DNA of 46,410 nucleotides from an uncultured Clostridia bacterium. Its GTDB lineage: Bacteria; Bacillota; Clostridia; Christensenellales; Borkfalkiaceae. The notes under the pieces are model-generated. The model saw nothing but the letters and a program-made list of their open reading frames with translations, made no database searches and had not been told where the DNA came from. Of the stretch, positions 1-46,410 are shown in pieces (the stretch's first letter is position 1; each line of letters starts with the position of its first letter). Position numbers and translations under genes: made by a program. The DNA lies in the NCBI GenBank assembly GCA_944343275.1, contig CALVMH010000058.1, positions 1-46,410 of the forward strand, in the 5' to 3' direction.

Positions 1-77
1 CCGGGAATTGTAAAATTTACCATTTCCACCATCACTCGCAATTACCATTTTATGGTTTTTCTGTTTTGCAGATTTTC
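1..77. repeat. Terminal direct repeat, left copy
   Basis: These 77 bases are identical to 46334-46410. The length fits an assembler k-mer overlap at a circular junction rather than a biological repeat. The stretch encodes the N-terminus of the RusA gene on the minus strand. Confidence 0.95.
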
Positions 78-85
78 CGGTTTGT

Positions 86-147
86 CATTGCAAGCGGGTT
101 AGTGGTCGTCGTGCGAAAGCTTACGCACGACTACTTACCCCGCAATG
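86..147. other. Large hairpin in putative origin region
   Basis: An 8-bp perfect stem (GTCGTGCG at 108-115, CGCACGAC at 124-131) lies inside an outer CATTGC (86-91)/GCAATG (142-147) pairing, giving a long cruciform-like structure. It sits between the primase-helicase stop and the RusA start, next to the direct repeats at 207-350. It lacks a T-run, so a simple terminator is less likely than an origin structure or RNA processing site. Confidence 0.55.
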
Positions 148-181
148 ACGACGCGTTAGTGTCGGGGTGTCAGTGTCAGTT

Positions 182-350
182 TACCCCCCTTTAGGGGGGT
201 AGGAAACTGACACCTGTCAGTTAACATGTTATTTGACTGACTGACACCCTTTTTCCTGCCTGTCAGTTAACATGTTATTTGACTGACTGACACCCATTTA
301 CCTGTCAGTCAATTAACATACTTTTTGACTGACTGACAGGTGTCAGTGTC
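182..350. repeat. Iteron-like repeats, putative replication origin
   Basis: Two perfect 35-bp copies (215-249 and 261-295) start TGTCAGTTAACATGTT and end CTGACTGACACCC, and are spaced 46 bp apart. A diverged third copy begins near 303. Each unit has TGTCAG/CTGACA inverted ends and an inner AACATGTT palindrome. Extra TGTCAG/CTGACA boxes occur at 207-220 and 335-358. A perfect ACCCCCC/GGGGGGT hairpin lies at 183-200. Iterons next to a primase-helicase gene are a common phage/plasmid origin layout. That this is the origin is inference. Confidence 0.6.
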
Positions 351-2580
351 AGTCAGTTTTCTGTTTACTGACACCCTCGCCGTCGCTTTTTTTAACGACA
401 ACCCCATCCTGTATTTCAAATCCACCGTGTTCTTTTATCCTGTTTTTTACAGCATTTTTAGATAACGTCCAGTATTCCTCAAAATCTTTTACGGTAACTT
501 TCCCGTTTATTGACAGCGCCGCATAAGCTGTTTCCAGTTCCTGCTGCCGCTCCTTTTTCCGGTTTTCCGGCTTTTTCCTGCTGTCAATGGCCTTTTTCCA
601 CGGCTGTTTTTCCCCTTCCGGTTCCAAATCTTGCAGGCTGCCGGTACGGTCAATCCTGTGTACCGGATAGTCAAACCACAGGTTCACCGGCTGGAATTTC
701 GGATACTCCCGCAGCGTACCCTCTATCCGCCATGCTGTTCGGTTTTTCAGGCCATCCCTTGCCGCGGCGACATCGGCAAGCATCAATTCATAGGACTTCG
801 GTTTCAATTTGTCTCGGCATACCTGCAAGGCATCCTTGTAATTGCACATATCGTCCTGTGACGCTCCCTCCAACAAGCCATAACGTTGCAGCCAATCGCT
901 GCAAACACGGCAGATTGCCTTGTTTTCCTCCTGCTCCAGCAGCTTATCGGTAACCTCCAGTTCCAGCAAATCAAGCAGCGCGTCCGGGTCGCGTGCAAAA
1001 ACGCCGCTACCGCTCGCCCGGTCCATGGAACGTTTTCCGCCCTGCTGACCCTTACTGTGATGGTGGCAATAAATGACAGCGCACCCCAATTCCGTACATA
1101 CCTTGTCAAACTGGTTGCAAAAATGCGCCATCTGATCCGCGCTGTTTTCGTCCCCTGTTATGACTTTATAAATCGGGTCGATAACAATTGCTATGTAATC
1201 CTTTTTTGCCGCCCTGCGTATCAATTTGGGCGCCAGCTTGTCCATGGGGACGCTCTTCCCGCGCAGGTTCCAAATATCTATATTTTTTATATTCTCCGGT
1301 TCCCAGCCTAACGCCGTATATACATCCTTAAATCGATGCAGGCAGCTTGCACGGTCCAATTCCAGGTTTACATACAAAATCCGCCCCTGGGTACATTGCC
1401 AGCCAAACCACTTGGCCCCTTCCGCAATGGCGCAGCATAATTCAATCAGCGCATAGCTTTTCCCGGCTTTCGACGGACCGGCAACCAGCATCTTGTGCCC
1501 CTGCCGCAGTACGCCGTCAATCAGCGGCGGAGAAAGCGGCGGCAGGTCGTCCCAGACGTCTGCCATGCTTTCCGGTTCCGGCAGGTCGTCGTTTACCGCT
1601 TCAATCCATTCCCGCCATTGTTCAAAATTTTCTTTTCCAATGTTGGTATCAAGCAGGTACTGCTTCTGCCCGTTGCGCATCACGCCCGGCATCCGGCTCA
1701 GTCTGGACGGGTTACGGTTCTGACTGTCAATTTTCAGCCCGTTTTTCTGGCAGACTGCATACAGGTAGTCCACCCGTTTCCGGTATTCTTCGTAATTTGC
1801 GGCGTCAATCCTGACAATGGCATGCAGCGATTTCTTCCCGCTGTGCACCAGGCACACAACCGGCAATTCCAGTTCCCGGATGATGGCGTTTTGTTTATCA
1901 ATCTCGGTCGTGTCAGATTCCACCAGCGCATAACGGAAATCTGTTACATTCTCATTTTTGATGCCAGCTCCATCCAATGGGTTAAAACGGATCCACGCCC
2001 CTGCAGCCGGGTCATAGTCCCCAAGCACCGCGCCAATATCCCCGTTACAGGCGCTTAGCTGCTGGATTAGCTGCCCCGCCGTCCTGTCCCAGCACCCTTT
2101 TGTCGGAAAATGCTTGCCGTCTTTCTCCCAGCTTTGCGTAACGTATCCGACATTTTCACTCGCTTCAAACAGCAATTCCAAATACGTAATCAATTGCTTT
2201 GCCGGGTCCCAGTCTTTCGGTATTACAATATCCTGCCCCTCTACCCAGTTTTTATCAATGATGGTCAGGTTATCCTTTTTTCCGCCAATCTCACTGTCCC
2301 AATCCAGTGCATACGATTGTTTTTCCGGCTGCCAGCCGCGTTCCTTTGCCATCTGCACAATGGTTCCCCCGGTAACGGGGGACGCCGTTCCCCGGAAAGT
2401 ATCCCATTTCCTTTCGCATTCCCCGGCATGATACCGTTCAGCGTCCCGGCTGCTCCATTTGTCCCAGACCTCCACAGGGTATCCGGATTCCTTCAGACCC
2501 ATGCCAACATTTACCCATTCCTGGTAATCCAAAGACGCCGGGTCAATATATTCCAAAACTTCCACCAAATCATATTCCAT
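349..2580 (-). CDS. Primase-helicase replication protein (PriCT, AEP-like, RepA-type ATPase)
   Basis: A 743-residue multidomain replication initiator. Residues about 5-85 resemble a PriCT-2 primase C-terminal domain. Residues about 105-325 look like an archaeo-eukaryotic-type primase core, with an acidic motif VESD (220-223), SGKKSLH (247-253) and SRLSRMPG near 292-299. Residues about 345-540 form a RepA/DnaB-like hexameric helicase ATPase with Walker A GPSKAGKS (368-375), Walker B IVIDP (465-469) and CHHHSKG (505-511). The last 100 residues are charged and may include a winged helix. It lies just upstream (in transcription) of the repeat array at 182-350, where it may act. The start codon lies 2 bp beyond the helicase gene stop. 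Confidence 0.9.
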   Translation of the reverse strand: MEYDLVEVLEYIDPASLDYQEWVNVGMGLKESGYPVEVWDKWSSRDAERYHAGECERKWDTFRGTASPVTGGTIVQMAKERGWQPEKQSYALDWDSEIGGKKDNLTIIDKNWVEGQDIVIPKDWDPAKQLITYLELLFEASENVGYVTQSWEKDGKHFPTKGCWDRTAGQLIQQLSACNGDIGAVLGDYDPAAGAWIRFNPLDGAGIKNENVTDFRYALVESDTTEIDKQNAIIRELELPVVCLVHSGKKSLHAIVRIDAANYEEYRKRVDYLYAVCQKNGLKIDSQNRNPSRLSRMPGVMRNGQKQYLLDTNIGKENFEQWREWIEAVNDDLPEPESMADVWDDLPPLSPPLIDGVLRQGHKMLVAGPSKAGKSYALIELCCAIAEGAKWFGWQCTQGRILYVNLELDRASCLHRFKDVYTALGWEPENIKNIDIWNLRGKSVPMDKLAPKLIRRAAKKDYIAIVIDPIYKVITGDENSADQMAHFCNQFDKVCTELGCAVIYCHHHSKGQQGGKRSMDRASGSGVFARDPDALLDLLELEVTDKLLEQEENKAICRVCSDWLQRYGLLEGASQDDMCNYKDALQVCRDKLKPKSYELMLADVAAARDGLKNRTAWRIEGTLREYPKFQPVNLWFDYPVHRIDRTGSLQDLEPEGEKQPWKKAIDSRKKPENRKKERQQELETAYAALSINGKVTVKDFEEYWTLSKNAVKNRIKEHGGFEIQDGVVVKKSDGEGVSKQKTD

Positions 2581-2582
2581 AT

Positions 2583-4166
2583 TTATGCTCCTATGTACGT
2601 AGATGGGTTGATGCCATACGGGATCCGCCAGCCATTCCCGGCAATGCGGTCAATCAGATTCCGGGCCTGCTCAAACTGCCAAGTCCCCACATGCTGAAAC
2701 CCCCTGCTCTCCAAAAAACGGATTTGCTTTGGCGTAGTCAGCCCCTCGCGCCTGCGTTTGTCCAACCGTTCCAACAGCTTTGACGCTTTTCCAGCGTTTT
2801 CAATTTCATCTGCAAAAATACCCATCTTTTCCAGGGCAGCAAGCTGTTTTTGGGACGGCGGCATCATTTCCCAGCCAAACGCCGGGACATAATTTGCCAA
2901 ATCCTCTGCCTGGATGGACAGTTCAAATTGCAGCGGATCTACCAGTTTCCGTTTCCGCGTTTTCATTTCCTGCAACTGTTTGGCAAGCGCTTCTTCGCGC
3001 TGCGCTACAACCTCTTCACTTGCCGCAATTTCGGCTTGTTCAATATCTACCGGGAACGCGGCTTTTTCCAAATCCTCCGTCATTTTCCTGGCGACCTCTT
3101 CACTTTCACAAATCAGGTTCGCCGGATGGCACAGTTCATGCCGCTCGGTATGCCATAAAAAATCCAGCAGCAGCAATTCCGTTTTCCCCTCGCTGATCCG
3201 CGTGCCGCGCCCTACCATCTGGCAATACAGGCTCCTCACTTTCGTCGGCCGCAGCACTACAATACAGTCAACAGACGGGCAATCCCACCCTTCAGTGAGC
3301 AGCATGGAATTGCACAGCACATTATATACGCCGCGTTCATAATCAGCCAATATCTGCTCCCGGTCAGCGCTGTTACCGTTTACCTCTGCTGCCCGGAACC
3401 CCATCCCGTTCAAAATATCCCGGAATTTCCGGCTGGTTTTGACCAGCGGCAAAAATACCACCGTTTTTCGTTCCATACAAATTTTTCGCATTTCATCTGC
3501 AATTTGATACAAATACGGATCCAGTGCCGTCCCAAGGTCCGCCGTCTTAAAATCCCCCGCCTGTGTGCCAACCTGCGTCAAGTCCAGCTTCAACGGGATG
3601 GTCTGCGCCTTTATCGGCGACAGGTATCCCGCCTTTATCGCCTTCGGCAGCGTATATTCATACGCCAGGCTCTGGAATACCGCGCCCAGGTTTCTCATGT
3701 CTCCCCTGTCCGGCGTAGCGGTCACACCAAGCATCAACGCGTCACAAAAGTAATTGAGCACCTTTTGGTAACTGTCCGAAATGCAGTGATGCGCCTCGTC
3801 GATGATAATACAATCGAAAAAGTCGCGCTCGAACTGTTCCAGCCGCCTTTGCCGCATCATGGTCTGTACAGACCCTACCACAATCCGGTACCAGCTCCCA
3901 ATGCAGGATTCCTCCGCTTTTTCTACAGCACAGCCCAGCCCGGTGGATTTTTTTATTTTATCCGCCGCCTGCTGCAAAAGTTCTGCGCGGTGCGCCAAAA
4001 TCAGGACACGCTTCCCAGCCCTGACGCATTCTTCCGCGATTTTGGCAAACACGATCGTTTTCCCGCAGCCAGTCGGCAAAACCAGCAGCGTCCGCTGATT
4101 CCCCTTCGCCCATTCATCAAACACCGCAAGCTTTGCTTCCTGCTGATAAGGCCTTAGCTGTACCAT
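2583..4166 (-). CDS. Superfamily II DEAD/DEAH helicase
   Basis: A 527-residue helicase of the type found in phage replication modules. Residues 1-200 carry the RecA-like N-domain: Q-like motif near LRPYQQEA, Walker A PTGCGKT (31-37), DEAH box (123-126) and TATP (149-152). The second domain ends with a QMVGRGTR arginine-finger motif (motif VI). The remaining 170 residues are a charged, coil-prone tail followed by a small helical domain repeated in related phage helicases. Its start overlaps the stop of the DUF669 gene by one base (TGATG), implying translational coupling. Likely unwinds DNA for replication or recombination. The exact substrate is not visible. Confidence 0.92.
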   Translation of the reverse strand: MVQLRPYQQEAKLAVFDEWAKGNQRTLLVLPTGCGKTIVFAKIAEECVRAGKRVLILAHRAELLQQAADKIKKSTGLGCAVEKAEESCIGSWYRIVVGSVQTMMRQRRLEQFERDFFDCIIIDEAHHCISDSYQKVLNYFCDALMLGVTATPDRGDMRNLGAVFQSLAYEYTLPKAIKAGYLSPIKAQTIPLKLDLTQVGTQAGDFKTADLGTALDPYLYQIADEMRKICMERKTVVFLPLVKTSRKFRDILNGMGFRAAEVNGNSADREQILADYERGVYNVLCNSMLLTEGWDCPSVDCIVVLRPTKVRSLYCQMVGRGTRISEGKTELLLLDFLWHTERHELCHPANLICESEEVARKMTEDLEKAAFPVDIEQAEIAASEEVVAQREEALAKQLQEMKTRKRKLVDPLQFELSIQAEDLANYVPAFGWEMMPPSQKQLAALEKMGIFADEIENAGKASKLLERLDKRRREGLTTPKQIRFLESRGFQHVGTWQFEQARNLIDRIAGNGWRIPYGINPSTYIGA

Positions 4167-4651
4167 CAGAAACTGCCTGGCGTAAACTTCGGTGCGGACT
4201 GGCTGGGCGAAACCTCCGGCTCGTAAAATTTCCTGATTTCATTGTTGGTTATCGTCACGCCGCTGTCATTTGTCCAACTGTGCAGCCCCACCTTCGCGCG
4301 GCCAATGGAGCCCACCACTGTATTCCAGTTCATTTTCAGCTTCTCGCCTTTTTTCTTCTGCCCAATCGCCACAAAAAACGCGCTCAGCATCCCTTCGCAT
4401 TTGCTGTGCAGAAACAGGTTGTGCCGGATGGTCGCAATACCATGCCGCCCGTTGTCTTTGTCGTCCCCTTCAATCTGTATGGTAATAATCGCTTTGTTGC
4501 ATGGCGGCAGTTTGTCGCTCCCATTGTGCCGCGCACGCTCAAACCCGGTTACCACAAAATTATAATCCCCTTCCGGCAGCGTAATGTAGTCCACGCCGTC
4601 TTTCTCAATTTCATCGTCCCATCCAAATTCACGTTCTACTTGCGTATTCAT
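4166..4651 (-). CDS. DUF669-family protein, probable ssDNA-binding
   Basis: A 161-residue protein matching the DUF669 pattern (LPEGDYNFVVTGFERA near the N-terminus, followed by a beta-rich domain). This family sits beside Sak4-like ATPases in many Firmicutes phages and is thought to be single-strand binding. The C-terminus ends in PGSF, reminiscent of the short acidic/hydrophobic tips of SSB-type proteins, but less acidic. It is positioned between the Sak4-like gene and the helicase, consistent with a recombination complex. The function is from family context, not proved by the sequence. Confidence 0.8.
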   Translation of the reverse strand: MNTQVEREFGWDDEIEKDGVDYITLPEGDYNFVVTGFERARHNGSDKLPPCNKAIITIQIEGDDKDNGRHGIATIRHNLFLHSKCEGMLSAFFVAIGQKKKGEKLKMNWNTVVGSIGRAKVGLHSWTNDSGVTITNNEIRKFYEPEVSPSQSAPKFTPGSF

Positions 4652-4669
4652 TGTAACCCCTCCTAAAAA

Positions 4670-5692
4670 TTAAAATGGTATGGATTTTTCATCTTGAATC
4701 AACTGGTATACCTGTTCCCATGCTCCCACCAAAACCCCGGATATAAACTGTGGATCATAGGCGGTAATCTCCGTATCTGGCGGGTAATACCCTTTTTGTG
4801 CTACCGCAATCTGGATATCCTTCTTTGTTACATCGTGCTCTTTCATCAGCTCCGCCAAATCTTTGGGTAAATCCGACAAATCCTCCGCCGCTTCCAGCGC
4901 TTCCCAGTCGATTTTTTCTTCCTTTGGCACATCCTGTTTCACCGGCTCCGGATTGCCGGATGCAAAAATATGCCGGATTCCATCAAACGAAAACGGAAGC
5001 TCACACGGCAGCCCATGCCGGTTTTTCGCATCCCAGCACGGGTGGTGCTCTGTGTACATTACGCGTTTCCCACCCTGCGCCTTGTGCTTTTTCCCTTTCT
5101 CGTCAACTGCAACAGAAACCGTCTTATAGTTTGCAAACAACACCATATCCGCCCATTCTTTTACCAGCGGCGCAGTCTGCGACGACGTCTTTTTCCCAAG
5201 TTTCAGTTCCCAGCGGTCGTATGCCCCCATTTCATCCGGCTGTTCAAATTTCCGTATCTGCGCATGCGCCGTCAGCACCACATGGATACCGGCTTCTATA
5301 ACGCTATCGAGTGAATGCAGGAATTTCAAAAACTCCTCCTTCGCGTATACATAGCCGTTTCCATATCCAAAATCCTCAATCCCCTTTTTTTGATGCCTGG
5401 TACATACCGCAGCTACGCAAAGCTGTTCCGCCCAGTCAACCGTATCTATGACAAGCGTTTTGCAAACAGTCGGATTGTCCTTTACATAATGGACCTGCTC
5501 CGTCAGCATCGCCCAGCTTTCCGGCCTTGGGAACCGCGCAACCTCCATGTGCTTTGTGCTGCCTTCCGTATCAATAAACAACGGGTTTGGAAACTGCGAC
5601 GCAAAAGTCGATTTCCCAATCCCTTCCGGGCCATATACCACAACCTTCTGCGCCGTCTGTATTTTCCCACGTATAATCTCCAATCCTATCAC
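4670..5692 (-). CDS. Sak4-like / AAA_24 recombination ATPase
   Basis: A 340-residue RecA-fold ATPase. Walker A is GPEGIGKS around residues 20-28, a Walker B-like LVIDTVD lies near 80-87, and TAHAQ acts as sensor. Such proteins serve as single-strand annealing recombinases (Sak4 type) beside DUF669 and Gp157. The start given is GTG at 5692, overlapping the Gp157 stop. A TTG at 5683 (LEIIRGK) has better ribosome-binding-site spacing (GAGGTGA) and leaves the usual short N-terminus before the Walker strand, so it may be the true start. Confidence 0.87.
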   Translation of the reverse strand: MIGLEIIRGKIQTAQKVVVYGPEGIGKSTFASQFPNPLFIDTEGSTKHMEVARFPRPESWAMLTEQVHYVKDNPTVCKTLVIDTVDWAEQLCVAAVCTRHQKKGIEDFGYGNGYVYAKEEFLKFLHSLDSVIEAGIHVVLTAHAQIRKFEQPDEMGAYDRWELKLGKKTSSQTAPLVKEWADMVLFANYKTVSVAVDEKGKKHKAQGGKRVMYTEHHPCWDAKNRHGLPCELPFSFDGIRHIFASGNPEPVKQDVPKEEKIDWEALEAAEDLSDLPKDLAELMKEHDVTKKDIQIAVAQKGYYPPDTEITAYDPQFISGVLVGAWEQVYQLIQDEKSIPF

Positions 5693-6174
5693 CTCATCCT
5701 CAGCGACTTCCCTCTTACCAGTTCAGCCCCCGCAACCATCTGCCCGCTTTTCAGCACCTCCAGCAGCGCCTTTTTGTCCAACTTTGGTTCCTGCGGTACA
5801 AAATATTCCTCCGGGATTACCGATTCATTCAGCACATGTACCGACGGCGGGTTATTCTGCACCCAAAACCGGTATGTACCGGCGTCCAGATTCCTTACCC
5901 CCATTGTCTCCATTGTGTTTTGCAGCGAGGTTTTCAACGTCGTTTCCCGGCCTTCCAACCGCCTGGCATACCCAAGCAGCCGCTCTGCCTCCACCCTTGC
6001 CGCTTTAGCCTCCCCCTGCAGCATGACCATCATTTTTCCATAATTCTCTGCCTTTTCCTCGATGTCATACTTAATGCTCTCCAGCGTGTCAAACACCGCC
6101 TGGTCGCTCACTTCCTCGTCAGATAGCATACTATACACCTTCTGCCAGTCCTCTGTTAATTTATATAAGCTCAT
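5689..6174 (-). CDS. Gp157 family protein
   Basis: A 161-residue protein with the siphovirus Gp157 signature: N-terminal LYKLTEDWQKVY, a helical coiled-coil middle (about 40-100) rich in E/A/R, and a compact C-terminal part with PEEYFVPQEPKLDKKALL. The family is always found at the start of phage recombination blocks ahead of Sak4 or RecT/Erf genes. The biochemical role is unknown, and the old link to phage resistance in Streptococcus is only a family note. Overlaps the next gene by 4 bp. Confidence 0.88.
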   Translation of the reverse strand: MSLYKLTEDWQKVYSMLSDEEVSDQAVFDTLESIKYDIEEKAENYGKMMVMLQGEAKAARVEAERLLGYARRLEGRETTLKTSLQNTMETMGVRNLDAGTYRFWVQNNPPSVHVLNESVIPEEYFVPQEPKLDKKALLEVLKSGQMVAGAELVRGKSLRMR

Positions 6175-6251
6175 CTTCTGTCACCTCATATCCAAATGCA
6201 GGCGTTCTTATTTTTACGGAAAAGAACCCGCTAAGAAAAACCGGTTTTGTA

Positions 6252-6689
6252 TTACTCTATCTCAAAATGCAGTTTTGCAAGATCTATGCACAAACCGTAT
6301 TCTTTCCCATATTTGTTGTCCCCGTGCGTTTCTTTTACCTGCTCTGCAAATGCATCTATCGAGCCTTCAAAACATCCGCACACAACAAACACTGCTCCAT
6401 CCTTACACCGGAACATGGTCGTATGCCGGTTTTACGACCCAAACCCCTTCAGACAGACATAATCCGCATCACTTCCGATTTCCGCATTGTCGCATACCCG
6501 CGCATTGCCGGATACCCGCGCATTGTCGCATACCCAACAATTTCCATCATGCGACAGATTATCCTCACTTTGTATGTATCCGCCTTTTTCCCCGTCTTTT
6601 ACATCTCCAAAATCCCGCACCGCCTCAATCCGGTACAGTGTCTTTCCAAAGCGCGATAACGTTTCCTCTGTCAGCTTATATTTCTTCAT
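6252..6689 (-). pseudogene. Left-handed beta-helix-like phage protein split by an in-frame TAA
   Basis: From ATG 6689 (good GGGGG ribosome site) the frame reads MKKYKLTEETLSRFG, then hexapeptide-like units (DNARVSGNARVCDNAEIG), and stops at TAA 6434-6432 after FKG-like LKGFGS. The same frame continues immediately as NRHTTMFRCKDGAV... EGSIDAFAEQVKETHGD... to TAA 6254-6252. The continuation matches the expected C-terminal half of this common phage family, so a single nonsense codon (CAA to TAA would do) has split the gene. An internal ATG at 6413 could express the second half separately. No sign of recoding is seen elsewhere. Confidence 0.75.
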
Positions 6690-6701
6690 TTCTCTACCCC
6701 C

Positions 6702-6731
6702 TTGACAATCCACCCCAAACGGGTGTATACT
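6702..6731 (+). promoter_or_regulatory. Sigma-70-type promoter on the plus strand, against the operon
   Basis: TTGACA (6702-6707), 18-bp spacer, TATACT (6726-6731). It points rightward, opposite to the surrounding genes, and is followed within 50 bp by a hairpin terminator, so it may make a very short RNA. Confidence 0.55.
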
Positions 6732-6751
6732 GTCAGTGTCTTTTAATTGGT

Positions 6752-6776
6752 CATTGCTTTTCGCAATGGCTTTCTT
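6752..6776 (+). terminator. Intrinsic terminator for rightward transcript
   Basis: CATTGC/GCAATG stem with a TTTTC loop, followed by GCTTTCTTTTT on the plus strand. It lies about 25 bp after the expected start of the promoter at 6702-6731. Confidence 0.6.
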
Positions 6777-6791
6777 TTTGTCTATTTTTCC

Positions 6792-6917
6792 TCACAACAC
6801 CCACCCCTCCAAACAACACGCCAATATGTACAGCACCGCTACCACCGCCATCTTTAGCCCAACCAGATCGCAATCATCCTTCCACCGCGCAACGCCGCGC
6901 CTTAGCTTTTGTATCAT
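6792..6917 (-). CDS. Small membrane protein (41 aa)
   Basis: ATG at 6917 follows a strong AAAGGAGG site at good distance. The reading frame is 41 codons, with a basic N-terminus (MIQKLRRGVARWK) and a hydrophobic segment (LKMAVVAVLYILACCL, about 21-36). It is too short for routine calling. It lies between the excisionase-like gene and the split beta-helix gene. Its function is unknown. The short plus-strand RNA at about 6738-6776 would face the 3' end of its mRNA. Confidence 0.6.
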   Translation of the reverse strand: MIQKLRRGVARWKDDCDLVGLKMAVVAVLYILACCLEGWVL

Positions 6918-6932
6918 GGGTTTGCCCTCCTT

Positions 6933-7205
6933 TCATACAACCATTCGACCGCCAATCGTCGGCCCCACATACCAAAAATAGAATGGTGCAGTCGGAATAT
7001 GTGTATGCCTATTTCCATACTTCCCGTTGTCCCAACCAATCCCAAACGGCACTTTTCCCTGTTCTATCGCGCGTATTAAGCACTGGTAATCCATTTCCAA
7101 AAATTTTGCCACCTCTTTTGTCGGGATTTTTGATGGGTACTGCTCTACCAATCTGTACAGCTCGTCCATCTTGTCCAATACAGGACGTGGTATTTTTAAT
7201 GGCAT
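6933..7205 (-). CDS. Excisionase-like / HTH DNA-binding protein
   Basis: A 90-residue protein with an N-terminal helical region (LDKMDELYRLVEQYPSK), a winged-helix-like segment (TKEVAKFLEMDYQCLIRAIEQGKVPFGIGW) and a beta tail ending FYFWYVG. The pattern (PFG.G followed by an aromatic strand) is that of small phage HTH/excisionase-type proteins. A near-perfect AGGAGGTGA site precedes the ATG. It could assist integrase in excision or act as an early regulator. The call rests on pattern only. Confidence 0.65.
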   Translation of the reverse strand: MPLKIPRPVLDKMDELYRLVEQYPSKIPTKEVAKFLEMDYQCLIRAIEQGKVPFGIGWDNGKYGNRHTHIPTAPFYFWYVGPTIGGRMVV

Positions 7206-7227
7206 TTTTCATCACCTCCTTGTCTGA

Positions 7228-7437
7228 TTAAACAGGTTTTTCCTGTTCTTTAACAGCCAACACGCGAATAAATACCTTCCCGTTTTCTACACTGGTTTCA
7301 AAACGTTCTATGCCGGTTATGCTCAAGTTACGGCATGGAATTTCTAATGCGGCATGTTCTCCGAGCACCCTAAAACTAAACGAAGTTATGTCGGCCGAGC
7401 AATAACTTTGATTCTCTTTCAAAAAACTCACTCCCAA
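7228..7437 (-). CDS. Small hypothetical early protein
   Basis: The open frame spans 69 codons, but the likely start is TTG at 7422 (LKENQSYCSAD...), eight bases after GGGAG. This gives about 64 residues. It is a beta-rich composition with no recognised motif. It is in the early leftward operon between two membrane-protein genes and the HTH gene. Confidence 0.55.
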   Translation of the reverse strand: MGVSFLKENQSYCSADITSFSFRVLGEHAALEIPCRNLSITGIERFETSVENGKVFIRVLAVKEQEKPV

Positions 7438-7452
7438 CTTACTTTGTTGCTT

Positions 7453-7650
7453 TCACACTCTAAGAGTAACACTTAGTATCAACAAAGCAGCCATTAGTAC
7501 AATGCAAATACAGGTTATACTTGCGGAAACAATGAGCCTCCTGGAAAGTATTACATTATTTTGCGCAAGTTTTAACCGACGTACTAAAAGCCTTGCTTCC
7601 GGTATTTCTTTTGCAATTTCATCCAATTCTTCATCGGTGTATATTTTCAT
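7453..7650 (-). CDS. Small single-pass membrane protein (early region)
   Basis: Start chosen at ATG 7650 (MKIYTDEELDEI) behind TGGGGTGA, giving 65 residues; the open frame extends ten codons further upstream. An N-terminal charged helix is followed by one transmembrane segment (IVSASITCICIVLMAALLIL). Family not recognised. Early-operon location suggests host takeover or superinfection-related roles, but this is speculative. Confidence 0.6.
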   Translation of the reverse strand: MKIYTDEELDEIAKEIPEARLLVRRLKLAQNNVILSRRLIVSASITCICIVLMAALLILSVTLRV

Positions 7651-7686
7651 TTGTTTCACCCCATAACTTATTTCATTCAAATACAG

Positions 7687-7878
7687 TCACCCGATAATTC
7701 CACTGAATGATTCAATCAATCCGGCCATTTTCGCTATCGTTTCCTGCGCCTCGCTTATCAACCGCAACGCTTCGTGCAAACCGTTGCTCAATACATGCAT
7801 ATACCAGATATTACATACCGTGCTGACCAAACAGGCAAGCGCCATGATGTAAAACGTAATCCTTTCTGTTTTATCCAT
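7687..7878 (-). CDS. Small membrane protein (early region)
   Basis: 63 residues after an AGGAGGTGATGGG site. There is a hydrophobic N-terminal segment (FYIMALACLVSTVCNIWYM) and an amphipathic helix behind it (LHEALRLISEAQETIAKMAG). Not recognised. It is second in the early leftward operon after the Cro-like gene. Confidence 0.6.
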   Translation of the reverse strand: MDKTERITFYIMALACLVSTVCNIWYMHVLSNGLHEALRLISEAQETIAKMAGLIESFSGIIG

Positions 7879-7895
7879 CCCATCACCTCCTCAGA

Positions 7896-7976
7896 TTAAC
7901 AAGCCCTGCTATCCGTTTCTGTTAAGTCCTCAATCCTGCACCCCAAAATTTCGGATATTTCCCTTAAACTGTTCAC
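7896..7976 (-). pseudogene. Possible remnant of an XRE domain C-terminus
   Basis: A 26-codon frame (GTG 7976 to TAA 7896) reads LREISEILGCRIEDLTETD. This resembles the last two helices of XRE/Cro domains (compare IADVFGCTIDDLFDE in the adjacent gene). No good ribosome site in this frame. It may be a relic of a duplicated Cro-like gene. Confidence 0.3.
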
Positions 7977-8019
7977 CGCTCAAGCTAATAGCCGGAATAT
8001 TCAGTTTCGTTTCTACCTC

Positions 8020-8229
8020 CTATGCGCCCTCATCAAATAAATCGTCAATCGTACAACCAAAAACATCCGCTATGCGCTTTGCCAATCCAAGCCCCGGAAT
8101 CTTTACATCTTTTTCCACACACTGTATCATCTGCTGCGTTGTCATTACCTTTTCAGCAAGTTCGGCCTGCGACCAGTTTCGCGCTTTCCTGCGCTTCATA
8201 ATATTTTCACCTATCGGCATGTATCCCAC
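8020..8229 (-). CDS. Cro-like XRE-family regulator
   Basis: A 69-residue single HTH domain. MKRRKARNWSQAELAEKVMTTQQMIQCVEKD covers helices 1-3, and IPGLGLAKRIADVFGCTIDDLF the C-terminal helices. ATG at 8229 or the MPIGENI methionine (8220) follows AAAGGGGGTGGG. It is the first gene of the leftward early operon and divergent from the repressor gene, so it fills the Cro position. Its expected targets are the TATCTA-N4-TAGATA operators at 8266-8648. Confidence 0.85.
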   Translation of the reverse strand: MGYMPIGENIMKRRKARNWSQAELAEKVMTTQQMIQCVEKDVKIPGLGLAKRIADVFGCTIDDLFDEGA

Positions 8230-8257
8230 CCCCTTTCATCGAAATACAACCAGATTG

Positions 8258-8286
8258 TTGACTTTTAATTTTAGATAATATATAAT
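8258..8286 (+). promoter_or_regulatory. Rightward promoter of the control region
   Basis: TTGACT (8258-8263), 17-bp spacer, TATAAT (8281-8286). The spacer includes a TAGATAA operator half-site (8272-8278). The transcript would start near 8293, five bases before the 12-bp closing stem of the structured element. Confidence 0.8.
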
Positions 8287-8290
8287 GATG

Positions 8291-8590
8291 TTGCCTATTA
8301 TGGCGGGAAAGGAGTCGGTCATATTGACCAAACTTTTGACCTTGCCTGTTCCGTTGGTCGATACTGTCAGCACATAGGCATTTTTATGGCAGTTCGTGGC
8401 TGCCAAAGTGACAGTGCTTCATAGAATCGGTGCTGCACCCGTAATCTCAACTGCATACCATGCTGGGGAGATTTTGCAGAGTCAACGGTAAACAATCACG
8501 GCGTACGGCGGGGATGCTCTGGGAAATTCTATATGGATTTTCCGTGCAGCAGAGCAAACCCACGGGCGTTCCCGCCATAAGAACAACATA
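8291..8590 (+). ncRNA. Highly structured RNA element in the lysogeny switch
   Basis: About 283 bp closed by a perfect 12-bp inverted repeat (8298-8309 with 8569-8580). Internal perfect or near-perfect helices are: GGTCA/TGACC (8317/8325), TTGACC/GGTCGA with one G-U on this strand (8336/8356), ACTGTCA/TGACAGT (8363/8409) enclosing TGGCAG/CTGCCA (8387/8400), AATCTC/GAGATT (8443/8468) enclosing GCAT/ATGC, and TGCTCTG/CAGAGCA (8515/8550) enclosing GGAAA/TTTCC. No credible coding frame with a ribosome site on either strand. Promoters point into it from both ends, so either strand, or both, may be made. I cannot match it to a known RNA family. Confidence 0.7.
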
Positions 8591-8595
8591 GTTGT

Positions 8596-8624
8596 ATTAT
8601 ACTATCTATATTTAGATAAGTCAA
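8596..8624 (-). promoter_or_regulatory. Leftward early promoter with operator in the spacer
   Basis: On the minus strand TTGACT (8624-8619), 17-bp spacer, TATAAT (8601-8596). The spacer contains the palindrome TATCTA-N4-TAGATA (8603-8618). It should drive the Cro-like gene and early operon through the structured element, and be shut off by the repressor. It faces the promoter at 8258-8286. Confidence 0.82.
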
Positions 8625-8648
8625 TACAATTTATCTATTTTTAGATAA
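8603..8648. promoter_or_regulatory. Repressor/Cro operators
   Basis: Two palindromes: 8603-8618 (TATCTA-TATT-TAGATA) and 8631-8648 (TTATCTA-TTTT-TAGATAA, perfect 18 bp), with centres 29 bp apart. A half-site TAGATAA recurs at 8272-8278 in the rightward promoter. Spacing and location fit XRE repressor binding. Confidence 0.8.
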
Positions 8649-8682
8649 TTCGGCATACTGCACAAAATGGAGGTATGTTTTT

Positions 8683-9039
8683 ATGCAATCCATCCAATCT
8701 ACCGCCAAACGCATAAAAGAATTATGTGATATGAAAGGTATATCAATAAATAAAATGCTAATAGAGAGTGGTGCTGGTGCACGAACATACCATAATATGT
8801 TAGCAGGTTCATATCCATCAATGGATAAAGCCGCCAAAATCGCCGACTACCTCGACTGTTCCATAGACTACCTCTTAGGCCGTACCGATGTTCCAGAGGT
8901 CAATCGCGGCGATAATTACAGCCAAATACCACATTATGCACAATCCGCAGCGTCAACCGGGCGGGAACTTGGCAAATCGCAATCGCCTGACGATGTGGTC
9001 GAGATTACCGCATTACAGGAATACGAGAAAAATAAATAA
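8683..9039 (+). CDS. XRE-family phage repressor (ImmR-like)
   Basis: 118 residues. An HTH domain at about 6-65 (TAKRIKELCDMKGISINKMLIESGAGARTYHNML...MDKAAKIADYLDCSIDYLLGR) is followed by a polar 50-residue tail without the S24/LexA-type serine-lysine peptidase. It starts behind GGAGGT. As the first gene of the lysogeny block it is the likely CI-equivalent. Without autocleavage, inactivation could be by the ImmA-like peptidase at 10508-11194, as in ImmR/ImmA switches. That link is inference from architecture. Confidence 0.85.
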   Translation: MQSIQSTAKRIKELCDMKGISINKMLIESGAGARTYHNMLAGSYPSMDKAAKIADYLDCSIDYLLGRTDVPEVNRGDNYSQIPHYAQSAASTGRELGKSQSPDDVVEITALQEYEKNK

Positions 9040-9089
9040 ACACCTTAATGGCTACACGAAAACCACTATTATAAAAGGGGTTGGCAGAG

Positions 9090-10445
9090 ATGGAATTTTT
9101 CGATATTTTTAAAGTAGATGAATTTAAACGAAAAATAGCTGAATTGGAATCCAAAAATGCCAGTCAACTCTGCGAAATTAACAAATTGACCTCACTTTTA
9201 ACGCCAGAACACAACGATGTTTTAAAACTGCGCGAAGAAATCAAAAAATTAAATAATGAAAAATCCAAAATTCTTTTTGAAACAGAAAAAGAAAAAGAAG
9301 TGATGCTCGCCGAAGCAGCAGAGAAAAAAGCTGCAATATTAGATTTAGATGCACAAATCGCATCTAAAAAAGAAATGATTATCGAAATGGATGATACCAT
9401 CCTACTACAGGAATTTGGGTTATATGAGCCAAAATACGATTTTCAAACAGCAGAAGAATATAAATCCAGACTTCAAAAAGTGCGGCAGAACCAAAAGGAC
9501 ATGATTCGAGAAGGAACCGCTGCAACCGGCTCTACAGATTGGACAGTAAACGGCAATCAAAGCCAAGGCAGAAAAATGGTGAAAGATATGCAGAAATTGC
9601 TTCTGCGCGCATTTAACAGCGAATGCGAAGAAATCATTGATAAGGTAAAATATAATACTTTTGATTCGGCATTAAAACGGATTACTGCATCCTATGAGGC
9701 TATTTCTAAACTCGGCACAATTATGAATATTAAAATTGCAAAACCATATTATGATTCTAAAATAGATGAATTGACAATTTCCCTCGAATATCAAATGAAA
9801 AAACAAGAGGAAAAAGAACAGCAGAAAGAGCTTCGCGCTCAAATGCGGGAAGAAGCTAAGCTGCAAAAAGAAATTGAAGCAGAGCGTAAAAAAATAGAGA
9901 AAGAAGCGGCCCATTACAAAAACGCATTAACTCAAATTGAGGCTCAGTTAAACGCTGAGGAATCAGAAGAAAAGAAACAAGAACTCATGGCTAAAAAGGC
10001 GGAAATTGAGGCGAGCATAGGAGATGTAAATAAGGCGCTTGAAGATATCGATTACCGCGCAGCCAATCAACGTGCCGGTTACGTTTATATCATATCAAAT
10101 ATTGGTTCATTCGGGGAAAATGTTTATAAAATCGGTATGACGAGACGCTTAGACCCAAACGAGCGCATTGACGAACTGGGCGATGCATCTGTCCCGTTTG
10201 ATTTTGATATTCACGCAATGATATTTTCTGATGATGCTCCAAAATTAGAAGCCGCATTACATAAAGCATTTGAGGATAGAAAACTGAATTTAGTAAATCA
10301 TCGGAGAGAGTTTTTCAACGTTACGCTTGACGAAATCAAAAATGTCGTAAAACAAAACTTCGACAAAACAGTAGAATTTATTGATACAGCCGATGCCGAG
10401 CAATATCGGATTTCAAAGAAAATGAAAGAGGAAAAAACGGCATAA
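9090..10445 (+). CDS. DUF4041 / T5orf172 (GIY-YIG-like) protein
   Basis: About 451 residues from ATG 9090 (AAGGGG site; an in-frame TTG at 9081 is less well spaced). An N-terminal coiled coil is followed by a DUF4041-like region (about 150-225), a second long coiled coil (about 230-320), and a C-terminal T5orf172/MUG113 domain with YVYIISN, VYKIGMTRRLDPNERI and LEAALHKAFEDRKLN. The C-terminal domain is a GIY-YIG-like fold. Such proteins recur in phage lysogeny modules beside repressors and integrases. A role in lysogeny or superinfection defence is plausible but unproven. More AT-rich than the late genes. Confidence 0.85.
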   Translation: MEFFDIFKVDEFKRKIAELESKNASQLCEINKLTSLLTPEHNDVLKLREEIKKLNNEKSKILFETEKEKEVMLAEAAEKKAAILDLDAQIASKKEMIIEMDDTILLQEFGLYEPKYDFQTAEEYKSRLQKVRQNQKDMIREGTAATGSTDWTVNGNQSQGRKMVKDMQKLLLRAFNSECEEIIDKVKYNTFDSALKRITASYEAISKLGTIMNIKIAKPYYDSKIDELTISLEYQMKKQEEKEQQKELRAQMREEAKLQKEIEAERKKIEKEAAHYKNALTQIEAQLNAEESEEKKQELMAKKAEIEASIGDVNKALEDIDYRAANQRAGYVYIISNIGSFGENVYKIGMTRRLDPNERIDELGDASVPFDFDIHAMIFSDDAPKLEAALHKAFEDRKLNLVNHRREFFNVTLDEIKNVVKQNFDKTVEFIDTADAEQYRISKKMKEEKTA

Positions 10446-10507
10446 ATTCTATTTATAACCATGCCACCATAGCAAATTGGGCGTTCCGCTTAAAGGGGGA
10501 TGATCCA

Positions 10508-11194
10508 ATGGATAAAATATTAAAAGCATCGTGCGAGCTGCTTTTGGCCATCCACGATGACATGAACTATGTCAACTTGGAACATTACGTTACAACCAAA
10601 AAGCATTGGAAGGTGGTTTTGTATCATACAAAACCCGGAGATGACCTGTTAAAACGTCTCAGCATCACGTGCGACCTATTTCAATACTCAAGGGAAAACA
10701 CCGGGTTTGCATATAGAACACAGAACATAAATTACATATTTATAGACGGTAATTTGGATGAATTAGAACGATTGCGCATATTGGTGCACGAAATCGGACA
10801 TATCATGCTCGGGCATTTGGAAACCTGTCAAATCAATGCCAGCAACCGTACCCAGAATGAAATTGATGCAAATACCTTTGTAAAGTATGTATTAAACCCG
10901 AAAAAATCCGACTGCATCAAGTATCGCATTTTAAATTTCAGGGTCGGTATATTTGCAATATTGGCAGTTGCTATTTGCATTTGTATTGGTATATTAACTT
11001 TAAATCCCGGAACTGGAACCAATGCAGTAATAAGCCCGAAAATAGGCAGCAATACCGTATATGTCACGCCATCCGGAGATAAATACCATACAAAAGATTG
11101 CCGCTATATCGATGAAAAAACGGCCGTTGAAATACCGATTGAAAAAGCGCGTCAAAGCTATGCGCCATGCAGCGTTTGCAAACCAAACGACTAA
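10508..11194 (+). CDS. ImmA/IrrE-type metallopeptidase, membrane-anchored
   Basis: 228 residues. The ImmA/IrrE domain has the zinc motif HEIGH (94-98) with third ligand candidate E118 (NEID). A transmembrane segment follows at about 143-165 (GIFAILAVAICICIGIL). The C-terminus carries a short H...C...CxxC module (H194, C198, C221, C224), a tail seen on other Gram-positive exported or membrane proteins. It is the probable antirepressor protease acting on the upstream repressor. A transmembrane anchor between catalytic and metal-binding domains is unusual for this role. Start has AAAGGGGGAT upstream. Confidence 0.85.
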   Translation: MDKILKASCELLLAIHDDMNYVNLEHYVTTKKHWKVVLYHTKPGDDLLKRLSITCDLFQYSRENTGFAYRTQNINYIFIDGNLDELERLRILVHEIGHIMLGHLETCQINASNRTQNEIDANTFVKYVLNPKKSDCIKYRILNFRVGIFAILAVAICICIGILTLNPGTGTNAVISPKIGSNTVYVTPSGDKYHTKDCRYIDEKTAVEIPIEKARQSYAPCSVCKPND

Positions 11195-11205
11195 CATCTT
11201 GACGA

Positions 11206-11256
11206 CACCATAGACTGACTAAATTAGGAAATGCCTAATTTGCTATGGTGATTTTT
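11206..11256 (+). terminator. Terminator ahead of integrase
   Basis: Nested perfect stems CACCATAG/CTATGGTG (11206/11243) and AAATTAGG/CCTAATTT (11221/11234), followed by ATTTTT. Ends the repressor operon before int. Confidence 0.75.
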
Positions 11257-11273
11257 AAAAGGAGTGTATTTTT

Positions 11274-12332
11274 ATGTCCTCAGACGGCACCATCCGCAAA
11301 CGCGCCGATGGACGCTATGAGCTGCAAATTGTCACCGGCAAAACGCTGGACGGTAAATATACCAGGAAATCCTTTTACGGATCCGGCCCGCGCGAAGTCA
11401 AACAAAAACGCGATGCATGGCTGGAAAAGCAAGCACGGCATGAAGCGGTTGACCAACACATGGGTTTTGACGAATGGGCATTACGTTGGGCAAAGACTTA
11501 TAAACACGCCTCTGTTAGCGACAGCACATACAAAGCAATCATAAGATATATAACAAATTATCTTATCCCATATTTTAAAAATGCACGTCTGGCAGACATC
11601 AAAACGGCAGATGTACAGAATTTTTTCAATCAAAACATGGATAAATCGTCCGCCACACTTGATAAATTGAAAAAGGAATTGAATCAAATTTTTGAAGCCG
11701 CTATCGACAATGACCTGTGCTTTAAAAATCCATGCAGAAGCATAAAATTACCGACTTATAAAAAGGTTTTAGAAAAACGAGTATACACACAGGCACAATC
11801 CGAAAAAGTCATAGAATTTGCAAAATCACATCCATTCGGTATGGGTGTGCTGTTAATATTATCAACTGGCATCCGCCGTGGTGAACTGCTGGCACTGCAA
11901 TGGGAAGATTTTGATTTTGACCGTAAAACAATTACAGTCAAACAGGCAATAAATGCATCCGGTCAAATCAGCCATCCAAAAACCGAGGCGGGAAACCGTA
12001 CCATACCATTTAGTAACGGACTAAGAGAATATTTAGAACCGTTCCGCGGAAGTGGCTATCTGATATCCAATAACAATGGTAGCTATATGCATCCAAACAA
12101 CTGGGACAAACGACGTTTAAAACCGTTTATGCTCGATATGCACACACAATACCAGGATATCCCTATACTGACTGCACATGAATTGCGGCATACCTATGGA
12201 ACGCTGCTGAGAGAACAAGGAATTGACATCTATACCATTCAAAAAGTTATGGGACATGCTGATATTCAGGTCACCGCCGACGTATATGTACATAACGATA
12301 TTGATGTATTAAGAAAAGCTATGCATCTATAG
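11274..12332 (+). CDS. int: Tyrosine integrase
   Basis: 352 residues, typical length. An N-terminal arm-binding/AP2-like domain at about 1-55 (GTIRKRADGRYELQI), a SAM-like core-binding domain at about 65-150, and the catalytic domain from 165. Catalytic residues visible are R201 (TGIRRGEL), H302 and R305 (HELRHT), H328 (MGHAD) and Y338 (YVHND). It directly precedes attP. The ribosome site AAAAGGAG lies after the terminator of the previous operon, so int has its own expression unit or depends on readthrough. Confidence 0.97.
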   Translation: MSSDGTIRKRADGRYELQIVTGKTLDGKYTRKSFYGSGPREVKQKRDAWLEKQARHEAVDQHMGFDEWALRWAKTYKHASVSDSTYKAIIRYITNYLIPYFKNARLADIKTADVQNFFNQNMDKSSATLDKLKKELNQIFEAAIDNDLCFKNPCRSIKLPTYKKVLEKRVYTQAQSEKVIEFAKSHPFGMGVLLILSTGIRRGELLALQWEDFDFDRKTITVKQAINASGQISHPKTEAGNRTIPFSNGLREYLEPFRGSGYLISNNNGSYMHPNNWDKRRLKPFMLDMHTQYQDIPILTAHELRHTYGTLLREQGIDIYTIQKVMGHADIQVTADVYVHNDIDVLRKAMHL

Positions 12333-12442
12333 CTGTTTTTTTACCGGTTTTCTGACTGTAATTTTGACTGTAAAATACACCGCAAACAAGCATAAAATAC
12401 CGCATTTTTTTGAAAAGAAAACGCAATAAACCCCAAAAAGCA

Positions 12443-12486
12443 AAATCCCCGGATGCCAGTAATTTTCAGCATTTCCGAGGATTTTT
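12443..12486 (+). terminator. Integrase terminator
   Basis: Stem AAATCC..CGG with CCG..GGATTT (loop around 12457-12468), followed by a T-run at 12482-12486. About 110 bp after the int stop, just before the attP core. Confidence 0.65.
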
Positions 12487-12551
12487 CTTAAGAGCTGCTA
12501 ACCGGGATTGAACCGGTGACCTCATCCTTACCAAGGACTAAAATCAGCCAT

Positions 12552-12577
12552 AAAAAACAGTATTTTCGCTGTTTTTT
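12552..12577. terminator. Bidirectional hairpin in attP right arm
   Basis: Perfect 9-bp AAAAAACAG/CTGTTTTTT stem with an 8-nt loop. It can terminate in both directions, separating int from the convergent gene at 12661-12873. Confidence 0.55.
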
Positions 12578-12660
12578 AGACCTATTGACTGTAATATGAC
12601 TGTAAAACGCTCAAATTAAATTCGACATCATCTTTAAATAGTTATACCACAAAATACTTT

Positions 12661-12873
12661 CTATTTCAAGTTTCCTCCGCCTTTTGTAACGGTAACTTTC
12701 TTTTTACCATTCAACACGTCGTCATCCCATTCATAAGGCACAACATCCGCAAGCGCTTCATTTGATGAAACGATTTTGGCAGAATTCCGTGCTTTTTCAA
12801 GCACTCGAATCAGATTCTTTGCATCTTTTTTGTTATCTATTACAATATCGTGTAAAATACTACTCGTTGGCAT
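12661..12873 (-). CDS. Small hypothetical protein (70 aa)
   Basis: Start chosen at ATG 12873 (MPTSSILHDIVIDNKKDAKNLI) behind GGGGGATGAT. The longer open frame runs through an upstream terminator and is not real. The N-terminal pattern (MPTSSIL..IVI...DA...I..LE.A) belongs to a small Firmicutes family without known function. It is the last leftward gene before the attP region. Confidence 0.65.
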   Translation of the reverse strand: MPTSSILHDIVIDNKKDAKNLIRVLEKARNSAKIVSSNEALADVVPYEWDDDVLNGKKKVTVTKGGGNLK

Positions 12874-12908
12874 ACAATCATCCCCCAAACGCCCCCGCCC
12901 ATCCATAT

Positions 12909-12936
12909 AAAAAAGCAGACCTTCCGGTCTGCCAAA
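12909..12936 (-). terminator. Terminator of the protease moron
   Basis: GCAGACC/GGTCTGC perfect 7-bp stem with a 4-nt loop, followed on the minus strand by TTTTTTATA. Lies after the 59-aa gene. Confidence 0.75.
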
Positions 12937-12944
12937 TTTTTTGT

Positions 12945-13124
12945 TTAACAATTTACTTTTTTAAAAGTAGTCATGTTACTATATCCAATTTCCACTTCTT
13001 TTAATATAGAACACTTTTTTATTGCGTTTCCTTGTTTTTCCGGAGAAATATAATGATGCGTTGGTAATGTATGATCTTGAGTGATTTTTTTATATTCTTT
13101 TTCAATGTCCTTTAGCAAACACAT
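12945..13124 (-). CDS. Small hypothetical protein (59 aa), partner of Clp-fold protease
   Basis: ATG 13124 follows GGGGGTGA, seven bases after the protease stop. 59 residues, lysine-rich, with HTLPTHHYISPEKQGNAIKK in the middle and a C-terminal CSILKEVEIGYSN segment. Not recognised. Co-transcribed with the protease and followed by a strong terminator, so the two form a self-contained unit. AT-rich like its neighbour. Confidence 0.7.
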   Translation of the reverse strand: MCLLKDIEKEYKKITQDHTLPTHHYISPEKQGNAIKKCSILKEVEIGYSNMTTFKKVNC

Positions 13125-13131
13125 TCACCCC

Positions 13132-14040
13132 CTAATTTTTATTGATAAACATAGCTTGCCCAATATGATTTTCAATTATTTTTACAGCCGATGAATTAGA
13201 GAATGTTTGCATATACGAATGGTGAATCGTCAACACACAATCTTGTAAGTCTTTACAATTTTCAATTTTTTTATCATCAAGTCCTTCTAATGGAGTAACT
13301 TTAACACCAAGTTTACTTAGTTCATCCATATGTATATGCTTAGAATGGGACAATGTTTCACTATGGCTTGATAACTTTTCTACAACATAGCTTGCCTTCT
13401 GTTCAGACTGTTCATCATCACAAAACATGTTTTGCATTAACCATTGCTTTACAGAACTTTCTGCCCATTTAATTGCCTTTTGACAATCTCCAATAAATGT
13501 CGGATGATACTTTCCGATAATCGGCGTCCACAGACTTGCCATCACTGGATTTTCAAGCACATCTTTATGCGCTTGTTCAAACTCTTCTATTACTCCAGCA
13601 CAAGACATTCCGCCAAATTGAGGATCAATCGGCCCAAGATTTGATTGTTTTCCCATTATAATTTCTCTAGTAGATAGCGCAATCATTGTTCCAGCAGACA
13701 TCGCAATTTGCGGAACAAATGCTCTAATATTCTTTCCGAACAAAGACTTTAAATATTCTACCAAAGATTCAGCGGCAGCAATTTGACCTCCCGGAGTATG
13801 TAAAATCAAATCTAATCCTAAGCTACGATTCATCCCACATACAGCCTGCATAAAAGCGTTTTTATCATTTTCATCAATCCCAGTACCTTCAATTCCAGGC
13901 TTTTGAAGAAATCCAGAATAATAAGCAATAATATTCCGGCCGGTATACTTGTGCATTGCTTTGAGATAATCCCTTCGCATTACATCCAGCGGATTTGGGA
14001 CAGTTTGTAATTGCTTCAGCACTTCTCCCCAACTTGGCAT
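13132..14040 (-). CDS. Clp-fold serine protease (SDH/SppA-like), moron
   Basis: 302 residues of the serine dehydrogenase proteinase/SppA-like Clp fold. HTPGG (oxyanion strand), AMSAGTMIAL with the nucleophile Ser, and LGPIDPQFGG are visible in the first 155 residues. These motifs match the SDH_sah family. No signal peptide, so cytosolic. It has its own promoter (14082-14111) and terminator and clearly higher AT content than adjacent late genes. This identifies it as a moron expressed from the prophage. Related Clp-fold proteins appear in accessory loci, some linked to defence, but a role here is not shown. Confidence 0.85.
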   Translation of the reverse strand: MPSWGEVLKQLQTVPNPLDVMRRDYLKAMHKYTGRNIIAYYSGFLQKPGIEGTGIDENDKNAFMQAVCGMNRSLGLDLILHTPGGQIAAAESLVEYLKSLFGKNIRAFVPQIAMSAGTMIALSTREIIMGKQSNLGPIDPQFGGMSCAGVIEEFEQAHKDVLENPVMASLWTPIIGKYHPTFIGDCQKAIKWAESSVKQWLMQNMFCDDEQSEQKASYVVEKLSSHSETLSHSKHIHMDELSKLGVKVTPLEGLDDKKIENCKDLQDCVLTIHHSYMQTFSNSSAVKIIENHIGQAMFINKN

Positions 14041-14081
14041 ACAAAAATCACTTCCTACTTAACAGACTATCTCATGCGCTG

Positions 14082-14111
14082 ATTATACTACTTTGTCTCT
14101 ATCAAAGTCAA
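14082..14111 (-). promoter_or_regulatory. Promoter of the protease moron
   Basis: Minus strand TTGACT (14111-14106), 18-bp spacer, TATAAT (14087-14082), about 40 bp before the start codon, which has an AGGAAGTGA site. Confidence 0.8.
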
Positions 14112-14165
14112 TGTTTTTCACAACTTTTATAAAATTTTACCCCATCACCCTCTCCACACCTCCAT

Positions 14166-14858
14166 TTAGTGAACTCCAAACACCCCCGCCCTATCCAGTA
14201 TTGTGAGCATCCGCAGCATATCGTCCGTCAGGTTCAGCCCCTCGCCGTCCCCTTTCAAATATCCCGCGTCCACCAATTTCTGCACCGTTGGCCGCGCCCA
14301 GGCGGGCATGTTTTCATCAATATAGTTGTAAATCATCGGGTTTTCCAGCTTTTCAATCCTTGCGCACAGCTCCTCATATTGCGTCATGGTCAGCCCTCCT
14401 TCCAGTTCTTCTTTGAACCGTTTCCATCTCGCCCAATCGTCCCCTGCAAAGCTGCCGGGGCATACCTTTCGGCTGGCGTCGTAATGCCGCACCACATGCG
14501 ATATATCAATGCCCAGCTCTGTCATCAACTCCCGCACGCACTGCGCCGTGTTGGCAAACGCTTTTTCGTAGTCGCCGTCAGCATTGATGCACATTTCCAC
14601 CCCAACGCTATTGCCGTTGGTGATGCCGTACTTACCATACCCATCCCCGCAGTGCCAGGTGTAATTGGCATGGTAATCGTTGACACACAAAATTTCCCTG
14701 TCGTCCACGAAAAAATCCGCGCTGCTCCCCCGGTTCCCGCCGTTGAAATAGGCAAAATGGCTCCGCGCATCAGCGCCGGCAGCCATGTTCCCGGTGTCAT
14801 GCACCACGATGTACCGCGGCTGCTCCTTGCGCCGCGTGACATTATAGGCTATCTGCAT
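14166..14858 (-). CDS. Endolysin, N-acetylmuramoyl-L-alanine amidase (Amidase_2)
   Basis: 230 residues. The Amidase_2/PGRP domain (about 12-140) has zinc ligands H20 (VVHDTGN), H125 (VVRHYDAS) and C133 (KVCPG), and the GVEMCIN strand typical of the family. Residues about 157-230 form a C-terminal domain (MPAWARPTVQKLVDAGYLKGDG...) seen on many Clostridia phage amidases, probably binding the cell wall. No signal peptide, so release needs the holin. It lies downstream of a terminator-like hairpin, perhaps delaying its expression. Confidence 0.95.
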   Translation of the reverse strand: MQIAYNVTRRKEQPRYIVVHDTGNMAAGADARSHFAYFNGGNRGSSADFFVDDREILCVNDYHANYTWHCGDGYGKYGITNGNSVGVEMCINADGDYEKAFANTAQCVRELMTELGIDISHVVRHYDASRKVCPGSFAGDDWARWKRFKEELEGGLTMTQYEELCARIEKLENPMIYNYIDENMPAWARPTVQKLVDAGYLKGDGEGLNLTDDMLRMLTILDRAGVFGVH

Positions 14859-14877
14859 GTGTCACACCCCTTTCAAG

Positions 14878-14911
14878 CAAAAAGCGCTCACCTTGTGTGG
14901 TAAGCGCTTTC
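14878..14911 (-). terminator. Hairpin terminator upstream of endolysin
   Basis: AAAGCGCT/AGCGCTTT perfect 8-bp stem, with TTTTTG following on the minus strand. Separates the small gene at 14917-15105 from the endolysin. Confidence 0.7.
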
Positions 14912-14916
14912 TAATT

Positions 14917-15105
14917 TTATTCTGCATTTTTATTAAATTGTGGCCTTTGTCTATGCATATCCTCTATCGGTAATAGTTGATTGCCTCTTGGAACAATGAT
15001 ACCATCCTGCAGCATTTTCCGATATAACTTCGTTGTTCCAGAGACTTTGTCAAATTGTTCTTTATTCTGCGCTATCACCCGTTCAACATCAGTTGTAATA
15101 GACAT
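14917..15105 (-). CDS. Small hypothetical protein (62 aa) beside type I TA
   Basis: Start at ATG 15105 (MSITTDVERVIAQNKEQFDKV) with AAGGAGG upstream. The longer frame to 15159 has no ribosome site. 62 residues, N-terminal helical, with SGTTKLYRKMLQDGIIVPRGNQL in the middle. It looks like a small single-domain, possibly antitoxin-like protein, but no partner toxin gene follows; a terminator does. Function unknown. Confidence 0.6.
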   Translation of the reverse strand: MSITTDVERVIAQNKEQFDKVSGTTKLYRKMLQDGIIVPRGNQLLPIEDMHRQRPQFNKNAE

Positions 15106-15152
15106 CACAAAAACCTCCTTGTTTGAATAAAACGCGGATACCCATATAGCGC

Positions 15153-15181
15153 TTGACAAGTTTCTGCTATTTGGATATAAT
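15153..15181 (+). promoter_or_regulatory. Toxin promoter of candidate type I TA
   Basis: Perfect consensus TTGACA (15153-15158), 17-bp spacer, TATAAT (15176-15181). Points rightward against the late operon. Confidence 0.85.
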
Positions 15182-15248
15182 TGGTGCTGGCAGATGTAAG
15201 GTGCCTCGGAAGGCGGTTCGCACTCCCTTGTGAAAGGGGGTGGTGCTG

Positions 15249-15320
15249 ATGCATTACATATGCAGGACTATTATCCTCGTGATTGTATTCCTCGTTGTTT
15301 TCGCGATAAAAGCACAGTGA
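15249..15320 (+). CDS. Candidate type I toxin, 23-aa hydrophobic peptide
   Basis: ATG 15249 behind GGGGG. 23 residues: a short polar head (MHYICRT), a run of isoleucine/leucine/valine (IILVIVFLVVFAI) able to span or sit in a membrane, and a KAQ tail. The leader (15199-15222, GGTGCC..GGCGGTTCGC) is complementary to the 3' region (15365-15392, GCGAACCG..ACACCTT), suggesting fold-back of the mRNA as in known type I toxin mRNAs. A perfect opposing promoter lies about 100 bp downstream. Resembles the small holin-like/TxpA toxins in plan but not clearly in sequence. Confidence 0.7.
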   Translation: MHYICRTIILVIVFLVVFAIKAQ

Positions 15321-15398
15321 CCGCCCTCCCCGTCATGAGATAGCGGTCACAACCCGTAATTTCTGGCGAACCGTCTTTTAAGCGGTACACCTTCATCT
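15305..15398 (-). ncRNA. Candidate antisense antitoxin RNA
   Basis: Predicted from a perfect promoter at 15405-15433. The RNA would start near 15398 and end at the GTGACCGC/GCGGTCAC hairpin (15343-15350 with 15317-15324), followed by CTTTTAT. This gives about 95 nt, fully complementary to the 3' part of the toxin mRNA, including the last codons. Confidence 0.7.
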
Positions 15399-15404
15399 GC
15401 CTTT

Positions 15405-15433
15405 ATTATACCCATTTTTTCCACCGATGTCAA
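15405..15433 (-). promoter_or_regulatory. Antisense RNA promoter
   Basis: Minus strand TTGACA (15433-15428), 17-bp spacer, TATAAT (15410-15405): full consensus. Its -35 box overlaps the stop of the upstream late gene. Confidence 0.85.
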
Positions 15434-15900
15434 GCGACTTGCGGCAATTTATCCAACACATACACATGTACCGGCTTTTCGCCTTTTTTGGTTCTGGACA
15501 CCATCCTCATCTCTGGGAAATGCGTTCTATCCACTGACATTGCAATACTGACGCGCGGGAAAGTAAATTGAAAATAGGATACTGTTGTACCATCACAATC
15601 CTGCTCCCGCGTATACACATGCACGGCAACTTGGCCGCGTTTTAGTGCTTCCAACCCTTCCGGCGGTATGCGGACATCCAGCAGCCGGATGGTATAGCCA
15701 ATTACAACATCCATCGTAACGCCAACACCACACATTTTTCCGTCGTCAGAATACTGTATCTCTTCTTTTCCCTTTTCCATGCGCGGCGTCACACCAGCTT
15801 CATCCGCTGTTTGCAGCACATAGGTATTCCCGCCTTCCTCTACCACTTCCACACGGACAATGTTTTTCACCATCTGCTCTTCCAAATTACAGGTATCCAT
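15430..15900 (-). CDS. Hypothetical late protein downstream of holin
   Basis: Start at ATG 15900 or 15903, overlapping the holin stop. 156 residues, beta-rich, with no transmembrane segment. Motifs such as VLQTADEAGVTPRMEKGKEEI and RIPPEGLEALKRGQVAVHVYTREQD are visible, and the C-terminal part is strand-rich. Not recognised. Placed between holin and endolysin, it could be a virion or lysis accessory protein. Its stop codon overlaps the -35 box of the antisense promoter. Confidence 0.7.
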   Translation of the reverse strand: MDTCNLEEQMVKNIVRVEVVEEGGNTYVLQTADEAGVTPRMEKGKEEIQYSDDGKMCGVGVTMDVVIGYTIRLLDVRIPPEGLEALKRGQVAVHVYTREQDCDGTTVSYFQFTFPRVSIAMSVDRTHFPEMRMVSRTKKGEKPVHVYVLDKLPQVA

Positions 15901-16196
15901 CATTCCTTTTCCCCCATCTGCTTTACCACCTGATTCACATACACGCTCGCACCCGCTGTAAGAATCCCCTGCGTAATCCCGGAAAACATCAGCATCAGGC
16001 CGCCCTGCCATCCGGTCACATCTGCCGTTGCTGCCAGATATACCGTGCTTAGCACAATCCCGCACACCCCCAGCAGCCACGGGATGTGCCTGTCCTGCAC
16101 CGCACTTTTCTTTAAGCCGGCACCCACCAGGTACAGCACCGGAATCAATACAATCAACTCCGGTTTGATCAGTTCTTTGAGCATGTCATACATCAT
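15900..16196 (-). CDS. Phage holin
   Basis: 98 residues with three hydrophobic segments: ELIVLIPVLYLVGAGL (13-28), WLLGVCGIVLSTVYLAA (40-56) and LMLMFSGITQGILTAGASVYV (67-87). It has the motif KPELIVLIPVLYLVG typical of a Gram-positive phage holin family (PF16079-like). Forms the membrane lesion that lets the amidase out. Overlaps the upstream gene by 4 bp. Confidence 0.9.
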   Translation of the reverse strand: MMYDMLKELIKPELIVLIPVLYLVGAGLKKSAVQDRHIPWLLGVCGIVLSTVYLAATADVTGWQGGLMLMFSGITQGILTAGASVYVNQVVKQMGEKE

Positions 16197-16465
16197 CTAT
16201 CCCCTCCCTTCCGCGTTTCCAACACTGTTATTCTATGCTCATGGTCGTCCACACGGTCATACAAATCGTCGTGCGTTTCCCGAAATTCCGCCAGCTGCTC
16301 GGTATACCGCTTCTTAAACCCTTCCAAGCCCTCCTGGAACGCATCCATCCGCGTAATCAGCTTCACAATTGTGGAATTTAATTTCAGCATCGGCCCCGCC
16401 ACCGCCGCAAACAGCCCAACCAGCGCAATGATGACCGTCACCACCGTCCATTCCATGCGGTTCAC
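16193..16465 (-). CDS. XhlA-like membrane/coiled-coil lysis accessory protein
   Basis: 90 residues. An N-terminal transmembrane segment (WTVVTVIIALVGLFAAVAGPML) precedes a helical region ending in a coiled coil (ETHDDLYDRVDDHEHRITVLE). This is the plan of XhlA/hemolysin-like proteins that accompany holins. Start could be M1 or M4. Immediately upstream of the holin in the same operon. Confidence 0.75.
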   Translation of the reverse strand: MNRMEWTVVTVIIALVGLFAAVAGPMLKLNSTIVKLITRMDAFQEGLEGFKKRYTEQLAEFRETHDDLYDRVDDHEHRITVLETRKGGDR

Positions 16466-16466
16466 C

Positions 16467-17417
16467 TCACTTTGCGCGCCTGTCCACGTAGTCGTATATG
16501 GACTGCATCATTGCATCGTCTTTCTTTTCTATTTTTTCCATCAATCTGTCCACAATCGCGCACACCTCCGCGCGGGAAATGGGCGCATCCGGGTCAAAAT
16601 GGGTTTCGTCCCGGCCGGTGATAAGCCCCGCCGCATACAAATGCAGCACATTTTTGTAGTACCATATATCCTCCGGCACGTCGGCAAACTGCAGGCTGAT
16701 GGTCTCGTCCAGCAGCAGGTAAATTCCATCCACCTCATCAAACGGGATGGACGACCGGCCGCCGTCTTTATACCCCTCGCCCCACGAATTTTGGAAATAC
16801 AGCTCCCGGCCTTTTTTGCCATTTTCGGTAAAGCCATACGCCATCACACAGTGCGGTTCCCCAAAATAATTGGACGAGTCAATCACAAGCGGCAGTCCAT
16901 AGGTCAGGAACGCCTCCTTTACCGCTTCCCATCGTTTGTTCTTGTCCGCATAATTGATTTTCACAAACGATTTGATTCTATACGGCTCTGCATACGCTTC
17001 CAAATCCGGCCTTGCATTTACCAGTTTTTTCATCTCCGGCATTTCCTCGTACTCCTGAAACATGGTCTCCGGCACCGACCCATGTTTCCGGCACATGTCA
17101 ACCGCAGTACCCGTTATCATGCCGTACCCGTTGGAATACGCGCTCCTGTGATGCCCATAAAACCATCCTGTCGAAAAATCCACCCAATGCCCCGTTTCTG
17201 CATAATTTAAAACGGACAGCACAGAACAGCAGGTGTTTGCCACGCACGCGCCAACCTCCCCCTGGTCCAGCACCTGCGGCATCCTATCTTCCGGGATTTT
17301 GTATTCTGTTATTTCCGCCAAATTTTTAACCGCTTTTGCCTTTGGCAGCACATCATACGCATACACCCGCACGCTGTCCACATTCGGCAGCGCACCATAT
17401 GCTCGTCTTACTTCCAT
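16467..17417 (-). CDS. Papain-like (C1) cysteine protease with SLH domain
   Basis: 316 residues. The papain-family core has Q52 and catalytic C58 (DQGEVGACVAN), H189 (EPHCVMAYGF) and N210 (QNSWGEGY), all in the canonical order. Residues about 244-296 form one S-layer homology domain (FADVPEDIWYYKNVLHLYAAGLITG..FDPDAPISRAEV). No signal peptide. It lies between fibre genes and the holin, so it may be a virion-bound or lysis-stage enzyme acting on surface proteins of a host with an SLH-binding wall polymer. An active-site triad is complete, so it should be active. Confidence 0.9.
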   Translation of the reverse strand: MEVRRAYGALPNVDSVRVYAYDVLPKAKAVKNLAEITEYKIPEDRMPQVLDQGEVGACVANTCCSVLSVLNYAETGHWVDFSTGWFYGHHRSAYSNGYGMITGTAVDMCRKHGSVPETMFQEYEEMPEMKKLVNARPDLEAYAEPYRIKSFVKINYADKNKRWEAVKEAFLTYGLPLVIDSSNYFGEPHCVMAYGFTENGKKGRELYFQNSWGEGYKDGGRSSIPFDEVDGIYLLLDETISLQFADVPEDIWYYKNVLHLYAAGLITGRDETHFDPDAPISRAEVCAIVDRLMEKIEKKDDAMMQSIYDYVDRRAK

Positions 17418-17430
17418 TGCTGTGCCCTCC

Positions 17431-17562
17431 TTATTTGTAGGTCTCGCCCGTAATCTCTTTGTACTGCTTTTCTGTAATCACGCCTTTTGCCACAGCAACC
17501 GCCACCATCTTCGCATTCCACAGCCCGCGGTCAAAATTCCGTTTAATCATCTCATACGTCAT
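17431..17562 (-). CDS. xkdX: XkdX family protein (43 aa)
   Basis: 43 codons from ATG 17562, behind GGAGGAAA. MTYEMIKRNFDRGLWNAKMVAVAVAKGVITEKQYKEITGE is the standard XkdX pattern (NF..GLW...M...AV..G.IT..QY..ITG). The function is unknown. The family always sits at the end of tail fibre operons in Firmicutes phages. Confidence 0.9.
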   Translation of the reverse strand: MTYEMIKRNFDRGLWNAKMVAVAVAKGVITEKQYKEITGETYK

Positions 17563-17576
17563 ATCCGTTTCCTCCC

Positions 17577-17897
17577 TCACATGCTCAACAGATTTTGAAA
17601 CTCCATCGCCGCCGCAATCCGTTCCTCCGCACTCGGCTCCGGATCCGGCGCAGGGGTGTTGATGATTTCCTCAATCGCCGCAATCGCTTCGTCCTCAGAC
17701 AATGATTCATCGATGCTATGTATCCCCCGCAGCGCGCCTAATTCCATCACCGCCTGGCACACATTCCCGTTGATTTCCAACACATGCGGAAATACCTCCA
17801 CCGCCGGGAAATCCGCCTTTATCCGTTCTGGTGTTGCCACTTCCCCGCTGGGGAACATATACGTCTTACTCTCATCAAATTTTTCTAATTTTAACAT
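17577..17897 (-). CDS. Tail-fibre-adjacent conserved phage protein
   Basis: 106 residues. MLKLEKFDESKTYMFPSGEVATPERI..FPAVEVFPHVLEINGNVCQAVMELGALR is characteristic of a family found next to XkdX and fibre genes in Clostridia phages, ending with an acidic/proline linker (NTPAPDPEPSAEERI) and a short helix. The role is unknown, possibly fibre assembly. Confidence 0.75.
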   Translation of the reverse strand: MLKLEKFDESKTYMFPSGEVATPERIKADFPAVEVFPHVLEINGNVCQAVMELGALRGIHSIDESLSEDEAIAAIEEIINTPAPDPEPSAEERIAAAMEFQNLLSM

Positions 17898-17915
17898 ACG
17901 CGTTTCCTCCTTGTT

Positions 17916-19037
17916 TTATATGGAATATACATCCACCGTCGCATAATATGGGGTGTTGTTAAATTGGGCTCCGCCCCCGCCAAACAATGCGTAATTTCCT
18001 ATGGTTGCCGCTGACAATTCACTTCTGGCATTCGAAAGCGCAGGCAACGCAACGCGTATTAAAGTAGTATTATACGCGTCTACCCCCGCGCTATAGTTGT
18101 CATCCTCATCTGTCCCGCCGGCAAATAATGCATAATCGCCCAACGCGGTCGCTGACAAATGGCTCTTTTTGGCAGACAGGCTATTTGCCATACTCCGTGT
18201 CAGGCTGGTATTATATGTTTCTACCGAATATACTTTACCTCCACCATATACATCTCCTCCTCCAAACAATGCATAATTCCCTACAGTTGTAGCTGCCAAG
18301 TTACTTCGGCTAATCGACAACGCAGTCGGCGTACTCCGTGTCAGGCTGGTGTTGTATGCATCCACAACTTTACTGCGGTTGGAACCACTTGCATACCCTC
18401 CACCAAACAAAGCATAATTTCCTACTGTAGTTGCAGCCAACATCCGCCGGCTTTGTGATAACGCGGTCGGCGTGCTCCTGGTTAAACCGCTATTATATGC
18501 GTCTACTCTCGTCGTATAGGTTGTACCACCACCGCCAAACAATGCGTAATTGCCAATTGCAGTTGCAGCAAGATCTGGTCTGGCTTCTGACAACGCGGTC
18601 GGCGTACTCCTGGTTAAACCGGTATTATATGCGTCTACAACATTGCTCGCAATGCCTGTACGGCCACCGCCAAATAACGCATAATTTCCTATTGTAGTTG
18701 CGTTTAAATTTTGTCTGAATGTTGACAACGCTGTCGGTGTGCTCCTGGTTAAACCAGAATTATATGCGTCTACAACATTGCTATATCCGTTTTCCCGGCT
18801 TCCTCCGCCAAATAACGCATAATTACCAACCGTAGTTGCAGCAAGCTGCCCTCTTGCCACCGACAGCGCCGGCGCCGTCCCGTAATATTCCGGCTCCCCT
18901 CCAAAGAACGTCTTAATCCCCTCTATCGTACCGATAAGCCCTTTTTTCACTTTTTTGGCAACATTGTTTACGCCTACATAAATGGCCTTGACTTTCCTGG
19001 GTACGCCGTTTACCCCAATCCAAATACCCTTTGCCAT
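17916..19037 (-). CDS. Tail fibre / receptor-binding protein with seven Kelch repeats
   Basis: 373 residues. The N-terminus (MAKGIWIGVNGVPRKVKAIYVGVNNVAKKVKKG) is a phage tail attachment-type module. Residues about 58-373 contain seven Kelch-like repeats of about 43-47 residues, each with an ALS..R..LAAT..GNYALFGGG core and a VDAYN..LTRS strand. Seven blades would close one beta-propeller. The DNA shows matching tandem repeats of about 130-140 bp, offering a route to recombinational variation. Probably displayed at the tail tip for host sugar or protein recognition. Confidence 0.85.
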   Translation of the reverse strand: MAKGIWIGVNGVPRKVKAIYVGVNNVAKKVKKGLIGTIEGIKTFFGGEPEYYGTAPALSVARGQLAATTVGNYALFGGGSRENGYSNVVDAYNSGLTRSTPTALSTFRQNLNATTIGNYALFGGGRTGIASNVVDAYNTGLTRSTPTALSEARPDLAATAIGNYALFGGGGTTYTTRVDAYNSGLTRSTPTALSQSRRMLAATTVGNYALFGGGYASGSNRSKVVDAYNTSLTRSTPTALSISRSNLAATTVGNYALFGGGDVYGGGKVYSVETYNTSLTRSMANSLSAKKSHLSATALGDYALFAGGTDEDDNYSAGVDAYNTTLIRVALPALSNARSELSAATIGNYALFGGGGAQFNNTPYYATVDVYSI

Positions 19038-19049
19038 GTCCTCACCGCC

Positions 19050-20264
19050 TTATTCATACTGCAAGTAAATAACGCCGGTCGTCAGGCTGCTTGGTGCTGC
19101 ATCCCCAATCTGGATGTTGCGAACCTGCGCTGTGGTAGCAGATGTATTTTGTGCTGTCAGCGTCCCGGTCATGGTGCCGCCTGTCTTTGCCAGAAACGGC
19201 GCAGAGGACGCCGAAGTCGCACCAGTACCGCCAGCGGACACCGGCAACGTCCCCGCCTGCAGCACACCGCTTGTCCCGGTGTATACCGCCTTGTTTGCCG
19301 TCGTGCCAATCTTCCCATCGTTGGTAATGTTCCCGTGCTTGTGGCTCGCATTCGCTTTCCCGTTCCACGTACTCTTTTCCGTGGATGTCACGTGTACCGT
19401 GGTATTTCCGGTGTGGGTGTCCAGCAACGATTTTAAGCTGTTGATTGCGTTTACAATGCTGGTTTTTACACTGGTCGTCAGCGCCGACAGCTTCCCGACA
19501 TCTTTTAAATACCACTTGTCGTCAGTTGCAGACGCTGAACCGTCATACGCTACTACCTGCTTGTCGTAGAATTGCAATGTATAATCGTTGTTATTGGTTC
19601 CTTTTCCAAGTTGAACGGCATAGAAGGCCTCTGCCTTTGCGTTATATCCTCCCGCAAATCCAGAACCCGCTTTTGCACCTTGTCCAACCGCGCCGCCAGC
19701 GGCGGCTTCCGCATTATATCCTACAGCTCCGCCGGACTGATACGCTCTCGCATTTTCCCCTACTGCACCGCCGCTGGTCGTTGACGCATTTTCCCCTACT
19801 GCGCCTCCGCCAGAGGTCGCTTCTGCTTCTAATCCTATAGCGCCTCCAGTCGTAGCGGTTGCATTCTGTCCGGCAACAAACCCGCCGCTTTCTGTCTGTT
19901 TATCCGCTTTTCCCTCCAGCGCCGCCTCTACCGCCGTCGAAATGGGCTTATTCAAATCGCTGGTGTTGTCCACATTGGAAAGCCCTACCTGCGCTTTGGT
20001 CACGCTGTGCGGATTGCTTTTGTTTCCCGTGTGCGCCGTCAGCGCGGACGCATCCGCTTTCCCGGCAACCGCGCTGTCCACCCCGGACAGCTTTGCCTGC
20101 AATTCGGTAATTGCTTTCATCGCCGTGCGCCAAAACCAGTTAAACACATTTGCCGGGGGCTTGTAGCCACCCTGGAACCCGCTCTGCCGCAAATTTTCCG
20201 ACGGTTCAGCCGTCGTTCCATTTTCCGCCCAGTTGTCGTCTGTAAATTTGTTGTTAAAGTCCAC
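19050..20264 (-). CDS. Tail fibre with YadA-like beta-roll repeats
   Basis: 404 residues. The N-terminal baseplate-attachment region (WAENGTTAEPSENLRQSGFQGGYKPPANVFNWFWR) is followed by collagen-like/coil linkers, NPHSVTKAQVGLSNVDNTSD, then a run of about 14-residue units (SGGGAVGENA, SGGAVGENA, SGGAVGYNA, AGGAVGQGA; about 143-235) resembling the left-handed beta-roll of trimeric autotransporter heads. A further fibre shaft ends in SAGGTGATSASSAPFLAKTGGTMTGTL. Trimeric fibre is likely. Confidence 0.82.
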   Translation of the reverse strand: MDFNNKFTDDNWAENGTTAEPSENLRQSGFQGGYKPPANVFNWFWRTAMKAITELQAKLSGVDSAVAGKADASALTAHTGNKSNPHSVTKAQVGLSNVDNTSDLNKPISTAVEAALEGKADKQTESGGFVAGQNATATTGGAIGLEAEATSGGGAVGENASTTSGGAVGENARAYQSGGAVGYNAEAAAGGAVGQGAKAGSGFAGGYNAKAEAFYAVQLGKGTNNNDYTLQFYDKQVVAYDGSASATDDKWYLKDVGKLSALTTSVKTSIVNAINSLKSLLDTHTGNTTVHVTSTEKSTWNGKANASHKHGNITNDGKIGTTANKAVYTGTSGVLQAGTLPVSAGGTGATSASSAPFLAKTGGTMTGTLTAQNTSATTAQVRNIQIGDAAPSSLTTGVIYLQYE

Positions 20265-20278
20265 GTTTCACTCCCCCT

Positions 20279-20908
20279 TTATATCGGTAATACCGCCTCA
20301 TTTTCCGAGCTGTACAGGTCGCCGAAATAGCCGCCAATCGTGCCGTCTTCCGTATCGCAGAAGCCCGCGTCCTCGTCATACTCTGTTTCCGTATCCGCAA
20401 ACATAAACGTACCGGTAAACAGCGCACTCTCTATCGTTGTACACACCGGCAGCAGCTTTTTTATGATTGCCACCACCTGGTTTTGCGACAGTCCCGCCGT
20501 ACCCAGGCTGGATAGCGGCAGCTTTGTCACCTCCACCGTGCACGGCTCGTCAAGTTCTGTAATCAGCACATCAGACGGGCTGCATGCCAGCGTATAGCAA
20601 ATCGCCTGCAAAATACTCGGATAGTCGCCGCCGGAACGGTTCCGCATGATTTTTGCCCGTATCATATACCGGTACTGCGCATCTGTCGCAGGCCCGCGCG
20701 GCTGGCCAACCGACGCGCCCAAAAGGTCCAGCGTGCTGCCTGCGGCCTGTTCCAAATCCAGCGCATCCCATATTGCCTGCATATCGCTTTGGATTTTCGC
20801 ATCCATCACGCGTTCTATTTCCAGCAGTTTGTAGTGCACACTGTCTTTCCCATGCCCATAGCAGTCCGGCAGGTTTTCCGCGTAGTTTGCTCTGTTAAAT
20901 TTTATCAT
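20279..20908 (-). CDS. Baseplate/tail protein (gpI/YmfQ-like)
   Basis: 209 residues. The position directly after the gpJ-like gene and the pattern LLEIERVMDAKIQSDMQAIWDALDLEQAAGSTLDLLGASVGQPRG..DAQYRYMIRAKI match baseplate proteins of the P2 gpI/YmfQ or DUF2612 type, which link wedge to fibre. The C-terminal acidic segment (EYDEDAGFCDTEDGTIGGYFGDLY) is unusual. Overlaps the upstream gene by 4 bp. Confidence 0.8.
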   Translation of the reverse strand: MIKFNRANYAENLPDCYGHGKDSVHYKLLEIERVMDAKIQSDMQAIWDALDLEQAAGSTLDLLGASVGQPRGPATDAQYRYMIRAKIMRNRSGGDYPSILQAICYTLACSPSDVLITELDEPCTVEVTKLPLSSLGTAGLSQNQVVAIIKKLLPVCTTIESALFTGTFMFADTETEYDEDAGFCDTEDGTIGGYFGDLYSSENEAVLPI

Positions 20909-22125
20909 GTGACCACCTCGACGCTAATATCAGCCGCGGTTGTCTTTGCAACCTGCCATGCCTCCACAGCCACATTTTCCTCTTTGTAGCTGCTGCCGCC
21001 GTCAGAGGATAATGCCAAATACGGCACGTCAACCACGCCTTCCACCGCATGAATATGACCGTACAGCGAGGATAAAACGACCTCTGCCCCAACGCCCAGG
21101 CCGTCGATGTAGGACACCAGATTTTTCTGTATCTGCTCTATCCCTGTTTCCTCAAACTCTGCGTCCGTCTTTATCTGGATTTTGCATTTCACGTTGACCG
21201 TCTCAGTGTGCGAAAACACAACCGTATGCGCGTAACCGCCGTCATCATATACCTGTACGCTCACCGGCTCGTCGCTGGTGCTGACGCTTTTGACGCCGAC
21301 CGGTTTTTTGGAAAAAATCGCTTCGGCAATCATCTGTTCGTATTCGTCAGTGTCGCCGCCGTACACAAAACACTCAAAACTGTGCGGCGGCCGTCCTGCA
21401 CTGTCTGTCTCCGACGTGTCATTTTCAATAAGGCCGGCGCTTACCACCGTCGGCACCCGCAAAATGGCTGCCCGTATCGCGTCTGCGTTGGCGCTTCCCA
21501 TGCCTTCTGTCGAAATGCCTATCCGCCGCCGCAGTTCCGCATCGCTTTCCGCATCCGCGCCATACAGCAGGATTTCGCTTCCTGTAATCGCCGACACGTC
21601 CGCGCTCGGGTTGATGATGGCGGCAATCGCATCTTCGCCGACGTTCCCAACAAGCCCCGCCTGCGTGCATTCCACCTCCAGCACACCCGTGCCGTCCGTG
21701 TCAATTTCTGCGTCCTCCACGCTTTGAAATACCAGCGCGTTTTCTATGTCCCTTGTGCTCACGCCTACCGCAAATCCGGCGGGTATCACCGCCCCTGGCG
21801 TTCCCGTTACCGTCACTTTGTGCCGCGCCTTCGTCGCAGGGTTGCGCTGGATGCCAACATATACGCACAGCCGGTCTAAACTGACGCCGGATGCGCTTTC
21901 CGGGTAACGCGCGTAGTAGACCAGCTCCATCGTTTCATAGGTTTTGGCGTCCGCATAAGCGCCAATACGCAAATGCTTTCCAACCGCGTAGTCATTGCCT
22001 GTCTTGATGTCCTCGCCAAACAATTCCTTTGCCAGTTTTACCCGTTCCGACAAAATATCGTCAAACGACGGGCGCGCAAACCCTTTGTCACTTAATCCCC
22101 ACTCGCTCATGTCCACTCCTATCAC
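20905..22125 (-). CDS. Baseplate J-like protein
   Basis: 406 residues. It contains the Baseplate_J pattern: LYYARYPESASGVSLDRLCVYVGIQRNPATKA, VTVTGTPGAVIPAGF, GTGVLEVECTQAGLVGNV and AESDAELRRRIGIS. It builds the baseplate periphery with the gp25-like and gpI-like neighbours. The start follows a TATCACC-type overlap with the upstream gene region by a few bases. Confidence 0.92.
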   Translation of the reverse strand: MIGVDMSEWGLSDKGFARPSFDDILSERVKLAKELFGEDIKTGNDYAVGKHLRIGAYADAKTYETMELVYYARYPESASGVSLDRLCVYVGIQRNPATKARHKVTVTGTPGAVIPAGFAVGVSTRDIENALVFQSVEDAEIDTDGTGVLEVECTQAGLVGNVGEDAIAAIINPSADVSAITGSEILLYGADAESDAELRRRIGISTEGMGSANADAIRAAILRVPTVVSAGLIENDTSETDSAGRPPHSFECFVYGGDTDEYEQMIAEAIFSKKPVGVKSVSTSDEPVSVQVYDDGGYAHTVVFSHTETVNVKCKIQIKTDAEFEETGIEQIQKNLVSYIDGLGVGAEVVLSSLYGHIHAVEGVVDVPYLALSSDGGSSYKEENVAVEAWQVAKTTAADISVEVVT

Positions 22126-22128
22126 CCC

Positions 22129-22479
22129 CTATTCCCACGTCCGGTTTATCTCTACTGTTTCGCCGCGCGCATTGGCAGCGGTAAAACGGATGGTCTGCGC
22201 ACGCCCTTCCACATCGCTTACAAACGACGTAAAATAATAGCTGTCGTCCACTTCGCGCAGCGCACGCAATATCTCGCTTTTTACCTGCTCAATATTTTGC
22301 TTCTTTCTCAGTATCACGCCAAAGTCGATACCGTAGTCCTTGTCCAAAAACCACTCGCCCGTATTGGTGCCCAGCCGATGCTGAATCGTCTGTGCCGTAA
22401 GCGGCACCCCGGTTTTCCACTCGATGTCATTTTGAAACAGCACAATGTCGCCGTTTTTGTCCAGCGCATAGTCTTTCAT
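22129..22479 (-). CDS. Baseplate wedge protein, gp25/DUF2634-like
   Basis: Start chosen at M10 of the open frame (MKDYALDKNGDIVLFQND, 22479), with GGCGGTGATAGG upstream. About 116 residues. TAQTIQHRLGTNTGEWFLDKDYGIDF and EQVKSEILRALREVDDSYY are diagnostic of the DUF2634/gp25 wedge family. Slightly overlaps the upstream spike gene if the longer start is used. Confidence 0.88.
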   Translation of the reverse strand: MKDYALDKNGDIVLFQNDIEWKTGVPLTAQTIQHRLGTNTGEWFLDKDYGIDFGVILRKKQNIEQVKSEILRALREVDDSYYFTSFVSDVEGRAQTIRFTAANARGETVEINRTWE

Positions 22480-22492
22480 CCTATCACCGCCT

Positions 22493-22903
22493 TTACAAAA
22501 TCCCAATAATCATGCTGTCAGACAGCGCATGATGCCGGTAGGACGGCGTAGACAGCATCCCGTTTTTGCTCTCTGTAATATCCCGCTCCCCGCAAACGCA
22601 GATAACAACATCCCCGGCTTTTAATGGCTCAAACGCCAGGTACCGCACCGTTTCATACTGCGCCGTACCGCCGGCCATACCGGACACATAGGTCAATTCC
22701 TTTTCCACTATCCGGCCTTTGCAGTGGGTAGCAACCGGCACGCCTGGAATGGGCGCCTGCGCCTGTGCTTCCTTGCCGTATTGCTTTATCTTGTTCAGCG
22801 GCTGTACCGTCGCCGTGTTTCCATTAACCGCCAGCACCTTCCCCACATAGCAGGTGTGCAGGTTCAGCAGCTCCGCGGCTATCGCTTCTTTCATATAGTT
22901 CAC
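22493..22903 (-). CDS. Baseplate spike / Gp138-type N-terminal protein
   Basis: 136 residues. CYVGKVLAVNGNTATVQPLNKIKQYGKEAQAQAPIPGVPV and a strand-rich middle match the OB-fold domain of Gp138/gpV-like membrane-puncturing proteins. The ending RHHALSDSMIIGIL is also typical. Encoded between hub and wedge, the expected place for a spike. Confidence 0.8.
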   Translation of the reverse strand: MNYMKEAIAAELLNLHTCYVGKVLAVNGNTATVQPLNKIKQYGKEAQAQAPIPGVPVATHCKGRIVEKELTYVSGMAGGTAQYETVRYLAFEPLKAGDVVICVCGERDITESKNGMLSTPSYRHHALSDSMIIGIL

Positions 22904-23823
22904 GCGTCCACCGCCTCAATCTCTGTGATAAATTCGCTTTCGTTCCCCGTGTGCTTCCATTTTTTCACGCGGAACGCGCCGCCGATATTTCTGGATTCCA
23001 AATCTATCCGCGCCGCTGTCGTCATCCGGTGCTGCAGCAGCATCTGGAACTTTACGCCGTGTATCTTGTCGATGTAATCTTCCGCCGTTTGCTCTTCCTC
23101 GGTTTCTTCAACGGAATTGATAAGTCCCGTATCTGCGCAGACGCGGAACCGTATATCATCACTCTTTTTCAGGCTCCTTGCATATATCTGCCCTTTGTTG
23201 ATGTACACGGATATCCCACATACTTTGGCATAATCGGCAATCTTTGGCATAATATCTCCGTCCACCGTCGTTTCGTCTTTATATGTGTAGTCACGTTCTA
23301 TTTCAAACACTTTCACCGGCAGGCCAACCTTGCCAAGCAAATCTTTTAAAATATAGCTCGCCTTTGTCCCGGCGGCGTACGAAATGCTTTCCACTGTCTT
23401 TTCCCGCGGTGATACATCGTCCAGCGCATGGACGGTGGTTACCCGGTCCACACCGTCAAACCTGTCTGTCACCTTTACAATCACGCCGGAAAAAATGACG
23501 CCGGTATCATCTTTATAGCCCGCCGTAACCGATATTTTTTTATCGCTCTTAAACCGTTTGGCCGTGTTGCCTGACAGGTTATAGATGGTAATCTCACACT
23601 CGTTAGCCTCGATATCGTCATCCCCGGAGCAGGTAAAGGTAAAATCCAGTGCGTCCGAATGAATCCGGGCGTCTTCCAGCTCTATCACCGCCACACGGCC
23701 AAACTGCCCGTCTAACGCCGTTTCGCACTGCTCGCCGATGGTTTTCAGCGCATATGCCAGCCGGGATACATTGCCGTCTTGCCTGGGCGCCGTCACCGCC
23801 GCCTGCGACGTCGTGTCCGCCAT
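22900..23823 (-). CDS. Baseplate hub protein (XkdQ/gpD-like)
   Basis: 307 residues. ANECEITIYNLSGNTAKRFKSDKKISVTAGYKDDTGVIFSGVI is the classic XkdQ/late control gene D hub pattern, followed by VHALDDVSPREKTV and a helical C-terminal domain. The preceding N-terminal 25 residues are polar. Overlaps the spike gene by 4 bp. Confidence 0.88.
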   Translation of the reverse strand: MADTTSQAAVTAPRQDGNVSRLAYALKTIGEQCETALDGQFGRVAVIELEDARIHSDALDFTFTCSGDDDIEANECEITIYNLSGNTAKRFKSDKKISVTAGYKDDTGVIFSGVIVKVTDRFDGVDRVTTVHALDDVSPREKTVESISYAAGTKASYILKDLLGKVGLPVKVFEIERDYTYKDETTVDGDIMPKIADYAKVCGISVYINKGQIYARSLKKSDDIRFRVCADTGLINSVEETEEEQTAEDYIDKIHGVKFQMLLQHRMTTAARIDLESRNIGGAFRVKKWKHTGNESEFITEIEAVDA

Positions 23824-23825
23824 GC

Positions 23826-24137
23826 TTATCCCTCCACCGTCAAAAATACTGTTTCGTTTAAATTATCAAACGTCGCTTTATTGTAGGTCCCGCTCTCATC
23901 CAGCGGAACAATGCTGATTTTCGGTGCGTTTTCATCTGCGGCAATGCAGGAAAACAGCGGAACGCCATAGACCACCGGCTCGCCTGTGCACAGCGCCGTC
24001 CCGTTTTTGGACAGCCCCAGCACAAACAAATCCGCCGTTGGGTTATAGCTGACCGATATGGAATAGACTTCATCCGGCAGCGCAATGTCAAAGCTGTACG
24101 GTATCAGCGCCTTTTTGATTAAAATTCGGTCTTTCAT
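23826..24137 (-). CDS. Small baseplate protein
   Basis: Start at ATG 24137 (MKDRILIKKALIPYSFDIALPDEVYSI), a few bases after the upstream gene stop. 103 residues, all-beta composition, with YSISVSYNPTADLFVLGLSKNG and GVPLFSC in the middle. This family recurs between the XkdP-like and XkdQ-like genes of DUF3383-sheath phages. Function unknown. Confidence 0.75.
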   Translation of the reverse strand: MKDRILIKKALIPYSFDIALPDEVYSISVSYNPTADLFVLGLSKNGTALCTGEPVVYGVPLFSCIAADENAPKISIVPLDESGTYNKATFDNLNETVFLTVEG

Positions 24138-24141
24138 TTTC

Positions 24142-24831
24142 CTACACCCCTTTGGATATTTGCTGCAGTCCCGCGTCGGTCTGCGGTTTGGTCTCGGTAC
24201 TGTCCGACTGCACGCCGGCAATATTGCCTTCGTCCACCCAGCCATACACCATTCCGCCGTCGGTGCTCGCCAAATGTATCGGATGGACGGACCAATCGGC
24301 GCGCGAAAGCAACGTCACCTCGCAGGTACTCCTGCCGCGCGTCGCCGCTTTTGTTTGCGCGTCCGACGACACAAACACATCGCCGCCGGTAAATACCACC
24401 GTCTGTCCTACCTCGATATTCCCCGCCGACGGCTGGACCGTCACCGTTTCCGGCTGCGTGTTTTCGTCCGCCACATACATACTGTGTGCAATCCGCGGAC
24501 GCTTTAGCGTCATATCAAATGTACAGCCGCCTTTTATGGTGTTGGGGTGTGACGTTGTACAGGAGATAATCAAAAACCCGTCCCCAAAGTTCCGCCCCTC
24601 ATACCGCACCAGCGTCTTGCTGCGCTTCCAACTCTGTATCTGGTCCAGTATTTCCGCCGCCGACAGCGTATCGGTACTGACTATGTTTCCGCTGAGGCTA
24701 AGGGTATCGCTCCGGATATTTACATGGTCGGAAATATCCGCCCCCTGCTCCACCGGGTGGGACGTCACTTCCACGTCGTCCTCCATACGCTCGTCCACGA
24801 CGTTTACATATATGCCATTGAGCAGCGCCAT
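24142..24831 (-). CDS. Dit-like/XkdP-type baseplate protein
   Basis: 229 residues. The N-terminal domain (VTSHPVEQGADISDHVNIRSDTLSLSGNI...LVRYEGRNFGDGFLI) matches a Dit-like distal tail domain. Residues about 130-205 form a small beta domain (GQTVVFTGGDVFVSSDA...YGWVDEGNIAG) like the SH3/LysM-type ends of XkdP homologues. Connects tape measure and hub. Confidence 0.83.
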   Translation of the reverse strand: MALLNGIYVNVVDERMEDDVEVTSHPVEQGADISDHVNIRSDTLSLSGNIVSTDTLSAAEILDQIQSWKRSKTLVRYEGRNFGDGFLIISCTTSHPNTIKGGCTFDMTLKRPRIAHSMYVADENTQPETVTVQPSAGNIEVGQTVVFTGGDVFVSSDAQTKAATRGRSTCEVTLLSRADWSVHPIHLASTDGGMVYGWVDEGNIAGVQSDSTETKPQTDAGLQQISKGV

Positions 24832-24849
24832 GTCAGACGCCCCCTTTCG

Positions 24850-27800
24850 TTAAATTTCCTGCAGCCTGGGCGATTTTCTGCTCATCATGTCAAACGTGTC
24901 GTCGATGGCGTCTTTCACCCAGCCCTTTACCTTCTGCTCCAGCGTTCGGCTGTCGCCGCCATTGGCGTTTATGGTCAGGTTAAATACCGGGCTTACTGTG
25001 TTGTTTTCCACCGACCGCGTACTGGTATAGGCATAGCTGTCGCCCCGCGTACTGCCGTCATACGGCACGGAAAACCGTCCTGCCTGCTGCGCCGTCGCCT
25101 GCAGCTTCGGCATTTCTCTTTTCATGCCAATCACGCCGCCCTGTATCATATAGGAACCTTTATCCTCCCATACCTTAGACGGCGAATTGATTTTCTGTAC
25201 CTTGTCAAATTCCCGGTTGATGGCCTGCGCAATGGAGCGCGCCGTCGAGACCGCCGCAGATTTGCGGCTGTTCATGCCGGCAATCAACCCATTTAGCATT
25301 TGCGCGCCGGAGCTTGACAGGTTCACGCTGGAAAATGCAGACTTTATCTGCGAAATGGTCTGTTTTACCGTATTGACCATTCCCGTACACGCTGTTTTTA
25401 CCGTCTGCGCCAGGGCTGTAAAATTTGTTTTTACGCGCCCTGCCTGCGCCAGTCCATCCCACAGCGCCGCTATCTTTGCCGGTTCCACAGACGCCATCAC
25501 CGTAAAAAACGGCATCGCATACGACGCAAACGCGCCCAAATCCGCGCCAAGCCCCGCAAGGCTTACGCTTCCGGCGAACAACTGTGCCAGCCCACCCGTT
25601 TTGGGAAGCGCGCCCAGCGTGTCAAACAGCAGCTTGGCGTTTTCAAACCCGGCAGGGTTTACCATCGCCATTGCAGCAAAGAACCCCACCACGGCAGCGC
25701 CCGAAAGCGCAGCCAAACCGGACGAGATTTTCTGAAAATCCAGGCCTCCCATAAACCAGCCTGCAACGCCGCCGTCTTTCGGCAGGCTTTTGAGTCCAGA
25801 AAGCGTATCAAACAGTTGTTTGGCTCTGTCAAACCCGGCCGGGTCAATCCCCGCCACCGTGTTAAAAAATCCGGTCACATTGCTGTTGGACAGCTGCTTT
25901 AATCCGTCCGACAGCTTACCAAAATCCAGCCCGCCGCTAAACCAGCCAACCACACCGCCATCCTTCGGAAGGCTTTTCATCCCGGCAAGCGCGTCAAACA
26001 GCTGCGTTGCTTTGGTAAACCCGGCCTCCGGCAAAGCGGCAACCGCGATAAAAAAGCCTTGCGCCGACGTCACAAACCCCGTAAGGCCTGTTCCCAGCTT
26101 TGCCAAATCCAGACCGCCAGTGAAGAAACTGATGAGCTTTTCACCAGCCATCATCACCATAAACGCGCCAATCGACTGAAAGAAAGAACCGACACCGGAC
26201 AAATCTACGCCCTGCAGCCCGGAAAATCCACCGGAAATCGCGTTAAGGAACCCGGCAATACTTGCACCAATCTGCGGCAGCGTACTGGTCAGCCCCTGCA
26301 GAAAGCCAGCAACGCCGGAACCGAATATCTTGCCAATTTGGGAAAATAACAGCGCCAGCGTGTCGCCGCCCGTAGTCAAAAACTCACGAAAACCCGGTAT
26401 CTCCGACAGCTTGCCGAACGCTAATATAACCGCCATAAACCCGGCTATCACAGCTGCAATACTGGCAATCCCCATCAGTACCACCGGGAACGGAATCAAG
26501 CCAACCACGCCGCTCAATACCGCAAGGCCGGCGCCAACCGCGCCAAGCAGGCCAATGAGCGTCACGACCTGCTTCATTTCCGCAAAGTTCACGCCGCCAG
26601 AAAACACCTTTGCGGCCGCAAACAGCAGTGCGCCAAGCCCTGCCATCACCAAGCCAATATTGACCAGCCCTTTTAACACCATCGGGATGGGTATCATTCC
26701 AACAAGGCCGGAAAATGCAGACAGCGCCGCGCCAACCGCACCCAGTATGCCTATCAGGCCAATCACCTGCACCAGTTCCTTGAAGTTTACGCCTCCCGCA
26801 AACACCTTCGACGCCGCAAAAACCAGCACGCCGAGCGCTACGACAACAACCGTAACCGCCGCAATGCCTTTTAATACCCCTTTGACATTAATCTTTGCAA
26901 GACCGTCAAACAGCCCGCCGCCCGCGGCGGCGCCAGACTTTTTCCCAAACAACGACGTAAGAGAACGGACCGCCTGAAACCCCTTAAAAGCCGCCGCCAG
27001 CGCAATAACCGCCGGAACAATTTTTTTGATAGCGCCCGCAATACTTTCCGCATTGCTTTTAAAGAAGTTCCCGATTTTTGCAATCACCGGGAACTGCTGC
27101 CCGGCAATGTCCACTATGGTATTTGCTACCGTCCGTATGATGCTGGGCAGTGCCTTTACCAGCCCGCCGACCAGCGACGCCGCCGATTTGATAAGCGGCG
27201 GTATCAGCTTTTCAGATAGCTCCGGCAAGGCCTCTGCAATTTTCGGGGCCAGACGTTCAATGAACAATCCTACGCCAGACAGCGCTTTTTCCACCGCCGG
27301 CATCACGTTTCCGGAAAAAGTAAGCGCGCTGTCCACCAGGTTATTCAGACACTGGTCAAAGTCGTCCCCGCCTTTTACAAAAGCCGGCATCATGTTTTTC
27401 CACGCCGATTTCATCGAGGCCAGCGACCCGCTGATGGTGCTTGATGCCTCTTTTGCCGTTGTTCCGGTAATGCCCATCTCCGTCTGTACCACATGGATGG
27501 CCTGCACTATGTTGGCATACGACAGACTGTTTGCGTCCACGCTTTTATCCAGCTTTGCCGCGTCTTTAATCAAGCGCTGCAATTCTGTTTTCGTGCCGCC
27601 ATACCCCAGTTTCAGGTTGTCCAGCATCTCATAATTGCCGCGCGCCAAGCTCTGGTATGTCTCTACAATGCTGTCCATGCCCGTGCCCATCTTATTGGCA
27701 TTGTCCGCCATGTCGGTAACCGCCATATTGGCGTAACTTGCCGCCTTTTGCGTGTCGCCGCCCAGACTTTGCAGCAGGTTTGCCGAAAAGCCGGTCACCG

Positions 27801-28389
27801 TTTCCATATATTTGTTTGCCGACAGCCCAGCGGTTTTAAACGCGTCGTTTGCATACGTCTGTACAATGCCGGACGAATCCTTAAACAGCGTATCCACACC
27901 GCCGATGAGCTGCTCATAATCCGCATAGGCGCCAACCGACCCGCCGACCGCCGCGCCAATGGCGGCAATCCCGGCAACCAGCCCCTTAAATGACAGCCCA
28001 GCCAGCTTTTTTAAACCAGACAGCGCCGCAGCCGCAGATTTTTGTGCAATATCAGTCAGCCTATTGTCCACTTTTGCAAGGCCATTGTGCAGGGGCGACA
28101 TGGAAACCTTCCCCAAACCGTCCAACGGGGCTTTTGCCTTTTTGGCGTCACCCGCCAAATCATCAATGGCGTCCGCTGTCTTATCTGCGTCCGCTGAGAT
28201 TTTTACAAATCCATCCCCCGCTTTTCCCAGCCCGGAAATGTTCTTTTTCAGGTCGTCAACCCCATCGGTCAGACCACCGGTGACGGATTTTTTGAAATCG
28301 TCCACTTCCTTGTTGGCTTTTATCAGCTCGCCATAGTCGGCGTCCACACTGATTTGTATCACATCCGACCGTATCACTTGTTCCGCCAT
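24850..28389 (-). CDS. Tape measure protein
   Basis: 1179 residues. An N-terminal coiled region, a TMP domain (about 150-330: GGVDTLFKDSSGIVQTYANDAFKTAGLSANKY...), long hydrophobic stretches (about 445-700) and a C-terminal helical tail (VQKINSPSKVWEDKGSYMIQGGVIGM). Internal repeats are visible: a 70-residue hydrophobic unit twice (ALGVLVFAASKVFAGGVNF and LGALLFAAAKVFSGGVNF), and three or four units with LKSLPKDGGV.GWF.GGLDF. The length predicts a tail of roughly 175 nm if about 1.5 angstrom per residue applies. Confidence 0.93.
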   Translation of the reverse strand: MAEQVIRSDVIQISVDADYGELIKANKEVDDFKKSVTGGLTDGVDDLKKNISGLGKAGDGFVKISADADKTADAIDDLAGDAKKAKAPLDGLGKVSMSPLHNGLAKVDNRLTDIAQKSAAAALSGLKKLAGLSFKGLVAGIAAIGAAVGGSVGAYADYEQLIGGVDTLFKDSSGIVQTYANDAFKTAGLSANKYMETVTGFSANLLQSLGGDTQKAASYANMAVTDMADNANKMGTGMDSIVETYQSLARGNYEMLDNLKLGYGGTKTELQRLIKDAAKLDKSVDANSLSYANIVQAIHVVQTEMGITGTTAKEASSTISGSLASMKSAWKNMMPAFVKGGDDFDQCLNNLVDSALTFSGNVMPAVEKALSGVGLFIERLAPKIAEALPELSEKLIPPLIKSAASLVGGLVKALPSIIRTVANTIVDIAGQQFPVIAKIGNFFKSNAESIAGAIKKIVPAVIALAAAFKGFQAVRSLTSLFGKKSGAAAGGGLFDGLAKINVKGVLKGIAAVTVVVVALGVLVFAASKVFAGGVNFKELVQVIGLIGILGAVGAALSAFSGLVGMIPIPMVLKGLVNIGLVMAGLGALLFAAAKVFSGGVNFAEMKQVVTLIGLLGAVGAGLAVLSGVVGLIPFPVVLMGIASIAAVIAGFMAVILAFGKLSEIPGFREFLTTGGDTLALLFSQIGKIFGSGVAGFLQGLTSTLPQIGASIAGFLNAISGGFSGLQGVDLSGVGSFFQSIGAFMVMMAGEKLISFFTGGLDLAKLGTGLTGFVTSAQGFFIAVAALPEAGFTKATQLFDALAGMKSLPKDGGVVGWFSGGLDFGKLSDGLKQLSNSNVTGFFNTVAGIDPAGFDRAKQLFDTLSGLKSLPKDGGVAGWFMGGLDFQKISSGLAALSGAAVVGFFAAMAMVNPAGFENAKLLFDTLGALPKTGGLAQLFAGSVSLAGLGADLGAFASYAMPFFTVMASVEPAKIAALWDGLAQAGRVKTNFTALAQTVKTACTGMVNTVKQTISQIKSAFSSVNLSSSGAQMLNGLIAGMNSRKSAAVSTARSIAQAINREFDKVQKINSPSKVWEDKGSYMIQGGVIGMKREMPKLQATAQQAGRFSVPYDGSTRGDSYAYTSTRSVENNTVSPVFNLTINANGGDSRTLEQKVKGWVKDAIDDTFDMMSRKSPRLQEI

Positions 28390-28424
28390 CTGCTCTCACC
28401 CCCTTTGGTTTGCAAAATGGCAGT

Positions 28425-28457
28425 AAAAAAGCACCTACCCACTAAGGATAGATGCTT
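28425..28457 (-). terminator. Terminator after HicAB
   Basis: AGCATCTATCC/GGGTAGGTGCT stem followed by TTTTTTA on the minus strand, directly after the hicB stop. Shares its sequence with the terminator at 37654-37686. Confidence 0.75.
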
Positions 28458-28470
28458 GGTACTTAAAATT

Positions 28471-28815
28471 TTATTTACTCAGTTTATATAACGCATACTG
28501 GTTTAGTGACACACCCTCTCGCTGCGCTTCTATCGCCAGCGACTGGTGCAATGACTTTGGCACCCGCACGACAAATTTTCCGCTGTAATCCTCTACCGAC
28601 TGCGGCATCGGAACGGCAAATCCATTTTCCAGCTTGGTTTCTATATACCCTTCCATCGCCTCCAGCAGATTGCGGTATGCTTCGTCAAAGGTGTCTCCGG
28701 TACTCTGGCAGCCATCCAATTCCAACACACGCGCATAAAAATAGCTGCCGCTTTCGTCATTGATTGGCTGGATGATAAAATTGTACGGCAATTTCAAATA
28801 CTCCTTCACGTCCAT
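28471..28815 (-). CDS. hicB: HicB-family antitoxin
   Basis: 114 residues from ATG 28815 (MDVKEYLKLPYNF). The N-terminal HicB partial RNase-H-like fold has YFYARVLELDGCQSTGDTFDEAYRNLLEAMEGYIE. The C-terminal ribbon-helix-helix (GKFVVRVPKSLHQSLAIEAQREGVSLNQYALYKLSK) binds DNA. It neutralises HicA and should repress the promoter at 29104-29132. Lies 12-45 bp after hicA in the same transcript. Confidence 0.93.
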   Translation of the reverse strand: MDVKEYLKLPYNFIIQPINDESGSYFYARVLELDGCQSTGDTFDEAYRNLLEAMEGYIETKLENGFAVPMPQSVEDYSGKFVVRVPKSLHQSLAIEAQREGVSLNQYALYKLSK

Positions 28816-28859
28816 GATACCATACCTCCTTCTATATCTGCACCCCACACAAGGATAGG

Positions 28860-29084
28860 TTATTTCCCTATCCTGCGCAGGATGTCCTTTACATATACGG
28901 CTTTGAGTGGCGTTTCATCTTTTACGGTAATCACATCGCCTGTTTTGTTGATATACTGCATATGTGACCCGCGTTTCCTGTCCATCCGGTATCCGAAGTA
29001 TTCCAGCACTTTTTGCGCTTCCGCACTCCGTATCCCGTTTGGCTGGTTTTTCATTTTTTCTACCAGCTTTTCAATATTCGCCAT
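28860..29084 (-). CDS. hicA: HicA-family mRNA interferase toxin
   Basis: 74 residues from ATG 29084 (MANIEKLVEKMKNQP), behind GGGGTGAGG. The longer frame to 29132 runs through the promoter. The dsRBD-like fold shows AQKVLEYFGYRMDRKRGSHMQY with catalytic H41. Longer N-terminus than minimal HicA (about 60 residues). Paired with hicB and flanked by its own promoter and terminator inside the tail operon. Confidence 0.93.
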   Translation of the reverse strand: MANIEKLVEKMKNQPNGIRSAEAQKVLEYFGYRMDRKRGSHMQYINKTGDVITVKDETPLKAVYVKDILRRIGK

Positions 29085-29101
29085 GTCCTCACCCCACGTA
29101 T

Positions 29102-29132
29102 ATATAGTATCATATATAGTATCATTTGTCAA
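29102..29132 (-). promoter_or_regulatory. hicAB promoter with tandem operator repeats
   Basis: Minus strand TTGACA (29132-29127), 17-bp spacer, TACTAT (29109-29104). Two perfect tandem 12-bp repeats (ATATAGTATCAT on the plus strand, 29102-29113 and 29114-29125) cover the spacer and -10, a likely HicB operator. Confidence 0.78.
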
Positions 29133-29151
29133 GGGGATTTTTCAAATTTTT

Positions 29152-29881
29152 TTACGATTTCCGCTTCATCGCCCGTTTTTCTGCCTCTATTTGTATATCC
29201 AGCGCAATGTTGGCGCGCCGCACATCGTCCGGCGACATATAGTCCCGTCCAAACACCGTCCGAAAGTCAAAGCCGCGCCCTTCGGCGACCACCAGCCGCC
29301 AAAGCCCCCAGTTGTCCTCAACTTCTTTCCTTAGCTGGCTTTTGCTCTTTTTTGTCTCGAAAGTTGCCCTGCATCACCCCGCGCGCAAATGCCGCAACTT
29401 CGTTTAGTTCTTTCATTACGCCCCAGCCGTTCATCGCTTCTTTGGCAAAGTCTGTGACGTCTTTTAAATCCCGCATGGTTTCAAAATCGTCCGGCGACAG
29501 GTTTTCCGGCTGCACAATGACGTTTTCCAACAAATATTTGGTCAGCTTTTCGGTGCTGGTATTGCCGGTTCCGTCAATGTACGATTCATCAATCGCACGC
29601 AGCGCACACAAAACGCCGCCGAATTTTGCCGTGTACTCTTTGCCGCCAATTTGCTTTTTCTCGGCTTTTCCAATTTTGTCTTTGCCAAAATCGTCCAGCG
29701 ACAGCTTTGGCGACACAATCACGCAGTCAAACAGGTATTTGTACAGCTTTTCCACACTGGTGTTTTCCGTTCCGTCTATGTACGATTCATCCACCGCGCG
29801 CAGCGCCTCTGCAATGCCGTTAAACTGCGCCGTGTATTCCACGCCGCCAATGGTCTTTTTGACCGTATAAAAATTCTGCAT
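29152..29881 (-). CDS. Tail assembly chaperone frameshift product (gpGT-like)
   Basis: The gpG-like frame stops at 29318, but an open extension in another frame runs to TAA 29154-29152 without a start of its own. It reads QLRKEVEDNWGLWRLVVAEG.., ending DVRRANIALDIQIEAEKRAM. The frames join at an A6 run (29353-29348, within GAC AAA AAA GAG), where a -2 or +1 slip keeps full AAA pairing. A WGLWRLV/ANIALDI extension is what gpT-like chaperone parts look like. The slip direction cannot be told from the sequence, since both give the same product downstream. Confidence 0.75.
29318..29881 (-). CDS. Tail assembly chaperone (gpG-like) with internal duplication
   Basis: 187 residues. It contains two copies of a roughly 58-residue domain: IGGVEYTAQFNGIAEALRAVDESYIDGTENTS (about 11-65) and IGGKEYTAKFGGVLCALRAIDESYIDGTGNTS (about 77-132), each ending with SLDDF/SPDDF. 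The rest is a helical tail (FAKEAMNGWGVMKELNEVAAFARGVMQG). Its position between tube and tape measure plus the programmed frameshift mark it as the chaperone that escorts the tape measure protein. Duplicated domains are unusual for this family. Confidence 0.85.
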   Translation of the reverse strand: MQNFYTVKKTIGGVEYTAQFNGIAEALRAVDESYIDGTENTSVEKLYKYLFDCVIVSPKLSLDDFGKDKIGKAEKKQIGGKEYTAKFGGVLCALRAIDESYIDGTGNTSTEKLTKYLLENVIVQPENLSPDDFETMRDLKDVTDFAKEAMNGWGVMKELNEVAAFARGVMQGNFRDKKEQKPAKERS

Positions 29882-29903
29882 GCACTTTGCCTCCTATTTT
29901 ATC

Positions 29904-29937
29904 AAAAATGGGACGGGATACCTCCCGCCCCATGCAC
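29904..29937 (-). terminator. Hairpin after tail tube gene
   Basis: GC-rich stem TCCCG/CGGGA with flanking ATGGG/CCCAT pairings, then TTTTTGAT on the minus strand. It may partially terminate so that tube and sheath are made in excess over chaperone and tape measure. Confidence 0.65.
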
Positions 29938-29939
29938 CG

Positions 29940-30344
29940 TTATACGCGGTTGGTATAGCCGTCCGCTACCTGGATGGTAAACTCCGCGTCGCCAGCTTCC
30001 GCGCCAAGCTCCAAAGACGGCGCTTCCGCTATCACGCCGTAATCCCCGCCAAAGCTGATACCCAGTTTTTTGTTAATCCCACGCACCGGGAAAAACTCGC
30101 GGCTGTTTTGCAAATCAAGCATATACCCAAACTGCGGGCTGGTTTTCATTAGCGTGACCGTCAGCGTGTGCAGGTCGTTGTTGGTTTCATTGAATACCGC
30201 ATCCCCCTGGGCGCCGTATACAAATTCACCGCGCGCTTCAGATTTTTCCCATGTCAGCATGCTGTCCTCTGCATAGCCGGTAATATACACCCCGCCTATC
30301 GTCAGGCTGGTGTCTTTCGCATTATATCTCACAGGTTCTGTCAT
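29940..30344 (-). CDS. Tail tube protein
   Basis: 134 residues. VRYNAKDTSLTIGGVYITGYAEDSMLTWEKSEARGEFVYGAQGDAVF followed by TVTLMKTSP matches the tail tube family (DUF3277-like) that pairs with DUF3383 sheaths. Located directly after the sheath and followed by an attenuator-like hairpin. Confidence 0.9.
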   Translation of the reverse strand: MTEPVRYNAKDTSLTIGGVYITGYAEDSMLTWEKSEARGEFVYGAQGDAVFNETNNDLHTLTVTLMKTSPQFGYMLDLQNSREFFPVRGINKKLGISFGGDYGVIAEAPSLELGAEAGDAEFTIQVADGYTNRV

Positions 30345-30360
30345 ATCTTATCCCCCCTTT

Positions 30361-31359
30361 TTACACCGTTACCGTACCGCTGATTTGTGCCGTATGGATG
30401 GCACCAGACAGGGTAAAGCTGAATTTCCCATATGGGTAATTGCGCGCCGCACGGTCAACTTCGGTCGTCTGGCTGCGCAGGGCAAAGCTGGTCGCATACA
30501 GCGGCTTCCCGTCGTCATCCTCTGCAATCATGCCGTTTTTGTAGCCGTTCGACAGCACCGCCTGTACTTCCGCTTCCAGCATCCCAATGCCGGCGTTGGT
30601 ATACGGCACCTTCCTGCTGCGGTTTAACACTTTTTGCGTATTGTACGCAATGTTTTGGATGATATAGTCGTTACTGTCCACAATGTCCGCGTACTCGCCG
30701 GCTGCGGTTTTGCCTTCACTGGTGACAATATCGCCAGCCTTTTCCACAATGGTGCAGGCGCCCAATGCATGGATTTCCTCCAATTCCTCGTCGGACAGCT
30801 CCATCGGCTCCACGCCCTTGATTATCACGTTTTTGTAGGTAAAGCTGCCCGCTTCCAGCCCGGCCGTCGCGCCGACCACTGCGGCAGCTTCGTTTTTCCC
30901 GCCAGTGTGATATACAATAAACGGGCGGTCACAGGTATTAACCGACTCGTACAGCGTTGTCAAAGCAGATTTATCGCTTACAGACAAAAACAGCATTTTA
31001 TCTGTACCTTCGATATATGTCGCCAACGCCGCCGCATTGGCGGTTTCTGTATCGTCCAGCAGCACCAGCTGCCGCCAACCTTTATTCAAATATTTTGCCA
31101 GCCCGTCTGTGGAAAATGCCTTTTGCTTATATACCGCAATTTTTGCCGGCGCATCTTCCTGCGAAAACAGCAGCTCCGCCGCTTTGTATACCGACGACTC
31201 AGCCGCATATCCCGCCTTCACCAATTCGTCAATTTCAGTATATTCGCCGTACAAATCCGTTTCCGCCGTCGAATCCACCACAAACAGCAGCGGATACCAT
31301 GTGCCGTCGTTCCCGGCAGGCTTGGACAGCGAAATGGTTACCTCTACATCCAATGCCAT
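30361..31359 (-). CDS. Contractile tail sheath protein (DUF3383-like)
   Basis: 332 residues. ALDVEVTISLSKPAGNDGTWYPLLFVVDS at the N-terminus, an inner domain with NKGWRQLVLLDD and FIVYHTGGKNEAA, and a C-terminal NYPYGKFSFTLSGAIHTAQISGTVTV edge strand typical of sheath subunits that donate strands to neighbours. This identifies a contractile tail. Confidence 0.9.
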   Translation of the reverse strand: MALDVEVTISLSKPAGNDGTWYPLLFVVDSTAETDLYGEYTEIDELVKAGYAAESSVYKAAELLFSQEDAPAKIAVYKQKAFSTDGLAKYLNKGWRQLVLLDDTETANAAALATYIEGTDKMLFLSVSDKSALTTLYESVNTCDRPFIVYHTGGKNEAAAVVGATAGLEAGSFTYKNVIIKGVEPMELSDEELEEIHALGACTIVEKAGDIVTSEGKTAAGEYADIVDSNDYIIQNIAYNTQKVLNRSRKVPYTNAGIGMLEAEVQAVLSNGYKNGMIAEDDDGKPLYATSFALRSQTTEVDRAARNYPYGKFSFTLSGAIHTAQISGTVTV

Positions 31360-31361
31360 TG

Positions 31362-31529
31362 TTATTTCGCCCCTTTCTTTTCCTCTTTCACGGCCATTTG
31401 CGTCCGGCTTTCCGCCGCCTGTTTAGCCGCATCTTTTTTTAATCGTTCGTTTTCTTTTGTGAGCCTGTCAACCGCATTTTGCAGCTTGACATACTCGCTG
31501 CGCTTGACGCGCATCAGAAAATCCAGCAT
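31362..31529 (-). CDS. Small coiled-coil protein (55 aa)
   Basis: ATG 31529 behind GGAGGGGAAAA. 55 residues, lysine/glutamate-rich with a coiled coil (VKLQNAVDRLTKENERLKKDA). Stop is 2 bp before the sheath start. Not recognised. Too short for routine calling but with an excellent ribosome site and tight operon fit. Confidence 0.7.
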   Translation of the reverse strand: MLDFLMRVKRSEYVKLQNAVDRLTKENERLKKDAAKQAAESRTQMAVKEEKKGAK

Positions 31530-31541
31530 GGTTTTCCCCTC

Positions 31542-31718
31542 CTACATATCATCCTCGGTCGCCGCAAACCCCGTCTTTATGGCGGCCAGCTGCTGCTCTA
31601 ACTGCGTCACCTTGTTTTCCAGCTCTGTAAGGCTCTGGTTGTCCGCCTTTGCAGCCAGCAAGCCTTTTATTTTGGCTATCAAATACTGCGTCGCAGTATC
31701 ATTTAAAAATTTCTGCAC
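31542..31718 (-). CDS. Small helical protein (58 aa), GTG start
   Basis: GTG 31718 with GGGGGTGA upstream, then QKFLNDTATQYLIAKIKGLLAAK and a coiled coil (SLTELENKVTQLEQQLAAIKTG). Stop TAG 31542. It lies between the fibre-like gene and the coiled-coil gene at 31362-31529. Possibly an assembly factor for the fibre-like protein. Confidence 0.65.
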   Translation of the reverse strand: MQKFLNDTATQYLIAKIKGLLAAKADNQSLTELENKVTQLEQQLAAIKTGFAATEDDM

Positions 31719-31734
31719 AACCGTTCACCCCCGG

Positions 31735-32709
31735 TCAGGCGGCGAACATTGCATCAATTTCCCCGTTCGTGATTGCCACCATGTCGGTCTTTAACATATA
31801 CGGCGTCAAATCCACTGTGGTATCGCCAATCTTTTCCCATTTGTTGTTGATGACCATCCATTCTACATACACATTGTCCTCGCTGTCCGCATCTGCCGAA
31901 ACCATATAGATGGTATCCGCATCCGCTTCTGCCACCTCCGGCAAGGATTCAACAATGGTACGTTTCAGGTGCCCTGCGCTTCCAACAGCGGTTGCAATGG
32001 CGGAATCGGTTTCCGTTTTGGTGTACGCATCGTCAATGCCATACCCCGCCAGCGTCGTGGCTTTGTCCGCCTTACCGGAAATGTCCTGGTGCTCGGTCAA
32101 AAATCCGCTGTCATTGGTAAGTTCAGAGGTTGTCGTAGGCACCGCAATGTCCACCGCGCGCTGTCCGTCGGGTATCAGCGCCTCGCCGTTTTTCTTCACC
32201 GTTATAATGACGTTCCGTTCTGCATCCGCCGGCGCGTGCGCGGCCTGCGAATGGGTATATGCCGCGTCATAATTTGCTTTCAACGCGTCGGTCAAGTCGT
32301 TCGTCACCGTAGGCAAATCGGTCTTTGCCGCATAATAGGACGGCGCCTGCCCGCCCAATTTTGCCGCGTCGTCCACCACGCCGTCATCGTCGGTGTCATA
32401 GACGGCTTTCATCATATCGCCGCCGCCAAGCTCGCTTATGCTTTCAATCAAGTCTTGAATCTTACCGTCCAGCACTTTTCCCTGTGCCGCCGACAGCGCA
32501 TTGACCGACGATGTACTGGTCAGCACATCCTCTACCGTCGTATTGTTGGCGCCGGCCTCAATCCCGGCCAGCTTTTCTTTTTCTGTGGTGGTATAGTCGT
32601 TTGTCGACAGCCCTTTTCCCGCTTCGGCGTTTACCTTTTTTGCAAGCTCGGCCTTCATTAAATTGTTGTAATACAAAAGGCCGCTATAGTCTAAATATTT
32701 ATTTGCCAT
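31735..32709 (-). CDS. Virion fibre/decoration protein
   Basis: 324 residues. N-terminal YLDYSGLLYYNNLMKAELAKKVN and GKGLSTNDYTTTEKEKLAGIEAGANN are the signature of phage fibre proteins anchored by their N-terminus. The middle has SELTNDSGFLTEHQDISGKADKATTLAGYGI (fibre shaft), and the C-terminus is a small globular part (YMVSADADSEDNVYVEWMVINNKWEKIG). Encoded between neck and sheath genes, it may be a head or neck fibre rather than a tail-tip fibre. Confidence 0.78.
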   Translation of the reverse strand: MANKYLDYSGLLYYNNLMKAELAKKVNAEAGKGLSTNDYTTTEKEKLAGIEAGANNTTVEDVLTSTSSVNALSAAQGKVLDGKIQDLIESISELGGGDMMKAVYDTDDDGVVDDAAKLGGQAPSYYAAKTDLPTVTNDLTDALKANYDAAYTHSQAAHAPADAERNVIITVKKNGEALIPDGQRAVDIAVPTTTSELTNDSGFLTEHQDISGKADKATTLAGYGIDDAYTKTETDSAIATAVGSAGHLKRTIVESLPEVAEADADTIYMVSADADSEDNVYVEWMVINNKWEKIGDTTVDLTPYMLKTDMVAITNGEIDAMFAA

Positions 32710-32993
32710 TATACAGTCACCGTCCCTTTCATCATGTTAAAAATATCCTCATTCGTAATGACTCCAACCGTCGGGTCCACCTCGGCCCCGGCGTCGAGCT
32801 TTTTTCCAAGCAGGGCGTCCGCCTCCTGCTTGGTGTAAAACTGCCCTTTGTTCAGCAGGTTCTGGCGTATTTTGTCGCCGTACATAGACGTATCCGTATC
32901 ATACGGCACCGGTACGCCGTTTTCCTCCAGCGCACGTTGGATGTTGTCAAAATCGCTGATTGCCTGCCGCACATTGGTTTCCAAATCCGCCAT
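32709..32993 (-). CDS. Small structural protein next to fibre
   Basis: 94 residues. An N-terminal helix (TNVRQAISDFDNIQRALEENGV) then GQFYTKQEADALLGKKLDAGAEVDP, and a C-terminus NEDIFNMMKGTVTV. The YTKQEADALLGKK motif is a fibre-type trimerisation sequence, suggesting a short adaptor. The stop codon overlaps the start of the fibre gene. Confidence 0.7.
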   Translation of the reverse strand: MADLETNVRQAISDFDNIQRALEENGVPVPYDTDTSMYGDKIRQNLLNKGQFYTKQEADALLGKKLDAGAEVDPTVGVITNEDIFNMMKGTVTV

Positions 32994-32996
32994 ACG

Positions 32997-33548
32997 CTAT
33001 AACACCCCCGACAACCTTTCTTCCAATGCCTTGTTGAGCGCGTCGCTGTCCACGTCAGGTCTGGAAATCTGTCCGGTTTGCTCATACTCCACCGTCTCAA
33101 TGTACCCCGCGTCTTTACTGCTGTTTTCCAGTACGCTCGTTACGGAAAATACAACGTCAAACCCGTTCCGGTATTCAAAATTTACCGTTAAGATATTGTC
33201 CCGGTTGGTAAGCGCGCCGACCGACTCCACAATCACGCCGTTGTCATCTAAGTACACGCTTCCCGCATAGTCCAGCCATTCCCGCGCCTTGACCGCCAGC
33301 GTCACGCTCTCAATATCTTTGTCCGACAGCGCGGTGACGCTCATGGTGGCTGTAAAATCCTTTGCCGTTTTCCCGTCGTCATACTCGCCGTAGGTCCCGC
33401 GGTTTTCCGATGCAGGCGTTGTGACGGTGTACGACAGGTACGGATACGCCGGCGGCGCCGCGTTCTGGTTTGCACGGACCACCGGGCAGCCCAGATACGC
33501 TTTTAGCCCGCGCGCAACGGTTTCCCGCATACCTTCTATATCAATCAC
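32997..33548 (-). CDS. Neck/tail terminator protein (gp12-like)
   Basis: 183 residues. AYLGCPVVRANQNAAPPAYPYLSYTVTTP and an all-beta body match the phage neck terminator gp12-like/LIC_12616 family that caps the tail. The last 15 residues (SDALNKALEERLSGVL) are shared with the C-terminus of the neighbouring connector gene. Overlaps the upstream gene by 4 bp. Confidence 0.78.
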   Translation of the reverse strand: MIDIEGMRETVARGLKAYLGCPVVRANQNAAPPAYPYLSYTVTTPASENRGTYGEYDDGKTAKDFTATMSVTALSDKDIESVTLAVKAREWLDYAGSVYLDDNGVIVESVGALTNRDNILTVNFEYRNGFDVVFSVTSVLENSSKDAGYIETVEYEQTGQISRPDVDSDALNKALEERLSGVL

Positions 33549-34006
33549 GCCGCATCACCGCCTTTTTTCACCAGCACACCGGACAGCCGGTCTTCCAGCG
33601 CCTTGTTCAGCTCGCTGTACCCGTCAAAATCTGTGTCCGCGCCGCTGCTTTCGTCAAACACACTGACAAATTTCATCCGGTAAGACCATACACCGGTAAA
33701 CGCGCTGTTTTCCAACGACTGCTCCAGGCTGTAAAGGCACCCCTCATACAAAACGGTAAACCCGGTAAGGCCATTTACTATCGGGGACAGCGAAAACAGG
33801 CGCAAATCCTTTTCCGACAGTACGCCTTCCGCCCGCAGCCGCCGCGCCTCAGAAAATTTGATGATAGCACACTGCAAGTCCTGCGCTGTTTTGGTCCCTA
33901 CGTGGTACTCGCCGGCGTCGTCATACCCACCGCCGCTGTATGTTATCAGCGTATAAGCGCTTGCGTATTTTGCAATGAGCGATGCAAAATCAAAATACTG
34001 CGGCAC
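33545..34006 (-). CDS. Head-tail connector protein
   Basis: 153 residues. YTLITYSGGGYDDAGEYHVGT..CAIIKFSEARRLRAEGVLSEKDLRLFSLSPI resembles head-closure proteins in this position. The C-terminus ELNKALEDRLSGVLVKK repeats that of the next gene. Function inferred from order (after HK97 gp10-like gene, before terminator). Confidence 0.7.
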   Translation of the reverse strand: MPQYFDFASLIAKYASAYTLITYSGGGYDDAGEYHVGTKTAQDLQCAIIKFSEARRLRAEGVLSEKDLRLFSLSPIVNGLTGFTVLYEGCLYSLEQSLENSAFTGVWSYRMKFVSVFDESSGADTDFDGYSELNKALEDRLSGVLVKKGGDAA

Positions 34007-34021
34007 AGTTTGTCCCCTCCT

Positions 34022-34522
34022 TTACTCCGTTTTGTAGGTGATACTTTCCAATAGCCCGCCGGTATCGACCAGCGGGTTGCTGCTGCCCTTTTGCTCTTTG
34101 GTAAATGGATGGTTTGCGGGGCTGGACAGGTTCCGCATATACTTTTTTATTGCCGTCGCAAACTGCTGTCCGCAAATTTCCAGCATATCGTCTGCCGACA
34201 GTTTCCCATCCAGCACCTGGGCAATCGCCCGCTCGGTCTGCTTCAAAATACGTCTGTTATTTTCGTCAAAGCCGCTGCGCAAAAACGACCGTTCCGGTAT
34301 TTTTATCACCTTGGTGCTCTGCTTTAGGTGCAAACCCTGGCTATGCAGATACGCTCGCATTTTATCGGTGACCGGGATGGTACAGCCATATTCGTGGATA
34401 CCGGCAAGCCACGCATGCCCGCCGGACAGCGCGCCAACCTTTACCTTCCTGCCGTCCATCGCTTCCATCTGGGCTATCATGCTTGGAAATTGGTTCTTTA
34501 CCGTCTTATACGTTACGCCCAT
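34022..34522 (-). CDS. HK97 gp10-like / virion morphogenesis protein
   Basis: 166 residues. VKVGALSGGHAWLAGIHEYGCTIPVTDKMRAYLHSQGLHLK...IPERSFLRSGFDENN is the tail-completion/virion morphogenesis pattern (IHEYG...IPERSFLR), and NPLVDTGGLLESITY ends it. Connects head and tail. Confidence 0.88.
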   Translation of the reverse strand: MGVTYKTVKNQFPSMIAQMEAMDGRKVKVGALSGGHAWLAGIHEYGCTIPVTDKMRAYLHSQGLHLKQSTKVIKIPERSFLRSGFDENNRRILKQTERAIAQVLDGKLSADDMLEICGQQFATAIKKYMRNLSSPANHPFTKEQKGSSNPLVDTGGLLESITYKTE

Positions 34523-34528
34523 CGCACG

Positions 34529-34861
34529 TCACCGCCATTTTTCAGCCGCCTGCACAAAACGCACCCGGCGTTTTAAATACTGCGGCAGCAATGCATTTGC
34601 CATGTCCCAGATAAGCGCCGCCATATCGCTTCCCGTCGTAAACGACTGCGACAGCCCTTCAATGCTCTCAGACGCAACACCCGGCCGAATCTGCTGTGCC
34701 TGGCAAAACTTTGTGATGAACAATTTTGCCGCAGACGGCAGCGATTCCAAGTCGTGCACATCCAGTACCGTATTTTCGTCCAGCCATTCCAGCGCCGCGT
34801 CCGCGCACAGCGTATCAGACACCGCAATTCCTGCCGCATCAAGCTGTTCTTTTGTCAGCAC
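34529..34861 (-). CDS. Head-tail connector (gp6-like)
   Basis: Start chosen at GTG 34861 (LTKEQLDAAGIAVSD), overlapping the preceding small gene by 23 bp. The longer open frame is a shadow of that gene. 110 residues, helical, with LPSAAKLFITKFCQAQQIRPGVASESIEGLSQSF typical of connector subunits. First of the neck genes downstream of the capsid. Confidence 0.7.
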   Translation of the reverse strand: MLTKEQLDAAGIAVSDTLCADAALEWLDENTVLDVHDLESLPSAAKLFITKFCQAQQIRPGVASESIEGLSQSFTTGSDMAALIWDMANALLPQYLKRRVRFVQAAEKWR

Positions 34862-35030
34862 GTTTGCCCACCGCCTTTTTCCGGGATGGCTTTTGGCTTT
34901 CCGCCTTTTCCGCCGGTTCCGGGATTTCCCGCTTGGGTTCCGGGATTTCCGCGCCCGCCGGGTATAAAATCCCATCATAAATGACCGCGTGCGGATATAC
35001 CACACCAATCACCTCCCCGTTTTCTAACAA
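34839..35030 (-). CDS. Small protein after major capsid
   Basis: 63 residues starting MLENGEVIGVVYPHAVIYDGILYPAGAEIP, followed by a proline/glutamate/lysine-rich tail (PEPKREIPEPAEKAESQKPSRKKA). The N-terminal fold-like segment recurs after capsid genes in related phages. The basic tail may contact DNA or capsid. Overlaps the capsid stop by 7 bp. Confidence 0.7.
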   Translation of the reverse strand: MLENGEVIGVVYPHAVIYDGILYPAGAEIPEPKREIPEPAEKAESQKPSRKKAVGKRADKRTA

Positions 35031-36088
35031 ACTTCCAGGAAATAACAGTCTGCCGCACGCTCAAAGGACGGCAGCACAATTTCCGATACCGTCGTTTTGG
35101 TGTTCACTGGGTCAACCGTGGTCATCACTGTTACCGCAACGCCAGTATTGACCACTTCTACGCTCGCACCGCTCTGCGCGGCACGCGCTTCCTCCGGTGT
35201 GGTGCCATACCAGGTCGAACCAAGCGCGCCATTGGGCAGCATAGCCACAATGTTGTCCGGGTAAAACTTTTTGGCTGTCCCCGTCTCATCTTTAAACTGC
35301 TTGTTGTAAACAATGATGGATACGCTCAGTTCTTCCTCGACAAACTGCTTAACTTTGGCCGATGTATAGTTGACATTTGCCGTCACGTTCTGCGCCAAAA
35401 TGCCGCTGCGGACTTTGTCGCTGTTTTTCAGCATATTAAACGTCGCTTTGGACATCAGCAAAATTTCCGGGCGGTTACCGCTCGCTTCCTCCTGCGCATC
35501 CATCGCGTCCTCAATGTTTTTCAAAGGGTCACAGGTAGTCGGCGCGTTCCATTTGTCATTCGCAGTGGTAATCGCAGCATAGTGCCCGCTTTTCAATGTA
35601 CCATCCGGGTCGTAGTCATAGGTATAGTCCACGCCGTTTGCCGTAATGCTGATACCAAAGTTCCCGCCAACCGGCGCCAAAAGCTGCATTGCCATCCGTT
35701 CCGGCACTACGTTTGCACCGTCAATCAGCGTTGTGGTGTCGTCAAAAATGCGGTCGAGCACTTGCTGCGCATACGGGTCGTTTGCATCCTGCACCCGCAT
35801 GATTTCCTGCTCGTCCGCCTCTTTTACCAGCATGCTCTCACGGAAAAACGGCATCTGCGTTTCCGTCATAGAAATGCCCACGCGGTCGCGCATGGTGCTC
35901 TTTGCGTCAAACGCCGACGGCGCAAGCGACACCGGCAGCCCATTGACGCCGTTCAGCCATTTTAAATCCAGGCCCATTTTCTTCTGTGCCGGGAAAAACC
36001 CGGTGCCCAGGTATGCAATACGGTTGCTCGCCGTATTGGTATAGTGCAGCGCGATTGCCTCTGCAGTAAATACATCCGATAACTTCAT
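35024..36088 (-). CDS. Major capsid protein (phage capsid E type)
   Basis: 354 residues. FTAEAIALHYTN...YLGTGFFPAQKKMGLDLKWLNGVNGLPVSLAPSAFDAKSTMRDRVG is diagnostic of the Phage_cap_E family. It ends with a beta-rich P-domain. It follows scaffold and decoration genes, as expected. Confidence 0.93.
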   Translation of the reverse strand: MKLSDVFTAEAIALHYTNTASNRIAYLGTGFFPAQKKMGLDLKWLNGVNGLPVSLAPSAFDAKSTMRDRVGISMTETQMPFFRESMLVKEADEQEIMRVQDANDPYAQQVLDRIFDDTTTLIDGANVVPERMAMQLLAPVGGNFGISITANGVDYTYDYDPDGTLKSGHYAAITTANDKWNAPTTCDPLKNIEDAMDAQEEASGNRPEILLMSKATFNMLKNSDKVRSGILAQNVTANVNYTSAKVKQFVEEELSVSIIVYNKQFKDETGTAKKFYPDNIVAMLPNGALGSTWYGTTPEEARAAQSGASVEVVNTGVAVTVMTTVDPVNTKTTVSEIVLPSFERAADCYFLEVC

Positions 36089-36110
36089 TGTCTTTTCCCC
36101 CTTTTGTCAA

Positions 36111-36440
36111 TCACAGAAATGTAATCTGTTTCAGTACCGTTTTTGCGCCAATGGTCGTCGTGCTTTCCTGTGTAGTATCCTCGCTCGGCTCCTCCGGCAG
36201 CTTATCGGTTTTGATAAACCCGTGGATAACCACTGTACCATTCGGGTTTTCCGCCAGCACCACAGGGCTCAGCAGTACACCGATTGCCGTTTTGTCATTT
36301 GCCGGGACAATCGTCCCTTCTTTGATAACCCCCTCGGTTGCAAGGCTTGTCAAGTCCGAGCAGTCATACGGAATTGCCACATAATGGTCATTTGCCAAAA
36401 TATTAACGCCGCCTGCGGCGCCTTTGGTCGTGTATTTCAT
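36111..36440 (-). CDS. Head decoration/stabilisation protein
   Basis: 109 residues: GGVNILANDHYVAIPYDCSDLTSLATEGVIKEGTIVPAND..GVLLSPVVLAENPNGTVVIHGFIKTDKL. Beta-rich, small and between scaffold and capsid genes, consistent with a gpD-like/head fibre decoration subunit. It contains an acidic threonine-rich insertion near the C-terminus. Its stop is 22 bp before the capsid start. Confidence 0.75.
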   Translation of the reverse strand: MKYTTKGAAGGVNILANDHYVAIPYDCSDLTSLATEGVIKEGTIVPANDKTAIGVLLSPVVLAENPNGTVVIHGFIKTDKLPEEPSEDTTQESTTTIGAKTVLKQITFL

Positions 36441-37162
36441 TATTTCTTCCCTCCTATATACTGTTGTAATACCTCATTCGATTTTCTGGCCTTTTCGGCC
36501 TGCCGTTTTCCCAGCATCTCTGCAACGCTGTTGTCCCTTTCGTCCGCATCAGCAGCGGGCGCGCCCCCATTCGGTATCCGCCCGATTGCTTTGAATTTTT
36601 CATCTACTCTGGCAGACACAAACTGGTTCACCAGTTTATGAAATGCCTTGACCTTCTCGTCAATCGCGGCTTCATCCTCGCCCATGACAAAATCTACCAG
36701 CGCCAGCGAGTTTTCGCTGCCGTCGTCCAGCCCGATTTCCTTTATCGCGCGGATGGCGTACAGCCGGTGCTCTTTATCCAGCAAATCCTTTTCCTTCTGC
36801 GCAAGCGTTGCCTCTCGCTCACTAAGCTCTGCCTGCTTTAGCTCCTTTAGCTCCTCTGCCGAAAGGTTCGCTTTTTTGAGCTTTTCATTTTCCTTTTGCA
36901 GCATCGCCAGCTTTTTTCCAAAATCCGCCATACTACGGTCTACCCTGGACTGGATGAGCTTTTCCAGCGAATCGCTTGTTTTCTGCGCAGTATCCGGCGT
37001 TTGCTCTGTCCCCTGCGCATCCGCGTTTGGCTTCGTTTCCTGCGTTCCCGCCACCGTCGTTCCGGCTTGTACAGCGCTTATGCTATTTGTATACGCCGCC
37101 GATGCCGTGTTGCTGTTTGCATACGCCGCCGATGCCGTGTTGCTGTTTGGCACTTCCACCAT
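36440..37162 (-). CDS. Scaffold protein (DUF4355-like)
   Basis: 240 residues. After a low-complexity N-terminus (NSNTASAAY repeated twice), a long coiled coil (about 70-140, KLAMLQKENEKLKKANLSAEELKELKQAELSEREATLAQKEKDL) and RAIKEIGLDDGSENSLALVDFVMGEDEAA are typical of DUF4355 scaffolds. Shares one base with the decoration gene. The N-terminal repeat is encoded by a 30-bp tandem duplication (37091-37120 and 37121-37150). Confidence 0.88.
   Translation of the reverse strand: MVEVPNSNTASAAYANSNTASAAYTNSISAVQAGTTVAGTQETKPNADAQGTEQTPDTAQKTSDSLEKLIQSRVDRSMADFGKKLAMLQKENEKLKKANLSAEELKELKQAELSEREATLAQKEKDLLDKEHRLYAIRAIKEIGLDDGSENSLALVDFVMGEDEAAIDEKVKAFHKLVNQFVSARVDEKFKAIGRIPNGGAPAADADERDNSVAEMLGKRQAEKARKSNEVLQQYIGGKK
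37091..37150. repeat. 30-bp tandem repeat in scaffold gene
   Basis: Two units (ATACGCCGCCGATGCC...), 29 of 30 bases identical, encoding the ANSNTASAAY decapeptide twice. A recent slippage duplication in a disordered N-terminus. Confidence 0.85.
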
Positions 37163-37464
37163 ATTCCATTCCTCCCTAAATCCCTATAGAATTTATGCCG
37201 CCCTCCAGTATAGAAAGGCATTTTGTATATAAAAAGCCGCAATCCCTATAGAATCGCAGCTTACTTATATCAACTCAATAAAAAGCGCCTATCATTCTAT
37301 GTCTGCATTCACCACAGTAAATCATCATTTTGCAGACGACGCATTGAAAGAGGCTCTTAGCTTCAATAACTCCTTAAAAAATGAGGTGAATCATCGCCCC
37401 GCCACACGGTAACGTATGGCGCGCACTCCGTAAATTCGGCGAAACCCTGCCGCCAATGTATTTG
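37163..37464. other. Largely noncoding stretch between scaffold and minor head genes
   Basis: About 300 bp. It holds the hairpin at 37231-37263 and an exact 14-bp direct repeat AATCCCTATAGAAT (37179-37192 and 37241-37254). One weak 30-codon frame on the minus strand (37275-37367) reads a CxxC...CxxC zinc-finger-like peptide (FQCVVCKMMIYCGECRH) but would need an ATT start behind AAGGAG. I see no strong promoter. Confidence 0.5.
37231..37263 (-). terminator. Hairpin terminator upstream of scaffold
   Basis: AAGCTGCGAT/ATTGCGGCTT stem with TTTTTATAT following on the minus strand. Placed between the head-packaging genes and the scaffold/capsid genes. Confidence 0.6.
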
Positions 37465-37617
37465 TTATAAACCAATTAAAATCTTTACAAAAAGCGCTGT
37501 AAAACAGCCAAGTATAAAACTATGTATCAGCAAGGCGCGTTTTAAGAAACGCACCATATCTTTTAAATGCCCGATTTGCCGGTCTGCTTCCAAAAATTTT
37601 GCTTGCATATATTCCAT
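37465..37617 (-). CDS. Small membrane protein (50 aa)
   Basis: ATG 37617 with GGAGGCGGGG upstream. 50 residues: an amphipathic N-terminal helix (EYMQAKFLEADRQIGHLKDMVRFLKR) and a C-terminal transmembrane segment (LLIHSFILGCFTALFVKILIGL). The plan resembles small haemolysin XhlA-like or superinfection-type proteins. It lies alone between two terminators. Confidence 0.6.
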   Translation of the reverse strand: MEYMQAKFLEADRQIGHLKDMVRFLKRALLIHSFILGCFTALFVKILIGL

Positions 37618-37653
37618 TTAACCCCGCCTCCCACAGCCATTCACAAACGCAAC

Positions 37654-37686
37654 AAAAAAGCACCTACCTGTTAAGTAGATGCTTTC
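37654..37686 (-). terminator. Terminator after MuF partner gene
   Basis: AGCATCTAC/GTAGGTGCT stem and TTTTTTG on the minus strand, just past the stop at 37685. Shares the 15-mer AAAAAAGCACCTACC and TAGATGCTT with the terminator after hicAB. Confidence 0.75.
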
Positions 37687-37894
37687 AATCCTCTTTTTCC
37701 TTCTGATACCTGTCCCATAGCTCCTGTGCTTTTTTATGATACTCGTCATGTACCGGCTTTAATAACTTTTTATTGCTATCCAAACCCATCTGCCATTTTC
37801 CTTCTTTTTTAGCCTTCTTTATTAACGCGTCAATTTTTTCGTTTTCTTCTCGAAACAGCCTATCGCGTTCTTTTATCATTTCATCCCTTGTCAT
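37685..37894 (-). CDS. Small charged helical protein downstream of MuF fusion
   Basis: 69 residues, very rich in Lys/Glu/Asp, nearly all helical (EMIKERDRLFREENEKIDALIKKAKKEGKWQMGLDSNKKLLKPVHDEYHKKAQELWDRYQKEKED). Overlaps the MuF-JAMM stop by 14 bp. In MuF-type polymorphic toxin systems an immunity gene is expected exactly here, and a terminator follows. No homology recognised, so the immunity role is inference. Confidence 0.7.
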   Translation of the reverse strand: MTRDEMIKERDRLFREENEKIDALIKKAKKEGKWQMGLDSNKKLLKPVHDEYHKKAQELWDRYQKEKED

Positions 37895-39362
37895 TTTTCC
37901 ACCGCCTATACCCTATCTGATTTTGTTCCGCCATTAAAATAGCTCTGGCATGTCTATAGTTTTCAAAATCCATCCAATCCTCCGGAACACTATCAATTTC
38001 TGACGCATTTCGCGTTAATTCATAGGTGTATTTTTCATCACAACCTCGCAAAATAGATAAATTTTGATTCATAAACAAACTGATGTCATCGTCACTAAAG
38101 GAAAATTCTGTTTCTTCTATCGGGTGATTATGCGTAACAGCCGCGCCTTGTAGCTTATCACCAAGGTCAAAATCCGGAAATACCCGGTCTGCTGTTCCAA
38201 AGCATTTATAAACTTCACCATTTTTTGTGATGACACAAGCAGTTTCTATCGGTTCCATTATAGCGTCTTTTTCAAAATCCCGCAACTCTTTTTTGATTAC
38301 AGAAGGGTTCGGTTTGTCAATCGTTTTAAGCAGCAGTGGTGCTTCGTGCTCCGGTATGCCATCGCCACCGATTGTTGCTGAAAGCCCGCGCAATTCTTGC
38401 ACTTTGCTAACTGGTACGCCCGTCGCTTTTGCAAACTCCTCAGCCGTCATCAGGTTGTACTCCAAAAAACACCGGCAGCGGCAGTCGTTGGCTGCGTCCC
38501 CGCTCTCACCCGGCGCTTTGGTTTTTACGCCATTGCCCAAATCAAACAACTCGCCCACAGCGACGGTCTTTCCGTCCATTTTCATATGATTTGCGCCAGA
38601 TTTGCTGCGGTATGTTTTCCAGCCCTTTTTGGTTTTCCGCCTCTGCTGCGGCCGCACGCGCTCGTCCTTCATGGTGTGCCAGGTCGCGGCATATATCAGC
38701 CCGCTCCCGGCAAGGCCGTCCTGTATGCGCTCGGCGCTGTCCATCATACCGCCTTCGGTATTGCGGTGCGTCTCGGTGCGCACGATATTGTCCGCCTTGC
38801 TTCTGCTCACGCCAACCCGCTCGGAAATCCGCTTTGCCATCTGCTCATACCGGTCGCCGTTAAGTAGGCCGATGTTTAGCTCCTGCTGTATCTGATAAAT
38901 AACCTCCGACCGGTTTTTTTCCAGCACCCTGGGCAGCGTCAGCTTGCTCACATTATTGCCAATCGCGCGCTGGAACACATCTTTGTTGACAGATAGGTCT
39001 TTTACCGTCTCGGCGTATTTCCCATCCTTATGGGCTGATTTTAACGACGATACCATGCCTTTGTAGCACGTTTCGTATACATCATCAACCAATTTTAGCA
39101 ATTCCTCTTTTACCGGCCCCGCAATGCTGTCAACTGCTTTTGCAATTTCCCGCAAAAACCACGCTTTTTTCCGCTGCGCATCCAAATTCGCCACATACAG
39201 TCGCCCGTCCGCGTCAGCGTACTGTTCGTACGCGTCCGCCAAAAAATGCTTCAGGTCTTTTTCCAGTTCCTTGTATATGGCGTTTAGCTTCTTATCTGTC
39301 AATGCGGCCCTGTGTTCCGCAATCCGGCGAATGTCATACAATAAATCGTCCAGCTTCGGCAT
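37881..39362 (-). CDS. MuF-type minor head protein with C-terminal JAMM-like domain
   Basis: 493 residues. Residues about 1-315 are the SPP1 gp7/Mu gpF head morphogenesis domain, with VGVSRSKADNIVRTETHRN, WHTMKDERVRPQ and ANDCRCRCF. Residues about 355-493 are a separate domain: a possible catalytic Glu in PIETACVITKNGEV, then THNHP, with the exact JAMM spacing H411-x-H413-x7-S421-x2-D424. That predicts a zinc peptidase or deubiquitinase-like fold. This C-terminal stretch is visibly more AT-rich than the head domain, as expected for a swapped cargo module. The domain probably travels in the head and is injected with DNA. Confidence 0.87.
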   Translation of the reverse strand: MPKLDDLLYDIRRIAEHRAALTDKKLNAIYKELEKDLKHFLADAYEQYADADGRLYVANLDAQRKKAWFLREIAKAVDSIAGPVKEELLKLVDDVYETCYKGMVSSLKSAHKDGKYAETVKDLSVNKDVFQRAIGNNVSKLTLPRVLEKNRSEVIYQIQQELNIGLLNGDRYEQMAKRISERVGVSRSKADNIVRTETHRNTEGGMMDSAERIQDGLAGSGLIYAATWHTMKDERVRPQQRRKTKKGWKTYRSKSGANHMKMDGKTVAVGELFDLGNGVKTKAPGESGDAANDCRCRCFLEYNLMTAEEFAKATGVPVSKVQELRGLSATIGGDGIPEHEAPLLLKTIDKPNPSVIKKELRDFEKDAIMEPIETACVITKNGEVYKCFGTADRVFPDFDLGDKLQGAAVTHNHPIEETEFSFSDDDISLFMNQNLSILRGCDEKYTYELTRNASEIDSVPEDWMDFENYRHARAILMAEQNQIGYRRWKNDKG

Positions 39363-39365
39363 GGT

Positions 39366-40805
39366 TTATTCACCCGGCCCCAATTCCGCAGCAGCCGCGT
39401 CATACAACCCAGCTACATCCCCCGTTTCCTGCTCTATCATGTCCAGCACGTACTGCGGGTCGTCTACGCCTGCAATCTGCGAGACCACCCACTCCATCGG
39501 CATTTTCGCGGCCAGCCACGCCTGCGCCGCCTGTGCTTCCGACAATTTGTCCAGCGGGAAATTGCGGTGAAACTCCATGCAAAACTGCAGCGGGTCGGCA
39601 TTTAAACCCCGCTTGTTCCAGCTCGAGCACAGCACCCGCCACATATGCTGCGCCGCGTTCATCATACTTGCCTCAAACATCGCGCATTTGGTTTCCAGCC
39701 CGTGCAGCTTGAATTTCAACGCCACGCCAGACGCCGTGCCAAACGCCTGGTCGTTCAGGTTCGGCGTTTTGGAAAACCGGTAAATGTTGTCTTCGACCCG
39801 CTGCAAATGGTGCTCCGTAAACGCGTCGTTGATATTTTTTGTAACCCATTTTGCCGGGTCCTGTACCGGGTTCGCCCCAACCTGCGGGACAATCAGAATC
39901 CCGCTTTTCTGCGCCTTCCTGGCCTCATCATCGTCCAAGTCCAGCGCAATCAGCAGCATCGCATGCACAAACGCCTCCAGCTCATTGGAGTTGTCCGACA
40001 GTACCTTGTCATAATCGTCAATCTCTGTCAGCACCTTTTCTGCATCGCCCATACACTCTTTGTTATTCTCAATCCCCTGCAGCGGGCAATAATCAAACCC
40101 ATGTTCCGCCTGCGACACAAACGACAGCCGGCTCAGCAGCCCCTCATAGGTGTAGATATATGTATTATCGTAAAACTCCACCGTCCACGTCTTTTTCCCG
40201 CTCACCGCCGCCGTCTCATAATACCGCACCGCATATTTAGGCTCTGCAATGCCGGTCTTAGACAGTATAATCGTCTCATACCCCGGCACCGCCATCACCC
40301 GTTCCTGCCCATCCGGGTCAATGTAGAACAGCCGGCCGGAATAACCGTATATTTTAGCGTTTTTCGTGGTCTCCATGTCCACGCCAAACATATTACTGCG
40401 CACCGTAAAATCCGTCAGCCGTTTAGACACCGCGTCTACCGCTTCCGCGCCGCCGGTCACGCCCTCGGCTTCCGCCGTCCGGCTGTAGCTGTATGAAATG
40501 GGCTCGCCCGCAAAATACCCGGTTGAAAAATCCACAATTTCCCCAAAAAAGTCGCTGTTGACTTTGTTATTGATGGGGTTCGGGTCATCCTCATACCGCG
40601 GCATACGGTCAAATATCGGCACGCCGCCGGCCACCGCCATGTACCGGTTGTACAGCGCACGGTTATACTGCGCATTCGGCCGGTGCCGCTGGATGATTTT
40701 ATATAAAAGCTCCGGCGAAATGCCATTTTTGTCTATCTCATCCACAAACGCATAAAAAGATGGCAGCAGTTCTTTTTCCGTCCTGACCACCAGTTCCCGT
40801 TTCAT
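39366..40805 (-). CDS. Portal protein (SPP1 gp6-like)
   Basis: 479 residues. ELLYKIIQRHRPNAQYNRALYNRYMAVAGGVPIFDR and VDFSTGYFAGEPISYSYS are the SPP1 gp6-type portal pattern, with DYDKVLSDNSNELEAFVHAMLLIAL in the wing/stem region. Forms the dodecameric portal vertex and docks the terminase. Stop is 4 bp before the MuF gene start. Confidence 0.93.
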   Translation of the reverse strand: MKRELVVRTEKELLPSFYAFVDEIDKNGISPELLYKIIQRHRPNAQYNRALYNRYMAVAGGVPIFDRMPRYEDDPNPINNKVNSDFFGEIVDFSTGYFAGEPISYSYSRTAEAEGVTGGAEAVDAVSKRLTDFTVRSNMFGVDMETTKNAKIYGYSGRLFYIDPDGQERVMAVPGYETIILSKTGIAEPKYAVRYYETAAVSGKKTWTVEFYDNTYIYTYEGLLSRLSFVSQAEHGFDYCPLQGIENNKECMGDAEKVLTEIDDYDKVLSDNSNELEAFVHAMLLIALDLDDDEARKAQKSGILIVPQVGANPVQDPAKWVTKNINDAFTEHHLQRVEDNIYRFSKTPNLNDQAFGTASGVALKFKLHGLETKCAMFEASMMNAAQHMWRVLCSSWNKRGLNADPLQFCMEFHRNFPLDKLSEAQAAQAWLAAKMPMEWVVSQIAGVDDPQYVLDMIEQETGDVAGLYDAAAAELGPGE

Positions 40806-40942
40806 GTCCTCGCCTTCCTTTTCTTTATTTTCCGGCTTGGCAAAGCCCGGTCAAACATGACCTTGCCATCAGCCATTACCAGCCCGCATTTTACGCAGAC
40901 CGCCACATCATTTATCTTTTTCCAGCTGTGCCTGCACGGCAT
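40802..40942 (-). CDS. Small zinc-ribbon-like protein between terminase and portal
   Basis: 46 residues from ATG 40942 behind GAGGTGACGGGT. C3...H5 (PCRHSWKKIND) and C16xxC19 (VCVKCGLV) give a possible zinc site. The ending MFDRALPSRKIKKRKART is basic. The same small protein occurs between terL and portal in related phages. Too short for routine calling. Overlaps the portal start by 4 bp. Confidence 0.8.
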   Translation of the reverse strand: MPCRHSWKKINDVAVCVKCGLVMADGKVMFDRALPSRKIKKRKART

Positions 40943-40947
40943 ACCCG

Positions 40948-42186
40948 TCACCTCAACCGTAGTCTTCCGTCCCCTGCTCTCGCTTTCGGCCGCAGCATCA
41001 CCGCATTAAACGCATACCGCAGCGCATCTATCCCGTGGTCGTCTTTGCCTACCGGTTTTGGCAAGGCGTTTCCAAACTTGTCCTCCTCCCATCGGTAGGT
41101 GCTGATTTCACGGATGAAATTCACGCAATCTTTATGTATCACAATCTGATGCTCTAAAAGCCATTGGATACCGTAGTTTATCGCCGTCTTATTGACGCTG
41201 ACCGCCCGCACGCCGCCCAATACCAGCGTATCTATCCAATCAGGGCTCGCGCTGTCGCACATCACATACCCTTTTCCGCACCGTTCCTTTACCGCCGGCG
41301 CAATCTCTTTCGGCAGCAGTTTCAGTTTGTAGTATTCATCAAACACATAGATGGTCTTTGTCGCCTTGTCCAAATGCGCCCGTATCAGCGCCGTCGGGTC
41401 GGCAGAATACCCAAAATCCAGCCCGTTGTATACATTGTCAAACTGCGGGATTTTGTCGGTCAAATCCGCAACTGTCCAGTTGTCAAATATCAGGCCTTCC
41501 GCAATACCCCATTCCCCATCGCACGCAATACGCGCCCTGGAAGGGCTCCGTCTGCGGATGTCCTCATACATTTGAATATCGGTGTCCGATAACCACTCAT
41601 TGCAGCGGTAGGTCGTCGTCATAGCCAGCACATTGTCGGACGGCACATCAAAAAACCGCCGTTTCAACCAATGCAGCTCGCTCCACGGGTTAAACGTAAC
41701 CGTGACGCGTTTGAAATACCCCTCCGGCAGCTCGCCGCGGATGCTCTCGTCCAGCGTGTCAAAATCCGATTCCCGCAGTATCTCATATGCTTCCTCCACC
41801 CACAGGAAATTCAGCACCCCATGCGGTACCGAAATGGAAGTCACTTTAAACGACTCATCCAGCCCGCGGAACAGTATCTTTTGCCCGGTCGGCAAATATA
41901 CCATTTCCAAAGGCGACACCGTGCATTTCCACAAATGCGAAACGCCCAGCCGCTTTTGCGCCCACAGCAAATCCGCGTATGCGCTGTCCCGCAACGTCCG
42001 CTCTACATTGCGGACAACCAACGTGTTGGCAAGCGGATATTTCATCATGTGGTAGATGTGCCACAGCGCCGCCGTTTTTGACTTTTTCGAGCCGCGCGAA
42101 CCTTTGCACACCACATAGGTCTTTTTGGTATTCCAAAACGCATAATACCCGCCGCCAACCACGCTTTTTAGCGATATATTACTCAT
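40948..42186 (-). CDS. terL: Terminase large subunit (PBSX/Terminase_3 type)
   Basis: 412 residues. Walker A-like GSRGSKKSK (29-37), Walker B LNFLWVEEAYE near 125-135, coupling motif TFNPWS, and the nuclease start NVYNGLDFGYSADPTAL with a catalytic Asp near 250. FWNTKKTYVVCKGSRGSKKS is characteristic of the PBSX family, which often packages headful from pac sites. Overlaps the small subunit by 8 bp. Confidence 0.95.
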   Translation of the reverse strand: MSNISLKSVVGGGYYAFWNTKKTYVVCKGSRGSKKSKTAALWHIYHMMKYPLANTLVVRNVERTLRDSAYADLLWAQKRLGVSHLWKCTVSPLEMVYLPTGQKILFRGLDESFKVTSISVPHGVLNFLWVEEAYEILRESDFDTLDESIRGELPEGYFKRVTVTFNPWSELHWLKRRFFDVPSDNVLAMTTTYRCNEWLSDTDIQMYEDIRRRSPSRARIACDGEWGIAEGLIFDNWTVADLTDKIPQFDNVYNGLDFGYSADPTALIRAHLDKATKTIYVFDEYYKLKLLPKEIAPAVKERCGKGYVMCDSASPDWIDTLVLGGVRAVSVNKTAINYGIQWLLEHQIVIHKDCVNFIREISTYRWEEDKFGNALPKPVGKDDHGIDALRYAFNAVMLRPKARAGDGRLRLR

Positions 42187-42601
42187 CCGGCGTCAAATCC
42201 TCTACAAACGTTATCTGCGCATCTGCCTGCACATTCACCTTGTCCGTCCACAGGCTGTAATACTTGCCCAGCAGTTCTGCGGCTTTCATGCGGTCTTTGG
42301 CCGATACCTCAATTTCTGCAACCGCTTGTTCCCCGCCGCCGACCAGCTTCAATACTGCTTCGGTCTGCTCCCCGCGCATGACCGCCGTTAAATATTCCAG
42401 CACTTCCCGCGCATCCGCTGTCTTTTCAGTGCGGATTTCTTCCAGCCGTTCGTCTATATATGTTTTAACACTAACATTTGCTAACAGCCGCGCCCCCTGC
42501 TCGTTTGCCGTTCTCTCGCTGTACCCAGCCCGTATTGCCGCCTGCGTCGCATTTAAATCCACCAAATATTCCTCGGCAAACCGCCGCTGCTTGTCCGTCA
42601 T
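42179..42601 (-). CDS. terS: Terminase small subunit (Terminase_2)
   Basis: 140 residues. MTDKQRRFAEEYLVDLNATQAAIRAGYSERTANEQGARLLANVSVKTYIDERL is the standard Terminase_2 pattern with a DNA-binding HTH at about 20-55. The pac site, if any, may lie in or near this gene. Confidence 0.95.
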   Translation of the reverse strand: MTDKQRRFAEEYLVDLNATQAAIRAGYSERTANEQGARLLANVSVKTYIDERLEEIRTEKTADAREVLEYLTAVMRGEQTEAVLKLVGGGEQAVAEIEVSAKDRMKAAELLGKYYSLWTDKVNVQADAQITFVEDLTPDE

Positions 42602-42666
42602 GTCATATCACCACACCTCCATACCCGCCATCTACCCACCGGCCATTATATCCGGCACACTACGCG

Positions 42667-42714
42667 CAAAATAATAGGACGCCCCATCCAGAGCGCCCTA
42701 ACCCAATTATTTTG
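42667..42714. other. Long hairpin upstream of terS
   Basis: Perfect 9-bp CAAAATAAT/ATTATTTTG outer stem with a GC-rich inner stem (GGACGCCCC with GAGCGCCCT, imperfect). It lies between the late regulator candidate and terS. It could be a terminator, an RNA processing signal or part of the packaging site. Confidence 0.5.
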
Positions 42715-43228
42715 CCTTTTGCCATGATACCAGTATATCACATAATTTGAACCTACTACTATCAATTTCGCAGTCCCTCAATCCACGCTCATGTGCAAAT
42801 AGTTGCCTCGCCGCTTTCAAATACCGCCAAACCGTCGGTTCGGTTGTCGGTATCACCAACGCCGCCCAATGTACACGGTCTAATATTTCCCCGCGGCGGA
42901 TTGGTCTGTCCGGGTTGGTGAAATATACAATATCCACAGCACGCTTGATATCGGTACCGTTTTTCTGCACAGATAGTATCTGCATGGTTTTTTCAACCGC
43001 CAGCAAGTCTTTGAGTTCCGCTTCAAACGCCGCAAACTCCGCCTGTGCATTGAAAACTGCCTGTTCCGTCGGTTTTCCAATCCCCTTAGCTGTAACCTCG
43101 TGCCGCAACCGTTCCTGCTCCAAAAATGCCCGCAATGCTGTCTCCACGCTGTCATACATCGGTTTTCCCAAAAACGCATAAAACCGGAACGCCTCCGTCG
43201 CATAATCCCGGATATTGCTTTTTTTCAC
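42707..43228 (-). CDS. Hypothetical protein upstream of terminase, possible late regulator
   Basis: Start chosen at GTG 43228 (KKSNIRDYATEAFRFYAF), with GGGGTGAG upstream. The longer open frame overlaps the previous gene. 173 residues, helical, with a possible helix-turn-helix near the C-terminus (TTEPTVWRYLKAARQLFAHERGL). Its position just before terS is where late transcription activators (ArpU/RinA type) usually sit, but sequence identity to those is not clear. Confidence 0.65.
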   Translation of the reverse strand: MKKSNIRDYATEAFRFYAFLGKPMYDSVETALRAFLEQERLRHEVTAKGIGKPTEQAVFNAQAEFAAFEAELKDLLAVEKTMQILSVQKNGTDIKRAVDIVYFTNPDRPIRRGEILDRVHWAALVIPTTEPTVWRYLKAARQLFAHERGLRDCEIDSSRFKLCDILVSWQKAK

Positions 43229-43247
43229 CCGGCTCACCCCATCTTTC

Positions 43248-43478
43248 TCAATATCTCTCGGCCCAATCCCGCGCAACCTTCATATCAAAATACTCTATGT
43301 AATCCTTTACCCGGCTATAATACCCATCCGCCTTTGCCTGTGCAATGGTTTCCACAATCACCGTTAGCGGCCGGCGTAAATCGGGCGCAATGTTTTCTTC
43401 TGAAAACCCCCGGATGTGCCACATGCAGATAATCCACCGTGTATGCTCGGTAAACGGGCGGTTTTCTATGCCGGGCAT
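43248..43478 (-). CDS. Hypothetical protein
   Basis: 76 residues behind GGAGGAAGTG. FTEHTRWIICMWHIRGFSEENIAPDLRRPLTVIVETIAQAKADGYYSRV suggests a small HTH-like helical protein. Recurrent upstream of terminase modules in Clostridia phages. Function unknown. Confidence 0.7.
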   Translation of the reverse strand: MPGIENRPFTEHTRWIICMWHIRGFSEENIAPDLRRPLTVIVETIAQAKADGYYSRVKDYIEYFDMKVARDWAERY

Positions 43479-43531
43479 TTTTTCACTTCCTCCATTGGCA
43501 CATTGCGCATCCGCGTCTTGATATAGACCAT
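43466..43531 (-). CDS. Very short reading frame, perhaps truncated phage protein
   Basis: 21 codons from ATG 43531 behind GAGGTGATT: MVYIKTRMRNVPMEEVKKCPA. The start YIKTRM is typical of longer cysteine-rich phage proteins, so this may be a truncated copy. Overlaps the next gene start by 13 bp. Confidence 0.4.
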   Translation of the reverse strand: MVYIKTRMRNVPMEEVKKCPA

Positions 43532-43549
43532 CACAATCACCTCACACCT

Positions 43550-43747
43550 CTACCGTTCCATATCCCCTATCGCCCGGCACAGCAAATATTTATCCACATC
43601 CCCGCTGCAGCGCAGTTTCAGCCTCCCGCGGCAAGCGCTGCACAGATACCTGCTGTCCGCCGTCCCCTCCGACTCCTTCAGCGGTTTTTTGCACCGCATG
43701 CACACATCCCGGTCATAGTGCCGCTTTACCATCTCTAAAACTTCCAT
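43550..43747 (-). CDS. Small zinc-finger protein
   Basis: 65 residues behind GGGAGGTG. CMRCKKPLKESEG...YLCSACRGRLKLRC shows two CxxC knuckles spaced 19 residues apart, a treble-clef or ribbon-type zinc site. Overlaps the methyltransferase stop by 35 bp. Probably nucleic-acid or protein binding. Confidence 0.7.
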   Translation of the reverse strand: MEVLEMVKRHYDRDVCMRCKKPLKESEGTADSRYLCSACRGRLKLRCSGDVDKYLLCRAIGDMER

Positions 43748-44363
43748 CCACGCACCTCCCTGCCCACTGCTCGGCCATCGCTCTTGCTATGCCCGGAAAT
43801 GTTTTTGACCTGTTTTTTGCGTCCTCTCCCCGTTTTGCTGCTCCGTATTTGCTCCTGTCTTTTCTCATTGTTAAAGACGGTACATATGGCGACATCGGCA
43901 CAACAATTTCTGTTGGTACAAGCGGCGGCAGTCCTCTAAGCCATAGCCTCGTCTTTTTTGTGTACGGATGGCCAAACTGCCACGGCTGTATCTCTTGTGT
44001 ATGTATTGGCATGTCAAAAACCTTGCTTGATACCGGGTTTTCTACTGCAATCCTCGGACAATCCGCCTCCAAAAACTGCATAAAAAACGCCTTTGCCTCC
44101 AGCCCTTTACGATACCGCTCCTCATTGAGTATACCGCCGCGCCACAAATGCCTCGCCCCTGCATTGCTCAAATACGTACACGGCGGAAACGCAATTATCA
44201 TGTCCCATTGCATTTTTAGCAGTTCCAGTGCATCCACCTGCAAGTGCCATTCCGGGCGACCGCCCGAACACGGCTCTATATCACAGCTATATGCCTCATG
44301 CCCAAGACGCCGCATTTCTATTGTCACCGCCTGGCTTTCTTCGCACGCCGCCAGTATCCGCAC
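43713..44363 (-). CDS. DNA cytosine methyltransferase-like protein
   Basis: 216 residues, GTG start at 44363 after GGGAGGTGTAAAT. Motif I is degenerate (MRILAACEESQAVTIEMRRLGHEAYSCDIEP), motif IV AFPPCTYLSNAG has the catalytic Cys, motif VI is AVENP (instead of ENV). Much shorter than host enzymes and lacking a long target recognition domain, as in many phage orphan enzymes. May protect phage DNA from restriction. Confidence 0.85.
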   Translation of the reverse strand: MRILAACEESQAVTIEMRRLGHEAYSCDIEPCSGGRPEWHLQVDALELLKMQWDMIIAFPPCTYLSNAGARHLWRGGILNEERYRKGLEAKAFFMQFLEADCPRIAVENPVSSKVFDMPIHTQEIQPWQFGHPYTKKTRLWLRGLPPLVPTEIVVPMSPYVPSLTMRKDRSKYGAAKRGEDAKNRSKTFPGIARAMAEQWAGRCVDGSFRDGKAAL

Positions 44364-44526
44364 ATTTACACCTCCCGCAATAGTGCCCCGTATCCGTTAC
44401 CTTCCAGCCCTGTTTCCTTACCCGCGCCGCAGCTTTTCTCGCCGTCAGCTTCCCGTCAAACACCGCCGTATATTCCCGGCAACCGTCGCAGTGCACTACC
44501 GCCAATCCCGGTATGTAGGTTATCAC
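44296..44526 (-). CDS. Zinc-ribbon protein
   Basis: 76 residues. VVHCDGCREYTAVFDGKLTARKAAARVRKQGWKVTDTGHYCGRCK shows two CxxC pairs around a small helical insert. The last 20 residues overlap the methyltransferase start in another frame by 68 bp and look unstructured, possibly a C-terminal readthrough after loss of an earlier stop. Confidence 0.7.
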   Translation of the reverse strand: MITYIPGLAVVHCDGCREYTAVFDGKLTARKAAARVRKQGWKVTDTGHYCGRCKCADTGGVRRKPGGDNRNAASWA

Positions 44527-45167
44527 AGTTTAACCCCCATTTCCTCTGCGGTCTTGCGTATCACACTTCCGCCGTAGCTGTCCTTTGTCATTTGTAAAAA
44601 TTCTTCCACGGTAAACGTATCATGCTCTACATCAATCCCACGGTTTTCGGCAAAATTCCTGCGCCCCATCTCACAACTGCCAGTCAGCTTGTTGTGCCAG
44701 TCAAAAAACAGCCTTGCCGGATATGGTTTCCCAAGTGCAAACGACTCCGAAAACCGCGCAATCCGCTCATCGGTGTCCATGTCTTCAAACAACTTCTCTT
44801 CCAGCGCCTGCCGCGCTTTATGCAGTGTTTCCCCATGCGCAAATTTGCCGCCGCCTTTTACAACATAGCACGGCCACAAATACACATTCCTTTTCATGAC
44901 ATACCCCTTCGCCACATTCCCATGAACTTGTGTGATGGTGGTCTGTACATCGTCAATATTCACAACTGCCATTCCGTTGATAGACTTTATCGCATTTCCA
45001 TCGCCATCGCCAGAGCCATTGCCAGAGCCATTGCCAAAGCCATTGCCAAAGCCATTGCCATCGCCAGAGCCATTGCCATTGCCAGAGCCAAAGCCATTGC
45101 CACAGCCAGAGCCATTGCCACATTCAATATCCAAAAACCTTTTGACCGTCTCGGTTAAAACGTCCAT
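44523..45167 (-). CDS. Phage protein with Gly-rich repeat linker (DUF7666-like)
   Basis: Start chosen at ATG 45167 (MDVLTETVKRFLDIECGNG). About 214 residues. After a short helix comes a 42-residue Gly/Asn/Ser/Asp repeat (GNGSG, GNGFG, GSGDG units, about 17-58), then a conserved domain with DDVQTTITQVHGNVAKGYVMKRNV..YVVKGGGKFAHGETL, LEEKLFEDMDTDERIARF and LTGSCEMGRRNFAENRGI. The conserved domain is common in Firmicutes phages. The repeat linker length varies between relatives. Function unknown. Confidence 0.8.
   Translation of the reverse strand: MDVLTETVKRFLDIECGNGSGCGNGFGSGNGNGSGDGNGFGNGFGNGSGNGSGDGDGNAIKSINGMAVVNIDDVQTTITQVHGNVAKGYVMKRNVYLWPCYVVKGGGKFAHGETLHKARQALEEKLFEDMDTDERIARFSESFALGKPYPARLFFDWHNKLTGSCEMGRRNFAENRGIDVEHDTFTVEEFLQMTKDSYGGSVIRKTAEEMGVKL
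44994..45120. repeat. Hexanucleotide-type tandem repeat encoding Gly-rich linker
   Basis: Imperfect array of GCCATT/GCCAGA/GCCAAA/GCCATC hexamers on the plus strand. Encodes the GN/GS/GD repeat of the gene at 44523-45167 and is prone to slippage. Confidence 0.85.
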
Positions 45168-45451
45168 TCTTTCACACCCTCTATACATCCCGCTGCTTCT
45201 TCTGTACACGGGACGATTTCGCAAATGTCAGTGAGCACAATGTTGTCCACCCATATCGAAAACTGGCATTCGTCCGGACGTTTTACCCCGTTTTTCGCTA
45301 TATCCAGCAGGTTGTTCGCACCATTCCAATACCAAAGATTCCGGCAATCCACAAGTTCCACTTCCTGTCCCTCTTTTGCTGCCAGTGTGCCATAATATAC
45401 GCCGCTCTGAATCCCCCGTACCAATACCTTTTTGCCTATGTAGTCTGTCAT
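45155..45451 (-). CDS. DUF6948-like small phage protein
   Basis: 98 residues. YIGKKVLVRGIQSGVYYGTLAAKEGQEVELVDCRNLWYWNGANNLLDIAKNGV is a recurring phage pattern (barrel-like fold with YGTL...RNLWYWNGA). Found near Gly-rich repeat proteins in related phages. Function unknown. Overlaps both neighbours by a few bases. Confidence 0.75.
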   Translation of the reverse strand: MTDYIGKKVLVRGIQSGVYYGTLAAKEGQEVELVDCRNLWYWNGANNLLDIAKNGVKRPDECQFSIWVDNIVLTDICEIVPCTEEAAGCIEGVKEWTF

Positions 45452-45759
45452 TTTTTCATCTCTCCTTTATCCATTCTCGCACCGCAGTTTGGGCAATATT
45501 TATATGTCTTAATGTTTCCAATTCCCCTATGACATGACGTGCATATAAATTCCCACCATTCATCATTATGAATCCACATCCCATGCTTCACAGGTTCAAT
45601 TTTAAACGGTTCCAAATGCATATTATGCTTCCAATTGCAAGCCTTCTGCGCTCTATCATAAGATGAAAATAACGCTTTGTGTTTTTGAGAACTCGCCCAA
45701 TATTCTAAAACCAACTCATTGGTTTCTTTGTCCCTCAATCCCCATAATTCACTTCGCAT
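45448..45759 (-). CDS. Zinc-ribbon hypothetical protein
   Basis: 103 residues. N-terminal half WGLRDKETNELVLEYWASSQKHKALFSSYDRAQKACNW suggests a small mixed domain; C-terminal half is a zinc ribbon (CTSCHRGIGNIKTYKYCPNCGARM). Such proteins are common in phage accessory blocks. Function unknown. Confidence 0.7.
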   Translation of the reverse strand: MRSELWGLRDKETNELVLEYWASSQKHKALFSSYDRAQKACNWKHNMHLEPFKIEPVKHGMWIHNDEWWEFICTSCHRGIGNIKTYKYCPNCGARMDKGEMKK

Positions 45760-45937
45760 CTTCCGCCCTCCTGTTCCATGTTTTTATCGCATCTACCCGA
45801 TTAACATACATACCTGTATTGGCGCCGCACCCATTACATAACACCCACCAAAATGGATTATCATGGTTATCAACAATTCTTGTATTTATGCATTTCGCCT
45901 CTCCCCCGCAAAACGGGCATGGTTTTAAGTCATCCAT
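45749..45937 (-). CDS. Lar-like restriction alleviation zinc protein
   Basis: 62 residues from ATG 45937 (MDDLKPCPFCGGEAKCINT). LKPCPFCGGEA at the N-terminus, CNGCGANTGMYV and AIKTWNRRAED at the C-terminus are the Lar/restriction alleviation family signature. May protect DNA from type I restriction, alongside the methyltransferase. Confidence 0.82.
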   Translation of the reverse strand: MDDLKPCPFCGGEAKCINTRIVDNHDNPFWWVLCNGCGANTGMYVNRVDAIKTWNRRAEDAK

Positions 45938-45942
45938 CCCTC

Positions 45943-46374
45943 TCACTCCTCCATCAATACCCATGTTTCCTCCAGCCTCACTTCCACCCGCGGCGTTTCG
46001 CTGTAATATTTCTCCACAACCAGCTCCACCACCGCCGCGTCGTCCTTGTACGCCACGCCGTTCAAGCTGTCCAGCACAATCTTTGCCACATTGTCCAAAT
46101 CCGGCTTTTTGGTTGGACGGAGTTTTCCTGACATCATATCCGCCCTTGAACGATTTCCTGCCGATTTTGGTATCCCGTAATATGCCGTAATCTCTGCCCT
46201 TACAGCCCCTTCCATCCGCTTACCTCCAGATACAATAAAACACGCCTTCACCTGCTTTTCGTATTCCACCGTTTCCCGCGGCGTGTAGGTATGCCCTTTC
46301 CCCAGCCGCGGCCGCTGCTTGCCGCGCGGCTCACCGGGAATTGTAAAATTTACCATTTCCACCATCACTCGCAA
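45943..46374 (-). CDS. rusA: RusA-like Holliday junction resolvase
   Basis: Up to 143 residues. Candidate starts are TTG 46374, ATG 46365 and ATG 46356 (MVNFTIPGEPRGKQRPR), and the last fits the family N-terminus. FTIPGEPRGKQRPR, RPTKKPDLDNVAKIVLDSLNGVAYKDDAAVVEL contains the conserved acidic cluster (D of PDLDN, D of KDD). Resolves branched recombination intermediates before packaging. The gene spans the cut point of the circle. Confidence 0.92.
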   Translation of the reverse strand: MRVMVEMVNFTIPGEPRGKQRPRLGKGHTYTPRETVEYEKQVKACFIVSGGKRMEGAVRAEITAYYGIPKSAGNRSRADMMSGKLRPTKKPDLDNVAKIVLDSLNGVAYKDDAAVVELVVEKYYSETPRVEVRLEETWVLMEE

Positions 46375-46410
46375 TTACCATTTTATGGTTTTTCTGTTTT
46401 GCAGATTTTC
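46334..46410. repeat. Terminal direct repeat, right copy
   Basis: Exact copy of bases 1-77. Position 46334 corresponds to position 1, so minus-strand transcription runs from base 1 of the window into 46333. Confidence 0.95.

Follow-up and report, generated by a model that had tools for sequence, protein, structure and literature searches.

Two strong promoters face each other in an immunity-type region of a Clostridia prophage, and a structured element lies between them. What is this element, and does it take part in the choice between lysis and lysogeny? We addressed these questions in a stretch of DNA of 46,410 bases (the window). Its opposing promoters probably decide between dormancy and killing by the phage, and the RNA between them may itself belong to the dormancy switch. 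Convergent promoters of opposite developmental fate are known from phages P2 and 186, and the lambda promoter PRE and the P4 CI RNA likewise act on lytic or immunity genes. OOP, P22 sar and P1 c4 are further phage RNAs acting on such genes (PMC12197685). As regards the element of the window, comparison with related loci strongly argues that it is a divergent, sub-threshold and prophage-borne relative of the RNA class FuFi-1 (Rfam RF02986).

Promoters and fold of the window element

The first-pass annotation of the window had described twin TTGACT-17-TATAAT promoters, rightward at 8258-8286 and leftward at 8624-8596. Both are present exactly so, each scoring 11/12, and they rank first among the 8 promoter-like sites that 8000-9100 contains (shuffled sequence gave 2.6 on average, sd 1.4). 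The surroundings bear out the proposed lysis/lysogeny-type region, with genes for an XRE protein, T5orf172, an ImmA-like protein and an integrase running rightward, and an XRE gene and replication-type genes running leftward (Table 1). The DUF4041/T5orf172 gene occupies 9081-10445, between the XRE repressor-like and the ImmA-like genes. A longer imperfect inverted repeat takes in both promoters (z 9.9 against dinucleotide shuffles), and part of this promoter-surrounding inverted similarity looks like shared operator sequence. Palindromes of the form TATCTA-N4-TAGATA occur only twice in the 46,410 bases, at 8603 and 8632, where they overlap or flank the leftward promoter.

Table 1. Coordinates of the FuFi-1-like RNA of the window, its parts and the neighbouring genes
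Feature	Position	Strand	Basis
XRE (HTH_3) gene, cro-like, first leftward gene	8020..8229	-	Pfam
Rightward promoter TTGACT-17-TATAAT, putative start of FuFi-1-like RNA	8258..8286	+	promoter scan
Operator half-site TAGATAA within rightward promoter	8272-8278	+	sequence
FuFi-1-like structured RNA, approximate extent, ends unmapped; Rfam match 8363-8505	8292..8580	+	fold, Rfam, comparison
P0 5' strand TGCCTAT, pairs with ATAGGCA 8374-8380	8292..8298	+	comparison
5' arm of 12-bp terminal inverted repeat (closing helix)	8298..8309	+	repeat search
P1 5' strand GGCGGG, can pair with CTTGCC 8341-8346 in ORF (two G-U)	8302..8307	+	by eye
Shine-Dalgarno site AAAGGAG	8308..8314	+	sequence, comparison
Start-codon hairpin GGTC 8317-8320 / GACC 8326-8329	8317..8329	+	comparison
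Short ORF, TTG start, MTKLLTLPVPLVDTVST, TAG stop inside P0 3' strand	8324..8377	+	comparison
P2 ACTGTCA 8363-8369 / TGACAGT 8409-8415	8363..8415	+	Rfam alignment, comparison
P3 hairpin; loop TCGTGG 8394-8399 pairs with TCACGG 8496-8501 (pseudoknot)	8387..8405	+	comparison
P5 hairpin CGG[TGCTGCAC]CCG; loop 8431-8438 complementary to 8544-8551	8428..8441	+	repeat search, comparison
Conserved GGTAAACAA, immediately 5' of pseudoknot 3' strand	8487..8495	+	Rfam alignment, comparison
P5-loop partner GTGCAGCA, 3' hairpin region	8544..8551	+	repeat search
3' arm of terminal inverted repeat	8569..8580	+	repeat search
Leftward promoter TTGACT-17-TATAAT, probable lytic (cro) promoter	8596..8624	-	promoter scan, facing-promoter comparison
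Operator-like perfect palindrome TATCTA-N4-TAGATA, inside leftward promoter	8603..8618	.	pattern search
Second operator-like palindrome, flanking leftward promoter	8632..8647	.	pattern search
XRE (HTH_26) gene, repressor-like, sense, directly 3' of RNA	8683..9039	+	Pfam
ImmA/IrrE-like metallopeptidase (Peptidase_M78)	10508..11194	+	Pfam
Phage integrase	11274..12332	+	Pfam

Between the promoters, the 283-bp element with its perfect 12-bp terminal inverted repeat (8298-8309/8569-8580) was found as annotated. The folding energy is -112.2 kcal/mol (z -5.48) for its plus strand and -99.5 kcal/mol (z -3.55) for its minus strand, and 0/100 shuffles equal either value; the suggested preference for the plus strand thus holds, although the minus strand folds well too. 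Several minimum-energy helices differ from the conserved ones described below, because the conserved structure has pseudoknots, which such folds cannot see. In the window, the 5' repeat arm shares sequence with P1 and with the first two Shine-Dalgarno bases, which makes the closing helix and P1 mutually exclusive. A tool scan of 8000-9100 revealed no intrinsic terminator.

Relationship to FuFi-1 and the set of relatives

The first-pass annotation could assign the element to no RNA family, a view that has to be revised. In a permissive Rfam search of 8200-8700 (501 bases), the plus strand at 8363-8505 matches FuFi-1 with 34.8 bits and an E value of 5.9e-6, below the gathering cut-off of the family (59.6 bits); at gathering thresholds Rfam gave no match in the window. 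The models of the large phage RNAs GOLLD and ROOL gave no match at gathering level, nor at E <= 10 in 8200-8700. The bit score alone was not relied on, because two further Rfam matches, L017 (35.5 bits) and L018 (31.6 bits), score alike and on viewing carry no motifs. As in the Rfam model, the full series of consensus elements (model positions 1-175) aligns in order on the plus strand of the window, with P2, the P3 hairpin, AAGTGAC, CATAGAA, TGCA and GGTAAACAA kept. The window differs from the class in its sub-threshold score, in its terminal inverted repeat and in that the 3' terminator hairpin with T-run, a feature of FuFi-1 membership, was not found in 8000-9100. Its genome holds one such element, and no second copy was detected there.

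FuFi-1 is an already known class, reportedly described in 2017, and as far as we could find no function has been assigned to it. What our sequence comparison would add is a 5' ORF domain, a pseudoknot between the P3 loop and the 3' tail, and complementarity between the P5 and terminator loops. The Rfam model is without the 5' ORF domain, and the loops of P3, P5 and the terminator are unpaired in it, even though its own consensus is complementary at two of them (P5 loop GugcuaU, terminator loop AuagcaC). No description of this extended anatomy was found in the searchable literature, which did not cover the original FuFi-1 report. The window carries it: a short ORF behind a Shine-Dalgarno site, P0, the P3 pseudoknot and, in the 3' part, a complement to the P5 loop.

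The comparison rests on a working set of 40 elements, the window included, which were collected from Rfam matches in related genomes, by BLAST (L020) and by patterns run on viral contigs and on genome contigs. The set includes both copies of L033 and the near-identical pairs L041/L087 and L043/L097; L003 and L107 were analysed separately, beyond the 40. L080 and L100 (ORF, no recognisable core) and L019 (core not resolved) belong to the 40 and stand outside the 37 loci used for core features. The genome-contig pattern returned 77 stretches, and matches without a Shine-Dalgarno-like site before the pattern were treated as chance; L054 and L099 have such a site, yet were judged unrelated by eye. 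L030, L038, L044, L083 and L084 were left out as copies of elements already in the set. Only ATG, GTG and TTG were admitted as start codons; unrestricted starts gave 11 CTG matches, every one without a Shine-Dalgarno-like site. The viral-contig pattern behind L025-L029 fixes the TTG start, and part of the ORF sequence is specified by the genome pattern; in loci derived from patterns, ORF conservation is therefore in part a product of the selection.

Nine elements were obtained without any ORF pattern (the window, L002, L003, L015, L016, L019, L107 and L110 through Rfam, L020 through BLAST), and all nine have a short ORF with a Shine-Dalgarno-like sequence starting in the same region. Conversely, 17/19 loci that came from the ORF pattern or BLAST and were then scanned lie above the FuFi-1 cut-off, with 93-141 bits; the two sub-threshold ones are L024 (cut by the contig end, 50.2 bits) and L087, whose structure is close to that of the window element. 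Several candidates were discarded: L011-L014, from a viral-contig pattern on the core alone, showed no other features on viewing; the Rfam match L010 (25.1 bits) showed no motifs; and L005-L009 (<=20.8 bits), L108 (27.1 bits) and L109 (25.9 bits) had no ORF-motif match on the matched strand within 500 bases.

FuFi-1 is rare among the genomes scanned. Matches at E <= 0.001 occurred in 7/391 genomes of the class, 6/396 of the order and 2/398 of the phylum, counts that include the window's genome each time and come from filters that lose weak matches. Searches of named phages and named plasmids for the element gave at most one weak match per search. L033 carries two tandem FuFi-1-type elements (3266-3875) spaced by about 526 bp; they differ in their short ORFs and, as judged by eye, in their loops.

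Conserved anatomy: short ORF, pseudoknot and loop pair

At the 5' end, a -10 box of at least 4/6 was found at -41 to -52 in 37/39 testable loci. Helix P0 joins the 5' end of the RNA to the stretch immediately before hairpin P3 and so closes over the short ORF; its statistic is modest, with a mean score of 6.94 against 6.37 in permutations, 1/300 of which scored as high (here and below, permutations treat the loci as unrelated to one another). P1 and a hairpin at the start codon lie around the Shine-Dalgarno site, and this hairpin has compensatory forms in L002 and L019 (by eye). The ORF is 11-30 codons long across the 40 elements and starts with TTG in 33, ATG in 4 and GTG in 3. Start, Shine-Dalgarno site and short length are kept across the set, the Shine-Dalgarno site having itself been a selection criterion. 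The 5' domain of the RNA carries a probable tiny gene that overlaps the structure, and its translation would be expected of a leader-peptide attenuator. The short ORF at 8324-8377 was not among the features listed in the first-pass annotation. In 22 compact loci the ORF stops between -20 and +51 nt from P3 (window, +9). A long variant with an extra stretch, in which the stop lies 102-177 nt from P3, is seen in 15 loci (L021, L023, L025, L027-L029, L031, L051, L052, L063, L066, L069, L082, L101, L105).

The pseudoknot between the P3 loop and the 3' tail after GGTAAACAA reaches a score of at least 4 in 34/37 loci. Over 34 unique pairs its mean is 4.84, against 2.99 in permutations, and 0/2000 permutations were as high; the tail of L023 was misplaced by the script in this statistic, whereas the loop-loop test used the right place. 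In that second test, at least 7 Watson-Crick pairs join the P5 loop and the terminator loop in 28/37 loci, compared with 481/11,100 permuted combinations; no loop-loop match was found in L026. An alignment of 15 collinear sequences had 92.9% of 561 cells paired, against 72.2% when shuffled and 36-44% when slid. In the same 15 sequences, the loop-loop helix had 99.0% of its cells paired, and 7/7 of its pairs changed on both sides. The homologues thus covary strongly, and the RNA between the promoters is truly structured, as had been proposed.

The window, L041 and L087 were kept out of this alignment because their 3' parts did not align. The window's P5 loop is nonetheless 8/8 complementary to its partner, which is held by 46/20,000 shuffled tails. 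Since the 3' hairpin of the window differs, the automated search found only 4 pairs there and not this partner, which was assigned from the repeat search and by eye. By eye, too, P4 is weak in the window, the partner sits outside a clean hairpin loop, and L041/L087 retain an 8-bp loop partner.

The loops change fast. Among 31 loci with an assigned pair there are 26 distinct loops, and 12 close relatives share 0.72 identity in the core against 0.44 in the loops, with identical loops in 0/66 pairs. On the sequence evidence, loop complementarity is compatible with contact in cis or in trans. No trans target is visible, because loop 7-mers show no excess elsewhere in 24 loci (10 versus 9.2). As for the suggested RNA-RNA pairing, the pairing with comparative support, loop-loop and pseudoknot, is of the RNA with itself or its own copies.

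P3 is followed by P4 and P5 and, in 28/37 relatives, by a terminator of their own, so that the long unbroken overlap of opposing transcripts expected from the window is not the rule. Our script found none behind the tail in 9/37 loci, among them the window, L041 and L087, and these three have a terminal inverted repeat. The closest sister of the window in layout is L107. It has a 39-codon ORF ending 9 nt 5' of P3, a 6-bp pseudoknot, a 7-bp loop pair, a closing repeat (18/19) extending over the Shine-Dalgarno site, an XRE gene in sense and a facing promoter of 12/12. At the position usual for the rightward promoter, L107 showed no strong candidate, the best being 9/12 at -104.

Genomic context and candidate mechanisms

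Prophage-like immunity regions are the setting of many relatives, with a repressor-type gene downstream; some loci do not show this setting, for instance L063, L066 and L080, in which other genes follow downstream. ORF prediction used a crude caller, and counts are confined to loci whose flanks were long enough. Most often, FuFi-1 is followed by a convergent small ORF and then by a sense repressor-type gene. Pfam domains of the convergent ORFs (26/27 submitted, L080 left out; overlapping counts) were HTH_3 in 9, HTH_26 in 9 and DUF739 in 8, and those of the downstream sense ORFs (29/30 submitted, one protein being listed twice) HTH_3 in 21, Peptidase_S24 in 6 and Phage_CI_repr in 6. By the same caller, only 22/38 loci have their nearest upstream ORF antisense to the RNA.

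The face-to-face geometry recurs beyond the window. Within 230 bases behind the tail, 3/36 loci (window, L020, L027; shuffled, 0/360) have a leftward promoter scoring 11/12 or better, and L107 too has one directly behind the RNA. In 14/22 loci a leftward promoter scoring 10/12 or better is found upstream of the convergent small ORF. From these counts, FuFi-1 and probable cro promoters are opposed in many loci, and what separates them is either the RNA by itself or the RNA together with the small ORF. A rightward promoter seemingly follows the RNA in L020 and L027 (by eye). Similarity between the promoter region of FuFi-1 and the cro/repressor intergenic region (p <= 0.02) was seen in 13/28 testable loci, and in 9/13 it is inverted, as in the window; the test took the better of two orientations, and about 1 locus is expected by chance. 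Because it used single-base shuffles and any two sigma-70 promoters share hexamers, its p-values flatter operator sharing.

The comparison of loci provides the structure, its pairings, the ORF frame with start and Shine-Dalgarno site, the promoter and the context, and from these we infer a possible course of events. The FuFi-1-type RNA would be transcribed rightward from 8258-8286, antisense to leftward transcription from 8596, and its promoter would be repressed by the phage repressor jointly with the lytic promoter. As the repressor would shut this promoter, the RNA should be made when repressor is lacking, upon infection or induction. Ribosomes on the short ORF would halt at the P0 3' strand in the window, or nearby in other loci, so that translation would compete with folding of P0 and P3. 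Once the fold is locked by the pseudoknot and the loop-loop contact, polymerase would either halt at the end of the element or proceed toward the repressor gene, and with either outcome the transcript would oppose the lytic operon. With no terminator found in the window, the RNA there would serve as leader of the repressor mRNA, and its 5' end would be closed by the terminal inverted repeat, which overlaps P1 and the first Shine-Dalgarno bases. It is thus quite possible, if short of probable, that the RNA is regulatory, under control of the repressor and coupled to ribosomes, and opposes the lytic operon as a translation-coupled brake that favours repressor establishment. Readthrough to the repressor may be rare, because 28/37 relatives have terminators and L020 and L027 seem to carry a rightward promoter behind the RNA, and direct masking by a stopped ribosome would not work alike in the 15 long loci, given the distance of their stop from P3. 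In its orientation the RNA recalls lambda PRE, and its antisense position recalls OOP (PMC12197685).

Other readings account for parts of these data. The P5 loop might pair with the 3'-hairpin loop of another molecule and give homodimers or rings, in which case the RNA itself, and not transcription through it, would be the product, and variable loops would stop mixing with the RNAs of co-resident phages. Complementarity over at least 7 bases in 28/37 loci, the divergence of loops relative to the core and the different loops of the tandem L033 copies (by eye) would suit such assembly, and a kissing loop of ROOL first known as covariation proved intermolecular (PMC12286853). An intramolecular contact, however, predicts identical covariation, and 26/27 genomes or records carry a single copy (by one exact pattern), so that a need for loop orthogonality is not supported; we consider self-assembly doubtful. 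An antisense RNA like OOP or sar, which destroys or blocks lytic mRNA by full complementarity and uses its fold as a stabiliser, would agree with the antisense position in the window and with the commonest order, in which the RNA comes directly behind the convergent small ORF, often an HTH gene. Full complementarity requires no pseudoknot, loop pair or short ORF, and this reading appears unlikely.

Transcriptional interference of the P2/186 type, with the mutually firing promoters as the switch and RNA structure as secondary, draws on the strong facing promoters of the window, on those in L020, L027 and L107, and on those beyond the convergent small ORF in 14/22 loci, and the gene order would suit it as well; since facing promoters recur, convergence with a probable cro promoter is common. 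Yet a leftward promoter before a leftward gene is expected anyway, the terminators of 28/37 relatives would limit overlap, and interference needs none of the structure, pairing and ORF that covary extensively. It may well operate too, but alone it leaves the conserved RNA unexplained and is improbable as the whole account. P2 and 186 also differ from the present case in that the long overlap of the window is filled by a conserved RNA, which terminates itself in most relatives (28/37). Finally, differing inverted flanking repeats in the window, L041/L087, L021, L025, L028, L003, L107 and others could be taken for the ends of a small mobile element or MITE. These repeats vary in sequence and position between loci, some are promoter or operator-like sequence, and the window's genome has one copy; we reject this origin as very improbable.

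The translation-coupled brake remains our preferred reading, and it has partial parallels. We know of no FuFi-1 fold or short ORF in OOP, PRE, sar, c4 or P4 CI RNA. In the rep leaders of IncI/IncB plasmids, a short leader ORF is coupled to a pseudoknot and a specificity loop; FuFi-1 differs from them in having no replication gene and in carrying the loop partner within the same transcript. ROOL and GOLLD are ornate phage-borne RNAs with covarying kissing loops and oligomerisation through loops (PMC12286853). Like them, FuFi-1 is phage-borne and has covarying loop contacts; it is shorter, lies here in immunity-type regions and not near tRNA islands, and has a short ORF. A bolder view, which we hold with considerable reserve, makes FuFi-1 an RNA-coded specificity system, in which phage-specific 7-nt loop pairs, formed by two separate molecules or by a nascent RNA with a finished one and linked to the translation of the 11-30-codon ORF, would set lysis-lysogeny beside the repressor/operator immunity types and with like diversity. 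The immunity-region setting, the probable 5' ORF and the fast-changing complementary loops turn an orphan motif into a testable developmental switch, and this suggests that Clostridia prophages may employ RNA-RNA specificity beside repressor proteins.

Two observations on flanking sequences may be added. A 302-aa ORF consisting largely of tandem GSASIS-type repeats adjoins the element in L002 (426-1334). In L025 and L028, the 5' flank has short inverted stretches (34 and 54 nt) that resemble the downstream XRE-type gene, which gives the impression that fragments of this gene were duplicated around the RNA.
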